From positions 1 through 64,000 of the forward strand of contig MEQB01000032.1 in the NCBI GenBank assembly GCA_001770015.1: a stretch of 64,000 nucleotides of DNA, given 5' to 3'. Below are positions 1-64,000 of the stretch, one piece after another. The first letter of the stretch is position 1; every line of letters begins with the position of its first letter. A program made the position numbers and the translations under genes. The stretch comes from Bdellovibrionales bacterium RIFOXYC1_FULL_37_79. Its GTDB lineage: Bacteria; Bdellovibrionota; Bacteriovoracia; Bacteriovoracales; Bacteriovoracaceae. A model generated the notes under the pieces. The model had not been told where the DNA came from. It worked only from the letters and a program-made list of their open reading frames with translations, and did not search any database.

Positions 1-3000
1 CATAAACATCCACGTCAGTTGCTACATCAGCCGTAAAGGTTACAGATTTTTGAGACGAAGTCACACCATTGGCCGTAGCTGTATAATTATAGGTTCCGGC
101 CACTAGTGAGCTAGTTAATGTAAAGACTGCCAAACCACTAGCATTGGTATTAACCGTGCCAGGCACTGAGCCACCGTTAAGTGGAATATTTAAGGTTACG
201 GTTTCATTATTAACCGGGTTACCGTTGGTATCAGTCACTGACGCTGTTAAGGTAGTGGTTGATGATCCATTAGCAACAATTGAACTTACACCGGTTACAT
301 AAACATCCACGTCAGTTGCTACATCGGCGGTAAAGGTTACAGATTTTTGAGACGAAGTCACACCGTTAGCAGTAGCGGTATAGTTATAGGTTCCAGCAAC
401 TAAAGAACTGGTCAAAGTAAATACTGCGAGTCCTGAAGCGTTCGTGTTCACTGTTCCAGGGACTGATCCACCATTAAGTGGAATATTTAAAGTTACGGTT
501 TCATTATTAACCGGGTTACCGTTGGTATCAGTCACTGACGCTGTTAAGGTAGTGGTTGATGATCCATTTGCAACAATTGATGAAACACCGGTTACATAAA
601 CATCCACGTCAGTTGCTACATCAGCAGTAAAGGTTACAGATTTTTGAGACGAAGTCACACCATTGGCCGTAGCTGTATAATTATAGGTTCCAGCTACCGT
701 CGAACTAGTCAACGTAAATACGGCCAAACCACTAGCGTTGGTATTAACCGTGCCAGGCACTGATCCACCGTTAAGTGGAATATTTAAAGTTACGGTTTCA
801 TTATTAACCGGGTTACCGTTAGTATCAGTTACTGAGGCGGTTAAGGTTGTAGTTGATACACCGTTTGCCACAATTGAAGAAACACCCGTTACATAAACAT
901 CCACGTCAGTTGCTACATCTGCAATAAAGGTCACTGATTTTTGAGACGAAGTTACACCATTAGCAGTAGCGGTATAGTTATAGGTTCCGGCCACTAGTGA
1001 GCTAGTTAATGTAAAGACTGCCAAACCACTAGCATTGGTATTAACCGTGCCAGGAACGGATCCACCATTAAGTGGAATATTTAAAGTTACGGTTTCATTA
1101 TTAACCGGGTTATCATTAGTATCAGTTACGGAAGCAGTGATAGTGGTGGTAGTCACCCCATCGGCCACTATAGAGCTAACGCCTGTGATATAAATATCCA
1201 CATTAGCTGCGGCACCTACGGTGAAGCTAACTTGTTTTTGAGTTGAAGTAATCGAATTTGCAGTGGCAGTATAGTCATAAGTTCCTGCGACTAAAGAGCT
1301 CGTGAGTGTGAACACTGCCAAACCACTGGCATTAGTATTAACTGTGCCAGGCACTGATCCACCATTAAGTGGAATATTTAAAGTTACAGTTTCATTATTA
1401 ACCGGGTTACCGTTGGTATCAGTCACTGATGCTGTTAAGGTGGTGGTTGATGATCCATTAGCGGCAATGGTTGAAGACCCCGTAACGTATAAATCTACAT
1501 TGTCAGCTACATCTGCAACGAAGGTTACTGATTGGACTCCAGAGGTGATAACATCTGCGGTGGCCGTAAAATTATATGAACCTGCTACCGTTGAGCTGGT
1601 TAGGGTAAATGAAGCTAACCCTCCCGCATTGGTATTAACTGATCCAGGAACAGATCCTCCATTTAATTGAATATTTAATACCACCGCTTCATTATTGATT
1701 GGGTTGCCATTTGTATCCGTTACAGATGCGGTAAAGGTGGTAGTACTTGATCCATTGGCCACAATCGAATTTGATCCGGTTAAATACAAATCCACATAGG
1801 CCACGGCTCCAGCGATAAAGGTGACTGACTTCTGGGTTGAAGTCACGCTATTAGCGGTAGCTGTATAATTATATGTTCCCGCAACTAAAGAACTGGTCAA
1901 AGTAAATACCGCAAGTCCCGAAGCGTTCGTGTTCACCGTACCGGGCACTGATCCACCATTAAGTGGAATATTTAAAGTTACGGTTTCATTATTAACCGGG
2001 TTACCGTTGGTATCAGTCACTGACGCTGTTAAGGTAGTGGTTGATGATCCGTTAGCAACGATGGATGAAGCACCGGTTACATAAACATCCACATCAGTAG
2101 CTACATCAGCGGTAAAGGTTACAGATTTTTGGGTTGAGGTAATTGAATTTGCCGTGGCCGTATAATTATAGGTTCCAGCAACTAGCGAACTGGTTAAAGT
2201 AAATACTGCCAGACCGCTGGCATTGGTACTTACTGTGCCAGGCACTGATCCGCCATTGAGTGGAATATTTAAAGTAACCGTTTCATTATTAACCGGGTTA
2301 CCATTGGTATCAGTTACGGATGCTGTTAAGGTGGTGGTTGATGATCCATTAGCAACGATGGATGAAACACCTGTGACATAAACGTCAACATTGGCGGCGG
2401 CACCGACCGTAAAAGTAACTTGTTTTTGAGTTGAGGTAACAGCATTGGCAGTGGCCGTATAGTCATAGGTTCCAGCGACAGTCGAACTGGTAAGTGTAAA
2501 TACGGCGAGTCCCCCCGCATTGGTGTTTACGGTACCGGGAACGGATCCACCATTAAGTGGGATATTTAAAGTAACCGTTTCATTACTGACCGGGTTACCG
2601 TTAGTATCTGTTACTGAAGCCGTAAGCGTAGTGGTGGATGATCCATTTGCAGCAATGGTTGATGCACCTGTAACGTATAAATCTACGTCGGTGGCCACAT
2701 CTGCCGTAAAGGTTACGGACTTCTGGGTTGAGGTGATGGCGTTGGCAGTTGCAGTATAATTATAAATTCCTGCGACGGTTGAACTGGTAAGAGTAAAGAC
2801 TGCCAAACCACTGGCATTGGTGTTAACTGTGCCAGGGACCGAACCACCGTTAAGCGGAATATTTAAAGTAACCGTTTCATTATTAACCGGGTTACCGTTA
2901 GTATCAGTCACTGACGCAGTTAAGGTGGTAGTTGATGATCCATTCGCAATGATGGAAGAGACACCTGTTACATAAACATCCACATCGGTAGCAACCCCGG

Positions 3001-4450
3001 CCGTAAAGGTTACGGACTTCTGGGTTGAGGTAATGGCATTGGCGGTGGCTGTATAATTATAAGTTCCGGCGACGGTTGAACTGGTAAGCGTGAATACTGC
3101 TAAACCTCCCGCATTGGTATTCACCGTGCCAGGCACTGATCCACCATTAAGTGGAATATTTAAAGTGACCGTTTGATTATTGACCGGGTTACCATTGGTA
3201 TCAGTCACGGATGCTGTTAAGGTCGTAGTACTTGATCCGTTAGCAAGTATGGAAGAGGCACCGGTTACATATACATCTACGTCGGTAGCAGCACCGGCTG
3301 TAAAGGTTACGGACTTCTGGGTTGAAGTGATGGCGTTGGCAGTTGCAGTATAATTATAAATTCCTGCGACGGTTGAACTGGTAAGAGTAAAGACTGCCAA
3401 GCCGCTGGCATTGGTGTTAACTGTGCCAGGTACTGATCCACCATTAAGTGGAATATTTAAAGTAACCGTTTCATTATTAACCGGGTTACCGTTAGTATCA
3501 GTCACTGACGCAGTTAAGGTGGTGGTTGACGATCCATTCGCAATGATGGAAGAGACACCTGTTACATAAACATCCACATCGGTAGCAACCCCGGCCGTAA
3601 AGGTTACTGACTTCTGGGTAGAAGTAATGGCATTGGCGGTGGCCGTATAATTATAAGTTCCGGCGACCGTTGAACTGGTAAGCGTGAATACTGCTAAACC
3701 TGAAGCGTTTGTATTAACTGTACCGGGAACTGAACCACCGTTTAGTGGAATATTTAAAGTGACCGTTTGATTATTAACCGGGTTACCATTGGTATCAGTC
3801 ACGGATGCTGTTAAGGTCGTGGTACTTGATCCGTTAGCCAGTATGGAAGAGGCACCGGTTACATAAACATCCACGTCGGTAGCAGCACCGGCCGTAAAGA
3901 TAACGGACTTCTGGGTTGAGGTAATGGCATTGGCGGTAGCCGTATAATTATAAGTTCCGGCGACCGTTGAACTGGTAAGTGTAAAGACTGCCAGGCCACT
4001 GGCATTGGTGTTAACCGTACCAGGCACTGATCCACCGTTTAATGGAATATTTAAAGTGACCGTTTGATTATTGACCGGGTTGCCGTTGGTATCTGTTACA
4101 GAGGCTGTTAAGGTGGTGCTTGATGATCCATTAGCAACGATGGAAGAAACACCAGTTACGTAAACATCCACATCGGTAGCTGGGCCGGCAGTAAAAGTTA
4201 CAGACTTTTGAGTTGAGGTTATTGCGTTGGCTGTTGCCGTGTAATTATAAGTTCCGGCGACAGTTGAACTGGTAAGCGTGAATACTGCTAAACCTCCCGC
4301 ATTGGTATTAACCGTGCCAGGCACTGATCCACCGTTTAGTGGAATATTTAAAGTGACCGTCTCATTGGGTATGGGGTTTCCAAGATTATCTGTTACCGAT
4401 GCCGTCAAGGTCGTCGTCGATGAACCATTCGCTACAATCGAGCTGACGCC
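1..4450 (-). repeat. array of about fifteen 297-bp tandem repeats inside the Ig-like lipoprotein gene
   Basis: The segment beginning near the codons for VDVYVTGVSS recurs about every 297 bp (for example near 302, 599, 896, 1193, then on to about 4450), so the period is exactly 99 codons. Neighbouring units are highly similar at the DNA level, and blocks of variants (such as ACATCAGCGGTAAAGG-type versus GCACCGACCG-type openings) recur in non-adjacent units, which suggests recombination or conversion between units. The unit nearest the N-terminus (about 4153-4450) is the most divergent. The array continues past the left edge. Confidence 0.9.
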
Positions 4451-5218
4451 AGTAACATATAGATCCACCACGGCCGCAGCACCAAGATCAAAAACCACGT
4501 CTTCCACACTGGTGGCATCACCAATGGTCCCCTGCGGATTAGCAAGAGAAAGATTAACGGTTTCAAAAGTCAAATCGTTGATCAGAACGCTTCCTTCACC
4601 GTTAACTATATTGATTGTGTAGATCTGGCCAATTCCGCCAATGACCGAATTCCCATCACTCACCAAATCGACATCGTTTTGATAAGTTGCGACCAAGACA
4701 CTTCCGGCCGATTGCGCCTGGATTCTAACCAGGGTGGGAATACCGACGGTCGAATCCACCGGATTTAAAATAACAAATTTGGTGGCCACTAAATTGGAAA
4801 AAATAATATCTGCCGTACTGGTTATATCACCAATGGACCCACGGGAATCGGCCAGGCTTAAATTGACCGTCTCTTCCACCAAATCAGTAAGTGCAATCGT
4901 TCCCACTCCATTGACAATATCAACTCGCTCTTGCTGGGACAAACCGTTAATAAGTGAACTACCGTCGCTTACTAAATCCACATCGTCCTGATAACTGGTT
5001 ACCACCTGACCGCTGGCACTTTGGGCCTGGATGGTAATCACTGCCGTGGCACTCGTCGTAACATTTAGGGGATCCAAAATCACAAATTTAACAGCGACCG
5101 CACCACCGGCAGCGCCTCGTGAATCGATCCGCACTTTCAGCTTATCCGCTTCAAACATACACGAGCTTAAAATTAAGCCAAACAGGATGATTAAATATGT
5201 TTTTAGAAAAACTACCAA
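1..5218 (-). CDS. giant lipoprotein with tandem Ig-like repeats (adhesin-like), 3' end outside window
   Basis: An uninterrupted reading frame runs from a TTG codon at 5216-5218 off the left edge (about 1739 codons here). The start is chosen because GGGAG lies about 6 nt upstream and the product begins with a short hydrophobic signal ending in a lipobox (LILSSC), so the mature protein should be lipid-anchored. After it come two related domains of about 110 residues (each with KFVILNP- or KFVILDP-like openings and a DDVDLVSDG- or NDVDLVSDG-like strand), then at least fifteen copies of a 99-residue module with VDVYVTGVSS, TLTASVTD, LNIPLNGGSVPG and AGTYNYTATAN strands. The module resembles bacterial Ig-like group 1 (invasin-type) domains. 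Known relatives are surface adhesins or stalks; that role here is inference. The anchor is at the N-terminus and the C-terminal function is not visible. Plus-strand open frames over the repeats are shadows. Confidence 0.88.
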   Translation of the reverse strand, partial: MVVFLKTYLIILFGLILSSCMFEADKLKVRIDSRGAAGGAVAVKFVILDPLNVTTSATAVITIQAQSASGQVVTSYQDDVDLVSDGSSLINGLSQQERVDIVNGVGTIALTDLVEETVNLSLADSRGSIGDITSTADIIFSNLVATKFVILNPVDSTVGIPTLVRIQAQSAGSVLVATYQNDVDLVSDGNSVIGGIGQIYTINIVNGEGSVLINDLTFETVNLSLANPQGTIGDATSVEDVVFDLGAAAVVDLYVTGVSSIVANGSSTTTLTASVTDNLGNPIPNETVTLNIPLNGGSVPGTVNTNAGGLAVFTLTSSTVAGTYNYTATANAITSTQKSVTFTAGPATDVDVYVTGVSSIVANGSSSTTLTASVTDTNGNPVNNQTVTLNIPLNGGSVPGTVNTNASGLAVFTLTSSTVAGTYNYTATANAITSTQKSVIFTAGAATDVDVYVTGASSILANGSSTTTLTASVTDTNGNPVNNQTVTLNIPLNGGSVPGTVNTNASGLAVFTLTSSTVAGTYNYTATANAITSTQKSVTFTAGVATDVDVYVTGVSSIIANGSSTTTLTASVTDTNGNPVNNETVTLNIPLNGGSVPGTVNTNASGLAVFTLTSSTVAGIYNYTATANAITSTQKSVTFTAGAATDVDVYVTGASSILANGSSTTTLTASVTDTNGNPVNNQTVTLNIPLNGGSVPGTVNTNAGGLAVFTLTSSTVAGTYNYTATANAITSTQKSVTFTAGVATDVDVYVTGVSSIIANGSSTTTLTASVTDTNGNPVNNETVTLNIPLNGGSVPGTVNTNASGLAVFTLTSSTVAGIYNYTATANAITSTQKSVTFTADVATDVDLYVTGASTIAANGSSTTTLTASVTDTNGNPVSNETVTLNIPLNGGSVPGTVNTNAGGLAVFTLTSSTVAGTYDYTATANAVTSTQKQVTFTVGAAANVDVYVTGVSSIVANGSSTTTLTASVTDTNGNPVNNETVTLNIPLNGGSVPGTVSTNASGLAVFTLTSSLVAGTYNYTATANSITSTQKSVTFTADVATDVDVYVTGASSIVANGSSTTTLTASVTDTNGNPVNNETVTLNIPLNGGSVPGTVNTNASGLAVFTLTSSLVAGTYNYTATANSVTSTQKSVTFIAGAVAYVDLYLTGSNSIVANGSSTTTFTASVTDTNGNPINNEAVVLNIQLNGGSVPGSVNTNAGGLASFTLTSSTVAGSYNFTATADVITSGVQSVTFVADVADNVDLYVTGSSTIAANGSSTTTLTASVTDTNGNPVNNETVTLNIPLNGGSVPGTVNTNASGLAVFTLTSSLVAGTYDYTATANSITSTQKQVSFTVGAAANVDIYITGVSSIVADGVTTTTITASVTDTNDNPVNNETVTLNIPLNGGSVPGTVNTNASGLAVFTLTSSLVAGTYNYTATANGVTSSQKSVTFIADVATDVDVYVTGVSSIVANGVSTTTLTASVTDTNGNPVNNETVTLNIPLNGGSVPGTVNTNASGLAVFTLTSSTVAGTYNYTATANGVTSSQKSVTFTADVATDVDVYVTGVSSIVANGSSTTTLTASVTDTNGNPVNNETVTLNIPLNGGSVPGTVNTNASGLAVFTLTSSLVAGTYNYTATANGVTSSQKSVTFTADVATDVDVYVTGVSSIVANGSSTTTLTASVTDTNGNPVNNETVTLNIPLNGGSVPGTVNTNASGLAVFTLTSSLVAGTYNYTATANGVTSSQKSVTFTADVATDVDVY

Positions 5219-5278
5219 AATATTCTCCCACAAAACCAACGTCCCACTTTTTAAATTTAGAGAGACTATTAATATCTC

Positions 5279-5284
5279 ATTATA
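5279..5284 (-). promoter_or_regulatory. -10 box (TATAAT) of the Ig-repeat lipoprotein gene
   Basis: Read on the minus strand, a perfect TATAAT lies about 60 nt upstream of the TTG start. A weak -35 candidate (TTTAGC) sits 17 nt further upstream. The position gives a leader of roughly 55 nt. The rest of 5219-5523 is AT-rich and holds no convincing gene. Confidence 0.6.
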
Positions 5285-5460
5285 ACGCTTAGTGTTGTTT
5301 TGCTAAAATATGATGTTGTCCTCTTATCGGAATACGGATAAAACTTTTTAATTTTAGTCTGTTAAGTTCATAACGAAAGTTTGTACATGTTTTTTATTTA
5401 TAATAAATTTAGTCTAAAAAAACCAATTAGTGAGTGTTATTGTGTTCAATTTAACGATAA

Positions 5461-5492
5461 CTATTGGAAAATGTTTAACTATTTCCAAATAG
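5461..5492 (-). terminator. possible terminator hairpin after the subtilisin-like protease gene
   Basis: CTATTGGAAA and TTTCCAAATAG form a 10-bp stem with one bulged base around an 11-nt loop, 32 nt beyond the protease stop codon. There is no strong T-run on the minus strand, so termination is uncertain. Confidence 0.35.
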
Positions 5493-5523
5493 ATGAGTAA
5501 ATGCGTATTGTGTCAGATTAAAA

Positions 5524-8500
5524 TTAAAGAATTGGAATATATTTAAACACCGCCTCGCCATTTTCCAAGCATAGTAGCGAATAGGCTTCCAAATCATTTT
5601 CAATTTTAACCGGATTCATGGGCAGGCAATTTTTGGGAATATATACATTATTTTTTATGGGAGCAACCAGACCGTTTTCTGATGCCTTTATGATGTAAAC
5701 ATGACCACTGTGTAAACTGGTGGCATCGATGTAGTAGGCCGGAAGCTTTTGTGCTCCCGTGCCATAAACCACCGGATAATAAAGTTCGTTGAAAATATTT
5801 CCGGCAATAAAACTAACTCGATTAATCGGATGATAAAAAACATCTAACTGATCATGCAGCATCGTAACTAGAACAATATTGCTCTTTGATTGCATAAAAG
5901 AAAACAAACGATCATTTTTAATATAACTGGCCATCACTCCGAGGAGATGGTCGGATTTAATCTTTTGTTCATATCTAAAAAAGTAATCCAGGTGAAGTGT
6001 CTCATTATTCATCATAGCATATTGTGCCAGCGTATCCGTTTGGAATCCCACAAAGGCGGTATGCTCCATGTATTTGGTTTGAGCATCACCAATGACATTG
6101 ACCGGAATCTTGTAACTGCCTTCCAGTGCAATCTCTTTAACATCCACCTCACTTATTTGATATTGAAGATCCTGGCTGACTCTTAAAGTGAAATATTTGC
6201 GAAGGAAACTCTCCCCTATGGTGATTTGAAATAAGGCCTCCCCTTTTTTTAAAAAGGCTTCATTTTGGGTGTAACTTCCCAGGATGCTGATCTGGTCTGA
6301 CCAAAAGAGATCATGTTCTTTTCTAAGCAAATCATTGAAACGGTAGTCATCCAGAATTTTCAGATGCATTTCAGATAGCGGATCGTCTAGGTTTTTTTGA
6401 GAGGGCACAAGCATATAGATATGTTTACGCTGATTTTTATCTTCGCTTGCAAACGGATCCGGATTTTTAGATGCCGGTGGTATCAGACCGTAATCCACCC
6501 ACACCGGCACGGCAATCCTTTGATTATTCCAGGTGAAAGGAATAAAAGTTGATTTCTTGGTATCTAGAAATATTTTCACTGGAGGCCTGTAAAAAAAACC
6601 TGTCCCGGCCACCAGATCCTGCAGATGATTATCTAGATACAAATACTGCAGAAATTCTTCCGCCCCGTTTTTACCGATAGCACTTATAAAAAAATCCAAA
6701 ACCCCATCATAATTTAAATCCATTCTAGTGACATTTAAGATTCTGGTGACCAACGGAAGTTCCCTTTTAAATTCCACCAGATCTTCATTTTTTTTGGTAA
6801 ACATGGATAGAGTTAATTTTCCATCAATGACTTCGCTATAATAATAGCTTGGAAAATGATCGATTTTATAATGGTCCCAGACGGTATTGATGTTGGCGTA
6901 AAGTTTATCATCTTTTTTAAATAGTATTTTTTCGACAGGCATGGAGGTGTGTAACCTGGCCCTGATAATTTCTTCATCCTCGCTTGAAATATTTCTAACC
7001 AGTGGCGTTTCAAATTGATAATGGGACTGGTGGTTTTGATTAACGATAGTGACTTTGATCATCACGTTGGAATCCAGATTCAAATCATCTAATTTTCCTT
7101 TGATCGGAAGGTTTTTAACCTCCCCGTTTTTGAGAGTGATATTTAAAAATTCGCTGACAGGCTTTTTTATACTTGGATTGATCACTTGCACAGCAACGTT
7201 TATATTTTGCATCTCCATCCAGTAGTTTTTAATTGGTAAATTAAAGGCAAAGGTCTTACTTTTATTGTCGTAGAAAATACCACTAAAATCCTTAAAGATG
7301 GGCCGGATGACCGGGACACTTGTCGCTTTGACTGATTGACTGATTTGAATCAACCCATCCAAAGTATATTTGCTTCCTGACATCGGTTTGGTGGTTTCAA
7401 TAATTCTGGCCCAAATTTCGTTGCGACTGCTCTTAGGATTTAATCCCCACAAAATAGCTGCCTGAGCAGAGACAAAGGGAGCGGCCTGGCTGGTACCATC
7501 TTTTAATTCATATCCATTGGTCGAAAATAATTCCGGATACAACTTGGCCGGAAAAGTGGACAGGATCTGCTCACCAGGGGCGATTACATCCACGCTGCCA
7601 CCATAATTGGAAAAACGTGCGAGTTTTTTATCCAGGGAAAGCGCACCGACACACAAAACATTTTGATATGAACATGGAAAGATGGAAATATTAGTATTGT
7701 TATTTCCCGCAGCGGCCACTAACAAAACACCGGCATCAACGGCTGCCTGGATAGCCTCTCTTAAATATCTCGTATCAATCGCCTTAGGCCACCCGAGTGA
7801 TAGATTAATAACTTTGGCACCCATCTTCACGGAATAGAGAATTCCCTGGGCCACTCTATCTGTAAAGGAACTCACTCCTTGGGTACCTGATAATTCCTGT
7901 TTTTGTAATACTTTTACAGGCAAAATTTTAATTTTATTGCTGAGTCCACTAACCCCCAGATTATTATTTTTAATGGCCGCAATAATCCCGGCCACATGAG
8001 TACCATGCCCTTTATCATCGGTGGGACGATGCTGGTTTTTACTGGCAGTAAAATCCCAGCCCATGCAATCCCCTATATAACCATTGCCATCCAGATCCTC
8101 GACCGGTTTGGTTCTTAGGTTTAGAAACTCATCACATTCTAATTTATTCCGGTATATGTTGGAAGCCAGGTCAGGATGTTCAAAATCGATCCCCGAATCC
8201 ACCACCGCCACTAAAACATCCTCTTTTATTTTTTCATCCATACCCTCAAAGATACTCTCGATACCAACATCCACTCCTTTTTCACCTAAAATGGTTTCCT
8301 GGTTGATATCATCAATATCCCTTTTGATCACCTGGCCACTATTATAAAGTCCCCATTGATAGGCACTAAAATGATCGTTACTGATGGTTTCATTTGATCC
8401 AGGCGAAATGGATAAGGTGGCATCAAAATAGTAAATCTTTTCCACGGTCTGAATCAGTTGATGGTTATTCAAGACCGCTTCATTTTCCTCGGGCAGGGTG

Positions 8501-8688
8501 ATTTTATACAACCTTTTAAAATAATCATTATTAAAATCATCAAACCGCTCAAGCGTGCTGGCTTTTACCCCATGCTTGATCGTCTTGATTTGATCAGAGG
8601 TTGGCACTTTTTTGAATAAAGCTAACAAGGAAATATCTTGAGCAAAAAGAGGCAGCGAAATGATCCAAAAAAATATTACATTTTTCAT
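5524..8688 (-). CDS. secreted subtilisin-family (S8) serine protease with long C-terminal extension
   Basis: This 1054-residue protein has a clear signal peptide (MKNVIFFWIISLPLFAQ). The S8 catalytic domain covers about residues 155-445: Asp164 in VVDSGID, His228 in GHGTHVAG, the oxyanion Asn329 in AAAGNNN, and Ser400 in DGTSQAAP. The first about 110 residues resemble an inhibitor-like prodomain by position only. The roughly 600 residues after the protease domain contain an FG-GAP/VCBS-like calcium-loop segment (DLNYDGVLDFFIS, about residue 695) but no domain I can name firmly. It should be exported and hydrolyse proteins outside the cytoplasm. Its ATG overlaps the stop codon of the upstream gene in an ATGA, so the two are translationally coupled. 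Function as an active protease is well supported; the substrate is unknown. Confidence 0.93.
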   Translation of the reverse strand: MKNVIFFWIISLPLFAQDISLLALFKKVPTSDQIKTIKHGVKASTLERFDDFNNDYFKRLYKITLPEENEAVLNNHQLIQTVEKIYYFDATLSISPGSNETISNDHFSAYQWGLYNSGQVIKRDIDDINQETILGEKGVDVGIESIFEGMDEKIKEDVLVAVVDSGIDFEHPDLASNIYRNKLECDEFLNLRTKPVEDLDGNGYIGDCMGWDFTASKNQHRPTDDKGHGTHVAGIIAAIKNNNLGVSGLSNKIKILPVKVLQKQELSGTQGVSSFTDRVAQGILYSVKMGAKVINLSLGWPKAIDTRYLREAIQAAVDAGVLLVAAAGNNNTNISIFPCSYQNVLCVGALSLDKKLARFSNYGGSVDVIAPGEQILSTFPAKLYPELFSTNGYELKDGTSQAAPFVSAQAAILWGLNPKSSRNEIWARIIETTKPMSGSKYTLDGLIQISQSVKATSVPVIRPIFKDFSGIFYDNKSKTFAFNLPIKNYWMEMQNINVAVQVINPSIKKPVSEFLNITLKNGEVKNLPIKGKLDDLNLDSNVMIKVTIVNQNHQSHYQFETPLVRNISSEDEEIIRARLHTSMPVEKILFKKDDKLYANINTVWDHYKIDHFPSYYYSEVIDGKLTLSMFTKKNEDLVEFKRELPLVTRILNVTRMDLNYDGVLDFFISAIGKNGAEEFLQYLYLDNHLQDLVAGTGFFYRPPVKIFLDTKKSTFIPFTWNNQRIAVPVWVDYGLIPPASKNPDPFASEDKNQRKHIYMLVPSQKNLDDPLSEMHLKILDDYRFNDLLRKEHDLFWSDQISILGSYTQNEAFLKKGEALFQITIGESFLRKYFTLRVSQDLQYQISEVDVKEIALEGSYKIPVNVIGDAQTKYMEHTAFVGFQTDTLAQYAMMNNETLHLDYFFRYEQKIKSDHLLGVMASYIKNDRLFSFMQSKSNIVLVTMLHDQLDVFYHPINRVSFIAGNIFNELYYPVVYGTGAQKLPAYYIDATSLHSGHVYIIKASENGLVAPIKNNVYIPKNCLPMNPVKIENDLEAYSLLCLENGEAVFKYIPIL

Positions 8689-11600
8689 AATCTATCCTGT
8701 ATCCAATATCCATAAAATTCAGATTCGGTCATGCCAATTTTATCTTGCATGTCAAACAGCGGCCCTTTAAAATCCTGTGATCCGATCTGACCTAAGGAAC
8801 TTGAGATAAAGGGTTTATCCCCGCCCTCATCATCCACGCGAAAACCCTCCATGCGCGAATAAATAAACAACCCTTTGGTTCCGCCCGCCAGTTCCATCAT
8901 GCCTTTAACTTTAAGGGAGGCTTCCGCCAGAGAAATCATTTTGGCGGTGTAAGATGAAATATCGGATAAATCATTTTCTCTAGTGGCCTTTTCCAATTTT
9001 TTTCTATAATACAAAAATGAACTGATGGTGTGTTCAACCAGATCATCTATCGACATATTTTCCCTATGGGCGTTTATCCTTTTTAAATTTTCGCGGTCAG
9101 CATAAGTTCTAAATATTTTTCTGACCTTGACCTTATCCATCAGTTTAATGTGATGGATGGCGTTTTCGTAAAAGGTGACAAACAATAAAACCTGATAGAG
9201 TTCCAGCTCGGTAGTACTGTCTAAAACATGTTCGGGATATAATTCGCTTTCATATTTCTCATTTATCCTCGCCAGAATTTCTTGCGCTTTTTGCTTTGAC
9301 ATTTTCCATCCCTTCCAGCGATGAACAATGTTGATGATCGATTTTTCTAGCTTACCGTCTGCATGATAATCCAAGCGGGTGGGATTTTTCACCTCCCCTT
9401 CAAAAATAACCGATCGGGAAAATGATTTCCCATAAACGGTATCCCCCGGATTAATGCCGTCCTGGGTTGACACACTTACATCATCTTGATCAAAGATCTC
9501 CCGAAAAACCGCATTGATGGCATCCATAATGGTGTTTTGATAATCCATGCCCTCCCGGTGCCCGATAATTCCCCGATAAAAATATTTCTGAAAACCTTCG
9601 GGATGAACGACCGTGATAAAATCCTTGGATTTTATCCCTTTGTGTTTTATAAACAAAAGGGATATCTCGTTCCCCGCTTCTTTAAAATCATGTTTTAAAA
9701 CATAAGGCTTGACCAGTATTTTAACCTGCTCAAGAGAATTTTTTAAAAGCAAGCTTCTAAGCGCCTGGATATTTTTAAAAATGTCTGGATTCATCTCCAG
9801 ATCATCGTTTATATCAAGTGAAAAAAACTTGGTTTTTGAACTTCCCTTTTTACTCTCCACCGAGATCCTGAGTACTGGGATAAAAGCATTGATTCCAAAA
9901 CTCAGTCCGATACTTCCAAGATTACCAAGATCTTTGTAAATATGAATGGTATTTTCATCTTTTCTCAAAATATGAAGGCGGGAAAGAAACATCTGTTTCA
10001 TTTTACCTGCCACGTAGGCCTTTAAATTATCGGCCATCTGATAACTGGCACTCACCCCCAGACCTGCGCCAATACTGTCACTGATAATGAGTGATTCACC
10101 AACTTCCAAATTCTCTTTAAACGCATTTAAAATTTCCGTTAATCTGGCCTGTCTTTCTTCTGAATTCATTTCAGGATTTTGCAAATTCTCATCAATGGCA
10201 TCATCCAAGAGATGAGCAATTTTTCTTTGATGCAACGGAATTAAAATATTTTTAAAGGGAGTCTTGAGCGCTTTTTTCATACTTTTAATGGGGCGGACAT
10301 GGGAATAGGTTCTTGTCAAAAAACCGCTCACATTGCCACTTGCACTCCATGGAAATGCCACCTTGTCCGTCCCCAGATAGGCTCCCACGCTGATGTTGGC
10401 CCCGATTGCATCCACCAATTGGACTACGTTATCCGTACCAAGATAACTTCCCGCTATAATTTCTCGGGAGGCGATCAAACTTCCGCTCACCATCGGAATC
10501 GCATACACACTAACCGGCACCGGTTCCGGTGAACCGCCGTTTAATAGATAGTTCCGATAAGCCTCGAAAGCACGACTAAGCTGTCTATTATAAACCTCAC
10601 TTTGCACATCGATAGTGGGGAGGATGGTTTTATTAAAATAATTAACCAGATTAAAAAGAGTATTGGATAACACCCTTGATTTAAAATAACTAAAAAGTTC
10701 ACTGGGTGATAACGGTGAATCCTCATCGCCATAAGCAAATCTGGAGGCATAGCCTTCCCAATTTTCTTTAAGCAGTTTGCCTTCCACTAAATATTCCCCC
10801 CAAGAAATATTGGAATCATAGGGCAAGGCTTCCACCCCTATTTTAAAATGTTTCATAAGGGAATTTCGGCGGGCGATGAGTTTATGGGCCAGCAGCAATT
10901 CAACTTCTTTGGGAAAATATCCGGATTTTGCTATCTCAAAAAAATCATTAACGGTTAATTTTTCCAACCGGTTTAAAATCCACCCAGCATCTTCATAAGG
11001 GGTGGAAAACTCTGTCGAATCATCGTAATCAAGTCTTAAATACTTATCCATCACAATACCCAGATGCCAGGAAAACTGGTTAAGCGTTTCCGGAATATCG
11101 GTAAATGCGTATGGAATCAGCAAAGAGTTAAAAACTCTTCTACCCTTAATGACAGAAGCCGGGATATATCCCAGCGCAAGATTATAGGTTTCATTATCAG
11201 CACCCAGGGCAATTAAATCCTGCAAGACCAATTCTTTGGAATTTTCCTGGTTTTCTTTTATCCATCTTTTGGGATCCCCCAAGGTGTCCTGGGACATCTG
11301 ATTAATGAAGTTTTCCTTCTCAAAAGTAGAAGAAAATGCAATTTTTATATTTTTTAAATACTCTATTGGTGGAATCCTATACCCAAGTTTTTTAAGAAGT
11401 GCCGAGCGCAGAAGCACATTATGGATTTTTTTACTGAGCATGAGGGTATAGAACTTTCGACCAGCAGCGGTTTCCTTAAAAACTGAAAACCGAAAATTTC
11501 CAATTCTTGAAAGTACTGAAGCAACGTAATGAACATCTTCTCCATTTAATAATTCATAACCGTGCACCACTTCGTAAGCAAACCCCTTGTCCTTCCAAAG

Positions 11601-11813
11601 ATCACTCTCGGAAGGATTAATGTGGGCCAAATCGATACCGGCTTTAAAAAGGTTTAGGGCTTCGTGGGGAAGCAAAACCTTCCCTTCATATAAAAGATCT
11701 GTCGCCGGTGGACGTTTAAATTCAAGAGGTATCGTACCTGGAAGTTCATCAATGGAAGCAAGCACTGAAAAAGAAAACCACAACAAAACCATCCATAAAG
11801 CGCTTGTCTTCAT
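8685..11813 (-). CDS. large exported protein of unknown function, coupled to the S8 protease
   Basis: The product of about 1042 residues begins with a signal peptide (MKTSALWMVLLWFSFSVLAS). I use the ATG at 11811-11813 because GTGAGG sits 6 nt upstream; a GTG four codons earlier is in frame but has no ribosome site. I do not recognise the family. The N-terminal half is mixed helical. Around residues 440-520 there are two similar glycine/valine-rich stretches (SYLGTDNVV and AYLGTDKVA), followed by GAGLGVSASYQMAD and GSIGLSFGINAF segments that could be amphipathic beta strands, and then a helical, charged C-terminal third. The stop codon overlaps the protease start by 4 bp, so a joint role with the protease, such as partner, inhibitor or outer-membrane anchor, is plausible but unproven. 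Confidence 0.8.
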   Translation of the reverse strand: MKTSALWMVLLWFSFSVLASIDELPGTIPLEFKRPPATDLLYEGKVLLPHEALNLFKAGIDLAHINPSESDLWKDKGFAYEVVHGYELLNGEDVHYVASVLSRIGNFRFSVFKETAAGRKFYTLMLSKKIHNVLLRSALLKKLGYRIPPIEYLKNIKIAFSSTFEKENFINQMSQDTLGDPKRWIKENQENSKELVLQDLIALGADNETYNLALGYIPASVIKGRRVFNSLLIPYAFTDIPETLNQFSWHLGIVMDKYLRLDYDDSTEFSTPYEDAGWILNRLEKLTVNDFFEIAKSGYFPKEVELLLAHKLIARRNSLMKHFKIGVEALPYDSNISWGEYLVEGKLLKENWEGYASRFAYGDEDSPLSPSELFSYFKSRVLSNTLFNLVNYFNKTILPTIDVQSEVYNRQLSRAFEAYRNYLLNGGSPEPVPVSVYAIPMVSGSLIASREIIAGSYLGTDNVVQLVDAIGANISVGAYLGTDKVAFPWSASGNVSGFLTRTYSHVRPIKSMKKALKTPFKNILIPLHQRKIAHLLDDAIDENLQNPEMNSEERQARLTEILNAFKENLEVGESLIISDSIGAGLGVSASYQMADNLKAYVAGKMKQMFLSRLHILRKDENTIHIYKDLGNLGSIGLSFGINAFIPVLRISVESKKGSSKTKFFSLDINDDLEMNPDIFKNIQALRSLLLKNSLEQVKILVKPYVLKHDFKEAGNEISLLFIKHKGIKSKDFITVVHPEGFQKYFYRGIIGHREGMDYQNTIMDAINAVFREIFDQDDVSVSTQDGINPGDTVYGKSFSRSVIFEGEVKNPTRLDYHADGKLEKSIINIVHRWKGWKMSKQKAQEILARINEKYESELYPEHVLDSTTELELYQVLLFVTFYENAIHHIKLMDKVKVRKIFRTYADRENLKRINAHRENMSIDDLVEHTISSFLYYRKKLEKATRENDLSDISSYTAKMISLAEASLKVKGMMELAGGTKGLFIYSRMEGFRVDDEGGDKPFISSSLGQIGSQDFKGPLFDMQDKIGMTESEFYGYWIQDRL

Positions 11814-11833
11814 AATAAACCTCACCAGCTTAA

Positions 11834-11861
11834 AATCACCAGGCTATTTTGCCTGGTGATT
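11834..11861 (-). terminator. hairpin between the glycine-tract lipoprotein and the exported protein/protease operon
   Basis: AATCACCAGGC and GCCTGGTGATT form a perfect 11-bp stem with a 6-nt loop, starting 20 nt beyond the lipoprotein stop codon. The T-run after it on the minus strand is short, so it may only attenuate transcription into the next two genes. No separate strong promoter was seen between it and the 11813 start. Confidence 0.6.
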
Positions 11862-11880
11862 GAATCAATTCACTTAACAA

Positions 11881-12651
11881 TTATTGATTTAAAATATGGG
11901 TATTAATAAAATCTTTAATTTGTTCTGGGTAGGTGCCATTAAAAGCGGCTGCATCTTTGATAAATTGTTCATAGGTTTCATTGTCGCCTTCAGAAACTTT
12001 TTTCAAAATGCTCTGAGCATCGGCCAATTCTTTGCCAATTAACTCTTTAGTAAATTGAGCAGTATCACCTTCAGTCATTTCCCTGGTTCCTGAAAGTTTT
12101 TTCCAGGCAAGAGACATTTTAGCAACCTGATCAGCTCGATCGGTTGAAAAGCCATATTCCGAACTCAACCCTTCTGCAATTTTTGAAACATTATAAGCTT
12201 CCTTGAAAGCACCCAATTTTTCCAGATCTTTTCCAACAGCTTCTTTTTCTTCAAACACGAATTCCCCGGCATAACCGCCATATCGGTAATATGCGTTTCC
12301 AACATACATGGTTTCACCCCAGTTGGAAGTATAGATGTCATGAATAGCGATAGGTTGATATTCAGTGGATGCCAGATATTGATTGAGCGTCTGGCCTGGA
12401 GTGTAATCATAAATATCAAATGCCAGATAATCTCTGCCCCATGAATCATAAACCACCACGAAGCCTTCGCTAGCAGATTCTGACGGGCCTTTAACCACGG
12501 AAAAATCTCCGCCGTAATGGGCTTCCAGCATTTGAACAAAGGAATTAACGGTGCTGCCACTAATATCATATCCACCGCCGCCTCCGCCGCCATTACAACC
12601 AGCAAAAATCAAACTCATAACCAGTAAAGTTCCTAGCAACATTTTTTTCAT
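11881..12651 (-). CDS. small lipoprotein with glycine tract, unknown function
   Basis: The 256-residue product has a textbook lipoprotein signal (MKKMLLGTLLVMSLIFAGC). The lipidated Cys is followed closely by seven consecutive glycines, which look like a flexible linker. The body carries tyrosine- and glycine-rich segments (YYRYGGYAGEF) and a helical C-terminal half. A GGGGGG ribosome site lies just upstream of the ATG. It is the first gene of a minus-strand group that continues, after a hairpin, into the exported protein and the S8 protease. I do not recognise a family. Confidence 0.8.
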   Translation of the reverse strand: MKKMLLGTLLVMSLIFAGCNGGGGGGGYDISGSTVNSFVQMLEAHYGGDFSVVKGPSESASEGFVVVYDSWGRDYLAFDIYDYTPGQTLNQYLASTEYQPIAIHDIYTSNWGETMYVGNAYYRYGGYAGEFVFEEKEAVGKDLEKLGAFKEAYNVSKIAEGLSSEYGFSTDRADQVAKMSLAWKKLSGTREMTEGDTAQFTKELIGKELADAQSILKKVSEGDNETYEQFIKDAAAFNGTYPEQIKDFINTHILNQ

Positions 12652-13194
12652 AAATCCCCCCTAATAAAGATTCTTGTTATTAACATAACGACCAAGGTGA
12701 TGAAACCCCAGTGTAATTTATTAACGATGGTTGATTTTCCTTCCAACCAAATCTCCTGAAACAAAGAAGGGGTGAGCAACAAACATGCCATGACAGCAAG
12801 CGCAATCGCAATGCGTCTTGTGTCGAAAATAACTAGATATTTATCAATTTACATAATTTTCAAATGAGTACTTGAGTAACCCAGTTTCAATTTGTCATGG
12901 AAATCAGAATCAAATTGACTATGTTTTGCTTTTGCAAAGACCGCTTCGCATGCTTACATATATTGTTACAGACCATTGAGTCCTTAATAACCGTTCCTGA
13001 TTTAACTGATAAAAAATGATCACCGAAATAGATAATGGTAACCATATGCCCACTTTTCAAGTCAGAAAATGCAGACCTCTCAATCAACTTTTTAAATTAA
13101 AATCAATCGGTTGAATCACATTTTAGAATAATTTCAAGTGCCACATTCTTTCATTATATAATTTTCTAAATGGTGTCCCATCAGGGAGGGTTGT
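12652..13194. other. 543-bp divergent intergenic region
   Basis: This gap separates the minus-strand lipoprotein from the plus-strand beta-helix lipoprotein and should hold both promoters. A 66-codon minus-strand frame at 12887-13087 starts with TTG, lacks a ribosome site and has no recognisable composition, so I do not call it. I see no tRNA or repeat. Confidence 0.6.
13157..13162 (+). promoter_or_regulatory. -10 box (TATAAT) of the beta-helix lipoprotein gene
   Basis: A perfect TATAAT lies 32 nt before the GTG start. The -35 region (TTCAAG with an 18-nt spacer) is weak. The gene also has a strong GGGAGGG ribosome site 4 nt before its GTG. Confidence 0.5.
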
Positions 13195-15762
13195 GTGAAA
13201 TATTTCAATCTGGTGTATCTCCTGTTTATTTTATCTCTGCTGGGCGCCTGTATTCCAGAGGCCCGCAAGAAATGTACTGATGATCAAGTGTTGGTCAATG
13301 GTATATGCGAGCCCAAGATTCCAAATCCCGACCCCGATCAAAACCTTGACTGTGGAGCTCTTTTAAACCATCAAGAAGAAACACGGATCATGTATCAAAA
13401 TTCTTCAGTGGGATCAAGCGACAGTTGTTTAGAGGAAGTTCAAAAAAGAAGTTGTGAAAACGGACAACTCTCCACTTGGAGCGGTAGCTTTCAATTTGCA
13501 AGCTGTTCCAACGAGAGAGTGAGATATGCCGCATCTTCGGTGGCCGCCGGTTTAGCCTGTCAAACTGAAGTACAAAGACAAATCTGCCAAAATGGTATTT
13601 GCGGTACTTGGTCACCCAACAATTTTGGTTATACTAGCTGTCAGGTCCAAGGTTATGCAAGCTGCGGAAATATTCCTCATAACGGTACTGAATCAAGAAT
13701 CGCCTATAGCGCTGCTTCTGTACCTTACGGACAACTTTGCTCTGCCATTGGACAGAATCAAACCAGAACTTGTAACAACGGTAGCTGGTCTAGTTGGTCA
13801 GGTAGTTACCAGTATCTGTCCTGTTCAGTACAAGGTGCCGCCAGCTGTGGCAGCGTTCCTCATAATGGTACTGAATCAAGAGTGGCCTATAGCGCCGCTT
13901 CTGTAGCTTACGGACAACTCTGTTCTGCCATTGGACAGAATCAGACCAGAACTTGCAACAACGGTAGCTGGTCTAGTTGGTCAGGTAGTTACCAGTATCT
14001 GTCCTGTTCAGTACAAGGTGCCGCCAGCTGTGGCAGTATTGCAAGTGGTGGTTATGAGATTAGAACAATGTATCAAGCCGCCGTCGCAAGCGAAAGCCAA
14101 AGCTGTGTTTCTGAAACCCAAAACAGACTGTGCACTAACGGACAATTCAGTGCTTGGTCTGGATCTTATACTCAAACAGAATGTGTTATATCACGCATAC
14201 GTTACGAAAGTGCAACTGCAATAAATGGAATGTGTAATGAAGAAACTCAACAAATGATTTGTTCGAGTGGAGTATGCGGAGTATGGAATCCTAACCGTTA
14301 CACGAACAGCTCGTGCCATGTCGGCGCTTGGATTCCACCTATTGGAATACCAAGTCCCTCCTGGCCAAATCAGGGTATCGATATTGCTCGGCCATCGTTT
14401 CCAACCCCTTGGACTGCAGATCAGTCTGGGTGGTACTATGTAAGCGCCACAGGGTGTTCGGACTCTCGAACCTACGGCCACCCAGGATCGTCAAGGTGCT
14501 CGCTTCCTTCTGCACCTCTTGCGGGTTCAGTGATTGTGCTAAATGGAATCATCAGCAAAAGTCAGGCCCTTAATTACAATGGAACGACCAATGCTCCTAT
14601 TTGGATCATTGGATATGATCCGGAAAGTAAGCCACAACTAACCGGAGCTTGGAGTGTTAATGGTAGTTATCTCATATTTGATTCACTTCATTGGAATGCT
14701 ACAAATTTATCGGACATTAATTTGATTGATGAAGGTAATCACAATATGTACCGCAATTGTCTTTTTCGTAACACTCAAGGTACCAGCTACGGAGCGGGCA
14801 TCGGTGCGGGAGGAAATTATTTAGTATTTTATCGTATTACGGTTTATGATCAAGGTAATTGGCAGGCCAGTACAGATGTTGATAGACACGGAGTAAAAGT
14901 CTATGCCGGATCCAACATGTGGTTTGTTGACTCTAGCTTTTATCACAATCAGGGAGATGGCATCCAGGTAGGAGATGCCAACAACACAGCTGCTCAAATA
15001 AATAAAATCTACATTGGTAGAAATACTTCTTATGAAAACCTTCAGTCAGGATTATGGACGAAAAATGCAACTGATGTAATCATGTCGCAAAATATTGTCT
15101 ACGGGATTAATTACTCAAACGGTGGTGATGGTCAAGGCATGGGAGGCCAGTATGATCCCAAACATGTTTGGTTTATCAATAATATAATTCATAATACTAA
15201 AGCCGGTATCAAAATCTCTGGAGCTGATTTTGGTAGTGGTGGCCCGTGGTATGCGATTGGCAATTTAATTTATAATATTGAAAGTGATCAAGGAACTTGC
15301 AACAATTATAATGTTGGTGCACTCGCTTATCGTAACAATGGAGGATTCACAGCAATTTTCAACACTGTATTTAATGCAGATGTTTTTGTGGCCATGCCAA
15401 GTGGTGCTGGTGGAAATATTCGAATCGCTAATAATATTTTTTCGGTAAAAGACAGTTCTTCCAACAATTGCACACCAATGAGTGTGGATGTTTCCTGGGC
15501 CCATGATTATAATTTAGTATCGGATGCATCATGGATTACCGATGCTCATAAACAATCAGGGTCAGCAGCTTCTACGTTTATAAATCCAGGAATTGATTTT
15601 ACTCTTCTCCAAAATAGCAGTGCAAAAGACAAGGCGAATTCAAATGAAGAAGCTGCGTTTGCAGCCTTTCAATCACGATACGGAATTGATATTCGAAAAG
15701 ATATAAATGGAAGATCGAGGCCACAGAACTTATGGTGGGATATAGGGGCATATGAATTTTAA
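13195..15762 (+). CDS. lipoprotein with cysteine-rich WSxW modules and a right-handed beta-helix domain
   Basis: The 855-residue product starts at GTG (strong GGGAGGG site) and has a lipobox (LLGAC), so it should be anchored in a membrane. After a short Pro/Asp linker, residues of about 45-375 contain six cysteine-rich modules. The long ones carry paired Cys residues, a TCNNGSW-type turn and a SWSSWSGSY motif recalling thrombospondin type-1 WSxW motifs; modules three and four are almost identical. Residues of about 390-855 look like a parallel beta-helix (repeated asparagine- and glycine-rich rungs such as GDGIQVGD, IYIGRNTSYEN, IRIANNIFS), the fold of pectate lyases and carbohydrate-binding surface proteins. 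Polysaccharide binding or cleavage is an inference; I could not identify a catalytic site. Confidence 0.85.
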   Translation: MKYFNLVYLLFILSLLGACIPEARKKCTDDQVLVNGICEPKIPNPDPDQNLDCGALLNHQEETRIMYQNSSVGSSDSCLEEVQKRSCENGQLSTWSGSFQFASCSNERVRYAASSVAAGLACQTEVQRQICQNGICGTWSPNNFGYTSCQVQGYASCGNIPHNGTESRIAYSAASVPYGQLCSAIGQNQTRTCNNGSWSSWSGSYQYLSCSVQGAASCGSVPHNGTESRVAYSAASVAYGQLCSAIGQNQTRTCNNGSWSSWSGSYQYLSCSVQGAASCGSIASGGYEIRTMYQAAVASESQSCVSETQNRLCTNGQFSAWSGSYTQTECVISRIRYESATAINGMCNEETQQMICSSGVCGVWNPNRYTNSSCHVGAWIPPIGIPSPSWPNQGIDIARPSFPTPWTADQSGWYYVSATGCSDSRTYGHPGSSRCSLPSAPLAGSVIVLNGIISKSQALNYNGTTNAPIWIIGYDPESKPQLTGAWSVNGSYLIFDSLHWNATNLSDINLIDEGNHNMYRNCLFRNTQGTSYGAGIGAGGNYLVFYRITVYDQGNWQASTDVDRHGVKVYAGSNMWFVDSSFYHNQGDGIQVGDANNTAAQINKIYIGRNTSYENLQSGLWTKNATDVIMSQNIVYGINYSNGGDGQGMGGQYDPKHVWFINNIIHNTKAGIKISGADFGSGGPWYAIGNLIYNIESDQGTCNNYNVGALAYRNNGGFTAIFNTVFNADVFVAMPSGAGGNIRIANNIFSVKDSSSNNCTPMSVDVSWAHDYNLVSDASWITDAHKQSGSAASTFINPGIDFTLLQNSSAKDKANSNEEAAFAAFQSRYGIDIRKDINGRSRPQNLWWDIGAYEF
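13663..14028 (+). repeat. two 183-bp near-identical tandem units in the cysteine-rich region
   Basis: The 61-codon unit beginning at the CG(N/S) codons near 13663 is repeated at 13846 with only scattered differences, and its last part (SWSGSYQYLSCSVQGAASCGS codons) is essentially identical up to about 14035. This indicates a recent duplication or conversion within the gene. Confidence 0.85.
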
Positions 15763-15839
15763 AACAATTACCGACTTTGACACCAAATGAATTTTTTCGG
15801 TTCTGATTTTCCCGACTTCTTTGTATAACTGGAATTTTC

Positions 15840-15858
15840 CACCCTCCTGGGGAGGGTG
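15840..15858 (+). terminator. terminator hairpin between convergent beta-helix and HNH genes
   Basis: CACCCTCC and GGAGGGTG form an 8-bp GC-rich stem with loop TGG, followed on the plus strand by ATTTT. It lies 78 nt after the beta-helix stop and just beyond the HNH stop, so it may serve both. The surrounding 26 bp recur at 16834-16859. Confidence 0.7.
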
Positions 15859-15861
15859 ATT

Positions 15862-16734
15862 TTATGAATATGAACTGAAATAATAATCCATCTTATTCAG
15901 GCCAAAATCCCTTATAGCTTTCCTCTTATTGCAATTAGCACAGAAAAGTTGAATATTAGATTCATCATTAGATCCGCCCTTAGCAAATGGTATTTTATGC
16001 TCATATTCCAACCTGTCCGTTGAATGACAATTTTCACACTTTCCCCCCGCCCTCTTATAGACAATCTCTTTTACTTTTCTTGATATATAGCGACTATTAC
16101 TCGCCTGAAAATTTCGGTTCTCCCTTTTAGATTCAATGCTTTGAATAATAAAATTGTCAAATAACCTTGATAAAATTTTATCTACATCATCCTCTTTCAT
16201 CAAATTTTTTACTTTTTGCAATTTTTCAAATGTCTCTTTACTCAAATTGACATGCATTCTTAAAAGATCAGGCGTAATATTTCTTATAAAAGATTTTTTT
16301 AGTGGCTTTAATATTCCCAATTTTTTTTTAATCTGAAAAATTTTTTCTTCACATTCAATTTGGGTGGTCATTTTCATACCGCTTATAATTTGCAGTTGAT
16401 CGGCCTTATTATCAATCTCTGCTTCCTTGAATAAATTACTGGCAAGATTAATACTCGACAATGTCAATGATCCATTCTCAATCGAGCTTTTTATTTCTGG
16501 AAGCTTTTTTAACATGCGCATGGCATTTATTCTGCGCCATGACTGTTGTGGCCCATATCTAAGCTCCTTAAGACAATAATCATAAAGCGAAGAATACCCA
16601 AGGTCACAATACAATTTTCTCCTTTCAATTTCCTGAAGATGCAAAAGGATGCTTGAAAGTAATTTTTGCTCTTGCTTAATCAAATTCTTGGTTGATTCTA
16701 ACAATTGTTTATCGTCCAATTTTGTAATATCCAT
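15862..16734 (-). CDS. HNH endonuclease family protein
   Basis: The 290-residue product has a helical N-terminal region resembling DUF222-type proteins found fused to HNH domains. The C-terminal HNH/zinc module is complete: CENC, then EHKIPFAKGG, then NIQLFCANCNKRK, giving two CxxC zinc pairs and the conserved His. A GGAGGG ribosome site precedes the ATG. It likely cleaves DNA in the cytoplasm. Such genes are common as stand-alone, mobile or multicopy genes; no restriction partner, intron or phage gene lies next to it. It is bracketed by two nearly identical palindromic terminators about 1 kb apart. Confidence 0.88.
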   Translation of the reverse strand: MDITKLDDKQLLESTKNLIKQEQKLLSSILLHLQEIERRKLYCDLGYSSLYDYCLKELRYGPQQSWRRINAMRMLKKLPEIKSSIENGSLTLSSINLASNLFKEAEIDNKADQLQIISGMKMTTQIECEEKIFQIKKKLGILKPLKKSFIRNITPDLLRMHVNLSKETFEKLQKVKNLMKEDDVDKILSRLFDNFIIQSIESKRENRNFQASNSRYISRKVKEIVYKRAGGKCENCHSTDRLEYEHKIPFAKGGSNDESNIQLFCANCNKRKAIRDFGLNKMDYYFSSYS

Positions 16735-16838
16735 ACTTCCCTCCTTCGTTAAAAGGCGATTTTATAAAACTATATGATATTGGTTGTATACTGAATTCAA
16801 AGATCCTATACAGATATTTCAAATTTAAAAAAGTTTTC

Positions 16839-16857
16839 CACCCTCCTGAGGAGGGTG
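16839..16857 (-). terminator. terminator hairpin after the MFS transporter gene
   Basis: CACCCTCC and GGAGGGTG pair with loop TGA, followed on the minus strand by AAAACTTTTTT. It lies 34 nt past the MFS stop codon. A second palindrome (AAATTCCC/GGGAAATTT) lies between the stop and this hairpin. Confidence 0.75.
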
Positions 16858-16890
16858 ATATGTAAAATTCCCAAGGGAAATTTGGACTAG

Positions 16891-18093
16891 TTATGCAATC
16901 GCACGATTCATTTTACCAAGAAGATAAAAGTAGATTCCAACAAACAAAAGACCCGTAGCCTGAATCATACAAATCTGATTTATTAAAATATGATCGATCA
17001 AATGTCCAAAAAGAAAATAGGCAATCGGAAAGGTAAACGTAATGACTGCCTGTAAAATGGCAAAAAAACGACCGCGGTAAGCTTCATTCACATTGCGTTG
17101 AAAATAATCAATGATTTTAACATTGATTATCCCCAGCAATAGACCAATCCACAAAAGGATTGTGATAAAAAAAAGAGTATGGATAATCATTCCCGAAGCA
17201 AACAGCATTAATCCTTGCAACAAAAGAGCACCCATGACTATTTTAATAGGATTATTGTTAAAAATATTTACATATTTGGAGACGAAACCGCCAATTAATA
17301 TTCCAATCCACAAGGCTCCCTCCAACATTCCCAGAATAGAAGCGTTTTCGTTTAAAGCATTTTTAGTATAGACCGGCAAGGTAATCAAAATGGGATTTAA
17401 AAAAAAATTGGCCAAACCAAAACCAAATAATATTTTTTTTATCAGAGGCATTCTATTTAAAAGTTCAAAAGTTTTGAGATTTTCGTAGGTACCGGAAGAA
17501 TCATCTGCCGCCACCATAGGGGAAAACCTCACCCTAAAAATGAACAAAACGCACAATAGATAACTAATTCCATTGATTGCCGTCACCCCGATAATTCCAA
17601 GCATCTCAATGAGCAAAGCACCGAGTATGGCACCGGCAAAATTGGCAAGTGACTGGGTGGATGTGATAAACGCCACCGCCATGGTGGAGTCCTCCTTTGG
17701 GCACAGTTCAGGAACACTTTTAAACAAGGTGGGATCAATAAACGCCTGATAAAGAGAAAGTAGAAAGCCCGTGATCAAGGCCAAAACAATGGAAAACAAA
17801 CCCAGATGGATAAGATAGATCACCCCAAGGATGGTAAGAAAGCCTGACAATTCGGCAAATAAAAAAATTTTTTTGGAATCCACTTTTTCGATCAGATTGC
17901 CAATATGTTTTACAAAAAGCAATGATGGCAAAGATGAAATAATTAAAAAGTATGCCAGCTCGCTACCTTTACCGTTCATGGTGGTAAGCATCCACCACAT
18001 AATGGCAATTTGATACATGCGGGTACCGGCCTGACTTAGCACCTGACCGAGCCAGACCAAAAGAAAATTTCTATTTCTTAAAATTAAAAACAT
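16891..18093 (-). CDS. MFS transporter, 12 transmembrane segments
   Basis: This 400-residue, strongly hydrophobic protein has the layout of a 12-helix major facilitator, with the N-terminal signature LVWLGQVLSQAGTRMYQIAIMWWML typical of the MFS_3/EntS-like drug-exporter group. The cytoplasmic loop after helix 2 carries a KHIGNLIEKVDSKK segment in the position of MFS motif A. It probably exports a small molecule from the cytoplasm; the substrate cannot be told. The ATG lies 8 nt after the pyruvate kinase stop codon without a clear ribosome site, so the two are probably co-transcribed and coupled. Confidence 0.85.
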   Translation of the reverse strand: MFLILRNRNFLLVWLGQVLSQAGTRMYQIAIMWWMLTTMNGKGSELAYFLIISSLPSLLFVKHIGNLIEKVDSKKIFLFAELSGFLTILGVIYLIHLGLFSIVLALITGFLLSLYQAFIDPTLFKSVPELCPKEDSTMAVAFITSTQSLANFAGAILGALLIEMLGIIGVTAINGISYLLCVLFIFRVRFSPMVAADDSSGTYENLKTFELLNRMPLIKKILFGFGLANFFLNPILITLPVYTKNALNENASILGMLEGALWIGILIGGFVSKYVNIFNNNPIKIVMGALLLQGLMLFASGMIIHTLFFITILLWIGLLLGIINVKIIDYFQRNVNEAYRGRFFAILQAVITFTFPIAYFLFGHLIDHILINQICMIQATGLLFVGIYFYLLGKMNRAIA

Positions 18094-18101
18094 GAATCAA
18101 T

Positions 18102-19517
18102 CTATAATATTTTAAGGGCATGAACAAGGTTAGTTTCCGTTTTTTCCTCAAAGGGATAGCCCGCCGTCACTACCACATAATCTCCTGGAACCACCAAATT
18201 TTCTTCCTTGGCCCTTTTTACACATTCAGTAATCACCTCGTCCAATTGTTCAAACAACTGGATTTCCACCGCATGCACGCCAAACAGGATTGACATTTTT
18301 TTCAGGGTTTTATTTTGCGCAGAAAAGGCAATGACGGGAATTCCAAGTCGCTGACAAGATAGCAAACTGGCCGATCTTCCTGACATGGTAAGCGCAAAGA
18401 CCGCCTTGGCCTTTATTGCATTCGCCATGGTGGCCGATGAATTGGCAGCGGCTAATTCAATATTTTGATTATCCGTATAAGGGGCAATATCTCCGTGAGG
18501 AGAGTAGGCGGTTTTTTCAGCTTCTTTGACAATTTTCACCATCTGGGAGACCACCTTGTCTGGATGTTTTCCCACGGCAGTCTCTCCTGATAGCATAACC
18601 GCTCCTGTACCATCAAATACGGCATTCGCCACGTCGGTGATTTCGGCACGGGTTGGTCGCTCTTCAACCGTCATGGACTCTAACATCTGAGTGGCCACGA
18701 TCACAAGTTTATGGGCCGTCCGGGCCTTTCTCACCAGCTCTTTTTGAATAATTGGAACTTTCTCCAAAGGTGTCTCAATGGCCAGATCACCTCTGGCGAT
18801 CATGATTCCATCCGCCACAAATAAAATTTCATTTATTCTATCCAAGGCTTCCGGCTTTTCAATTTTAGCGATAACGGGAAGATCCTTGCCTGCTTTTGCT
18901 ATCAATTCTTTTAAATTCCTTATATCGTCTGGTGTTCTTACAAACGACAAGGCCACCATATCAACCCCCAGCTTGAGTCCAAACTCCAAATCCAGCTTAT
19001 CTTTTTGGGTAAGCGAAGGCAGGGATAGCTTGGTTTGAGGAAGATTAACGCCCTTATGTGAAGACAACAAACCTCCATCAAGCACTTTAGTAATCACATC
19101 GGTTTGATCAATATCCTGGACTTCCAGTTCGAGTAATCCATCGGCCAATAAAATCCGTTCACCTGGTTTTACCTCTTGATGAAAATTTTGCAGTTTTATA
19201 TAAACCCTGTTATTGGTCCCGTCATCTGATTCATTTTGACTTAAAATTAAAGTATCCCCTTCAGCCAGGGAAATTCCATTATCCTTGATAACCCCCACTC
19301 TGATCTTGGGGCCTGATAAATCCTGGAGGATTCCGATGTGCTTTTTCATATCCCGGCTGATACTTCGTATCTTGTTAAATGTTTGTTTGTGATCATCATA
19401 GGTTCCATGGCTGAAATTAAGTCTCGCCACGTTCATCCCCGCCTCAATGAGCTTTTTGATCATTTCGTCGGTGTTACTGGCAGGACCGATGGTGGCCACA
19501 ATTTTCGTGAGTCTCAT
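18102..19517 (-). CDS. pyk: pyruvate kinase
   Basis: This 471-residue enzyme converts phosphoenolpyruvate and ADP to pyruvate and ATP, the last step of glycolysis. The N-terminus (MRLTKIVATIGPAS, then MNVARLNFSHG) and the signature IAKIEKPEALDRINEIL with the catalytic Lys are intact, as are MIARGDLAIE and the C-terminal allosteric domain (AVFALTMSGRSASLLS). The start is set at 19515-19517 by a GGAAGGA site 4 nt upstream; an in-frame extension of 26 codons has no such site and is not conserved in the family. It is followed by an MFS transporter in the same operon. Confidence 0.96.
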   Translation of the reverse strand: MRLTKIVATIGPASNTDEMIKKLIEAGMNVARLNFSHGTYDDHKQTFNKIRSISRDMKKHIGILQDLSGPKIRVGVIKDNGISLAEGDTLILSQNESDDGTNNRVYIKLQNFHQEVKPGERILLADGLLELEVQDIDQTDVITKVLDGGLLSSHKGVNLPQTKLSLPSLTQKDKLDLEFGLKLGVDMVALSFVRTPDDIRNLKELIAKAGKDLPVIAKIEKPEALDRINEILFVADGIMIARGDLAIETPLEKVPIIQKELVRKARTAHKLVIVATQMLESMTVEERPTRAEITDVANAVFDGTGAVMLSGETAVGKHPDKVVSQMVKIVKEAEKTAYSPHGDIAPYTDNQNIELAAANSSATMANAIKAKAVFALTMSGRSASLLSCQRLGIPVIAFSAQNKTLKKMSILFGVHAVEIQLFEQLDEVITECVKRAKEENLVVPGDYVVVTAGYPFEEKTETNLVHALKIL

Positions 19518-19630
19518 TTTTTCCTTCCCATTACTTTTATTAGTCTCCTTTCTATTTTCCGCTTGCTTTTGAAATCTTGCAAGGAACAAAAACATGCTTT
19601 TACTTATTGCTGAAATTACCGTTGGTGCTT

Positions 19631-19636
19631 TATAAT
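19631..19636 (+). promoter_or_regulatory. -10 box (TATAAT) of the receiver protein gene
   Basis: A perfect TATAAT lies 28 nt before the ATG at 19665, with TTGCTG as a -35 candidate 18 nt upstream. The region between 19518 and 19664 is divergent and also feeds pyk. Confidence 0.55.
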
Positions 19637-19664
19637 TAGCATGTGCTCACACCAAGGATTGAAC

Positions 19665-20114
19665 ATGGACCACAAACTGCTGGATAAATTAGCCGAGGAA
19701 AAAAGATCACTACTTGATATGATCGCTGAAAAAGAAATGCTCCATCTTAAAAATAAATACATAATGCTCATTGATGATTCCGAAGAAACCATTTTTATGA
19801 TGTCTGCCTATTTAAAAACACTCGGTACTCATGAAATAAAAACATTTACCAACGAATTTGATGCGTTATCAGAAATTACCCGGCACCCTCCTGATTTAAT
19901 CATACTTGATATCATTCTTAAACAAACTTCAGGAATCAAGCTAGCTAAGGCCATTCATGATCTGGATGTTTTTCGTGGGCCAATTGTTTTCATGTCCTCG
20001 AGCGCTTCATTTGAGCGGGATCTACATGAAGAATTTGGTCCTAATTTGCATTTTTTTAAAAAACCAGTTGATAAAAGAAAGTTTACCGAAGTCATTTATG
20101 CATTACTGAAGTAA
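19665..20114 (+). CDS. single-domain response regulator with short N-terminal coiled coil
   Basis: The 149-residue product starts at the ATG preceded by AAGGA; an upstream ATG at 19641 lies too close to the promoter. A charged helical segment of about 28 residues precedes one receiver domain. The receiver is complete: acidic pair Asp37/Asp38 (LIDDSEE), phospho-acceptor Asp82 (IILDII), Ser in FMSSSA and Lys in FFKKPVD. No output domain follows, so it should act as a phosphate shuttle or protein-binding switch, as CheY does. It converges with the receiver-PilZ gene and stops 2 nt from it, so all parts of a small signalling group lie together. Confidence 0.9.
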   Translation: MDHKLLDKLAEEKRSLLDMIAEKEMLHLKNKYIMLIDDSEETIFMMSAYLKTLGTHEIKTFTNEFDALSEITRHPPDLIILDIILKQTSGIKLAKAIHDLDVFRGPIVFMSSSASFERDLHEEFGPNLHFFKKPVDKRKFTEVIYALLK

Positions 20115-20116
20115 AT

Positions 20117-20842
20117 TCAATCAAGTACTTCATACCGCCCATTAGCAAGCAGCCAGCGACGAATCGTAAGTTGCTGGTCAAGATCAATCTCATTAAACTT
20201 GGCAAGCGTTTCATAAGTCGAAACTGCATTATGAATAATCTGGGTTGAAATCACCTTCAAATTAATCCTTTGCAAATGAAGATCACTAAAAATATTAAAC
20301 TGAACATCAATGACCAGTCCCTTAGGCAGCAAACAATCAGTGAAAAAAACCACGCCCTCTTCATCAATTTCACTTAGAACAATATCAAAATCAAATTCAA
20401 GAGAAGAATATTTGGCGTCCGGTTTTACTCCCAGCAAGGGCAGGGAATAAAGCTTTGTATCAGCAATCAGGGTGTTTAGTTTATCCGATAAAACATCCCG
20501 ATCTATCGGCTTGACAATATAATCCTCAGCGCCAAGTTCCAAGGCTTTTAAAATCACTTTTTTTTCTTTAAGTGTGGAGATCACCACAATTTTGAGATCT
20601 TCGTATTTCAAATCGGAGCGAACTTCGTTTATTAAATATAATCCATTTTTATCGGGAAATAACAAATCCAGTAGCACCAGATCAAATTTTTTAGGTTCGG
20701 CCCTTCTTAAAATATCAACTCCCTCATCAATCGAATAAGCGCAAGTATAGCCAAAGCCGTAAGCTTTTAAAAAATCCGTAAGCAAAAACTGAATTTCTTC
20801 ATTATCTTCTACTATTAAAATATTTTTATTTTTTATCATCAT
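20117..20842 (-). CDS. response regulator with PilZ-like C-terminal domain
   Basis: This 241-residue protein has an intact receiver domain (residues 1-125): acidic residues in VEDNEE, acceptor Asp59 in LVLLDLL, Thr in VISTLK and Lys in YIVKPID. After a linker, residues of about 145-240 form a beta-rich region with PilZ-like pattern (DIVLSEIDEEGVVF, KGLVIDVQFNIF, INLKVIST). The RxxxR motif that canonical PilZ domains use to bind cyclic di-GMP is not visible, so ligand binding is doubtful. It is the last gene of a minus-strand set (Hpt, degenerate receiver, this one) with 6-nt spacing to its upstream neighbour. Confidence 0.85.
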   Translation of the reverse strand: MMIKNKNILIVEDNEEIQFLLTDFLKAYGFGYTCAYSIDEGVDILRRAEPKKFDLVLLDLLFPDKNGLYLINEVRSDLKYEDLKIVVISTLKEKKVILKALELGAEDYIVKPIDRDVLSDKLNTLIADTKLYSLPLLGVKPDAKYSSLEFDFDIVLSEIDEEGVVFFTDCLLPKGLVIDVQFNIFSDLHLQRINLKVISTQIIHNAVSTYETLAKFNEIDLDQQLTIRRWLLANGRYEVLD

Positions 20843-20848
20843 CTGGTC

Positions 20849-21547
20849 CTATATCTTTCTCTGACAATTTTTGTGCATCCATTCCCTTAGATTCTGCAAA
20901 CTATCTTCCGATAGTCCTGGCAGGCTGCATTTGGTTTTATATTTATACTTGGAATTTAAAAGTGGCTGGGAGCGAATAGTTTTTAAAACACAGGCATCAT
21001 ATTTGATGGTATCCAAAATGGGATTGTTCACGTTTAAAATGATATTGGGTCGAAAGGCAAGATCGCTGGCAAACATGAAAGAGGTCTCCCCCAGGCCAAT
21101 GACCGCCCCCATCTCAAAGACCTTACCATTAGATTCCATCATCAAAGGATCCATCTTTCTTATCAACAGCTGATTTTCGCTGGCCCGAAAAATGGTATTG
21201 ATCTCATTTAAAATGGCACCCCACTTTTTATTTTTAGGAAGTACCTTGCAAAAATATTTTTCATCCAATTCCTTAAGGAGCTGGATATTTGTTTCACTGG
21301 TGTAAACCACCACCGGAATATCTTTATAAACATCATTTTGTTTATATTGAACAATGAGTTCGAGCAAATCCACATTATCGCAACTTATCTCAGTAATAAT
21401 CAAATGAGGAGGATAGGCCTGTAATTGACCCAAAATATCCAGGCCAGTATCTATTTCCCACATACCCATATTGGCGTTAGATAAATTGCTCTTTAAATCC
21501 TCCAGATCTTTTTTATTATTATCAATAATCCCGATAATTTTTTTCAT
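20849..21547 (-). CDS. degenerate receiver protein with PilZ-like C-terminal domain
   Basis: The 232-residue protein has a receiver-like N-terminus (residues 1-120) in which the phospho-acceptor Asp is replaced by Glu53 (LIITEIS), the acidic pocket is IIDNNKK rather than DD, and the Lys position reads KVLPKNK. Substitution by Glu often mimics a phosphorylated state, so this may be a constitutively active or non-phosphorylated receiver. Residues of about 130-232 form a beta-rich region similar in pattern to the PilZ-like domain of the next gene, again without an RxxxR motif. Its ATG overlaps the Hpt gene stop by 4 bp, which implies stoichiometric production with the Hpt protein. Confidence 0.78.
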   Translation of the reverse strand: MKKIIGIIDNNKKDLEDLKSNLSNANMGMWEIDTGLDILGQLQAYPPHLIITEISCDNVDLLELIVQYKQNDVYKDIPVVVYTSETNIQLLKELDEKYFCKVLPKNKKWGAILNEINTIFRASENQLLIRKMDPLMMESNGKVFEMGAVIGLGETSFMFASDLAFRPNIILNVNNPILDTIKYDACVLKTIRSQPLLNSKYKYKTKCSLPGLSEDSLQNLREWMHKNCQRKI

Positions 21548-21897
21548 AGTGTCTCCAGACCGGCGGTAACTTCTTTTAAAAAATAATCCAAATTTTCCTT
21601 ATACACTGAAAAATGCTCCTTGATTTTTACCAGATCCCTAGTTCTTATGACGTCTTCCATCTTGACGCAAATTTGGGTCAAATCATTCAAATAAAAATAA
21701 CTGACCGATCCTTTGATGGTATGGGCAACCCCGTACATTTGATCAAAATCATGATTTTGAGTTATACAATTTTCCAACTTACCGATGCGTTCCGGGTAAT
21801 TTTTTTTAAATATGGAAAAAAAAGTGTCAAAGGCCTCAGGACCTGCATCAAATTTATTTCTTAGGTCCATGGGATCAAATGTAATACTTGTACTCAT
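21544..21897 (-). CDS. histidine phosphotransfer (Hpt) protein
   Basis: The 117-residue product is a stand-alone Hpt domain with phospho-accepting His59 in the motif AHTIKGS and the helical bundle pattern around it. It would pass phosphate from a hybrid histidine kinase to receivers. No kinase is encoded in this window. I place the start at the ATG 21895-21897, 11 nt after AGGAAGG; a GTG four codons upstream would abut that site. It overlaps the next gene (degenerate receiver) by ATGA and lies 73 nt after the AI-2E transporter gene. Confidence 0.9.
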   Translation of the reverse strand: MSTSITFDPMDLRNKFDAGPEAFDTFFSIFKKNYPERIGKLENCITQNHDFDQMYGVAHTIKGSVSYFYLNDLTQICVKMEDVIRTRDLVKIKEHFSVYKENLDYFLKEVTAGLETL

Positions 21898-21970
21898 ACC
21901 AATTTTCACCTTCCTATATGCTCATTATCTAGAATATTTTATCATGGAAAGATGTTTCAAACTTTTTTTC

Positions 21971-23038
21971 TCACTTGCCTTTATCCAGGTAAAACTGATG
22001 ATAAAGCTCAACTAAGGTAAGAAACAAAATACCAATCACCGGGCCATAGAATATGCCGGCCATGTCAAAAGCACTCATTCCACCAATAATGCAAATCATG
22101 ACAAAAAAGGAATTAAGTTTGATTCTTTTGCCAATAAATTGGGGTTTAAACCAATTTTCCACAATGAGTGCCACCAGGGTGCACCAAATGAAAAGGACAA
22201 TGGACTTAATCACGGCCCCCTGGATAAAGAGGTAAATACAAACCGGAATATAAATAACAGATATTCCAAGTAACGGAATAAAGCCCAGAATAACCATGAT
22301 GGTGGACCATAATAACACCGAGGGAATTCCCAAGATCCAAAACATTATGCCGGCCAATATTCCCTGGATCAGTCCACCTACCCCATTACACACCAATGTC
22401 ACATAATTCATCTGATTGAATCTATCCAGTAATAATTGCTCCTGATCATCCGGAAGTGGAGACAATTTGAAGATAAATTTTTTTAATTCATCACCGTAGG
22501 TGAATAACACATGCACGGTAAAAATAGTGATCAATGAATGGATGATAAAACCAACGAAATTTCCAATCCAGGCATTTATAAATGATACAATTTTTTGGGA
22601 GATCAAAGAAACCAGGCTGCCTAATTTTTCCTTGATCACTTCAGGTCCAAGCTCAACTCCTAGAAAAGCCGAGATTTTTTTGGAAAGGAAGGAAAACGAA
22701 GCATGGTTATGCAAAAAATCATTGATCGATTCGTGATTCAAGCTTTGATTGATTAGGTTATAAGCTCCCACCGCCTCACCGGAAAGCTGAATTCCGATGT
22801 AAATCAGTGGTAAAAACAAAACTATGATCACCAGCAAACAAATAAGCGCCGATGCCCATTCTTTTTTAAGTCCGGTGGTAGCATACGTCCAGGTAAAAAT
22901 CCGGTAACAGCTTCCAGCAATGATCATCCCCATAAAAAAGGCTCCCACCAAATCGTGAAACATCTGCCACATCAAATAGAGGATCAAAATAAACAAAAAA
23001 GCAAAAATGGTCGCTGGGAAATCTTTGTTAAAAATCAT
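21971..23038 (-). CDS. AI-2E/PerM family membrane transporter
   Basis: The 355-residue protein has the arrangement of the AI-2E transporter (PerM, formerly UPF0118) family: hydrophobic helices near the N-terminus, a charged central region containing LGVELGPEVIKEKL, then a block of helices with WGIPSVLLWSTIMVILGFIPLLG-like motif and a C-terminal GIFYGPVIGILFLTLVELY segment. Members move small molecules or ions; the AI-2 name reflects one member only. The ATG at 23036-23038 has GGGAAG 4 nt upstream, 16 nt after the pgl stop. A start nine codons earlier would overlap pgl and lacks a site. Confidence 0.9.
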   Translation of the reverse strand: MIFNKDFPATIFAFLFILILYLMWQMFHDLVGAFFMGMIIAGSCYRIFTWTYATTGLKKEWASALICLLVIIVLFLPLIYIGIQLSGEAVGAYNLINQSLNHESINDFLHNHASFSFLSKKISAFLGVELGPEVIKEKLGSLVSLISQKIVSFINAWIGNFVGFIIHSLITIFTVHVLFTYGDELKKFIFKLSPLPDDQEQLLLDRFNQMNYVTLVCNGVGGLIQGILAGIMFWILGIPSVLLWSTIMVILGFIPLLGISVIYIPVCIYLFIQGAVIKSIVLFIWCTLVALIVENWFKPQFIGKRIKLNSFFVMICIIGGMSAFDMAGIFYGPVIGILFLTLVELYHQFYLDKGK

Positions 23039-23054
23039 TTTTCTTCCCTGGTTA

Positions 23055-23738
23055 TTATTTCTCACACATCATAATGGCATTTGAATGTTTATGTAATAAG
23101 AAAGCCGCTGGCAAACTATCCATGTTTTTCACATCCAAAATTTTTTGTACAATCTTTTTCTTATAAACACCCGGAACATAAAAAAACAGTTGACCGCTGC
23201 AAAGAAGCGGTCGATGGGTCATGGTCAACCGGGGATGTCCATTATATTCTTTAGTACAAATAACATTTTTATCATAACGGATCTGGGCATATTTTTCGTC
23301 TGGAAATAAAGAGGCGGTATGGCCATCAGTCCCCACGCCCATGATTGCCAGATCCATCACATGCCCGCCCAGTAATTCATCATATAAACTGGCGGCATCT
23401 GCAATGGGCAGATCCGTATTATAAAAATAGTAATTAAGCTTATTTTTTTTATCTGGCCGGTCCAAACGGTCTAAAAAACATTTTTTAATCATCAACTGAT
23501 TAGAGTCATGATGATTTTGATCAACATATCTTTCATCCACTTGAAAAATATTCAACGTGATATTTTCTAAAATATTGATTTTATCCGCCAGCAACTGGTA
23601 AAGCTGTACTGGACTTTCGCCGCCCGAGAGGGCCAGGTTGAATTCGCCCTTGCGCTTTAGGATTTTTTGCATAAACTGAAAAATTAAAACTGCGCTACCT
23701 TCTGCTATATTTTCAGACGACAATACTCTTTGTTCCAT
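23055..23738 (-). CDS. pgl: 6-phosphogluconolactonase
   Basis: This 227-residue protein of the DevB/Pgl type hydrolyses 6-phosphogluconolactone to 6-phosphogluconate, the second step of the oxidative pentose phosphate pathway. LSGGESP, QVDERYV and MGVGTDGHTASLFP are all present, the last holding the catalytic His. It overlaps the end of zwf by 34 nt, and it follows gnd and zwf in the same operon, which is why the short sugar-phosphate isomerase-like fold can be assigned to Pgl with confidence. Confidence 0.95.
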   Translation of the reverse strand: MEQRVLSSENIAEGSAVLIFQFMQKILKRKGEFNLALSGGESPVQLYQLLADKINILENITLNIFQVDERYVDQNHHDSNQLMIKKCFLDRLDRPDKKNKLNYYFYNTDLPIADAASLYDELLGGHVMDLAIMGVGTDGHTASLFPDEKYAQIRYDKNVICTKEYNGHPRLTMTHRPLLCSGQLFFYVPGVYKKKIVQKILDVKNMDSLPAAFLLHKHSNAIMMCEK

Positions 23739-25156
23739 AAGTGCCCAAACCTTTTTATAAATGTATGCATTTGTTCCGGACCATTTTGACCTGGATTATA
23801 TTCATAAAGCGGAAATTGGGAGTTATTTTCCCAACGTTTTAAAAAACTATCAACAAAGCGCCACGCTTCCTTGATTTCATCATGCCTTATAAACAGCGAC
23901 AAATCATTATTAATGGCATCAAGCAATAATCGCTCATAAGCATCCGGCAATCTGGAATTAAAATTCATTTGATAATTAAAATCCATCTCCACCGGCACCA
24001 ATTCAAAATTTTTTCCGGGTATCTTACTCAGGCAGGTCAGATGAATTCCTTCATGGGGCTGAAATTTAAAAATAATTTGATTGGGTAAATTTCTATCCGG
24101 TGCTATGTTTTTAAATAATTTATGGGGTAATTCCTTAAAATAGATATGGGCCTGGGTGGTTTTACTGGCAAGGGCCTTGCCGGCGCGGATATATACGGGG
24201 ACACCGGCCCATCTCCAATTTTGAATAAAAAATCTGATGGCCGCAAAGGTTTCAGTTTTAGAATCTTGTTTTACTCCGGTCTCTTGTAAGTAACCGTGAT
24301 ACACCCCTCTGATAGTATGATCCTTATAAGTGTTTTCATCATACAAAGCAAGGGACTTTAACAATTTCACTTTTTCGTCACGGATCGCATCTGCATCAAA
24401 GGAAATCGGTGGCTCCATGGTCAGCAATGACAGTAGTTGAAGAGCATGATTTTGAATCACATCCCTGACAATTCCCGCATTATCAAAATAGGCACCCCGG
24501 GACTGAATTTTCACTTCCTCGGAAATATTGATTTCAATATGATCCACATAATGGTTATTCCATAATGGTTCAAAGATGCTGTTGGCAAAACGAAAAATCA
24601 TGATATTTTGCACAGTCTCTTTACCAAGAAAATGATCAATGCGATAAATCTGGTGTTCATCAAAGAGTGCCTGCAAATAATAATTCAAATCCACCGCCGA
24701 ATCTGTATCTGTGCCAAAGGGCTTTTCAAAAATCAATCTGGACCAGTTGCCGGTTTTCACACAATAGCTATTGGTTTTATCCTCTTCACAAGCACACTGG
24801 GTAACGATATGGGCCTTGGAAATATTGGCCGTGACATCCCTTAAAATATCCGGCGGAATAGCCAGATAGATAAGCCGGTTCCCATCATGTTTTAAAATGG
24901 TTTCCCCCAGTTTTTTATAGCTATCCAAATTGCTATATTCCCCGGAGATATATTCAATCCGGGAACAAAAGTTTTGATCATAGTCTTTAAAAGCGCCGAG
25001 TTTTTTTATAAACCCGTCATCTGTCATCTGGGTTCTTGAAAATCCAACGATGTGAAAATCATCCGGTAACAACTTATCCTTATACAGATCATAAATAGCG
25101 GGCATGATTTTTCTTTGGGTCAAATCTCCGGAAGCCCCTACAATAATAATATTCAA
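23705..25156 (-). CDS. zwf: glucose-6-phosphate dehydrogenase
   Basis: The enzyme oxidises glucose 6-phosphate to 6-phosphogluconolactone and makes NADPH. The nucleotide-binding loop GASGDLTQRK opens the protein, and the catalytic motif RIDHFLGKETVQN and substrate segment EPLWN follow. I set the start at the TTG 25154-25156 (483 residues), directly before NIIIVGASGD; a 28-codon extension within gnd is possible but would put an unrelated segment before the Rossmann fold. A strong ribosome site is lacking, so translation probably depends on coupling with gnd, which ends 22 nt upstream. Confidence 0.95.
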   Translation of the reverse strand: MNIIIVGASGDLTQRKIMPAIYDLYKDKLLPDDFHIVGFSRTQMTDDGFIKKLGAFKDYDQNFCSRIEYISGEYSNLDSYKKLGETILKHDGNRLIYLAIPPDILRDVTANISKAHIVTQCACEEDKTNSYCVKTGNWSRLIFEKPFGTDTDSAVDLNYYLQALFDEHQIYRIDHFLGKETVQNIMIFRFANSIFEPLWNNHYVDHIEINISEEVKIQSRGAYFDNAGIVRDVIQNHALQLLSLLTMEPPISFDADAIRDEKVKLLKSLALYDENTYKDHTIRGVYHGYLQETGVKQDSKTETFAAIRFFIQNWRWAGVPVYIRAGKALASKTTQAHIYFKELPHKLFKNIAPDRNLPNQIIFKFQPHEGIHLTCLSKIPGKNFELVPVEMDFNYQMNFNSRLPDAYERLLLDAINNDLSLFIRHDEIKEAWRFVDSFLKRWENNSQFPLYEYNPGQNGPEQMHTFIKRFGHLWNKEYCRLKI

Positions 25157-25178
25157 GGTGTTACTTGTTTTAATATGC

Positions 25179-26573
25179 CTACTCCCAAATGGTATGAAAA
25201 ACCCCGTCTCGATCAGTACGACTATAAGTATGAGCACCAAAATAATCTCTTTGGGCCTGGATCAAATTAGTGGGCAGGTTGATTGCCGAAAAATATTCAA
25301 AGTACCAGCATGCCCCCGACATTGCCGGAGTAGCAACCCCGGATTCCAATCCCAAAAACAATATTTGTTTCAGCGGCGTCATCGCTTCATTTAATGTTCC
25401 AGCAAATTCCCTGGTAAGTAATAAATTAGAATTTTGGGCCAGGGCACTGATCATTGGCTCAAGCATAAAACAGCGGATAATGCAACCATCTCTCCAACTG
25501 CTAACCACATCTACCAGATTGGTTTTCCACTCATTGACCCTGGAAGCCTCGGCAATCAGGTTAAGCCCTTGGGCATAGGATAAAATTTTAGCTGCCCGCA
25601 TGGCGTCTTTTACAATATCCAGCAGATTTTCCGAGGGAATTTTTTTAAGGATTTTTTTACCATGGATAGCGTAGATTTGCTCCCGCAGCAGGCGCTCAGC
25701 CGAGATAGTTCGGGCGCTAAAGGCACCGTAAATCGAAGGTACGGGTGTACCATATTCCAATGATTCCATAATGGTCCATTTCCCGGTTCCCTTACCCTGG
25801 GCCTGATCTTTTATCAGATCAACCAGATACAGGCCGGTCAGATCATCTTTTCTTTTTAAAATATCCGTAGTGATACCCAGTAAATAAGAATTTAAATCAC
25901 TGGTTTGAAAGTCTTGAAAGATGCTGGCGATTTTTTCATTATCATAACTATAGATTTTTCTAAAAATGTCATACACCTCTGCGATGATTTGCATTTCAGC
26001 ATACTCAATGCCGTTATGAACCATTTTTACAAAGTGTCCGGCACCTTCACCACCCATATAATAAACACAAGGGACCGGTTTTTTAGCTGCCACCTTTTGC
26101 AGCATGGGTAGTATTTGCATAACAATTTTTTCCGATCCTCCCGGCATCAGGCTTGGTCCTTGCAAGGCCCCCTTTTCCCCTCCCGAAACCCCCATCCCGA
26201 CATAATGAATGGATTGCAAAAGCAAGGCTTTGAATCTTTGACTGGTATCACGATAATAGGAATTTCCTCCATCAATAATAATATCTTCCTTGGAAAGATA
26301 AGGCAGGAGCCCTTCAATCACTTTATCCACCGCCAATCCGGCCTTGACCATGATAATAATTTTACGCGGGGTTTTTAAATTACCCACCAATTCCGCCAGA
26401 TCAAAACAGGCCACCAGCTTTCCTGCAAGTTCTGGACTAGCTTTCATCAATTTCCTGGTCACCTCGCCAGTCCGGTTATAGACCGCCACTTTAAAATGAT
26501 TACTTACAAAATTTTTTGCAAGATTTTCTCCCATTACCGCCAGGCCAATCACCCCCACATCACATAAACTCAT
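25179..26573 (-). CDS. gnd: 6-phosphogluconate dehydrogenase (decarboxylating)
   Basis: This 464-residue enzyme converts 6-phosphogluconate to ribulose 5-phosphate with CO2 and NAD(P)H. The Rossmann motif GVIGLAVMGENLAKN, the substrate region GVSGGEKGALQGPSLMPGG, the catalytic Lys in HFVKMVHNGIEY and the C-terminal YFGAHTY are present. Length matches the long-form enzyme. The start has AGGGGA 6 nt upstream and lies 10 nt after the glgP stop; a 23-residue upstream extension is not supported. Gene order glgP-gnd-zwf-pgl puts all oxidative pentose phosphate steps in one transcript. Confidence 0.96.
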   Translation of the reverse strand: MSLCDVGVIGLAVMGENLAKNFVSNHFKVAVYNRTGEVTRKLMKASPELAGKLVACFDLAELVGNLKTPRKIIIMVKAGLAVDKVIEGLLPYLSKEDIIIDGGNSYYRDTSQRFKALLLQSIHYVGMGVSGGEKGALQGPSLMPGGSEKIVMQILPMLQKVAAKKPVPCVYYMGGEGAGHFVKMVHNGIEYAEMQIIAEVYDIFRKIYSYDNEKIASIFQDFQTSDLNSYLLGITTDILKRKDDLTGLYLVDLIKDQAQGKGTGKWTIMESLEYGTPVPSIYGAFSARTISAERLLREQIYAIHGKKILKKIPSENLLDIVKDAMRAAKILSYAQGLNLIAEASRVNEWKTNLVDVVSSWRDGCIIRCFMLEPMISALAQNSNLLLTREFAGTLNEAMTPLKQILFLGLESGVATPAMSGACWYFEYFSAINLPTNLIQAQRDYFGAHTYSRTDRDGVFHTIWE

Positions 26574-26583
26574 AGAAAGTCCC

Positions 26584-29094
26584 CTAGCGATTCTTTTTGG
26601 ATTTTGGTTTTTGGGGTTTGATTTTCCATATCTCCTCGGCATACTCCTTGATCACCCGGTCGCTGGAAAACTTACCCGAGCAAGCAGTATTAATAATGGA
26701 TTTACGGGTCCATTCGGCGGTGTTTTTATAACAGCGTTCCACTTCCATTTGGGCATTTTTATAAGAGGTAAAATCAGCGGTAACCAAAAAATAATCCCCT
26801 CGCTCCAATAAATTTTTAATGATTTCATTAAACCGGCCAGGTTTATTGTGATCGAAAGCACCATTTCTAATCTTCTCAATCGCTTTTTTTAAATCCTCAT
26901 CCTTATGATAATAACCGCTGGGGTTATAGCCACTGCGACGAAGTCCACTGACTTCATCGGCGGTCAATCCAAAAATAAAAATATTTTCACCACCCACCTC
27001 ATCTTTGATTTCCACGTTAGCACCATCAAGGGTTCCAATGGTCAGCGAACCGTTTAAAGTGAGTTTCATATTCCCGGTACCCGAAGCCTCCATCCCGGCG
27101 GTGGATATCTGCTCGGATAATTCGCTGGCACTGACAATTTTTTCGGCCAGCGATACGCTGTAATTTTCCAGGAACACCACTTTAAGCAGATGCTTGGTAT
27201 CCTGGTCATCGTTAACAGTCTTAGCTACCGCACAAATCAGGGCAATGATATCCTTGGCGATTTGATATCCGGGAGCTGCTTTGCCAGCAAAGAAAACGGT
27301 CCGGGGAATCATATCCTGGGCCTTTCCTTCCTTGATTTTGTTATACAGATGAATGACATGCAAAATATTAAGCAGTTGTCTTTTATATTCATGAATCCTT
27401 TTAATCTGGCAATCAAACAAGGAGGCGGGGTCAATGGTTATGCCGGTTTTATTTTTTACAAATTCGGCAAAATCTTTTTTATTATCATCCTTGACCTGCT
27501 TCCATCTTTTTTGAAAATTTGGATCATCTTTTTTTGTCAGCAATCCTTTCAAGCAATCCAAATTGGTCACCCAGTCTTCACCAATGGTTTCCGTGATTAA
27601 ATTGGAGAGTCTGGAATTGGCGTGTAACAACCAACGTCTTTGAGTTATGCCATTTGTTTTGTTGGTGAACTGTTCTGGATTAAATTCATAAAAATCTTTA
27701 AATAATTCATGCTTGATAATCTCGGTATGAATTTTGGCCACACCGTTTACCTTATGACTTCCAATCAAGGCCAGATTGGCCATTTTAACACTTTTACCGC
27801 CTCTTTCTTCAATGACTGACATGCGCACCAAGCGTCCCACATCCTTGGGATATTTTTCTTTGACCCGGTTTAAAAAACGATGATTAATTTCATAGATAAT
27901 GTCCAGATGCCGAGGCAGCAAGTCCCCCACCAATTTAATTGGCCAGGTCTCCAAAGCTTCGGGGAGAATCGTATGATTGGTAAATGAAAAGGTCTCCTTG
28001 CAGATACCCCAAGCGATGTTCCATTCAATATTTTCCTCATCCATTAAAATTCTCATCAATTCCGGGATAGCGATAACCGGATGGGTATCATTCAGCTGAA
28101 TGGCCACCTTTTTCGGGAAATCCAATAAATCAGTATGCGTTGCTTTAAATCTTCGGATAATATCTTGCAGGGATGCCGACACAAAAAAGTATTCCTGCTT
28201 GAGTCTCAGTTCTTTGCCAGCGTAGGAATCATCCCGGGGATAGAGTACTTTGGAAATATTTTCGATCAGAATCTTTTTTTCCACCGCCGAAACATAATCA
28301 CCTTTATTAAACACCGCCAGATCAAATTTATCCCTCGCCTCGGCCTTCCATAACCTTAAATTATTAACAGTATTATTTTTATATCCTGGTATTGGTAAGT
28401 CGTATGCCACCGCATGCACATTCTGCGAATTGGCCCAGACAAATTGCAATTTGCCGTTAGCATCCCTGGAGGATTCAACTTTGCCATAATACTTCACTTG
28501 ATAAGTGTATTCCGGTCTTTGCATCAACCAGGTATTTCCTCGTTTCAACCAGTGATCAGGTAACTCCACCTGCTGACCGTCCACGATTTTTTGTTCAAAA
28601 ATTCCATAATCGTAGCCAATCCCGTATCCCATACCAGGCAGCTGCAACGATGCCATGGAATCCAAAAAACAAGCGGCCAGTCGTCCGAGTCCACCATTAC
28701 CAAGCCCGGCATCCAGCTCGAAATCTTCCAAATCGGAAAGTTCATGGCCTAGATTTCTCATGGCCTCCTCCGATTCATTTTTCATGCCCAGATTGATAAT
28801 ACTATTCCCAAGTGTTCTACCCATCAAATATTCCAAAGAAAGATAATAAACTCGCTTGGCGTCCGCTTCATAATAAGAAGTCTGGGTATCATTCCATAAC
28901 TCCATCATGCGATCGTTGATGGCATAGGCCAGGCACTTATAGGCATCCAGATCAGTGGCGGTATATCTGGTTTTTGCCTGGGTAAATTCCATATGTTTGG
29001 CAAAGGATTCTTCCAGACTGGTTTTATCCCTGCCCAGATATCTTCCTTCCACCAATCGCCAAACTTCTTCCATACCTTTTTTTTCTTTTGTCAT
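26584..29094 (-). CDS. glgP: glycogen/alpha-glucan phosphorylase
   Basis: The protein of about 836 residues releases glucose 1-phosphate from glycogen or maltodextrins. The family signature around the pyridoxal-phosphate Lys (EASGTGNMKLTLNG, then GTLDGANVEI) is intact, as are the N-terminal DAGLGNGGLGRLAACFLDS and the KRIHEYKRQLLN motif. Two in-frame ATGs (29100 and 29094) lie close together; the second has better spacing to AGGGGAG. It is followed by gnd, zwf and pgl, so carbon released from glycogen can enter the NADPH-forming pathway after phosphoglucomutase, which is not in this window. Confidence 0.96.
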   Translation of the reverse strand: MTKEKKGMEEVWRLVEGRYLGRDKTSLEESFAKHMEFTQAKTRYTATDLDAYKCLAYAINDRMMELWNDTQTSYYEADAKRVYYLSLEYLMGRTLGNSIINLGMKNESEEAMRNLGHELSDLEDFELDAGLGNGGLGRLAACFLDSMASLQLPGMGYGIGYDYGIFEQKIVDGQQVELPDHWLKRGNTWLMQRPEYTYQVKYYGKVESSRDANGKLQFVWANSQNVHAVAYDLPIPGYKNNTVNNLRLWKAEARDKFDLAVFNKGDYVSAVEKKILIENISKVLYPRDDSYAGKELRLKQEYFFVSASLQDIIRRFKATHTDLLDFPKKVAIQLNDTHPVIAIPELMRILMDEENIEWNIAWGICKETFSFTNHTILPEALETWPIKLVGDLLPRHLDIIYEINHRFLNRVKEKYPKDVGRLVRMSVIEERGGKSVKMANLALIGSHKVNGVAKIHTEIIKHELFKDFYEFNPEQFTNKTNGITQRRWLLHANSRLSNLITETIGEDWVTNLDCLKGLLTKKDDPNFQKRWKQVKDDNKKDFAEFVKNKTGITIDPASLFDCQIKRIHEYKRQLLNILHVIHLYNKIKEGKAQDMIPRTVFFAGKAAPGYQIAKDIIALICAVAKTVNDDQDTKHLLKVVFLENYSVSLAEKIVSASELSEQISTAGMEASGTGNMKLTLNGSLTIGTLDGANVEIKDEVGGENIFIFGLTADEVSGLRRSGYNPSGYYHKDEDLKKAIEKIRNGAFDHNKPGRFNEIIKNLLERGDYFLVTADFTSYKNAQMEVERCYKNTAEWTRKSIINTACSGKFSSDRVIKEYAEEIWKIKPQKPKSKKNR

Positions 29095-29117
29095 AATCAT
29101 TATCTCCCCTGCTTAAC

Positions 29118-30890
29118 TTATGGTGCAATACTTGGATCACCAAAATAATTTGCTCCCCAAATCACCCACCTGGCTTCTTGAAAAGCAATATATCTTAAGA
29201 TGTCTTCTTTTGATCCTTGATGGGCCTTACCAAAAAATAAATACTGATCATTCAAAACCCGGTCCATAAAGTACCGATGAAGAATCTGGGAGGTTCCCGG
29301 ATACTTGACGCTACCAAACTCGGGATCTTCCGGGCCCAGCCCATAGGTGGAATTAGCGATAACCGCAAAAGGGCCGCCCTTGGTGTAAATCATTTTTTCT
29401 ATAATAGAATCATTTTTGGTAAAGTTGGCTGCCAGACAGCCTTGGGAATAATAAAAATAGGGATCAATATTGTTCATGCCCCGATAAGTAAAGGAGGCTA
29501 TTTTCATATTCATCGTCTCATTGGAATGCCCCAGATGATTTACCATCAAAGGATTTTCCTTCTCAATCAGATTGATGGCATCTTTGCCGCTCCAGTCTTT
29601 TTCCTTTTCATATAACTTAAAAACATCCCAGGTTGAGTCATACCCGCGACTTACAAAACCATGATCATCCACCGTGCCCAGCAGCTGATTCATGTAATCT
29701 CCTCCCCACAAATCCATTTCTTTAAACAATAACTCCCCCAGCATTAAAACTTTTTTCTGGCGATTTTCAAGATTATAAGCAGCCTTGGTTTTTTCAATTA
29801 AAATATCCAGCTGGGTCTCGCTATCAACGGGAAACCTTCCCACGGTAAGCTCGCATAAAAAATCTACATCTGCGCCCTGGTCCCCATCCCCGGGTTCACC
29901 CCACCTGTTATCTCCATCATAATTAAAATCCCCATCCAGACATCCATAATAAAAATCGCTGGGAATGTATTCATTATAAATTTTCCAATTCCCGCCGATA
30001 TACCCTCTGACCGAAGCAAACAATTTTCTCACCGGCATCAAAGGACTGGCCCCATCGGAATCCCCCACCAATAATAAAAAGCGAGGGGCATAATTTTGAT
30101 ACTCGCTTTTGATTAAATTTCTAAGTTTCTGGGCATTATCCACCCCTTCCAGACGGGGCAGCTCTTTGTTTATATTAATCACTTTGCTGGTTAACTTTCT
30201 TTCCTGCAGTAAAAAGGTAGTGAGCTTTTTTAAACTTTTAGAATTTTCAAAAGCATTGGTAGTCACAATCAAATAATCATAGGACTTTTGGGTAAGATTT
30301 TTTTCCACCTGATAGGTAGTTAAAAAATCAGTATCATCGATAAAGGCCCTTACATCCTCAAAATCCCTGGCATGCATGCTGGCACTGTTTTTAATTTCTG
30401 AAACATCAAAATGCACCACCACTTTCAACCTGGGGGAAAAATAAAAATCTTTATGTTGATCGATATAAACGGGATACATATTCACCAGCAAGATCCTGGC
30501 CCCCTTATATTTTTGAATTTTATAATCAAGCTCATGTTGCAGATAAGGAACATCCAAATCCAAATCAGCTACCGGGATCAAAGTACCCGATCCCTGTCCA
30601 ATTAAACCGGAAGATATTTCCAATTGCCCAGGCGGCACCATCCGCCTGCTTTCATCCCTCACCACTTCAATATGGGCAAACTCTCCATGAGACGGAAGCA
30701 AAATCCTGGCCTGTTTAAACGGCAGGATCGGCTTACCCGGGTCAGCGGTTTGTTGCAATCCCTCTATTTCAAACCTAAAATCCAAAATGACCGGATCGCC
30801 AAAATCATATTCCTTAACCAGGATTTCTCCGTAACCGGGCATAACCGTAAACAACATAAGAATTAAAAACATCCATTTTTTATTTTGCAT
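29118..30890 (-). CDS. secreted C25 (gingipain-type) cysteine peptidase
   Basis: The 590-residue product starts at an ATG with AAGGA 6 nt upstream and has a signal peptide (MQNKKWMFLILMLFTVMPGYG). Residues of about 40-190 look like an N-terminal propeptide (PFKQARILLPSHGEF), as in C25 precursors. The catalytic domain begins near YDYLIVTTNAF and contains LLVGD, TVGRFPV, the catalytic His in VNHLGHSN (about residue 455) and Cys in YSQGCLAANF (about 485). It ends with NYFGDPSIAP, the usual C25 closing motif. It should cleave proteins outside the cytoplasm. It is the first gene before glgP, 23 nt from it, an unusual pairing with carbon-store genes. Confidence 0.9.
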   Translation of the reverse strand: MQNKKWMFLILMLFTVMPGYGEILVKEYDFGDPVILDFRFEIEGLQQTADPGKPILPFKQARILLPSHGEFAHIEVVRDESRRMVPPGQLEISSGLIGQGSGTLIPVADLDLDVPYLQHELDYKIQKYKGARILLVNMYPVYIDQHKDFYFSPRLKVVVHFDVSEIKNSASMHARDFEDVRAFIDDTDFLTTYQVEKNLTQKSYDYLIVTTNAFENSKSLKKLTTFLLQERKLTSKVININKELPRLEGVDNAQKLRNLIKSEYQNYAPRFLLLVGDSDGASPLMPVRKLFASVRGYIGGNWKIYNEYIPSDFYYGCLDGDFNYDGDNRWGEPGDGDQGADVDFLCELTVGRFPVDSETQLDILIEKTKAAYNLENRQKKVLMLGELLFKEMDLWGGDYMNQLLGTVDDHGFVSRGYDSTWDVFKLYEKEKDWSGKDAINLIEKENPLMVNHLGHSNETMNMKIASFTYRGMNNIDPYFYYSQGCLAANFTKNDSIIEKMIYTKGGPFAVIANSTYGLGPEDPEFGSVKYPGTSQILHRYFMDRVLNDQYLFFGKAHQGSKEDILRYIAFQEARWVIWGANYFGDPSIAP

Positions 30891-31087
30891 ATACCATCCT
30901 TGGCAATTATCGCATTCATTTACAGACATATATGTTAGGATACACTACTTAAGGATGGATTAAAGATGATTTTTAGCAATTCTTATTTTTTCCCGAGTAT
31001 TTTACTCCGCTAAAACATATTTTTTAAGATCCTTGTAATTATGACGAAAAGCAGTTCATAATATTCTAATAAACGGAGTAACCCCTT

Positions 31088-31540
31088 GTGAAACATCAAC
31101 GACCTAAATATTTTTGGAATAGAAAGTATATCATCAATCCCAACTTTCAATTTAATTTAATCATCCCATGCCTGGTTTTCACTTTTTTTGTCTTTATAAC
31201 CTTTTATGCCGTAAATTATTTTTACCTATGGAAATTTTATTGTGACCACGGTCTGGGTGCCATTCAAAATGAATCCAATATTGAAGTCATTTTAAAAGAA
31301 TACTTTTTTGCCTTGAACATTTTTTTTCTTTCCTCCGGAATCCTCACCCTGGTTTTACTCATCACCGGAGGCATCATTTTCACCCACAAAGTGGCAGGCC
31401 CCATGTTTAGATTAAAAAGACATATGCTGGAAGTTGCCAGTGGTAAAACCCAAAACCAAATCTATTTCAGAAAATCAGATCACTTTCACGACATCGCCGA
31501 TGCCTACAACGAACAATTAAAATATTTGATCAATCGCTAG
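31088..31540 (+). CDS. small two-helix membrane protein with HAMP-like tail
   Basis: The 150-residue product starts at GTG with GGAG 9 nt upstream. It has two transmembrane helices (about residues 20-48 and 78-102) enclosing a short extracytoplasmic loop, then a cytoplasmic segment HKVAGPMFRLKRHMLEVASGK with the pattern of a HAMP-type signalling helix and a helical end. There is no kinase, cyclase or methyl-accepting output domain. It may be a stand-alone signalling or scaffold protein; its partner is not evident. It is divergent from the C25 peptidase gene. Confidence 0.75.
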   Translation: MKHQRPKYFWNRKYIINPNFQFNLIIPCLVFTFFVFITFYAVNYFYLWKFYCDHGLGAIQNESNIEVILKEYFFALNIFFLSSGILTLVLLITGGIIFTHKVAGPMFRLKRHMLEVASGKTQNQIYFRKSDHFHDIADAYNEQLKYLINR

Positions 31541-31556
31541 GTACTCGGTTTGGTTC

Positions 31557-32384
31557 TTAGATACCTTTTGTTCCTTCATTAACAGGTTTTGTGTTTTTAT
31601 CCGCCTCCGGATCTGTCACTTGCCATAATTTTTTATCATCAAAAGCAGCATTCACACCTGGAGTCCTTTTACAGTCCTCTATCAACATAAGTGTGCGCCA
31701 CAACGGCTTGGATAGTTGATTATGATCATTAATCAACCAACCATTTTTAGCTTGCTTTGCATTTATCGGTTTTGTATCAGACATTTCAAACCAAGACGGA
31801 GAGGCAATATGATGAGCATCTAAAATATTCTGAAGAACTTGATTCGTTCGATCCGTACCACACTTACAATCCAGGGCCTGTTTATTCCTATCTAAATAAT
31901 TTTGCAACTCTCTACACGCATCGGTATTAAAATCCGTCAACTGTCTATCCACTAACACTCTTGACTTGGATAATGGGTAACATTTCCCTCCTTTGAATCC
32001 CAAAGTGATAACTTTTGCGACGGTTTCTTGGGAAAATTTTTCAATATCAAAAGGCGTATCCTTAATCTCCATCTGCGATACACGTTTATTTGCATCCAAA
32101 GTAAGTTTTACAACTCTCTTATAACCAATAGGTGGATTTTCGCCAATATAGATCTCACCGTTGGAACCCTCGTGGTAGTAGGACCTACGATATTCAGCCT
32201 TTGCATTCTTATCCAAATTAAATGAACCATCTTCCTTAATGTTCCAAAAATCGCTATAATGGGGGATAATGCCTGCACCATCACTCAAATAAGTGTCACA
32301 ATAATTCTCACCGAAAGCGACACTGGAAAACCCACCAAATATAAACAAAAATAAGAACAAGAACAAAAATTTTAATTTAATCAT
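31557..32384 (-). CDS. exported protein of unknown function
   Basis: The 275-residue product has a very hydrophobic signal peptide rich in Phe and Leu (MIKLKFLFLFLFLFIFGG, cleavage near AFG). The mature part has several Cys residues (YCDTYL, GGKCYP, DACRE, LDCKCG, EDCKR), consistent with disulfides outside the cytoplasm. A GGGGGG ribosome site precedes the ATG. I recognise no family. The gene stands alone, 80 nt after pepT's stop in sequence order, and may have its own promoter. Confidence 0.75.
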   Translation of the reverse strand: MIKLKFLFLFLFLFIFGGFSSVAFGENYCDTYLSDGAGIIPHYSDFWNIKEDGSFNLDKNAKAEYRRSYYHEGSNGEIYIGENPPIGYKRVVKLTLDANKRVSQMEIKDTPFDIEKFSQETVAKVITLGFKGGKCYPLSKSRVLVDRQLTDFNTDACRELQNYLDRNKQALDCKCGTDRTNQVLQNILDAHHIASPSWFEMSDTKPINAKQAKNGWLINDHNQLSKPLWRTLMLIEDCKRTPGVNAAFDDKKLWQVTDPEADKNTKPVNEGTKGI

Positions 32385-32464
32385 AGTCCCCCCCTAATAC
32401 ACTCGCTTATCATTTTACTACATTCAGCGCTAAAATCTTTCAGGCAAAATGTACCCGGTTTGCC

Positions 32465-33712
32465 CTACACCCTCACCAGATGCTTGATAATTTCAGTGGT
32501 CTTCATTAAAACATCAATGGAAAGCCATTCGGTTTTACCGTGAAAATTTTGTCCCCCGGTAAAAATATTGGGGGTTGGAATGCCCCGTCTGGTCAACTCC
32601 GCCCCATCCGTTCCACCACGAATGGGTAGCCACTGATAATCCACTTGGGCCTTTTTCACGGCGTCTTCCAGGCGTTTTAATACCTGTGGATTTTGGTCCA
32701 ATTTTAAAAGCATATTGCGGTAGGAGTGTTGAATTTCCAGGTCAATACTGCATCCAGGAAATTCTTTTTTTGCCCGGGATACAATTTCTTCTAAAATGAC
32801 CTTGTTTGCTTGCAGGCCTTTTTCCTCAAAATCCCGCAGTATCATTTTTAGACAGGCTTCCCCGGTGCTGGCATTCATTTCCGTCGGATGAATAAAGCCT
32901 TCGTGCCCTGAGGTTTTTTCCGGAGATAAATCCCTGGGAAGTTGTTCAATAATATAGGAGGCCACCCGATTGGCATTAATCATGATGTCTTTGGCGGTTC
33001 CCGGGTGAATATCCCTTCCATACACCGTAATTTTAGCACTATCGGCATTGAAGGTTTCCTTGTTTAACTCTCCGGCGCTTCCTCCATCAATGGTATAAGC
33101 AAAATCCACGGGAAATTTTTCCAGCGGAAAACAGGCGGTGCCCCTGCCAATTTCTTCATCTGGATTAAAACAAAAATAAATATCACCATGAAGAAAATCC
33201 TGCTCATTTTTAATATGCTCAAGCGCCGTAACAATGGCGGTAATACCTGCCTTATCATCCGCCCCCAGCAAGGTTGTACCATCCGTGGTTATAACGGTAT
33301 GGCCCACACATTTACCAAGTTCAGGATTTTCATCCAATTTAATAATGATTTTTTCTTTTTTGGACTCATCAAAACCGATGACAATATCCTTGCCGTCATA
33401 TTTTTCGATTACCTGGGGCCTGACATTTTCCCCGCTCATATCCGGCGCCGTATCCAAATGAGCTAAAAATCCAATCACCGGGGTTTTACCATATGCGATA
33501 TGATCTTCGGGTAGATTACTTGCCATTTTTCCCACCACGTAACAATGTTCATCCACAGATAGCTCCGTAATACCTAAACTTTTTAATTCATCTACCAGCA
33601 TATGGGCCAAATCAAATTGTACGGTGGTACTTGGACATCCAGTTTCATCATGCTTGGACCTGGTATTAATTTTGGCATATCTGATAAATCTACTAGTCAA
33701 TTTTCTTTTCAT
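32465..33712 (-). CDS. pepT: peptidase T (tripeptide aminopeptidase, M20B)
   Basis: The 415-residue cytoplasmic enzyme removes N-terminal residues from tripeptides. It is a two-zinc M20 enzyme: His in FLAHLDTAPDMSG, bridging Asp in LLGADDKAG, the Glu pair in NPDEEIGRG, Asp in TIDGGSAGELN and His in NFHGKTEWL. All metal ligands and the lid-domain HPG motif (DIHPGTAKD) are visible, so it should be active. AAGGAG precedes the ATG. It is divergent from the ATP-grasp/esterase pair with a short shared promoter region. Confidence 0.95.
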   Translation of the reverse strand: MKRKLTSRFIRYAKINTRSKHDETGCPSTTVQFDLAHMLVDELKSLGITELSVDEHCYVVGKMASNLPEDHIAYGKTPVIGFLAHLDTAPDMSGENVRPQVIEKYDGKDIVIGFDESKKEKIIIKLDENPELGKCVGHTVITTDGTTLLGADDKAGITAIVTALEHIKNEQDFLHGDIYFCFNPDEEIGRGTACFPLEKFPVDFAYTIDGGSAGELNKETFNADSAKITVYGRDIHPGTAKDIMINANRVASYIIEQLPRDLSPEKTSGHEGFIHPTEMNASTGEACLKMILRDFEEKGLQANKVILEEIVSRAKKEFPGCSIDLEIQHSYRNMLLKLDQNPQVLKRLEDAVKKAQVDYQWLPIRGGTDGAELTRRGIPTPNIFTGGQNFHGKTEWLSIDVLMKTTEIIKHLVRV

Positions 33713-33767
33713 TAAAACTCCTTCAAAGTTGCTTGAAAAATAACATATTCTAAATTAACCTTTATGC

Positions 33768-34919
33768 ATGAAAATACTCTATATATCACCCGAATTTCCA
33801 GAAAATTTTCAAAATTTTGTGATCAGGCTGTGTGAAGCCGGCGTCGATGTCTATGCGGTGGGCTCCAACGATTTTTACTCAATGTCTGAAAAAGTCAGAA
33901 GCGCTATAAAATACTACATCAACACCAATTTGGAAAATTATAACGACCTGAAAAATGCCATCCACTACATGATGACCACTTGTCATATTGATAAATTCGA
34001 TTACGTCGAATCCCATAATGAACATTGGCTCTACGTGGAAAGTAAAATCAATGAAGACTTCAATATACCAGGAATTAAACCAAACACCCTGGGGATGTGG
34101 AAAAAGAAGTCAATCATGAAGGATATCTTCAAGGCTAACGGCTTACCTCACGCCAAAGGACGTCTGGTCGGTGATTTGCATGATGCCATCAAGCTCGCCC
34201 AAGAGCTTCACTACCCGGTCATTTTAAAACCTGATATCGGGGTGGGTGCGTGCGGTGTAAAAAAAATCAAATCCCAAATGGAACTGGAACAGCACTTTGA
34301 AAAAATGGAGAAACCATTTTTAATGGAAGAATGCCTGAAGGGCACGCTGGTGACTTACGACGGACTGACGGATAAAACAGGCAAGATTATCTACGACAGC
34401 TCCTTTGTTTACAATGAAACCGGAGTGCTTGACTATCTAAGCGGAAATGATCCGGCTTGCTACATCAGAAAAGACCTCCCCCCGGAACTTATAAAATTGG
34501 GCCAGAAAGTGGTAAAAATATTCAAGGTCGAAAGAAAATTTTTTCATCTGGAGTTTTTTGACCATAATGGTGTTTATACCCCGGTGGAAGTCAACTCCAG
34601 ACCACCAGGCGGCCATATTATCGATATGATGAATTATGGCCTAGAGGAAGATCTCTATAAGGCATGGGCCGATATGATTGCCGATAAAAAAGTAACTTTA
34701 AAAAATCGAAAATATTTATGCGGTTACTTTGGACGACAAAATAAAAATTACAAAACCACGCCTGATGAACTCTATAAAAAATATGCCAAGGAAATGATCA
34801 CCTACTTTGTGCCACCCGCCCTCTACTGGGAAACCATGGGCAAGCATATTTATATCTTTAAATCCGAAATGGAATCTACCATTTTAAACATTATAAAAGA
34901 CGGATTGGAAACCATATGA
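33768..34919 (+). CDS. ATP-grasp ligase-like protein
   Basis: The 383-residue protein has an N-terminal nucleotide-fold segment (MKILYISPEFPENF), then an ATP-grasp core: KPNTLGMWKKKSIMKDIF, YPVILKPDIGVGACGVKKI (ATP Lys and glycine loop), MEECLKGTLVTYDG, and a metal/ATP site FHLEFFDHNGVYTPVEVNSRPPGGH. Family members couple ATP hydrolysis to making an amide, peptide or thioester bond through an acyl phosphate. The substrate is unknown. It has no clear ribosome site and could be translated from a very short leader. Its stop overlaps the esterase start by ATGA, so the pair forms an operon of two. Confidence 0.85.
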   Translation: MKILYISPEFPENFQNFVIRLCEAGVDVYAVGSNDFYSMSEKVRSAIKYYINTNLENYNDLKNAIHYMMTTCHIDKFDYVESHNEHWLYVESKINEDFNIPGIKPNTLGMWKKKSIMKDIFKANGLPHAKGRLVGDLHDAIKLAQELHYPVILKPDIGVGACGVKKIKSQMELEQHFEKMEKPFLMEECLKGTLVTYDGLTDKTGKIIYDSSFVYNETGVLDYLSGNDPACYIRKDLPPELIKLGQKVVKIFKVERKFFHLEFFDHNGVYTPVEVNSRPPGGHIIDMMNYGLEEDLYKAWADMIADKKVTLKNRKYLCGYFGRQNKNYKTTPDELYKKYAKEMITYFVPPALYWETMGKHIYIFKSEMESTILNIIKDGLETI

Positions 34920-35707
34920 AAGTTGAATACCACAAGTTTTATTCGAAAAATCTAGGTGATGATTTTGAAATCAAGGTCTTTGGACACTCCGGGAAACCGG
35001 TGATGGTCTTTCCAACTTCCTGTGGTCGTTTTTTTGATTATGAAAACAATGGAATGATCGATCGAATGAATTCCTTTATCGAAAACGGCGAAATTCAAGT
35101 GATATGCGTGGACAGCCGGGATCATCTGTCCTGGTTTGGAAATTGCGGCCCGGTGATGGGAGAAAATCATCTTAAGTATGAAAACTGTATTACCAAAGAC
35201 CTCATAACCTTTGTCAAAAATGAGCTAAAAATTTCCGAAAAATTTTTAACCACCGGCAATAGCTGGGGCGGATTTCATGCCTTGAATTTTTCCCTGAAAT
35301 TCCCCGACATTTTTGACAGTGCGATTTCTTTGAGTGGGGCTTATCGGGCCAATGATGCTTGCGGAAGCTATTACGATCAAAATGTTTATTTTAACGACAT
35401 GCTGGCCTACCTGCCTGGACTAAATGATGAAAAGATCCTCTCCAAACTGAGACAATCCTATCTGATTATCTGCCACGGAAAAGGCAGCTACGAAATGCAT
35501 AATCACGATGCATGGGGACTCGCTTCGATTCTGGGAACCAAACAAATACCCCACTGGTACAGCGTCTGGAGTGAGGACTATCCTCATGATTGGGGTTCCT
35601 GGCATAAGCAAATCAGTTTTTTTCTTTATCACTTGCGAGATGGTATCAATCAGGCAGGCGGGAAAAAAGTGATTATCGGTAAAGACCGCACCATCAATAA
35701 ATTATAA
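34916..35707 (+). CDS. alpha/beta-hydrolase, esterase-D-like
   Basis: The 263-residue protein has an alpha/beta-hydrolase layout of the putative esterase family: GKPVMVFPTSCGRFFDYE near the oxyanion region, nucleophile elbow GNSWGG (Ser near residue 117), an Asp/His-bearing C-terminal part (GLASILG, SEDYPHDWGSWHKQ). There is no signal peptide, so it is cytoplasmic. The 4-bp overlap with the ATP-grasp gene suggests that it acts on the same compound, for instance as hydrolase, acyl-transferase or editing enzyme for the ligase product. It converges with the next gene and their ends overlap by a few bases. Confidence 0.83.
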   Translation: MKVEYHKFYSKNLGDDFEIKVFGHSGKPVMVFPTSCGRFFDYENNGMIDRMNSFIENGEIQVICVDSRDHLSWFGNCGPVMGENHLKYENCITKDLITFVKNELKISEKFLTTGNSWGGFHALNFSLKFPDIFDSAISLSGAYRANDACGSYYDQNVYFNDMLAYLPGLNDEKILSKLRQSYLIICHGKGSYEMHNHDAWGLASILGTKQIPHWYSVWSEDYPHDWGSWHKQISFFLYHLRDGINQAGGKKVIIGKDRTINKL

Positions 35708-37390
35708 TTTCTTTTCATCTTCAAAGATCAGATCGTTTACAAATTTTCGTAAATTACTGGTTTCGATTTCACCTTGGCCACCAATGAGTCCGTAGTATTT
35801 GCCATCTGCTGCGGTTCTTTTAGATTTGGTTTTAAAGGGCACCACCGTGATCGTCATCTCCACTGGCCCATGGGTGAATAAACAGGTGTACAGTGGAATC
35901 TCCACGTCACTATTAAACACCATATCCGTTTCACTAAGCATCGTAATTTGAATGGGAACCTGATAAAAAAGATTGCTGCAGGGATTGGATTCATCCAGGT
36001 AAACCCTTAATTCATGGGAAGGCCTATCCCCCGCTCCCCGATGAGTCACCGCCCCCCCTTGTTTGGCTTCAAATAACGAAACACTTTTTTTCAAATAAGC
36101 AAGCTCCAGCGGCTTACTGGAAATAAGCACCGAGGGGTAATTTAATTTTTGCTTGAGCTCATCCCCATTCTGATCGTAATTAAAAACAAAAAAGAATGGT
36201 TGATAGGATTTTTCCTGTTTGATCCGGGTAATGAGAAAATGCAATTGACAGAGCTTTTGATCGGGTGGCTTAGGTGCTACCTGGTCATCATCTGGAGACT
36301 TTGGTGTTTGCACTTGATCTTCTGATACATCGTCCATTCCCACCATGATAATCGAGGGACGCAGGCGATGAATAATATCGGTTTTATCATCAAAGTCCGA
36401 TTGGATATGAAGTTTAAAGTTTAGATTAAATAAATCTTCGCTGGCATTACTTAAATAGTTCATCTTTTTATCAATGATAAGCACCTGGGTTTTATGCGCC
36501 AAGGTCTTGTCTTTAAAATCTTCCAGCCACTTGTTCAAGGCCACAGGTCTATTTAACGCCTCTTCATTGGCCTTCTCCAGGACTTGCATTAACTCATTAT
36601 TGCGTTCATTCAAATCATACTGCAATTTGCTGTCCTTAGGATTGGAAGCAAGCTTGGTTTCAATTTCATCAATTTTTTTGGCAACCAGGTCAATTTCCGT
36701 GGAATCCATATGATCAAATTTAAAATCATAGGCCTTTTGATAATAGTGTTTCAGATCATAATCATATTCTCCGGCCACAATGTAATTAAACGAAAGATCC
36801 GGGTTCAATTTAAGATCTGAAATAATGCGAATCGTAGTTCCTTTGAGATAATTGAAATTACTTTCAAAGTGAATGTATTTGGGAGTTAAAAAAATCAAGC
36901 GAAACAGAGTTTTAGAAACCAGTTCCTCACTGGTTTTGGCCAGGGAAAATTCCACATCACTGGCCATCTCCGGGCCTATGATCGCCATGGTATGATGAAT
37001 GATATTGATGGTCTCACTCCCCTTGACAAAATTTAAAAAAACCCCCCGTCCGACACTTTTTAAAAGCATGGTTTTGGCTTCAATATTTTCCAATAGGCCA
37101 ATCGTTAAAATCTTTTTACCAGCAATATCATTTCTTAAAAATCTGGCCAGTTCAGGCAACTCCTTCCTATGGATGGAGTAATCAATAAAGACCACCTGGG
37201 GAGACTCGGATAAAATTCTAGGTATTAATCGAAGCAACTGGTTTTTATCGTTTTCAAACATTTCCCCAAAAACAAATAACTCCAAAGGATACATTTCCTG
37301 GAATCGATCTTTAATATTTTGATAACAGGCCAGGTCCTTGCCAATAAAGATAATTTTGCGGGTGATTTTTTGCTTTTGCGGTTGCCCCAT
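35702..37390 (-). CDS. receiver-like/PilZ-like signalling protein
   Basis: The 562-residue protein has no signal peptide. Residues of about 10-140 resemble a receiver fold (KIIFIGKDLACYQNI, QVVFIDYSIH, KKILTIGLLENIEAK), then a beta-rich PilZ-like segment (IHFESNFNYLKGTTIRII), a charged coiled coil (about 225-285), a second receiver-like fold (KTQVLIIDKKMNYLSN, SIIMVGMDDVSED), a Pro/Asp-rich linker and a final beta-rich segment (HELRVYLDESNPCSN, PIQITMLSETDMVF). Key phosphorylation residues are only partly conserved, so it may sense rather than relay. It recalls the two PilZ-like proteins at 20-21.5 kb. No ribosome site is visible; TTGCGA and TACTAT spaced by 17 nt just before the ATG would allow a leaderless mRNA. 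Confidence 0.75.
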   Translation of the reverse strand: MGQPQKQKITRKIIFIGKDLACYQNIKDRFQEMYPLELFVFGEMFENDKNQLLRLIPRILSESPQVVFIDYSIHRKELPELARFLRNDIAGKKILTIGLLENIEAKTMLLKSVGRGVFLNFVKGSETINIIHHTMAIIGPEMASDVEFSLAKTSEELVSKTLFRLIFLTPKYIHFESNFNYLKGTTIRIISDLKLNPDLSFNYIVAGEYDYDLKHYYQKAYDFKFDHMDSTEIDLVAKKIDEIETKLASNPKDSKLQYDLNERNNELMQVLEKANEEALNRPVALNKWLEDFKDKTLAHKTQVLIIDKKMNYLSNASEDLFNLNFKLHIQSDFDDKTDIIHRLRPSIIMVGMDDVSEDQVQTPKSPDDDQVAPKPPDQKLCQLHFLITRIKQEKSYQPFFFVFNYDQNGDELKQKLNYPSVLISSKPLELAYLKKSVSLFEAKQGGAVTHRGAGDRPSHELRVYLDESNPCSNLFYQVPIQITMLSETDMVFNSDVEIPLYTCLFTHGPVEMTITVVPFKTKSKRTAADGKYYGLIGGQGEIETSNLRKFVNDLIFEDEKKL

Positions 37391-37448
37391 GTATTAGATA
37401 GTACTGCATGGTCAAACTTTTCGCAAATCAAAGGCCTTATACCACAAC

Positions 37449-37682
37449 TTACTTATTGCTTAACTCTCTTTTCAGTTCCTCTTTGATTTCTTTTTTTAAA
37501 TCCTGCATTTGCTTTTTCATTTTATTCACTTCTTCAAACAAGGTGGTCAGATCCTTTTCAATCTTATTGATTCTTTCCAGTTTATTCATGCCTTCTTCCT
37601 CGGTGGATTGAGGAATTTCCAGTGCCCAATTCGCCAAAGACATCCAAAAAATAATCAGCGAAGTTAATAATTTTTTCTTCAT
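37449..37682 (-). CDS. small exported coiled-coil protein
   Basis: The 77-residue product has a signal peptide (MKKKLLTSLIIFWMSLANWA) followed by about 50 residues of charged heptad-like helix (KLERINKIEKDLTTLFEEVNKMKKQMQDL in sections). AAGGA lies 6 nt before the ATG. It is probably a periplasmic coiled-coil oligomer of unknown role. Confidence 0.75.
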   Translation of the reverse strand: MKKKLLTSLIIFWMSLANWALEIPQSTEEEGMNKLERINKIEKDLTTLFEEVNKMKKQMQDLKKEIKEELKRELSNK

Positions 37683-38004
37683 TTTTGATCCTTTAACCCA
37701 GGCATTCCCGGGATTGAAAGAAATAGAGCCATTACGATCCGTAAACTAAAATTATACCACCATTATATAAAATCAATAGGCTATCTAGTAAATTAATTAT
37801 GTTTACCGGTGGCACTTTGCACTGGTTCCATTCGATACCTTGTGTCATAAACAGTATCTCCAATCATTTTGCTAAGTTATCCAATCTTACCTTTGGCACC
37901 TAAGTTGTATCTATAGGTTTCATTGAGAACTTGAAAAATGAATTTTCAAGATTTTTCCAGGCCTTCGGGGCATGGATAAAGTTACGAATAAAGAGAGGTA
38001 ACAT
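37683..38004. other. 322-bp intergenic region with one hairpin
   Basis: This gap between a minus- and a plus-strand gene holds promoters. At 37930-37950, CTTGAAAA and TTTTCAAG form an 8-bp stem with a 5-nt loop followed by ATTTTT on the plus strand, about 55 nt before the next start; it may be an attenuator or a regulatory leader. No other gene is evident. Confidence 0.45.
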
Positions 38005-38340
38005 ATGAAGATTTTTTTAAGTATTATTTTTATCTTACTACTTGGCCTCATCACCTTACATGACGCTAACTCAAGTGAAATCAGCTTGGTTGGATATACT
38101 ACACCTATCGCTGACGGCATAAGTGATGCCGTTGTCCACGTCAGAACCGTTGATGGCGTTTTATTTGATGTTTCACATTTGCGACAAACGGCGGTTGGGC
38201 TGGGTAGAATGAACAGCATTCCGACAGCTCAAGGAGCAGAACTGGTTAGATCAGAGATTCAAACCTATTTCTATGGTGCCAGCAGCAAATTTTCCACTGA
38301 TCCCGCTGTGGTCACCAAAATTCCTGATATTGGTTTTTAA
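38005..38340 (+). CDS. small exported protein of unknown function
   Basis: The 111-residue product has a signal peptide (MKIFLSIIFILLLGLITLHDANSS) and a mature part of about 87 residues with mixed beta character (LVGYTTPIADGISDAVVHVRTVDG). A GAGAGG site precedes the ATG. It is followed by a strong terminator, so it is monocistronic. No family recognised. Confidence 0.75.
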   Translation: MKIFLSIIFILLLGLITLHDANSSEISLVGYTTPIADGISDAVVHVRTVDGVLFDVSHLRQTAVGLGRMNSIPTAQGAELVRSEIQTYFYGASSKFSTDPAVVTKIPDIGF

Positions 38341-38370
38341 ATAAATTTCTCCTGCACACCCTTAAACGAG

Positions 38371-38394
38371 CAAGGCCTAATTGATTAGGCCTTG
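38371..38394 (+). terminator. rho-independent terminator
   Basis: CAAGGCCTAAT and ATTAGGCCTTG form a perfect 11-bp stem with a 2-base gap, followed by TTTGTTTTTATT. It lies 31 nt after the stop of the small exported protein and just beyond the convergent HD gene. Confidence 0.85.
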
Positions 38395-38408
38395 TTTGTT
38401 TTTATTAA

Positions 38409-38963
38409 CTATAACCCCAATTCATCGCTGATTTCTTGCATGGCCAAAAGACAGATGGACGCAAAATTCTCAAGCGGCAAACCAATCATCTCACACTCTT
38501 TAATAATCTCCCGGTCCACGCTGGCGGCAAAAGCTTTTTCCTTCATGCGTTTTACGATTGATTTGACTTTGACACTTGCCAGTTTCCGGTCAGGATAGAC
38601 CATCGCCGTGGCCATGATCAGCCCAGTGATCGTTTCTCCAGCGGCCAGGGCATGATGAAAGCGGGATTGGCGTTTGATTTGATGGGCATGCTCATTATGC
38701 AGCTTAATGGCCTCCACAATCTCCGCCTGCACTCCCAGGTTGGTTAAAATTTTCTCACTCTCTAGCCCATGGACTTTAAGATCGGCACCCGTTATTTCCA
38801 CATCCAGATCATGTAAGAGTCCGGCCAGCGCCCATTTTTGTTCATCTTCGCCAAAATGCAAGGCCAGTTTTTTCATCACCGCCTCGCTGGCCAGGCAATG
38901 TCTTTGCATGTTTTCATTTTTAACATATTCGCCTAGAAGAATAAACGCTTCCTGTCTGGTCAT
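38409..38963 (-). CDS. HD-domain hydrolase
   Basis: The 184-residue product is a small HD-superfamily phosphohydrolase-like protein: first metal His in QRHCLASE, the HD pair in LAGLLHDLDVE, a later His in LKVHGLESEK and LHNEHAH further on. I place the start at 38961-38963, which has GGAG 6 nt upstream; an ATG four codons earlier does not. Members cleave nucleotides or nucleotide signals. It is the last gene of an operon with an M48 peptidase and adenosine deaminase, 18 nt after the latter, so a nucleotide-related substrate is plausible. Confidence 0.87.
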   Translation of the reverse strand: MTRQEAFILLGEYVKNENMQRHCLASEAVMKKLALHFGEDEQKWALAGLLHDLDVEITGADLKVHGLESEKILTNLGVQAEIVEAIKLHNEHAHQIKRQSRFHHALAAGETITGLIMATAMVYPDRKLASVKVKSIVKRMKEKAFAASVDREIIKECEMIGLPLENFASICLLAMQEISDELGL

Positions 38964-38981
38964 CAAAAGCTCCATAGATAT

Positions 38982-40196
38982 CTAAACCACTTTATATTCT
39001 TTCATCACCTGATCAATGTAATTCATCACCGAGCGGACATATTTTCTTTTTTCGCTATAGGAACCAGGATAAAAACTGCGTTTAAATCCATAAAGCAGCA
39101 GATCCTTTAACATTCTCGGGGTGATATTAAAATTTTCCAAGGCCAATTTCAGTTCACCGGATACCGTGGTATTGGAAACCAGCCGGTTATCAGTACAAAT
39201 ACTAGTGGAAATATTTTTTTCCAACATCTTTTTAAAAGAGTGATCCTTGATATTTTTTAGGTTTGGATTGGTTTGCAGATTGCTGGTCAGACAGACTTCA
39301 ATGGTGATCCTTCTTTCGGCAATATAGGAGGCTAGATCATCTACATATTTTTGTTTGTTTTCAATATCAGGATCAGTAATTTTATCCTTATCAAATAAAT
39401 AGTAAGCATGTCCCAGCCGGTCAGCATAAAGCTCGGTGATCGCCTGAAAAATACTTTCAGCGCCGTAGGCCTCTCCCGCATGCACCGTTTTGTGCATGAA
39501 TTTTTTATGCACCAGCCGGTAAGCATCAATGAAATCGCCCGCCGGATAACCCGCCTCCTGCCCGGCCAGATCAAAGGCGACGATGGGGATACCCCGATCA
39601 TCCCGGATGCGAATGATCCCTTTGGCCAGTTCCAGGGCGCCCATTTTAATGATATCCATTGGATGAGAAAATTTATGTAAATCATAAAAATTCGCATAGA
39701 ACGGTGAAAAACTGGCACCAAACATTCTCATGGCACAACAAATAATCCCGTAACTAAAAGCCGGTTCCAACCCATCCACCACTTCTCTTCTGGCATTGAA
39801 TTCTTTTTTTGCCCGGTCCAGTCCTTTATTAATGGAATCAAGAATAATCTCCATCGTCATATTCTTATTGTCCATATGCAGTTGGGGTGCAAATCTTATT
39901 TCAATATAACGAACTCCTTCAGCCTGGTTATCCACCGCCAGTTCGTAAGCTACCCTCTCCAGATTTTCCGGATTTCTAAGTACGGCGCAGGTGTACATGA
40001 AGCCATGTAAATACTCGCCCAGATCATTATATTTGTTTTTGAAAACCGTCTGCTTCAGGCCTTCCTCGGTATAAGCAGGCATCTCCACTTTTTCTTTTTT
40101 AGCCAGCTCGATTAAAGTGGGAATCCTGAGCGATCCATCCAGATGCACATGTAAATCAGTTTTGGGTATTTTTTTTATGAATTCATTACTTAACAT
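38982..40196 (-). CDS. add: adenosine deaminase
   Basis: The 404-residue enzyme converts adenosine (or a close relative) to inosine, part of purine salvage. The zinc site HVHLDGSLR near the start, the catalytic Glu in VHAGEAYG, GHAYYL after DRL, and the Asp region STSICTDNRLVSNT are all present. AAGGAG precedes the ATG. It lies between the M48 peptidase (16 nt upstream) and the HD hydrolase. Predators degrade prey nucleic acid, so salvage genes fit, but that link is an inference. Confidence 0.94.
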   Translation of the reverse strand: MLSNEFIKKIPKTDLHVHLDGSLRIPTLIELAKKEKVEMPAYTEEGLKQTVFKNKYNDLGEYLHGFMYTCAVLRNPENLERVAYELAVDNQAEGVRYIEIRFAPQLHMDNKNMTMEIILDSINKGLDRAKKEFNARREVVDGLEPAFSYGIICCAMRMFGASFSPFYANFYDLHKFSHPMDIIKMGALELAKGIIRIRDDRGIPIVAFDLAGQEAGYPAGDFIDAYRLVHKKFMHKTVHAGEAYGAESIFQAITELYADRLGHAYYLFDKDKITDPDIENKQKYVDDLASYIAERRITIEVCLTSNLQTNPNLKNIKDHSFKKMLEKNISTSICTDNRLVSNTTVSGELKLALENFNITPRMLKDLLLYGFKRSFYPGSYSEKRKYVRSVMNYIDQVMKEYKVV

Positions 40197-40212
40197 TTAT
40201 AGCTCCTTTTAA

Positions 40213-41139
40213 CTATCTTGAAACTCTGCTTTTTATTTCGTTCCAGTTCTCTGTTCTCACAATGGAATTATTTGATTGCTGGGTGTCCATGATCAGACGG
40301 TTCATCTGGGTGACCCTCTCCCGGCTGGGCGGGTGAGTACTAAAGGCATCCGCAAAGGCACTGCTTAGCGGGTCTCCCTTTTTATACTGGCCCTCCATCT
40401 CCAGAAGTTTCTTATAAAAATTCCCCACATGCTCCTTTGAATACTGGGCATTGATGGCATATTTGAAACCTTCCCGATCAGCTTGCATTTCATCCCGTTG
40501 GGAATTTTTCATAAAAGTATATTTCCGGACTAAAAGGCCAGAAGCACCTCCAGCCACCAGGCCACCGATGCTGGCCCTTTTAACACACTTCTTATCACCC
40601 TTTTTACAAATAAGTTTGCCAACCCCGATGCCGGCCAGTCCTCCCCCGACCGCCCCAATGGTTCCGTAAATGATATCCTTTTTTTGTCCTTTCTTCTGGG
40701 CATAGATTCTTTTGGCCGCATGACGACTCGTCACATGTGCCATCTCATGGCCTATGACTCCCGCCAATTCGGCTTCCGATTCAGCCACTTTAATCAGTCC
40801 GCTGGTGATAAAAACATTTCCGGCCGGCAGGGCAAACGCATTGATTTGCTCACTGCTTACCACGGTAAAGGAATATTCATAAGGATTGTTATCCAGATTA
40901 TTGGCAATCACGATTTTCTCCCCGATCGCTCGCACATAACCTTGCAACTGTAAATCGGGATGTGGAGGGTATTCCTTGCTCATTTCGACCAGGACTTCCT
41001 TGGTCATTTGAATTTCATCTTGTACGGTAAGGTCGGTTGCTTGATCATCACTTTCCCTTAGGATATCGGTGGTGGAAGCACATGCGCACAGGCAAATCAA
41101 AGAAACTAAAACGGGTATATTCCAAAAAGATCTATCCAT
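40213..41139 (-). CDS. M48-family zinc metallopeptidase, lipoprotein
   Basis: The 308-residue product begins with a lipoprotein-type signal (VLVSLICLCAC) and is probably anchored in a membrane on the periplasmic side. The metallopeptidase domain has the HEMAH motif (GVIGHEMAHVTSRHAAK) with the third zinc ligand Glu in MQADREGFKYA, the pattern of BepA/LoiP-like M48 enzymes. A glycine-rich hydrophobic insertion (GTIGAVGGGLAGIGVGKL) with nearby Cys pairs lies between them. BepA-type proteins act in outer-membrane protein quality control. GGAG precedes the ATG. First gene of the operon with add and the HD hydrolase. Confidence 0.92.
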   Translation of the reverse strand: MDRSFWNIPVLVSLICLCACASTTDILRESDDQATDLTVQDEIQMTKEVLVEMSKEYPPHPDLQLQGYVRAIGEKIVIANNLDNNPYEYSFTVVSSEQINAFALPAGNVFITSGLIKVAESEAELAGVIGHEMAHVTSRHAAKRIYAQKKGQKKDIIYGTIGAVGGGLAGIGVGKLICKKGDKKCVKRASIGGLVAGGASGLLVRKYTFMKNSQRDEMQADREGFKYAINAQYSKEHVGNFYKKLLEMEGQYKKGDPLSSAFADAFSTHPPSRERVTQMNRLIMDTQQSNNSIVRTENWNEIKSRVSR

Positions 41140-41223
41140 AAATCTCCATTCTTATTTTTTTTTAATATGATACTACTAAATTCATTTCTTTATAAGTGAT
41201 TTATAGAATAATAGCCGACCGAA

Positions 41224-42351
41224 TTACTCTACATTCGTAAGCAGATCATAAAGTCTCTTATAATCAACATCACCGGTTAAAACATAAGAAACAAATAAGG
41301 GATTTTTTCTGATTTGTTTAAGTGCTGCAAATTCTTTTGATAAATCAAAGGACAAGGCCTGCCTGCCTACCACTGAGAGAATGATGTCATTATCCTCCTT
41401 ACTAGTGGTGAAACCGATTATAGGTTGATCCAGGCCAGAAGTGCTTTTGATCCAGGTTCCCTCTCCGTTTGGATCCTTCGTAGAACCCACAAAGATGGGA
41501 ATCTTTTTTTCTTTTACTGGCTCCATGGTCCGTTCAAACAAAACCCGGGCCCCCAGCTTGGCAAAGGTCTCCGCCTCGTCGTAAGTCAGCTCTTTAATGG
41601 TTTTAGCCGTGGCCACCAATTTGGGATCACAAACCTTGACCCCGTTTACATCCGTCCAAATAAAGTACTGATCCGCACTTAAAACACTGGCCAGGATGGA
41701 ACCCGTATAATCCGATCCCTCTCGTCCCAGAGTGGTGGTATGCCCCAGAGAGTCCTTGCCAATAAAACCTTGAGTCACAATAATATTGTCCTGAACCAAT
41801 AGAGGTTTGATTTTTTGCTGGGCCAATTCATCAATTTTCAAAAAATCGGGATTGGCGCTTTGATAAGTGGAATCGGTAATCAACACTTCTCTGATATCAA
41901 AATAAATGGATTGGGCACTTTCCCCCAGGCAATAATTCAAACTGGCGGCAAACATAACCGAGGAGAGCCTCTCCCCGATACTATAAAGCGCATCCATCAG
42001 ATAGGGTGGGCAGTCTCTTTTACTTTGCAGTATAAGCGAATAGCCACGGGCCTCGTTATAAAGCTTGATCAAATCATCCTTGACTTGTTCATAGATAAAT
42101 AAATCTTTGGCAATTTTATCATGCCTGCCTACCAGGACATGAAACTGATGGTTAAGATAATCGTTATCGCCCTTGATGGAGGCCCGGGCGATGTCTTCCA
42201 GCATATTGGTGGTATTCCACGTCGCACTGATAACCACCACCGTGGGGCGGGGCAGTTTTTTTACAATATCCACACAATACATCATGGAAGACGCATCTTT
42301 AACACTACTTCCACCAAATTTTGAAACAATTAATCCAGACTGAATAGACAT
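41224..42351 (-). CDS. lysC: aspartate kinase
   Basis: The 375-residue protein phosphorylates aspartate, the first step toward lysine, threonine and methionine. The amino-acid-kinase signature KFGGSSVKD is at the N-terminus, LGREGSDYTGS and FIWTDVNGVKVCDP follow. I set the start at 42349-42351, which has GAGGTGA upstream. At 375 residues it is shorter than usual (about 400-450): after the kinase domain there is only about 75 residues with one ACT-like segment (IILSVVGRQALSFDL), so allosteric control may be reduced. It is a single gene with its own upstream region. Confidence 0.93.
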   Translation of the reverse strand: MSIQSGLIVSKFGGSSVKDASSMMYCVDIVKKLPRPTVVVISATWNTTNMLEDIARASIKGDNDYLNHQFHVLVGRHDKIAKDLFIYEQVKDDLIKLYNEARGYSLILQSKRDCPPYLMDALYSIGERLSSVMFAASLNYCLGESAQSIYFDIREVLITDSTYQSANPDFLKIDELAQQKIKPLLVQDNIIVTQGFIGKDSLGHTTTLGREGSDYTGSILASVLSADQYFIWTDVNGVKVCDPKLVATAKTIKELTYDEAETFAKLGARVLFERTMEPVKEKKIPIFVGSTKDPNGEGTWIKSTSGLDQPIIGFTTSKEDNDIILSVVGRQALSFDLSKEFAALKQIRKNPLFVSYVLTGDVDYKRLYDLLTNVE

Positions 42352-42433
42352 AGGATTCACCTCTTTCAATCTCATAAGACTATACTAAACTTTAAAGAAA
42401 ATCATCCGTTTTTTATCTACTCTTTTTTTTAAT

Positions 42434-44098
42434 TTATCTTAGTTTTGATAACATTCCTTTTAGACAATATATTATAGATTTTATTATCACTCTGCTCGCT
42501 TTAACTTTTGTTAAATCTTCTGGGCTTAAATTATATGCGTAAGAAATAATTTGCTTTGTTTTAGGATCATATTGAAAAATTCCCTTACCATCGAAACCAT
42601 ACTTACCAATTCCAAGGTTTAAAACTGTTTCCATGCGACCACCAACAACAAAATAACATAATTGCTCATTATAAAAATATTTTTTAAATATTTTGCTCAA
42701 AGTTTTTTGTTTGTATCCAAGATTTTCGTTATTAAGTTTAGGGGTAATATCTTCTAAATATCTCAAATATAAATCATTTTGTATTTCCCCTAATACAGCT
42801 CTCGGTGATCCATATTGACGTAATGGATTTTCGGCTTCAGGGAAATCTGTATCTTTTCTGGTAACATACTCTTTTAGTTGAACCAAATAACTATTACCAG
42901 AATCTGAAAAATTAATTTTTTTTCCAGTTAGTCGTTCAACATTTTTCTTATATTCATCAATAAATTCTAACATTAATTCAGCTTTTTTCCGATAATCAGG
43001 TTCCATATCAATTACACTTTGACCTGTGTAAAGCGCAAGATTATAGCCGGGAACAGCTTTACCATAGCTACCGTCCAGATAGTCCCAATAAACAATAGAA
43101 TGATCCCCAACAGAAGGGTCAAGATTTACTGGCTTACCTTGACTTAATCTTGTAAATGGATCAATTAATATATCTGGAAGATCTTTAAAACCGATATTGG
43201 CCAAATCTCCAGTTTCCCTATCCACATATGCAAGTAGATTTTGAGTATGTCCAGCAACGTAAAATCCATGATTAAAGTTAATATTTGCGCTGAATTGCGC
43301 CAACTTTGGAATATAAATTTCTTTTATCCATTGATCTACACTCATTTTTTTTTTGTCAGCAAGCTCTTTTAATAAATGTGTTTTACTTAATAGCCCATGA
43401 AGGCCAAACCATTTGGTTGATTTATTTCCAACAGGTGAAGTTAAAGTTCTGACTGTATAGCTATATTTGATTTTATCAGTGTACACCATTTGAGCAGCAA
43501 AACGTTCAGGTAAAAAGCTCGTAATTTTGTCATCGCTTTCTCTAAGTGTTGTTTCCAGAAAATCATTATTACGTATTCCATCTTCTAGTGATGAAAGAGA
43601 ATTGTGTCCGTAAGTATTATCATTTGTTAATTGCTTCAGCCTAAGTGCTACAGGTTCATATGACTTATCACTTGGGTGCCAAATAAAATATGAACTATGA
43701 CCTTGCATTTTAATACCTAAAAATTCTTTTTTAATACTAGCACTGTATTTATGTGATTTTAAAAAAACGGACAGTGTTTCTGGAATTTTAGCCTCATCAA
43801 AGAAAAAACGAATATACTTTTTTCCATTTTTTTCTACTTGTGAATACTTGGTAGTATTAGCATCAACATATTTGGATAGAATACCTTCAACTTCATTTTC
43901 TGGAATTTCGATCGTCGTAATTTGAATAATATTTCTATCTTTAACTGGAATTGCTTCAGTTTTACGTTCATATACATTTTCAAACTCATTCCTAATCATC
44001 TCTCGCCATTTTTCGGGTACTTGAGAATAATCAATCTCAGCAATAGCAGGGATTGATAAGATTAAAAAAGAAGATAAAAAAAACTTATAAACACGCAT
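42434..44098 (-). CDS. exported protein of unknown function, possibly kinase-fold-like
   Basis: The 554-residue product starts at the ATG with TTAGGAG just upstream and has a signal peptide (MRVYKFFLSSFLILSIPAIA). A central part (about residues 260-330: KTHLLKELADKK, NINFNHGFYVAGHTQNLLAYVD, NIGFKDLPDILIDP) has a spacing that recalls the HGQN-type loop and following RD motif of IucA/IucC siderophore-synthetase or kinase-like folds. That resemblance is weak and may be chance, especially for an exported protein. No other domain recognised. A duplicated segment ends 83 nt upstream of the start. Confidence 0.72.
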   Translation of the reverse strand: MRVYKFFLSSFLILSIPAIAEIDYSQVPEKWREMIRNEFENVYERKTEAIPVKDRNIIQITTIEIPENEVEGILSKYVDANTTKYSQVEKNGKKYIRFFFDEAKIPETLSVFLKSHKYSASIKKEFLGIKMQGHSSYFIWHPSDKSYEPVALRLKQLTNDNTYGHNSLSSLEDGIRNNDFLETTLRESDDKITSFLPERFAAQMVYTDKIKYSYTVRTLTSPVGNKSTKWFGLHGLLSKTHLLKELADKKKMSVDQWIKEIYIPKLAQFSANINFNHGFYVAGHTQNLLAYVDRETGDLANIGFKDLPDILIDPFTRLSQGKPVNLDPSVGDHSIVYWDYLDGSYGKAVPGYNLALYTGQSVIDMEPDYRKKAELMLEFIDEYKKNVERLTGKKINFSDSGNSYLVQLKEYVTRKDTDFPEAENPLRQYGSPRAVLGEIQNDLYLRYLEDITPKLNNENLGYKQKTLSKIFKKYFYNEQLCYFVVGGRMETVLNLGIGKYGFDGKGIFQYDPKTKQIISYAYNLSPEDLTKVKASRVIIKSIIYCLKGMLSKLR

Positions 44099-44392
44099 AT
44101 CTCCTAATCGGTTTTCTGATATACATCTTAACAAAATTAAGGGATTTCCCTTACAAATTGATGCAAACAAAACGGTTCTGGAATTTCATCCCCTTCCTCT
44201 TTTATCCACATAAGTTCAGCCAGACTCATGGGGCGGGGAAACCCCGGCGAGGCTTACCAGTTGAAATCAAAAGAAATGAAATGAATTATTTTTTTTGAAA
44301 GGGCCTTGACGAAGTCATCAATATCGCAGAATAATCGGGTTAAATCCATTTTTTCCCCCAATAATTTGTTTGTGGTAAAACTATTATGGAGG

Positions 44393-44425
44393 AAAAAAAA
44401 CGGGCCAAACAGGCCCGTTTTTTTT
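44393..44425. terminator. bidirectional terminator, copy A (loop AAACA)
   Basis: Eight A, CGGGCC, loop AAACA, GGCCCG and eight T make a symmetrical intrinsic terminator able to stop transcription in both directions. It lies 36 nt beyond the stop of the gene fragment and 295 nt before the exported 554-residue protein. Its loop is the exact reverse complement of the loop in copy B. Confidence 0.9.
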
Positions 44426-44461
44426 ATAAAATCTTACAATTTAGTCCAAACTGAGGTTAAA

Positions 44462-44783
44462 TTACTCGCTTCGATCCATTATTTTTTTATCGCTCACCAC
44501 AATTCCAAAAGAACGTGCGGCAAAATACACTTGACTGGGGAACAATAAAGCTTTCAATTCATAACTAACCAGATAATCGGAATTCAAAACGCACCTTCTA
44601 GTATCCTGGTCATATACTAAACTTACTTTCTGAGAAATGGTCAACGCTTGCTTCCTGTTATTTTTATTCTTCCCGATAAAAGGATGATCATCAACAAGCT
44701 CGATTACCAGGCTGATTTTCTTCATAAATCTAACCAGGTTATATTTGACACAAAGATTTGGACTGCTTAAATATTTATCCTTA
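44462..44783 (-). pseudogene. C-terminal fragment of the 614-residue exported protein
   Basis: This stretch encodes the same last about 107 residues as 45925-46246, with a few changes (for example RRCVLNS for RRYVLNS). The homology stops at 44783 and an in-frame TGA follows at 44795-44797 on the upstream side. An internal ATG would give an 87-residue protein, but it lacks a signal peptide, so I treat it as a gene remnant. Confidence 0.85.
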
Positions 44784-44805
44784 ATAAACCCAATTCAACT
44801 GTTTA

Positions 44806-45321
44806 TTAAAGGCCAAGTTTAATAGTAAAAACGGGGTTGTCGCTGTTGGCGCTAACTTTTTCAAATGCTTGTTCCAAAATATGAGCGGCGGCATCACTAG
44901 GAGTAGTCGCATTATAACGACTTCTGATCATGACTTGATACGTTCCATCAATCCTGAAAAAATTTGAATGATTAAAACCATAATCCCAGGCGATGGTTAA
45001 AGAAGGTAGTTTTGCGGTGAAACGGCAGTCAGCATCTTGCGTCTTCATAAGGTTGATAACATTAACATTACTAGCGCTTGGATCAAGGATAATTAATTCG
45101 TAGGTTCCCTTGCTGCAAGTTTGTGGACCTGTGACATTAACCCATGATTCACCCGTTACAAATTGTCGATCATCAATTTTATCGACAGTATAACTAATTT
45201 CAATCTTCAACCCGGAGTCGCTCGAAGTTGAAACGTGTTTCCAAATCGCTTCTGCAAAGGTGGTTTGAGCAAACAAAAACATTAAGATTGATATTGTAGT
45301 AAATAGCAGTGTTGTTCTCAT
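44806..45321 (-). CDS. exported protein of unknown function
   Basis: The 171-residue product has a signal peptide (MRTTLLFTTISILMFLFAQTTFA) and a beta-rich mature part with two Cys residues (PQTCSKG and DADCRF) that could pair. GAGGA precedes the ATG. It sits between the two copies of the segmental duplication, so it may have arrived with, or been separated by, that event. No family recognised. Confidence 0.75.
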   Translation of the reverse strand: MRTTLLFTTISILMFLFAQTTFAEAIWKHVSTSSDSGLKIEISYTVDKIDDRQFVTGESWVNVTGPQTCSKGTYELIILDPSASNVNVINLMKTQDADCRFTAKLPSLTIAWDYGFNHSNFFRIDGTYQVMIRSRYNATTPSDAAAHILEQAFEKVSANSDNPVFTIKLGL

Positions 45322-45638
45322 AATAGTGGTCCTCGCTTTTAATGTGTTCTCTTAATGGGCATATATCGGAAAATTTGATTAATTAATATTTAAATCTTTC
45401 TTTTACCCATAATTACATGATCACATTTTTTTGAAGGCAAAAACGGCATGTACTTCTTACACGGTTTTAATAGAAAAACATTTTTTTCTTGATTTGGGTT
45501 TGATAGATAAAGGGATTAGTAAAAATGTAGTTAAAAATATGACTAGTACTAGTACATCAATTTTTTAATTTTTCAAGAGGTCGCACCGCCCTTGGCCATT
45601 GGATTTACCTATGAGATTCTCTTATACAAGATGGCACC
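45322..45638. other. 317-bp intergenic DNA next to duplication copy B
   Basis: This AT-rich gap before the exported 171-residue protein should hold its promoter. An ACTAGTACTAGT palindromic repeat lies near 45541-45556. I see no gene. Confidence 0.5.
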
Positions 45639-46246
45639 AATTTCATCCCCTTCCTCTTTTATCCACATAAGTTCAGCCAGACTCATGGGGCGGGGAAACC
45701 CCGACGAGGCTTACCAGTTGAAATCAAAAGAAAAGAAATGAAATGAATTATTTTGTTTAGAAAGGGCCTTGACGAAGTTATCGATGTCACAGAATAATCG
45801 GGTTAAATCCATTTTTTCCCCCAATAATTTGTTTGTGGTAAAACTATTATGGAGGAAAAAAAACGGGCCTGTTTGGCCCGTTATTTTTATAAAATCTTAC
45901 AATTTAGTCCGAACTGAGGTTAAATTACTCGCTTCGATCCATAATTTTTTTATCGCTCACCACAATTCCAAAAGAACGTGCGGCATAATACACTTGACTG
46001 GGGAACAATAAAGCTTTCAATTCATAACTAACCAGATAATCGGAATTCAAAACGTACCTTCTAGTATCCTGGTCATATACTAAACTTACTTTCTGAGAAA
46101 TGGTCAACGCTTGCTTCCTGTTATTTTTATTCTTCCCGATAAAAGGATGATCATCAACAAGCTCGATTACCAGGCTGATTTTCTTCATAAATCTAACCAG
46201 GTTATATTTGACACAAAGATTTGGACTGCTTAAATATTTATCCTTA
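45639..46246 (-). repeat. segmental duplication, copy B (source side)
   Basis: This is the intact side of the duplication described at 44182-44783: it contains the 3' end of the complete 614-residue gene and its terminator. Differences from copy A are few and scattered apart from the terminator loop and a small indel (GAAAAGAAATG versus GAAATG near 45731). Confidence 0.92.
45856..45888. terminator. bidirectional terminator, copy B (loop TGTTT)
   Basis: Eight A, CGGGCC, loop TGTTT, GGCCCG then TTATTTTTAT. The stem matches copy A but the loop is inverted. It lies 36 nt beyond the stop of the 614-residue exported protein. Confidence 0.9.
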
Positions 46247-47769
46247 GCAATCGAGTCATATGATAAATAGATACTGCCACTAGCATCAATTCTCATATTT
46301 GGAACTTCAGTATCAAAATAGTAATCTTTATTTTTCAATTCACTTGGAATAGTAATCTCCTTTGATCCTTTACACAGCGCTATCTGATCAAGAAATATTC
46401 CATTTTCATTGGTGATTTTGGTTTGCTCAAAAGATGAATTCCAATCCGGGAAAAATTCCGTTGAAAAACTCGACACAAATTTTATCCATTCCCCCTTAGA
46501 CATACGATAAAAATTATTAATATACTTTGTATAAGGCGATAATGTTTTTCTCATATTGGAAGGAACCTGCAGAACAAATCTTTGTTTAAAATATTTAAAT
46601 TCTGTGGAATATTGGCCGTAATAAACTAGATGGTCACGTAATTCATCCAAAAAATGCCATATGCGTAGTTGTGCATAATCTGTAACTGGCGAACGAGGAT
46701 CCCCCTTAGAGTAGGATGCCTCCAGTCCAAATGCATAAAAGTTAGGATAATTGCCTACATATTTCTTGAGAAAATATCTTGTAATCCGTCGTAGTTCTTC
46801 CTGCGAGAGTAAATAACGTTTAATTTCAATTTTCTTGCCGGTCAACAATTCATACGACTGACCTAATTTATTGAATATTCCCCAATATAATTTGGCATTG
46901 ATTTCCCTTGCTCTTTTACTAGTGCTATCCCCTTGCTTCTGGGTAATATCGTAAATAATTTCATGAGTAATGGTACCGACCTTGTCCACAACACTAAGCG
47001 GTCGATACTTCTTATCACCCTCCTTGTATTTTACAATCCAACCACTTCTTTGAATACTAACAATGCCATTTTTTCTATGGGCCAATTGGAATTTCCCATC
47101 ATTATCGTTCAATCCATAAATGCCACCTTCATCGCCCACTTCGTCATTTCTTTCAACAAGTACCCAGTCAAGTTCAAGCATTTTATTTTTCAAAAGAACA
47201 TAATATGCAGGGGCGTATTTAAATAATTCATACATTTTATTGGTAAGGCCTATGCATTCAAGATCTGTCATCTCCAGGGGGGCACAAACATGTTCTGTGA
47301 CATAACGAAAATCTTCCTTACTCTTTATGATTTCAGGATGCAAACTATCAAATTCTTCAGTACTCGCCCTGGCCAATCCGTGTTCTGCAAAATCCAGAAG
47401 TTTTATATCTCTTTCAGGAAAAATATAAAACTTAAAATTGGTATGCAAAACTCCATCGCCACCGCCACTACTTCCGGTTCCAAGATTTAACGTAGCAATG
47501 CTTTGATTGTTTTGAGAATTGGTATTTTTTGATGGTAAGAGATTTTGCATACTGCCTGGTTGAAGCATTTCTTGGATCGTGGAACCCTCGTTGTAAGCAT
47601 TTACCTTGGTAGAATGACTGGTGGCCTCTACCTGTTTTGGTAGGCCAAACCCACATGAAATAATCCCGATAATAGCCATAGACATGAATAGTTTTTTCAT
47701 AGGTTTTGAATCTAGCACAACCTCGCCCCGCGTCGCATCATATTCTTTTAGTTTGTATAAATTTTTCAC
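45925..47769 (-). CDS. exported (probable lipoprotein) protein of unknown function
   Basis: The 614-residue frame starts at GTG 47769 with GGAGG 6 nt upstream. Translation from there gives an unusual 23-residue charged lead before the hydrophobic signal MKKLFMSMAIIGIISCGFG; a second start at 47700 would give a normal signal but has no ribosome site. IISC may be a lipobox. Near residue 270, THEIIYDITQ followed by STSKRAREINAKLY resembles a pattern (HExxYD...S..AR) that I recall from other exported Bdellovibrio-type proteins; it is not a standard HExxH zinc site. The last about 107 codons are duplicated at 44462-44783. The gene is divergent from a truncated TIGR02147 gene. Confidence 0.8.
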   Translation of the reverse strand: MKNLYKLKEYDATRGEVVLDSKPMKKLFMSMAIIGIISCGFGLPKQVEATSHSTKVNAYNEGSTIQEMLQPGSMQNLLPSKNTNSQNNQSIATLNLGTGSSGGGDGVLHTNFKFYIFPERDIKLLDFAEHGLARASTEEFDSLHPEIIKSKEDFRYVTEHVCAPLEMTDLECIGLTNKMYELFKYAPAYYVLLKNKMLELDWVLVERNDEVGDEGGIYGLNDNDGKFQLAHRKNGIVSIQRSGWIVKYKEGDKKYRPLSVVDKVGTITHEIIYDITQKQGDSTSKRAREINAKLYWGIFNKLGQSYELLTGKKIEIKRYLLSQEELRRITRYFLKKYVGNYPNFYAFGLEASYSKGDPRSPVTDYAQLRIWHFLDELRDHLVYYGQYSTEFKYFKQRFVLQVPSNMRKTLSPYTKYINNFYRMSKGEWIKFVSSFSTEFFPDWNSSFEQTKITNENGIFLDQIALCKGSKEITIPSELKNKDYYFDTEVPNMRIDASGSIYLSYDSIAKDKYLSSPNLCVKYNLVRFMKKISLVIELVDDHPFIGKNKNNRKQALTISQKVSLVYDQDTRRYVLNSDYLVSYELKALLFPSQVYYAARSFGIVVSDKKIMDRSE

Positions 47770-47821
47770 CTTACACCTCCAAAGTGTCTTGTTGTTTTTG
47801 TTGTGCCCATCCTAATGCAAC

Positions 47822-47977
47822 TGAAAAAAAATTATAGGTTATTATTATTAAAATATGATATAATAACTTATTATTTACTAACTATTACTTAATATCTTAT
47901 TAATTTTAAAGGATTTTCCATGACAGTATTTGACTTTAAAAATTATAAAAACTACCTGAAAAAAATACTTGATACCA
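47822..47977 (+). repeat. direct repeat, truncated copy of the TIGR02147 gene 5' region
   Basis: About 156 bp match 49362-49516 with few changes, covering the promoter (extended -10 TGATATAAT at 47856-47864), leader, AAAGGA ribosome site and first 19 codons. The match ends abruptly after the codons for LDT(I/K). Confidence 0.9.
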
Positions 47978-47997
47978 TAGGAGCATCAGGCTTCTAA
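47920..47997 (+). pseudogene. truncated TIGR02147 gene remnant
   Basis: ATG at 47920 begins MTVFDFKNYKNYLKKILDT, the same as the intact gene at 49459, then diverges and reaches TAA at 47995-47997 after 25 codons. The promoter and ribosome site are preserved, so a short transcript may still be made, but the regulator is lost. Confidence 0.85.
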
Positions 47998-48026
47998 CTC
48001 TTTGGATATTTATCTAAAAAATAATT

Positions 48027-49205
48027 TCACAACAAATCACCACTCCACAATTGCTCAATAAAAGATTTTAAAGGCAGAATCTTTACGCCTTTTAGCGGGC
48101 CTGATTGTAAAGAACGTGCGTGTGTCTCAAGCGAAACGACTATTTTATGCTTCACTTTGATTTCTTCAGATAAATCGATAAAAGATTTAATATCTTTTTC
48201 GTGAACGGTTGTTTTGCCTTTGATTTCTAACGCAACTGTTCCGTTTCCTAAAATCAAATCAACCTCTTTTCCAGAAGATGTTCTCCAAAAATAAATATCA
48301 AGCTCAGGATTTTTATAGGCCTGATAGGCCTTGATTTCCATAAGCACCAAATGCTCAAAAGCTTTTCCAAACTCCGGAGTTCCTTGACGAACAATCCTTT
48401 TTGCCAAATAGTTAGCTACTCCTACGTCAAATAAATAAAATTTTTCAGTAAGAATCATTCGACGTTCTCGCGCTTTTGTCCACGGAGGTATTCTAAATCC
48501 TAAATGAGTGTCTTCTAAAATATCAAAATAACTCCTAACCACTTTCGCTGAAACGCCGGACTCGCTTGCGACATTTGTATAGTTTAATAATTCGCTATTG
48601 GTTATTGCAACCACGTTTAGAAAATTTGAAAAATTTGGAATATTGGTTACCAATGCTTCTGCGATAATTTCCTCTTTCAAATAATCTGCTACATAACTTC
48701 TTAATTCTTCAACCGGGTTATCCGAAAGATAATGCGATGGCAGCAGTCCTGAAGATAATACCCCTTCGATATCGTATTCAGATATTTCTGTAAGAGATAA
48801 GGGATTCATCACTCTACGCCATGCTCTACCACCAAGCATGTTGGCATGACCTTTTTTTAGTTTGCGAGCACTAGAACCAGTAAGTATGAAAATAACCTTC
48901 GTGTTTTCAATCATCCAATGAACTTCATCAAGCAAACTCGGAACTTTTTGAATTTCATCGATAACGATAACGCCGTTAAAAGAGGCATATCTTTCCCTCA
49001 AAAGACCAGGACGTTGAGTATATAAAATGAGCTGATCCGTAAGCAAAAAATCAATATATTCTGCTTGAATTTTTTGGCCTGCCAGTTGGGGAAAAAAATA
49101 GTTTTTAATCCAGTACGTTTTTCCAACTTTTCTTGGGCCCCATAAAAAAAAGGACTTCCCGTGATGGATGTTTATATCTAAATTTCGTGTAATTATTTTT
49201 TTCAT
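48027..49205 (-). CDS. AAA ATPase with DUF4143-type C-terminal domain
   Basis: The 392-residue protein belongs to the widespread AAA_14/DUF4143 family: Walker A GPRKVGKT, Walker B VIVIDEIQK, sensor LTGSSARKLKKG, then the C-terminal region with GTPEFGKAFEHLV, EVDLIL and ALEIKGK, the last two matching a PD-(D/E)xK-type nuclease core (Asp, then ExK). Family members are common, mobile and often multicopy; their role is unsettled. The start is set at 49203-49205 with AAAGG 6 nt upstream. It lies between two copies of the start of a TIGR02147 gene and is read in the opposite direction, as if it replaced part of one copy. Confidence 0.9.
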   Translation of the reverse strand: MKKIITRNLDINIHHGKSFFLWGPRKVGKTYWIKNYFFPQLAGQKIQAEYIDFLLTDQLILYTQRPGLLRERYASFNGVIVIDEIQKVPSLLDEVHWMIENTKVIFILTGSSARKLKKGHANMLGGRAWRRVMNPLSLTEISEYDIEGVLSSGLLPSHYLSDNPVEELRSYVADYLKEEIIAEALVTNIPNFSNFLNVVAITNSELLNYTNVASESGVSAKVVRSYFDILEDTHLGFRIPPWTKARERRMILTEKFYLFDVGVANYLAKRIVRQGTPEFGKAFEHLVLMEIKAYQAYKNPELDIYFWRTSSGKEVDLILGNGTVALEIKGKTTVHEKDIKSFIDLSEEIKVKHKIVVSLETHARSLQSGPLKGVKILPLKSFIEQLWSGDLL

Positions 49206-49361
49206 TTTTGACCTTTCAGGGCATTTTATCCTGTAATTATGCCCAGTCAAGCCAATTTATCACGAATATTACCTGTAACTATTCTTTATTTTATAATTTC
49301 ATACAAAGGCCGGTATCCCCCCGGTACATAAAACGAATTGCAAAAAGATTTTTTGGTTAAC

Positions 49362-49516
49362 TTGAAAAAATTAAAGGTTATTGTTATTAAAATATGATAT
49401 AATAACTTATTATTTACTAACTATTACTTAGTATATTATTAATTTTAAAGGATTTTATATGATAGTATTTGACTTTAAAAATTATAAAAACTACCTGAAA
49501 AAAATACTTGATACCA
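49362..49516 (+). repeat. direct repeat, intact TIGR02147 gene 5' region
   Basis: The counterpart of 47822-47977; here the reading frame continues into the full gene. The two copies lie 1.54 kb apart in the same direction on either side of the ATPase gene. Confidence 0.9.
49398..49403 (+). promoter_or_regulatory. extended -10 box (TGATATAAT) of the TIGR02147 gene
   Basis: TATAAT preceded by TGA fits an extended -10 promoter; no good -35 is seen. The same element is conserved in the truncated copy at 47859-47864. The leader of about 50 nt ends in AAAGGA 8 nt before the ATG. Confidence 0.6.
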
Positions 49517-50259
49517 AAGGAACCTTGCGGGGATCAAGATCAAAACTGGCAAAGACACTTGGCTGCCAAACTGGTTTTATATCGCAAGTTTTAAATGGAA
49601 ATACTCATTTCAGTCTCGAACATTGTGCTGGTATCAGTAAATATCTTGGACACGATGAAGAAGAAAAACATTTCTTTATGCTACTTTGCCAGCTAGAAAA
49701 AGCCGGCTCTACGGATTTAAAAGAATATTATCAATCTCAAATTCAAAAAATCCAAAATGAGAGAAAAGAAATAAAAAATCGAATCAAGGTCACCCAGGAA
49801 CTTTGCGAGGTGGATTATATCACCTACTATAGTCAGTGGTATTACGCCGCCATCCATGTTCTGGTTTCCATCACCAAATTTCAAACCAAGGAATCCATAT
49901 CTAAAAGATTAAATATAAATCTTGAAACGACTTCGCAGGCCTTAAAATTTTTAACAGAAAAAGGGATTATTATCGATAATTTTGGCAAATATAATATTAG
50001 TCAATTGCGCATTCACCTGGACCGCAAATCCCCACTGATCAATAAACATCATACCAATTGGAAAATTGAAGCTTTAAAATCCTTGGAAAAATCAAATCCT
50101 CAAGATATGCATTATTCCTCGGTCATCGCCTTGTCCAAAAAAGATGCCGAGAAAATCAAGGAAGTCATGCTCAAATCGCTAGAGGACATTGAAATCATCT
50201 TAAGGCCTTCGCCCGAAGAAGAAATTTATGGGGTCTCGATGGATTTTTTTACACTTTAA
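49459..50259 (+). CDS. TIGR02147 family putative transcription regulator
   Basis: The 266-residue product matches the TIGR02147 family known mainly from Bdellovibrio-like bacteria and Fibrobacter: it opens with FDFKNYKNYLKKILDTKGTLRGS-type sequence, then a helix-turn-helix (RSKLAKTLGCQTGFISQVLNGNTHFSLEHC) of the phage-repressor type, then the long conserved helical body with YYSQWYYAAIHVLVSI and a second HTH-like segment (SISKRLNINLETTSQALKFLTEKGII). It ends with RPSPEEEIYGVSMDFFTL. It probably binds DNA; targets unknown. A truncated copy of its 5' end lies upstream. Confidence 0.9.
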   Translation: MIVFDFKNYKNYLKKILDTKGTLRGSRSKLAKTLGCQTGFISQVLNGNTHFSLEHCAGISKYLGHDEEEKHFFMLLCQLEKAGSTDLKEYYQSQIQKIQNERKEIKNRIKVTQELCEVDYITYYSQWYYAAIHVLVSITKFQTKESISKRLNINLETTSQALKFLTEKGIIIDNFGKYNISQLRIHLDRKSPLINKHHTNWKIEALKSLEKSNPQDMHYSSVIALSKKDAEKIKEVMLKSLEDIEIILRPSPEEEIYGVSMDFFTL

Positions 50260-50299
50260 CACCATATCGATTGTAATCGGCATGGCCCAGAGCTACTCA

Positions 50300-51985
50300 T
50301 CAATCCCTCTTTAATTTTTTATAGGAGAAACGATCCTTGTCAAAGGCCTTATCGCCCAGCCTTTTCTTTTTATCCTCTTCATATTCAGAAAAATTGCCAT
50401 CAAACCAGCACACTCTGGAATTGCCCTCGAAGGCCAGGATATGGGTGGCAATTCTATCCAGGAAAAAACGGTCGTGGCTGATCACCACTGCACATCCGGG
50501 AAAATCAAGAAGGGCATCTTCCAAGGCCCGCAGAGTATTGACATCCAGATCATTGGTGGGCTCATCCAATAATAAAACATTACTTTCCTGTTTTAACATT
50601 TTCGCCAGGTGCACCCGGTTTCTCTCCCCGCCGGATAATTCTTCGACTTTTTTCAGATGATCCTCACCCGATAAATTGAATTTTCCCACGTAGGCCCGGG
50701 CATTGATCTCCCGGTTTCCAATCTTGATAATCTCGAGTCCATCACTGATCACTTCCAAAACCGTCTTGCCGCTTAGTAAATCCCGACCCTGATCAACGTA
50801 AGAAAGTTTCACCGTCTCTCCAATTTTAAATTCACCCTTATCAGCTTTTTCCTCTCCGGTGATCATTTTAAAAAGAGTGGTTTTTCCCGTACCGTTGGCA
50901 CCAATGATTCCGACTATGCCGCCAGGTGGAAGCATGAAATTCAAATTTTCATAGAGTAATTTATCACCAAAGGCCTTCGCAACATTTTTGGCCTCAATGA
51001 CCACTTTCCCGAGGCGAGGACCAGGAGCGATAAATATTTCTGACGTTTCATTTCTTTTTTCCGTGCTTTCTTTTAGCATTTGTTCATAATTGTTAATTCT
51101 GGCCTTGCCCTTGGCATGTCTGGCCTTTGGTGAACTTTGAATCCATTCCAATTCTTTTTTCAAAACTTTTTGACGATTGGATTCATGCTTTTCTTCGAGG
51201 GACAGTCTTTTGGTTTTTTGCTCCAGCCAGGAAGTGTAGTTACCCTGGAAAGGTATGCCGTGTCCCCGATCCAGCTCTAATATCCAGCCGGCCACATTAT
51301 CCAGAAAATATCGATCGTGGGTGACAGCAATGACGGTGCCTTTATATTGTTGCAGATGCCTTTCCAGCCACCACACCGTTTCCGCATCCAGGTGGTTGGT
51401 GGGTTCATCCAAAAGGAGGATATCCGGCTCTTTTAAAAGCAAGCGGCATAAGGCCACCCGTCTTTTTTCACCACCCGAAAGGGTGCTTACTTTCTGACTT
51501 CCTGGAGGACAACAAAGAGCATCCATAGCTAGGGCCAGTCGGCTTTCCAAATCCCAGGCATTTTTACTATCCAGTTCATCTTGCAATTTGGCCTGGCGAT
51601 TCATGAGTTTATCCATCTCAGCGTCACTCATCGGTTCCGCAAATTTTTCATTCACTTCATCAAATTCTTTTAAGAGGCTGACGATTTCGCTTGCGCCTTC
51701 TTTGACAATATCCAAAACGGTTTTTTCTCCGTCCAGCTTGGGCTCTTGCTCCAGATAGCCCACTGAATACCCCTTCGAGATGGAGGTTTCACCCAGGTGG
51801 TCAGTATCAATCCCGGCCAAAATTTTAAGCAGGGTACTTTTACCTGAACCATTTAGTCCCAAGACCCCTATTTTGGCCCCATAAAAATAAGACAGTGAAA
51901 TATCCTTTAGCACATGTTTTTGCCTATAAACCTTGCCCACCCGGTTCATAGAATAAATAATTTGCTTGTCATTTTGCACGCTCAT
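50300..51985 (-). CDS. ettA: energy-dependent translational throttle protein EttA (ABC-F)
   Basis: The 561-residue soluble ABC-F ATPase binds the ribosomal E site and gates translation according to the ATP/ADP ratio. Both nucleotide-binding domains are complete: [25 protein letters not shown] and [18 protein letters not shown] in the first; [24 protein letters not shown] and [18 protein letters not shown] in the second. The EttA-type opening ([12 protein letters not shown]) and the linker with [11 protein letters not shown] between the domains are present. I set the start at 51983-51985, with GGGAG upstream; nine codons before it lack support. It is not in an evident operon. Confidence 0.94.
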
Positions 51986-52043
51986 AAAACTCCCTTCAAG
52001 GTTGACCTTCAATTCTTGCTATAAGCTATTATAAAATTGACAA

Positions 52044-52967
52044 TTATTCCATTAGAAACAAACTAAAAAGCGTAAAAAGATAGATAAAATAGGCCGATAA
52101 AAAGAATAGACACAAAATTACAAACTTCAAAATACCGAGAAATTTTAAAAACTGTTCAAAGCGCTCCTCTTGTAAAAAATAAATTTCCTCAATTAAACCT
52201 TCCAAGTCGGACTTTATCTGGTGGCCATTATTTTTATACACCTCCACCAGGCCTTTCAATTTTTTATTCACAATCAAAAAATGCGGGTCTTTTAATTCAT
52301 CAATCCTGGAAAAACCCGATTGATGCAAAACCTTGCTGGATGAAAGTCCCACGTCGATCAGGGACATCAGGAAAAACAGAACCTGGAAATAGGTTTCAAA
52401 AATTTTAAATTGCCTGATTTTTTGCATACGATAAATAATAACGTAGAAGGTGGTGCCCAGGATTTGCAGGACTAAAATAATCATTTTAGTCAACCAAGAG
52501 GAATCAAGCTGCACCATTTTATAAACCATGAAGGAAAAAAGCCAGGTTATGATGGAAACAAACAAAAATTGAAAAATTCCACCCACCAATTCATTTTGGA
52601 TTTTTTTTTCAAATTGAAAATCTTTTTTGATACCACCCCTGATAGGAATCAGGATTTTTGACAGGGAAATCCCAAATTGTCTTTTATAAGTAAGCAGTTC
52701 CTCCAAAAGACCGGTATAAAATTTATAACTATGCAGTTCAATTGGTGAACCGACCTTGCCTACATTTAATTCCGAAGCCAGCATGGTCACTTTGAATAAA
52801 AGCAATTCACCGCTATAGACATTTGATAAATGCTTAAACTGGCCGCCATATTTCAACACATTAGAAAAACTTTGTTTGCTAAAGACAAAAAAAGATTCCC
52901 AGGCCCGCTCCGGAATAAACGCCAACAAAACATAACACCCGATCAAAATACTTGGATATAATAACAT
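52044..52967 (-). CDS. integral membrane protein, weakly like GspF/TadC
   Basis: The 307-residue product has one N-terminal helix (about 1-18), two central helices (about 135-180), and one or two C-terminal helices (about 265-300), with long polar stretches between. The layout and the segment QFGISLSKILIPIRGGIKKD recall inner-membrane platform proteins of type II secretion or Tad pili, but the similarity is not strong enough to name. No partner secretion ATPase is in this window. No ribosome site is seen before the ATG. It follows the trypsin-like gene by 85 nt. Confidence 0.7.
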   Translation of the reverse strand: MLLYPSILIGCYVLLAFIPERAWESFFVFSKQSFSNVLKYGGQFKHLSNVYSGELLLFKVTMLASELNVGKVGSPIELHSYKFYTGLLEELLTYKRQFGISLSKILIPIRGGIKKDFQFEKKIQNELVGGIFQFLFVSIITWLFSFMVYKMVQLDSSWLTKMIILVLQILGTTFYVIIYRMQKIRQFKIFETYFQVLFFLMSLIDVGLSSSKVLHQSGFSRIDELKDPHFLIVNKKLKGLVEVYKNNGHQIKSDLEGLIEEIYFLQEERFEQFLKFLGILKFVILCLFFLSAYFIYLFTLFSLFLME

Positions 52968-52976
52968 AGTGCAAAG

Positions 52977-53004
52977 CTTAGCAATAATGATGCCTACTGA
53001 TTAA
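52977..53004 (+). repeat. 28-bp dispersed repeat, copy 1
   Basis: CTTAGCAATAATGATGCCT, then ACTGATTAA, matches 59573-59600 at 26 of 28 positions. Here it lies between the membrane protein and the trypsin-like gene. Confidence 0.75.
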
Positions 53005-53052
53005 TCAGATTTTTCTAGATCAACCACACGTCCCGGAAGTGTGAATAACTTA

Positions 53053-54450
53053 TCACCTTATAAGATTATCCAACTCGCTATATAAATCGATGGCAACATT
53101 ATCTGTATAGGTTGAATTGAACAGACTATTCCACATGACATCATCATGAGTGATTCCTTTTAAAACCTCTTCCAGGTTTGATTCTTCGTTAGTCTCAGAC
53201 AAGGCCATAACAAGGTTTATTGCTTTTATCGCTTGGTCTATTTGAAGAATATTTTGTTTTAGTTCTTTAATCTGATATTGATTATCCAGCGAACTGGTAA
53301 CCACAACCATGATTTCCTCTCTTATCAAAACAAGCTTGCTCAACAACTTTGAAATTTTTTGCAATTTTAAACTGAAATCATGAGTGAGATCCGTAAGCAA
53401 TCCTGGATTGATATTTTCACTTTTAAAAACAACAGTATTACCGGCCCGGTTCGCCAGAGTGAAAAACATCTCGAGCGAAGATATCGGCCGATAAGTTTGA
53501 TTAACATCCTTGATCATAGTGATTTTAATCTTTTTTCCTTTTTCTATTTCTGCTTGAATACTTTTTCCCCATAATGTTAGTGAACTATTTTCTTTTCTCA
53601 TGACTACAATATGATTTGCAAACCTGGAATCTGGCGTTTCTCCTCCGATACCAACCGGATCAACCCCTCCGATAGGATTTATAGATATTTCATCCACAGC
53701 TTTTACAAAGTAAAATTTGAGCCCATCAAACTCAATTGATTGATCAACCAATAACATATCTTCATATTTTTCCTTATCAGCGCCAGACAAGGTTTCGGTT
53801 ATAAATTGCAACATATCGCTTGCAGAAATTGAAATTATTGTAAGATTTAAAATATTTATTTTATCGTTCCAATTGGTTACTTGTGATGATTTAGCACTTT
53901 CATAGCTTATAATCTGATGAGACAACATTCCTATCACTTTTTGATGATCATCAAGCAAAGCTCCACCACTCATGCCAAATTCACCAAGGCCATAGGAAAT
54001 GATTGTTTCATTGATTTCCGGAAGATAATGCTGATCAGATTTATAAGAAATGATCTTTCCATGCTGATCACATTTTATTTTTTTTGAACTGATTGGATAA
54101 CCACACAAATTCGCTTTCAAAGATTGGCCAACCATAAAATCATCAATCATGAATCCGGCATTATTAATGCCGGGAATTTCAAATAATGCCATCCCTTTCC
54201 CCCAGCTATACCTGATTAATTTGGCATCAAAATTTGAATTATCATATATTATCTTGTGCACTTTACTTAACGGATTAACAACATGACTGGAAGTGAGCAA
54301 CAAAGTTTTTTGATTATGATAATTAATCATTATTCCTGATCCAATGCTTTTCTCCCCCGAGTAGGTTTTAACCACATAATTTTGAAAATCCAATGCCCAG
54401 GCAGATTGCACCAGGACTAATATTGCCAGAAACCAGCTTTTATTTTTCAT
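53053..54450 (-). CDS. secreted trypsin-like (S1) protein, catalytic Asp not evident
   Basis: The 465-residue product has a signal peptide (MKNKSWFLAILVLVQSAWA) and a trypsin-like domain over about residues 25-220. His56 is in LLLTSSHVV and Ser161 in EFGMSGGALLD, both in normal contexts. The strand that normally carries the Asp (D-x-A-L) reads KGMALFEI at residues 85-92, so the Asp is missing or displaced. Residues 220-465 are a mixed C-terminal domain with a long helical end, no family known. It may be a weak protease or a binding protein. Its ATG overlaps the stop of the regulator gene upstream by ATGA, so both are made together. Confidence 0.85.
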   Translation of the reverse strand: MKNKSWFLAILVLVQSAWALDFQNYVVKTYSGEKSIGSGIMINYHNQKTLLLTSSHVVNPLSKVHKIIYDNSNFDAKLIRYSWGKGMALFEIPGINNAGFMIDDFMVGQSLKANLCGYPISSKKIKCDQHGKIISYKSDQHYLPEINETIISYGLGEFGMSGGALLDDHQKVIGMLSHQIISYESAKSSQVTNWNDKINILNLTIISISASDMLQFITETLSGADKEKYEDMLLVDQSIEFDGLKFYFVKAVDEISINPIGGVDPVGIGGETPDSRFANHIVVMRKENSSLTLWGKSIQAEIEKGKKIKITMIKDVNQTYRPISSLEMFFTLANRAGNTVVFKSENINPGLLTDLTHDFSLKLQKISKLLSKLVLIREEIMVVVTSSLDNQYQIKELKQNILQIDQAIKAINLVMALSETNEESNLEEVLKGITHDDVMWNSLFNSTYTDNVAIDLYSELDNLIR

Positions 54451-56318
54451 AAAACACCTCTTTTCATTTTTTCCAGTAAAACTTTTCCCAGAAGATACTG
54501 GGCATTTCTAAAAGTCCCTTTTTTGATCAACATCTTTTCATTTAACCACTCATTAATCAGACGATTGGTAGTGCTTCGACTTTTATCTAAATACTTTTGA
54601 AGCTCATTTCTAGAAAGCCACTTATCTTCCAATCCAAGATCTTTTACATTTTTGTCAAGTGGATCATTTTTATCCTTGGACCCTTTGCTTTTTGTAACAC
54701 CTGTAGCACTAAAAAGCGCTCGCGCATTCTTAATTTCTTTACAATAAACGGGCATATCCAAGCATACCAATCTAGTGGTTGTATTTAGAAAAATATTATC
54801 ATCCTTAATATTCAAGCTGATTCCAAGGTCTTTTCTTATTCTACTCAAAAGCGTTTTCAGCTTGGAATCATGAATAATGGGATCATAGGAATAGATTCCA
54901 AAAACTGCATGTATGAAATCATTTTTCTTAACCACTTCCCGGGAAACAAATTCATTAAGAGCTACTGCATAATACCTAGAATTAATAACCGTCTGCCTTT
55001 TCTTATAAGACTTTATAATTTGTCCCTTGGTAATATCAACGTAAGTATAATTATCCAGATAATCAATACCTTTAAACTTGGACAACTGCTGATGTAAAAA
55101 AAAGAGTGGATGATCAATTTCAAGTGTATCTTTCAAAAGATCCGATAGATTGATTGCATTTGACGTAAAAAGAGAATGTTTTTTAAGGCCTTCAAGCATA
55201 TCACCCGCCAAATCCATACGTTTATCCCGCAAGGCGAAGAAATACTGGATGATATTTTTTTCAAAGTCAAATAATGTATATATTTGCTCCTTATTATAAG
55301 AAGAATATTTATAAAACTTCCGAATAATTGCATGATAATCCTGATGGGAAAATAGTCCTATCCATAACATTGAATTTAGCACCATCGCCTGGTCTTCAGC
55401 GGTCATCTGTGAAATCATTTTCCAATTAAAACTAGAAACAAAATCAGAAATCCTAAGAAACGAAAAACGATATGGTTCTTTTAAAAAAAACCATGTCCAT
55501 AAATAAAACCGGTCACTCCAATCACTTATTTGGTACTGTAAAAAATCATCTTGATTAAGTTTTCCAGAAAGTGTGCGAAAGCGATAATCACTCAGATGTA
55601 AATCGCTGGCATTTGCCATTTGAAATAGATTGATGCTTTCAGGCACGGTCACTTCTTTTTGATAAGGAAGAGACTGGACAAAATATTTTATATATTTACC
55701 CTGTGACTGAAATTCTCCACTTAAAATCTCAGAAAAATCCCCAGCACGGAATTGATGTTTTGCTTCAAGATTTTTAAGGGTGGTTTTAATAACCATTCCC
55801 AAATCCTGATCCTTAAGATTAATCATTAACTGCTTGATTTTTTCTATTGATCCGGAAATGTTAGCACCGATATTATCAAGTGCAATTAATTCATTAAGGC
55901 TTGCCGCCACTTTCAAATTATCGGCAGGGGCAAGTTCTTTGGATAAAATAAAATATTCAAATGCCTTCTCAAAGGCCCCCTTGATAAGCATTTGAATACC
56001 CTGTTCAAAATAAATATAGAAATTATTTTTGATCGACTCATCATCTTTTAGCTCATCGATCAAATTAAATATTTCCAAGGACTCAGATTGTTTTCCCATA
56101 AGCCTTTTAACTGAACCCCAGATCGTCAGATACTCTAGGGCCATAGGCTTACCAAATTTTCTTTTTACATCGACATAAACTTTTTTATAATCGCTGGACT
56201 CATAGGCATTCATGCTCTGTTTTAATTTTACAAAACACTCAAAAGTCCGCCCCTTGTCTCGTTCAAAGCGACACTTCCAGGTATTATCTAAATGGGCCCT
56301 AAGTGTTTGTGCTAACAT
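54447..56318 (-). CDS. large cytoplasmic regulator with TPR-like helices and winged-helix domain
   Basis: The 623-residue product has no signal peptide. Residues of about 20-250 are helical with TPR-like spacing (YFEQGIQMLIKGAFEKAFEYFILSKELAPAD). Around residues 480-535, DPIIHDSKLKTLLSRIRKDLGI and NIFLN fit the recognition helix and wing of an OmpR/BTAD-type winged helix. Near the C-terminus, WLSRNELQKYLDKSRSTTNRLINEWLNEKMLIKKG is a second helix-turn-helix. It is thus probably a DNA-binding regulator with an effector-sensing helical region. It lies 21 nt after the RCC1-repeat gene and overlaps the trypsin-like gene by 4 bp. A role in controlling this cluster is inferred. Confidence 0.8.
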   Translation of the reverse strand: MLAQTLRAHLDNTWKCRFERDKGRTFECFVKLKQSMNAYESSDYKKVYVDVKRKFGKPMALEYLTIWGSVKRLMGKQSESLEIFNLIDELKDDESIKNNFYIYFEQGIQMLIKGAFEKAFEYFILSKELAPADNLKVAASLNELIALDNIGANISGSIEKIKQLMINLKDQDLGMVIKTTLKNLEAKHQFRAGDFSEILSGEFQSQGKYIKYFVQSLPYQKEVTVPESINLFQMANASDLHLSDYRFRTLSGKLNQDDFLQYQISDWSDRFYLWTWFFLKEPYRFSFLRISDFVSSFNWKMISQMTAEDQAMVLNSMLWIGLFSHQDYHAIIRKFYKYSSYNKEQIYTLFDFEKNIIQYFFALRDKRMDLAGDMLEGLKKHSLFTSNAINLSDLLKDTLEIDHPLFFLHQQLSKFKGIDYLDNYTYVDITKGQIIKSYKKRQTVINSRYYAVALNEFVSREVVKKNDFIHAVFGIYSYDPIIHDSKLKTLLSRIRKDLGISLNIKDDNIFLNTTTRLVCLDMPVYCKEIKNARALFSATGVTKSKGSKDKNDPLDKNVKDLGLEDKWLSRNELQKYLDKSRSTTNRLINEWLNEKMLIKKGTFRNAQYLLGKVLLEKMKRGVL

Positions 56319-56339
56319 TTTTTTCCAACTCTCCCTCTA

Positions 56340-57695
56340 TCAATTCTTAAGTCTTTCAACAATAGTTTGAATCATGAGTCCTCGGCCTCTGGTTCTTTGA
56401 GCGACTGCCAGTTTTTCAAAAAGTGGTTCGTATTGTTTAAGAGAATTATTTAACAACTTAATATCGAGCGCACTACTGGTCGCAATCGTCTTTGATAATA
56501 AAGTAACCGCTGACTCCAAAGATCTTTGATTTTCTCCGATCAAATGTCCGTGGCAACTCGATAAAGCATCTTTAGAAAGCTTTAACATTAAAACTATTTT
56601 TCTATTATCCAAGTTAATCTCGGCAAATGAACCCACCCCCACTTTATTTTTCAATTCATTTACTTCATCTTTAAAACTATTTTTAAAATAGCTCATCCCC
56701 ACAGAGGGAATGGTGATTTCATCTATCACAATCTCTAGAAGAGAAAATAATAAAAGTTTATCGCTGATATCCTTTTCGACAGGAAGTAAATATTCATTCA
56801 CATTTTGAAAAAATTCTGCGCTATCCTTGTAAAGATATTCATGCAAATTGCCAAGATTAATCGGATATCGAAATCGATCCGGAACATCGTTTTGTCCAAC
56901 TTTATCACTCCCCCAGCACTTAACTCCTTCAACATCCAGAGCGCAGGTGTGATCACCTCTCACACTCACCATTTGGGGATTTTTTAGAATTGGGACATCG
57001 GTTTGTCCATATTCATTCCCACCCCAACACTGAACTCCTTTATCATCCAGCGCACAAGTATGAAAATTACCCACACTTACCATTTTGGGATTATTTAAGG
57101 GGGGAACAATAGTTTGTCTTTTCCGCCCCCAGCACTGAACACCATTATCATCCACAGCGCAGGTGTGAAATTGTCCCGCACTCACCATTTGGGGATTTTT
57201 CAAGGGGGGAACCATGGTTTGTCCTTCTACATTTTTTCCCCAACACTGAACTCCTTTATCATCTAAAGCGCAGGTGTGGAAGTCTCCTGCACTCACCATT
57301 CTGGGATTTTTTAGCTTTGGAACATTGGTCTGTCCCTTACTACTTTCTCCCCAGCACCGAACCCCATTATCATCCAAAGCGCAGGTGTGAAAAGCACCCA
57401 TACTCACCATTTTGGGATTTTTTAGAATTGGGACATAGGTTTGTCCATAATTATTATACCCCCAGCACTGAACCCCATTATCATCCACAGCGCAGGTGTA
57501 AAAGTGTCCCGCACTCACCATTTGAGGATTTTTTAGAATTGGTACGTCGGTTTCTCCATAATTATTATACCCCCAGCACTGAACCCCATTATCATCCAAA
57601 GCACAAACGTGAAAATTTCCCGCACTTACCTGCAAAACCTTTGCATATATGTTAATCGAGAAAATTAGCATAGTTAGTAAAAATATTTTTTTCAT
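56340..57695 (-). CDS. secreted RCC1-repeat (beta-propeller) protein
   Basis: The 451-residue product has a signal peptide (MKKIFLLTMLIFSINIYA). It has seven RCC1-type repeats of about 37 residues, each with M(V)SAG.FHTCAL.D.GVQCWG pattern and a (Q/N)(T/D)VP spacer; seven blades match one full propeller. The two Cys per blade are nearly always kept (CAL and CWG), which suggests disulfides or a metal-binding arrangement and fits an exocytoplasmic place. Residues of about 295-451 are a helical C-terminal domain with no known family. The start at 57693-57695 has GGGA 6 nt upstream; an ATG two codons earlier abuts that site. It precedes the regulator by 21 nt. Confidence 0.88.
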   Translation of the reverse strand: MKKIFLLTMLIFSINIYAKVLQVSAGNFHVCALDDNGVQCWGYNNYGETDVPILKNPQMVSAGHFYTCAVDDNGVQCWGYNNYGQTYVPILKNPKMVSMGAFHTCALDDNGVRCWGESSKGQTNVPKLKNPRMVSAGDFHTCALDDKGVQCWGKNVEGQTMVPPLKNPQMVSAGQFHTCAVDDNGVQCWGRKRQTIVPPLNNPKMVSVGNFHTCALDDKGVQCWGGNEYGQTDVPILKNPQMVSVRGDHTCALDVEGVKCWGSDKVGQNDVPDRFRYPINLGNLHEYLYKDSAEFFQNVNEYLLPVEKDISDKLLLFSLLEIVIDEITIPSVGMSYFKNSFKDEVNELKNKVGVGSFAEINLDNRKIVLMLKLSKDALSSCHGHLIGENQRSLESAVTLLSKTIATSSALDIKLLNNSLKQYEPLFEKLAVAQRTRGRGLMIQTIVERLKN

Positions 57696-57723
57696 AGTCA
57701 TTCCCTATAATGAAGAAATAAAA

Positions 57724-58452
57724 TTAATTATTAATTTGAATATTCACAAACTCTCTTTGCGAAAATTCATTGTAGTAATCCATCAGACCGTAAATCTCAA
57801 TGATAGTACTAAAAGCAACTTCGCTTTCTTGCAAAGCATAGAAATGATCATATAAATTATTTTTTACGATATCGTATATTTCATTACCTGCAGCGAAGGC
57901 CATCGGCCGATCTCCGTTTGAGGCATTGGATAAAAGTTTGCCAATTTGCGGATTGATTATGGCTATAAGATCTTGAATATTCTTTGGAAGATTTTCATCT
58001 TTTTTAAGCTCATTTAAAAGAGTTGTAACTTGCTTGAACGTTGAAAAAATAATCGTAGGATAATTAAGATCATTCATGCCGATATTTCGGGCAATACTTC
58101 CGGCATTAATCAAAAGTTGCTTAATGATATTTTGATTTTGAACGGAAGTAACTGTACGAAAAAAATCAGTGGAGTAGTTAAATTTAATAACCAGATTTTG
58201 ATAAGCAAACAAAGTTTGCATATTAACAAAACCATTTGCCTTGATACTCGTGGTAACCTCATAAACTGCTTTTTCAAGCAAGATCACCCGACCAGTATCA
58301 AAGTATTCGATTTCTTCTTTAAGATCTTTAAGCAGTTCATTTTGTTTTTGAAGAAGATTTAGTGAATCATCCAGTTCGCTTGAATAAACTGATGAAATAA
58401 TAATTGAAAACAAAATAATAAATTTTAAAAAAGTTAAGTTGTAAAAATTCAT
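57724..58452 (-). CDS. exported helical protein of unknown function
   Basis: The 242-residue product has a signal peptide (FLKFIILFSIIISSVYSS) and a mostly helical mature part (LNLLQKQNELLKDLKEEIEYF coiled-coil start). It contains no Cys in the mature part. It lies 28 nt before the RCC1 start, so it is likely in the same transcript. No family recognised. Confidence 0.78.
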   Translation of the reverse strand: MNFYNLTFLKFIILFSIIISSVYSSELDDSLNLLQKQNELLKDLKEEIEYFDTGRVILLEKAVYEVTTSIKANGFVNMQTLFAYQNLVIKFNYSTDFFRTVTSVQNQNIIKQLLINAGSIARNIGMNDLNYPTIIFSTFKQVTTLLNELKKDENLPKNIQDLIAIINPQIGKLLSNASNGDRPMAFAAGNEIYDIVKNNLYDHFYALQESEVAFSTIIEIYGLMDYYNEFSQREFVNIQINN

Positions 58453-58624
58453 AATTACCTCGATAAAAAGTCCCAGATATTGCCACTATAGCACCTCTGA
58501 TCAAACGCTACTTAGGCAATAGCTGAGTGTATGTAAAGATTTCCTATGCCATGCGTTAACTAATTGATATATTGTCCATTGCACCCATCATCTCTTCTCA
58601 TTATTTTCTCATTATTTGCTCATT

Positions 58625-59320
58625 TTATTCGAGCATATCCTTTAATTTTTCTCGAAGCGATACCAGCTCAAGAGCAAAGTCAAAAGCATGATCTTGTTCA
58701 AAAGTTCTCTCAATATAAAATTGCGCAAAATCAATATGACTCATTAACACCAAGACCGAAGCATAAGTTTTTCTAGAAAGATCACTATTGGCCCGAGCAA
58801 TACTATAAGTTCTAGCTGCAGCTTTCTTGATTGGAAGTAAAAATTTTCCATAATCATCGTAATATGCAAATGGCCTAAGATTTTCAACCAGATCAATAAT
58901 TCTGGTGCAAATTCGAGTCACTTCTCCCGTTTGAACATAGAAATTACCGTGCGTGGGATAATAACCAGAAACCGAACTCTCCTCTAGAACTGCCTTAACA
59001 CTGATAACATGCATGCTTCCCATGGTTGCTGAGAATTCGATTGAATCAGTCACTTCACTAACCGTGACAACGTAGTGAGGGTCACTACCAGGAGCATAGA
59101 TTGTCCCCTTGGTATCCCCATTCGCCGAAACTTCCATGCTGGAATCATTATTGATACCTTCGGCCTGGATAAAAAGTTTTTTAACCATATACATTCCATG
59201 CAAAGGAATGGATCTGGTTTCCCCGCTGGATAGTTTAAATCCATTGGTGATAGTTAGTGTTTCTGCAAAAACACAACTGAGTGAAAATAAACATAAACAC
59301 ATAAAAAATAATTTTCTCAT
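58625..59320 (-). CDS. exported protein of unknown function with beta N-terminal and helical C-terminal part
   Basis: The 231-residue product has a signal peptide (MRKLFFMCLCLFSLSCVFA). The mature N-terminal about 100 residues are beta-rich (FKLSSGETRSIPLHGMYMVKKL, SMEVSANGDTKGTIYAPG); from about residue 130 it is helical. AAGGAG precedes the ATG. It is the most upstream minus-strand gene of the 52-59 kb cluster, 172 nt before the next. No family recognised. Confidence 0.78.
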   Translation of the reverse strand: MRKLFFMCLCLFSLSCVFAETLTITNGFKLSSGETRSIPLHGMYMVKKLFIQAEGINNDSSMEVSANGDTKGTIYAPGSDPHYVVTVSEVTDSIEFSATMGSMHVISVKAVLEESSVSGYYPTHGNFYVQTGEVTRICTRIIDLVENLRPFAYYDDYGKFLLPIKKAAARTYSIARANSDLSRKTYASVLVLMSHIDFAQFYIERTFEQDHAFDFALELVSLREKLKDMLE

Positions 59321-59572
59321 AAAAACTCCTTTTGTTTTTTGATGAATGCTTTGTACTTCAATTTGAAAAATGATGAAATCTCGAAGAAGTTACATGAGGA
59401 GATAGCAATGAGCAGTAAATTGCGCATTGCTAAAAAAACCTGGCACCTCTAAAACTGCTAAAGAATCAGACTGATATTCATGGTAGCAGGGTAAAAATTT
59501 CCTTTATAAGTTGTGCCCAATTTCATAAGTTCGGACAAACCAAAATACTAAAGTAAATGATCATACGAAACC

Positions 59573-59600
59573 CTTAGCAATAATGATGCCTGCTGCTTAA
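59573..59600 (+). repeat. 28-bp dispersed repeat, copy 2
   Basis: CTTAGCAATAATGATGCCT, then GCTGCTTAA, matches 52977-53004 at 26 of 28 positions. Here it lies just upstream of the -10 box before the exported protein at 59654, in a place suited to a regulator site. Confidence 0.75.
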
Positions 59601-59615
59601 ACTGCCCAATCATGC

Positions 59616-59621
59616 TAGAAT
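59616..59621 (+). promoter_or_regulatory. extended -10 box (TGCTAGAAT) of the 59654 gene
   Basis: TAGAAT preceded by TGC fits an extended -10; it is 32 nt before the GTG start. A strong -35 was not found, but the 28-bp repeat occupies that side. Confidence 0.5.
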
Positions 59622-59653
59622 TTTTTTAATCATTAAAAAGAGGGGCAGAACTT

Positions 59654-61609
59654 GTGAGAGCATATATCATTTTTTTTATTCTGATTTCGCCGCTGGTCTT
59701 TGGTGATAATCAACCAGATGCAAACTATATTACGAGCCAGGATGCACAAAGCGCTAATATAAGCGGTGCTTTTAAAGGAACTTGTGTTAAAGGCACTAAT
59801 ACCACGCCCACTGATTTGGCAACCGAGGCTTTAGGCGCACATTTGGCCAATTCCAGCAACGTAAATTTTAGCTCACTTGCACAGAAGGATATGGCTACCC
59901 TGCAAAGTCTATATGAAGGCGCAGGAAACAAACAAAGTGGTGGAACTGAATCGCAAAAAAAATTACTCCTTCGAATGAAATCACTGTTTGAACAAGAGAT
60001 CGAAGAAAAAGTAGGTTCACATGCCATTTTAAATCTTGCACAGACTAAAGATGTGGCAGATGCCGTAGTGAAACTGGAAAGCATGCAAACGTGCCGAGCA
60101 GCGGTGACTAAAGAGCACAATGAAATGATCAGTCTCTACAACGATCAGATTCAATTATATTCTACAGCGGAAGCCTATCTGGCAGAAGAGCAAATAAAAA
60201 AAGAAAATGGGTATGTATTAACCAATAAGGCCTTTGCAGTTATCGAAAACCAAAAAAGCACCTGGGAAGAGGTTGAGAAAGCGGTCAAGGAAACCACCCC
60301 GGTCATCACTAAACTCGGACAGACCACTATCACTGACCTTCCGACCACTAAAGAAATCCCACAAATTGTAAAAGTGAAATGGGCCTGCGCCAGCGGACTT
60401 AGGATGAGTATGGGTTTACTGGATCGCCCATTTACTGAAGGGGGTACCAGTTCCATTGACCAAGCCTTAACCAGATATGAGACCCATTCCCGCATGGTAG
60501 ACTCGCTGCTGGTGGGATGTAAAACGATGATCACTCATAACCTGACCGGAGCCCCCAAGGATGTTTCGACATTTTGTGCTGAATTTATTAAAAACGAAGA
60601 AGATGTCATAGCCGCCTGTCCATCAACTGAAATGGCTGAAGTCAGCCTTGATCCAAATGATAACATAAATCAAAGGCACGCCAAGATATCGGCTGCCATC
60701 GCCCACGGCCAAAATAAGGTGGATGATACCAATCAAACCATGCCCGAAGACCGGGCTGCACAGATAGCGGCGAGAATGGAGCTTTTACAAAAAAGTATCG
60801 ATGTCTCCAAAGCCAACATAAAAAAAATTGATCAGGACTTACTAAAAATTGAGCAATTGCAAAATGAAACCAAAGGAAAAATCAGTTTTTTAAATCTCTG
60901 GTTTAAAAAATTGAAAATGGGTTTGCATTCAATCATCTCGGTGTCGTATGCCAAAGAAAAAAGAACCATGCAACTTACCACTAACCAGAAACCACTGGGA
61001 TGTATCTTCCAAGGTCCGCAAAAAGGAAAATGTTCCTCCTTCCAAACACTCTGGGAAAACCCCGGGCCTTCACAAAAAATACTGGGAAACCGTTTGGATA
61101 GAAGTATTCAAGCATCAATTAATCTGGGTGATTTGATGCAAACCAAAACTTATCTGGATGAGAAGGGGTTTCAATATATTGATGAACTCATCAAGGAAAA
61201 CGCCAGCGTTATGCAAACCAAAAACCAGTTGGTGGCGAGACTGGATGATCTTTATAAAAAAGAAGGTTTCGCACACGTCACTCATGCTAAAAAAACCCAG
61301 AGTGTGTTAAGCCGCTGGCAAAAAGTCACCCACGAAGTGTTAAGCAAGCTAGGCCAGAGCGTCCATTTTGATACCCTTTACAACGATCCCCTGGAACGAG
61401 ACGCTGGAGTGAGAACAATACCTGACAATCAAAGTTTTGAAAATAAACCAATTGTCTCAAGCAATGAGGAAAAATCTCCCCGTCAGTCAGTGATCAAGAC
61501 GTACGAGGATATGAAGGATGCCAGTGCTGATGATATCAATACTACCCGGGATATTTCGATTTTTGAAACTATTTCCAAAAAATATCTCCAAAAACTAAAT
61601 GAGTTTTAA
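59654..61609 (+). CDS. exported helical protein of unknown function
   Basis: The 651-residue product starts at GTG with GAGGGG 8 nt upstream and has a signal peptide (MRAYIIFFILISPLVFGD). The mature part is mainly helical and charged, with coiled-coil stretches (about residues 375-410: QKSIDVSKANIKKIDQDLL), and several Cys (GTCVKG, QTCRAA, KWACAS, LVGCKT, GCIFQG). I recognise no family. The next gene starts within or right after its end, so they form an operon. Confidence 0.8.
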   Translation: MRAYIIFFILISPLVFGDNQPDANYITSQDAQSANISGAFKGTCVKGTNTTPTDLATEALGAHLANSSNVNFSSLAQKDMATLQSLYEGAGNKQSGGTESQKKLLLRMKSLFEQEIEEKVGSHAILNLAQTKDVADAVVKLESMQTCRAAVTKEHNEMISLYNDQIQLYSTAEAYLAEEQIKKENGYVLTNKAFAVIENQKSTWEEVEKAVKETTPVITKLGQTTITDLPTTKEIPQIVKVKWACASGLRMSMGLLDRPFTEGGTSSIDQALTRYETHSRMVDSLLVGCKTMITHNLTGAPKDVSTFCAEFIKNEEDVIAACPSTEMAEVSLDPNDNINQRHAKISAAIAHGQNKVDDTNQTMPEDRAAQIAARMELLQKSIDVSKANIKKIDQDLLKIEQLQNETKGKISFLNLWFKKLKMGLHSIISVSYAKEKRTMQLTTNQKPLGCIFQGPQKGKCSSFQTLWENPGPSQKILGNRLDRSIQASINLGDLMQTKTYLDEKGFQYIDELIKENASVMQTKNQLVARLDDLYKKEGFAHVTHAKKTQSVLSRWQKVTHEVLSKLGQSVHFDTLYNDPLERDAGVRTIPDNQSFENKPIVSSNEEKSPRQSVIKTYEDMKDASADDINTTRDISIFETISKKYLQKLNEF

Positions 61610-64000
61610 ATTGACGGGAATTCCATTCCTCACTAACATTTCTCCCATGGACCAGTTTAGCAAAAAAAATATGGGCGGGGCAGTTTTGCTCGTTTCGTGT
61701 ATTACGGGACTTTTCAGTTTCCTTATTTTGCAGTACCTGACCACCAATGCGACTTGGCGCAAACAAAGCATCCAGCAATGGAATGAGATTGTCGCCAGAG
61801 AGTCGGCGCAATCAGCCTTTGTCTTGATGGAGGCAGCTTTGGAGCGAAGACTCTGGGAAATTCCTCCAGATAAGGATTGTAAAAAGCAACTAAAGTTCTC
61901 CTTGAATGGAAGTACGGACACCGATGCCAGCTATGAAGTGAAGGCCCAGTACCTGCCCGTTAGCAAACTGCTGGTCATGAATAGTGTTGGCAGTTTTAAA
62001 GACACCACGGTTTATTTTGAAAAGAATTTGATCATTGGGGATGTCACCGATTATCTGGTCTGGTCAAGAGCTCAATCCCAAACCATGATTGATACGTCCC
62101 CATACGCTACCCATCAAATCGCCAAAGTCGTTGGTAAACATAGAAAAATCTATTTTGAAGGGCCAGTCCAGCTAGCTGGTTCAACTTATCGCGCCGGTTA
62201 TCCTCCATTGGAAAGTCGAACTTTTTCTGATTTTGCTCCCATGAAAAATCCTGACGAGTTAAAAATCGTCATGCAATCTGAACGTATGATTTTTCAAAAG
62301 GGACTAAGTTATGGAGGAATGATGCATCCCAAACCTGATTCCACTGATGTTTTGGGCAACCTGAACCAGCCTAATTTTTACAATTTATTCACCACCACCG
62401 CTCCGGAAAATAGCTACCGCCAGCATACCAGCGGTGGTACTTTTATTACCAATGACTTTAGTGAAGCCCAGGATATCATAAATAAGTTTGACACGAATAC
62501 CCCCATCAATATGAATCTGTTAAAAAAACATTTTTATCCCCGAGCTTTGTTTTGCGGTACCCCCCCGCTCAATGCCGAAACCGGGGTGGATGACGGATGC
62601 TATACGGACGATCCGGATAAATGGCTATTTTGGGACTATAACTACGGAGGCCTGGCAAACTTTGGCATGCGGGCTGATTTCGGTTGTTTTGCTCCCAACT
62701 CCACCACCAAGCGTTGTTCCGATTCAAGCTCCTTTCCCAAAGGATTTACCAATTGGAGAACAAACTCTGGATTACAAAGTTCTCTGTTTACCACTGACGT
62801 GGAAATTCCAGATGCCCCTACTATCAACTGGGATAATATGGAAGCCTTTAAAGAGGATGCCAGCGCATGCGGACTGGTGATTGATGACCTAAGCGGATTC
62901 GATGCCGTCAACCAGGATTGTGAAATTGACAGAGTCTCCACCATCACCAAGTATATAAGCGGTGATCCAAATCCCTGCACCAAAATTCACCAATTAAATT
63001 TAGAAAACCTGGCCACCAAATTGAAAAATTTTGATGTCAACACCTATCTCAACACCCCTGATAAAGAACTGGCGAGAAGAGTGATCTATGCCTCCGTGCC
63101 CCTGGAAATTGTGCAAACCGATCAAAATGGACTGGCTTCTGACATTCTCTCAACAACCATCCGAGAAAAACTGGCCCTTTGGATGGTAAGTGAGGACACC
63201 CATTATCTGATGCCCAACCAGCCAGACACCACTTCCCCCATTGACGTTGATCCAAGTCGACTGAGGGAGCTTTATTTTAATGCAGGACCCTCCGCCACAC
63301 AAAAAGCCCCCCTGAAATTGGTTTTTCTCTCCCCGGAGCGAACTATCATCCACTCCCCATTTAGAAAAAGAACCACATACGATGAATTAAAAACCTACTA
63401 TCCCATCACCGGGGGAAGGATAAGGCCCGCTTATTCAATCCACACCGATTGGGTTCATCAAGAAGACGATGGATTTAAATACGGGGTCAGAAAAGTGATT
63501 ATCAAGAACCTGGCCTTACTAGATAACGGTGATCAATTTTTATATAACAACAATTTATATCTGACCGGTCTGTGGTTTGCTGCCTATCAAAATGAACAAC
63601 AATATCTTCGCAATAATTGTTTTTTAAGTGATGGAAGTCCCAAAGACATTGTTGATCTAACGGTCACTGCCACTCAACAAGGCATTATGGTACCCCCCAT
63701 TACCAGTCGTTTCTACAATCAAAGCACCTCACCTGCCACCATTTCCAATACCGCCGCTTGGCCTAGGGTGTTTGAAATCCAAAACGGTCATGGCTTACGG
63801 CTTCCTTCAATTGAATTATCGGGCACCCGGGTGGGGGTTAAATTTTCGGATGTTACTCCTACGGGAAAACGCAGACTCGATCAACCCCAAGGCATCCGCC
63901 AAAGAGATTATTACAATGACAAAATTAATCTGGCTGACCGCAGAGTTAATATCTCCCCGATCAATTGGTATTATCCCGTCAATCCCGATATAGGATGCGA
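61599..64000 (+). CDS. large membrane-anchored protein with PilX-like N-terminus, 3' end outside window
   Basis: An open frame runs from ATG 61599 (overlapping the previous stop by 11 nt) to the right edge, about 800 codons. A second in-frame ATG is at 61647; neither has a strong ribosome site, so the start is open. After a short basic segment (SKKNMGG) comes one hydrophobic helix (AVLLVSCITGLFSFLILQYL), then ARESAQSAFVLMEAALERRLW, the arrangement of PilX-type minor pilins and related pseudopilin tips. The remainder is a long extracytoplasmic part with many Cys, Trp and Pro (CGTPPLNAETG, CYTDDPDKW, WDYNYGG). Pilus-tip or secretion role is inferred; the family is not certain. Confidence 0.78.
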   Translation, partial: MSFKLTGIPFLTNISPMDQFSKKNMGGAVLLVSCITGLFSFLILQYLTTNATWRKQSIQQWNEIVARESAQSAFVLMEAALERRLWEIPPDKDCKKQLKFSLNGSTDTDASYEVKAQYLPVSKLLVMNSVGSFKDTTVYFEKNLIIGDVTDYLVWSRAQSQTMIDTSPYATHQIAKVVGKHRKIYFEGPVQLAGSTYRAGYPPLESRTFSDFAPMKNPDELKIVMQSERMIFQKGLSYGGMMHPKPDSTDVLGNLNQPNFYNLFTTTAPENSYRQHTSGGTFITNDFSEAQDIINKFDTNTPINMNLLKKHFYPRALFCGTPPLNAETGVDDGCYTDDPDKWLFWDYNYGGLANFGMRADFGCFAPNSTTKRCSDSSSFPKGFTNWRTNSGLQSSLFTTDVEIPDAPTINWDNMEAFKEDASACGLVIDDLSGFDAVNQDCEIDRVSTITKYISGDPNPCTKIHQLNLENLATKLKNFDVNTYLNTPDKELARRVIYASVPLEIVQTDQNGLASDILSTTIREKLALWMVSEDTHYLMPNQPDTTSPIDVDPSRLRELYFNAGPSATQKAPLKLVFLSPERTIIHSPFRKRTTYDELKTYYPITGGRIRPAYSIHTDWVHQEDDGFKYGVRKVIIKNLALLDNGDQFLYNNNLYLTGLWFAAYQNEQQYLRNNCFLSDGSPKDIVDLTVTATQQGIMVPPITSRFYNQSTSPATISNTAAWPRVFEIQNGHGLRLPSIELSGTRVGVKFSDVTPTGKRRLDQPQGIRQRDYYNDKINLADRRVNISPINWYYPVNPDIGC

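Follow-up and report, generated by a model that had tools for sequence, protein, structure and literature searches.

Inverted loops of a duplicated IS982-family hairpin in a Bdellovibrionales genome: a probable footprint of template switching

Two direct copies of a block of about 605 bp, A and B, are present in a 64,000-nucleotide stretch of the genome of Bdellovibrionales bacterium RIFOXYC1_FULL_37_79 (contig MEQB01000032.1, positions 1 to 64,000; hereafter the window), and both carry the same hairpin with loops of equal length: copy A has AAACA, copy B TGTTT. The two loops differ at 5/5 bases and are exact reverse complements of each other, as the first-pass annotation of this DNA had reported and the sequences verify. 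A single inversion of the loop is supported as by far the simplest account of these five changes. The difference was probably left by a single intermolecular template switch in replication at a near-perfect palindrome, and we infer polymerase switching, instead of recombination, as its cause.

Layout of the copies and origin of the hairpin

The features of the duplicated region are listed in Table 1. An alignment of 608 columns gave 96.4% identity between A and B, in agreement with the near identity, the positions and the sequences given in the first-pass annotation, and the count of changes outside the loop that it had proposed gave 11-15 substitutions, according to the placement of the gaps, plus a single 6-nt indel. 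The arrangement had been described as a segmental duplication, which is correct but incomplete, given that the tandem geometry with an 855-bp sequence between the copies was overlooked. This geometry follows from the 855 bp together with the flanks: the left flank of A runs on into a gene that we take to be hicB, a name that comes from our reading of the C1 gene pair and not from a family search, and the right flank of B runs on into the gene of a 614-aa protein. This layout would result either from an insertion into the junction of a tandem duplication or from the integration of a circular piece that carried a block of homology. In the second case A and B could have diverged before they were arranged as here, and the flip of the loop may then have taken place in another genome. 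No Pfam match was obtained for the 614-aa ORF, and no relatives of its product were found in the GTDB contigs.

Table 1. Coordinates of the duplicated region in the window
Feature	Position	Strand	Description
Duplicate copy A	44182..44783	-	putative hicB remnant, IS982-family left-end stub, hairpin, last 87 codons of the 614-aa gene
Duplicate copy B	45639..46246	-	continuous with the 614-aa ORF
Inter-copy sequence	44784..45638	-	855 bp; contains a 171-aa ORF at 44806-45321
614-aa ORF	45925..47769	-	3' end is the duplicated part; stop codon adjoins the IS end
Putative hicB 3' remnant	44160..44218	-	left edge of copy A, runs past the duplicated block
IS982-like transposase N-terminal stub, A	44209..44349	-	MDLTRLFCDIDDFVKALSKK...PMSLAELM; fused to the putative hicB remnant
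Same transposase stub, B	45666..45812	-	
IS terminal inverted repeat, A	44440..44460	-	TTAACCTCAGTTTGGAC...; homology to G022 stops here
IS terminal inverted repeat, B	45903..45923	-	TTAACCTCAGTTCGGAC...
Hairpin A	44393..44425	.	AAAAAAAACGGGCC-AAACA-GGCCCGTTTTTTTT; perfect 14-bp stem; about -20.6 kcal/mol; terminator-like on both strands
Hairpin B	45856..45888	.	AAAAAAAACGGGCC-TGTTT-GGCCCGTTATTTTT; one A:A stem mismatch; about -17 kcal/mol; terminator-like on both strands
Loop A	44407..44411	+	AAACA; presumed derived state
Loop B	45870..45874	+	TGTTT; presumed ancestral state
Stem position	44420	+	T in A; A in B (45883); A in outgroup G022; sixth hairpin difference

A, B and the intervening 855 bp are all located inside an island of ~8 kb (42337-50294) that is absent from the sister species G001, in which the sequences that correspond to 42336 and 50295 adjoin each other to within a few bases. 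The island includes a second pair of direct repeats (47826-47982 and 49365-49521, 157 bp, 95%) that comprise the promoter and first codons of a TIGR02147/DUF4423 gene and flank an AAA_14/DUF4143 ATPase gene; the pair shares with A and B the layout of a repeat flanking one gene. Elsewhere in the window, a long degenerate array of direct repeats occupies positions 1-4360 (offsets near 297 bp, 81-84% identity; related to repeats of contigs C28, C63 and C73), and two adjacent 181-bp copies, 95% identical and with a spacing of 183 bp, are found at 13673-14036. An invertible switch driven by a recombinase (inverton) was considered for the loop and discarded: the segment has five bases, and no recombinase was found among the family-matched ORFs of the island (a DUF4143 ATPase and a TIGR02147 protein).

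Rather than being the terminator proper to a gene, the hairpin lies within the left end of an IS982-family element that is now dead. Along the minus strand, the shared block contains the end of the 614-aa ORF, the terminal repeat TTAACCTCAGTTCGGAC, the hairpin, and the start of a transposase (MDLTRLFCDIDDFVKALSKK...PMSLAELM). By tblastn (E 2.8e-5), this stub matches, in order, the N-terminal ORF of another IS982-family element of this genome, on contig C17, the C-terminal half of which matches PF13612 (E 5e-72). The terminal repeat is TTAACCTCAGTTCGGACTAA here and TTAACCCCAGTTCGGCCTAA at the far end of the C17 element, and the left end alone is present here. Since the transposase remnant consists of about 45 codons with a stop, fused to the putative hicB, what is left is a relic and not an element; a complete DDE domain and the two ends are absent. 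The hairpin is a terminator-like structure internal to the IS, upstream of the transposase gene, that now stands just downstream of a host gene. Its GC-rich stem followed by a U tract has, judged from sequence alone, the form of an intrinsic (Rho-independent) terminator, and the T tracts on both sides together with the fold energies of the two strands would fit a bidirectional one; the palindrome may have acted as a hairpin that blocks read-through at the left end of the IS982-family element. A search of Rfam with the region of 40-50 kb gave nothing near threshold. The structure had been called a shared terminator, and it is terminator-like on both strands, but its origin in an IS982-family relic was not recognised.

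Among 369 genomes of the phylum and the GTDB species contigs, the only further copy of the IS left end was that of G022, a Bacteriovoracaceae MAG, and none was found in plasmids; other short matches (L006, L009-L015) look like chance matches. In G022, which belongs to another genus, an IS982-type left end with its hairpin (C188:4262-4422, L005/L042) comes directly after the stop codon of a gene for a small secreted protein. One ancestral IS insertion common to both genomes was rejected, given that the neighbouring proteins show no significant similarity; because, in addition, the homology stops at the terminal repeat, an IS of one kind seems to have inserted separately in each genome. The hairpin follows the secreted-protein gene in G022 as it follows the 614-aa gene here, and was perhaps kept as a borrowed terminator.

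Number of events and direction of the change

At the per-site divergence of the copies (15/597), five independent substitutions in the loop have a probability of about 1e-8, and five independent hits that also spell the reverse complement, of about 4e-11; a random replacement of five bases would yield AAACA with a probability of about 0.002. The value of about 4e-11 bears out the earlier claim that one inversion explains the loops better than five independent mutations. The loops of terminators do vary, since between the sister species the loop differs in 95/139 orthologous hairpins that are terminator-like; nevertheless, with such a probability at the divergence of A and B, and with no intermediate forms seen, it is hardly credible that independent substitutions or selection on terminator loops made the five changes.

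The stem contributes a sixth difference. The first-pass annotation had considered the stem to be the same in both copies, which holds for the inner part (CGGGCC/GGCCCG, unchanged between A and B), but T44420/A45883 was missed. In A the second arm exactly complements the first, as expected of arm homogenisation, and the stem is a perfect 14-bp palindrome. Under the four-point model of template switching, all single switches were searched in a 113-bp segment with 7 differences between A and B. One switch from B to A lowered the differences from 7 to 1, i.e. explained 6/7, and reproduced all six differences of the hairpin, whereas one switch from A to B lowered them from 7 to 2, and a symmetric inversion of the loop removed 5 of the 7. 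Given that the switch from B to A explains six differences, and the reverse switch or a symmetric inversion five, template switching in the direction from B to A is preferred to the resolution of a cruciform. Both mechanisms had been offered in the first-pass annotation; the second is less favoured on this count and also because the outgroup has the stem base of B.

The extrusion of a cruciform followed by resolution of the junction, or breakage and rejoining across the stem, would flip the loop without copying, and this recombinational inversion would yield the identical exact inversion of the loop. However, a flip of the inner stem alone leaves T44420A unaccounted for and requires one extra mutation, and a flip that included the mismatch would put a T into the left arm, where no such T is seen; we therefore hold a recombinational origin to be unlikely. 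If a template switch was the cause, the nascent strand, having copied the first arm CGGGCC, would re-pair with the identical stretch of the opposite parental strand, use it as template for a reversed copy of the loop and the first arm, and return to its original template within the A/T tract. By these steps TGTTT would become AAACA, and the imperfect second arm GGCCCGTTATTTTT would become the exact complement of the first arm, GGCCCGTTTTTTTT. The IS982-family element with its hairpin would have decayed first, and the tandem duplication would have come later.

One outgroup base and parsimony make the direction from B to A likely: the homologue in G022, the one available for comparison, has TATTTT at the stem position, the same as B. 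Its loop, GTGAA, resembles neither AAACA nor TGTTT and is uninformative, and the outgroup base lies in an A/T tract; for these reasons the direction is likely and not proven. An independent substitution as the source of T44420A, within the A/T tract, could cancel the directional argument and leave the five-base inversion.

Hairpin loops in the sister species

The present genome (G000) and the sister species G001, of the same genus, were compared over about 473 kb of aligned sequence at about 80% identity. From this comparison, 712 orthologous hairpins with a stem of at least 5 were obtained, and the loop was changed in 463. Exact reverse and exact complement loops, which served as controls, numbered 0 among the 463 changed loops, and exact reverse-complement loops numbered three; two of these involve three-base loops (CGG/CCG), such as chance would be expected to produce, and the third is a clean inversion. 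In this last, independent case (G000:C2:13780-13803, L073, against G001:C6) the sequences are AAGGGGAACC-GTTT-GGTTCCCCTT and AAGGGGAACC-AAAC-GGTTCCCCTT; the 10-bp stem and long flanking stretches are the same in both species, and the hairpin is a terminator downstream of a porin-like gene. The permutation expectation for exact inversions with at least 4 changes is 0.2; by count the case is only suggestive, and as an event it is convincing from its conserved context. A scan of viral contigs with the stem of this hairpin identified 14 contigs with the same palindrome.

Among the strong hairpins kept in both species (stem of at least 8 bp, n=11), one has the GTTT/AAAC inversion and one a replacement of the whole loop. 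At L120:1452-1474 (G000:C2), compared with L147 of G001, a conserved 9-bp stem encloses CTGGT in the present genome and TCCTC in G001, replaced at 5/5 bases and not inverted, from which it follows that replacement of a whole loop by other routes also occurs. A fast change of all terminator loops had been named as the observation that would speak against an inversion; in the comparison with G001 the changes were mostly ordinary substitutions, with one clean exact inversion and no reverse or complement loops, and the idea was not refuted. The search for other terminator pairs with inverted loops, also suggested earlier, had a mixed outcome: in 1.59 Mb of the present genome no duplicated hairpins with an inverted loop were found besides A/B, and one case appeared against G001.

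Gene conversion or annealing of the two hairpins in inverted register could in principle have transferred the loop in reverse, and the inverted match between the copies is real (44393-44425 against 45856-45888, 33-nt hairpins 97% complementary). The partner in the other copy is, however, about 1.4 kb off, whereas the partner within the hairpin is a few bases off, and the inversion between G000:C2 and G001 occurs in aligned orthologous sequence with no tandem copy in view; such a transfer seems highly improbable. It is also very unlikely that the difference arose from a 600-bp repeat mis-joined from two strains: the assembly is a draft of 74 contigs with 95.8% completeness, but A and B are each bordered by unique sequence and carry differences of their own, a mixture of strains would nonetheless imply two real loop states, and the second loop inversion comes from two separate assemblies.

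Loop inversion in other systems and in terminators

The flip between A and B is a new, well-formed instance of an already known type of mutation. Loop inversions by template switching have been described in rRNA hairpins across life, bacteria included (Monttinen and Loytynoja 2022, PMC8794818); as in A/B, the loop is inverted in full and the stem is retained or perfected, in accordance with the four-point model, but those cases concern conserved rRNA helices across phylogenies, and ours a terminator-like hairpin of an IS relic, in two copies within one genome. In yeast, REG2 and nine other genes show inversion of the spacer of an inverted repeat with homogenisation of the arms (Abraham and Hazkani-Covo 2021, PMC8604942). 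There too the spacer is inverted (2-5 substitutions) and an imperfect arm is made perfect by an intermolecular switch; the yeast cases are found in coding genes between strains, and A/B in bacterial, intergenic, IS-derived DNA as paralogous copies. For chloroplast DNA, minute hairpin inversions have been reported (Kelchner and Wendel 1996, cited in PMC2903610), and loops flanked by inverted repeats in plastid non-coding regions invert as in A/B, and do so frequently. Unlike A/B, the plastid inversions have longer loops, such as that of trnH-psbA (25-27-bp loop, 18-bp stems), and are recurrent within species. Experiments in E. coli have addressed mutations associated with quasipalindromes (PMC7202029 and references there), which resemble A/B in that templates are switched at imperfect palindromes in bacteria; in contrast, the reporters detect intramolecular correction of an arm (removal of a frameshift) and not the inversion of a loop. 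Among open-licence papers we found none on loop inversion in bacterial terminators.

A and B probably provide a clean, readable footprint of a replication template switch in a bacterial genome, in which loop inversion and arm correction would come from one event. With the inversion in one of 11 strong hairpins added to A/B, it is conceivable, though for us still somewhat doubtful, that bacterial terminators regularly change through loop inversion by template switching; if this is true, the stems of terminators are kept perfect partly by arm-to-arm copying, and not by selection alone. Given that terminators are abundant natural palindromes, counts of inverted loops between close species would gauge how often intermolecular template switches occur in nature, and would test the mutational and the selective share in the conservation of terminator stems.
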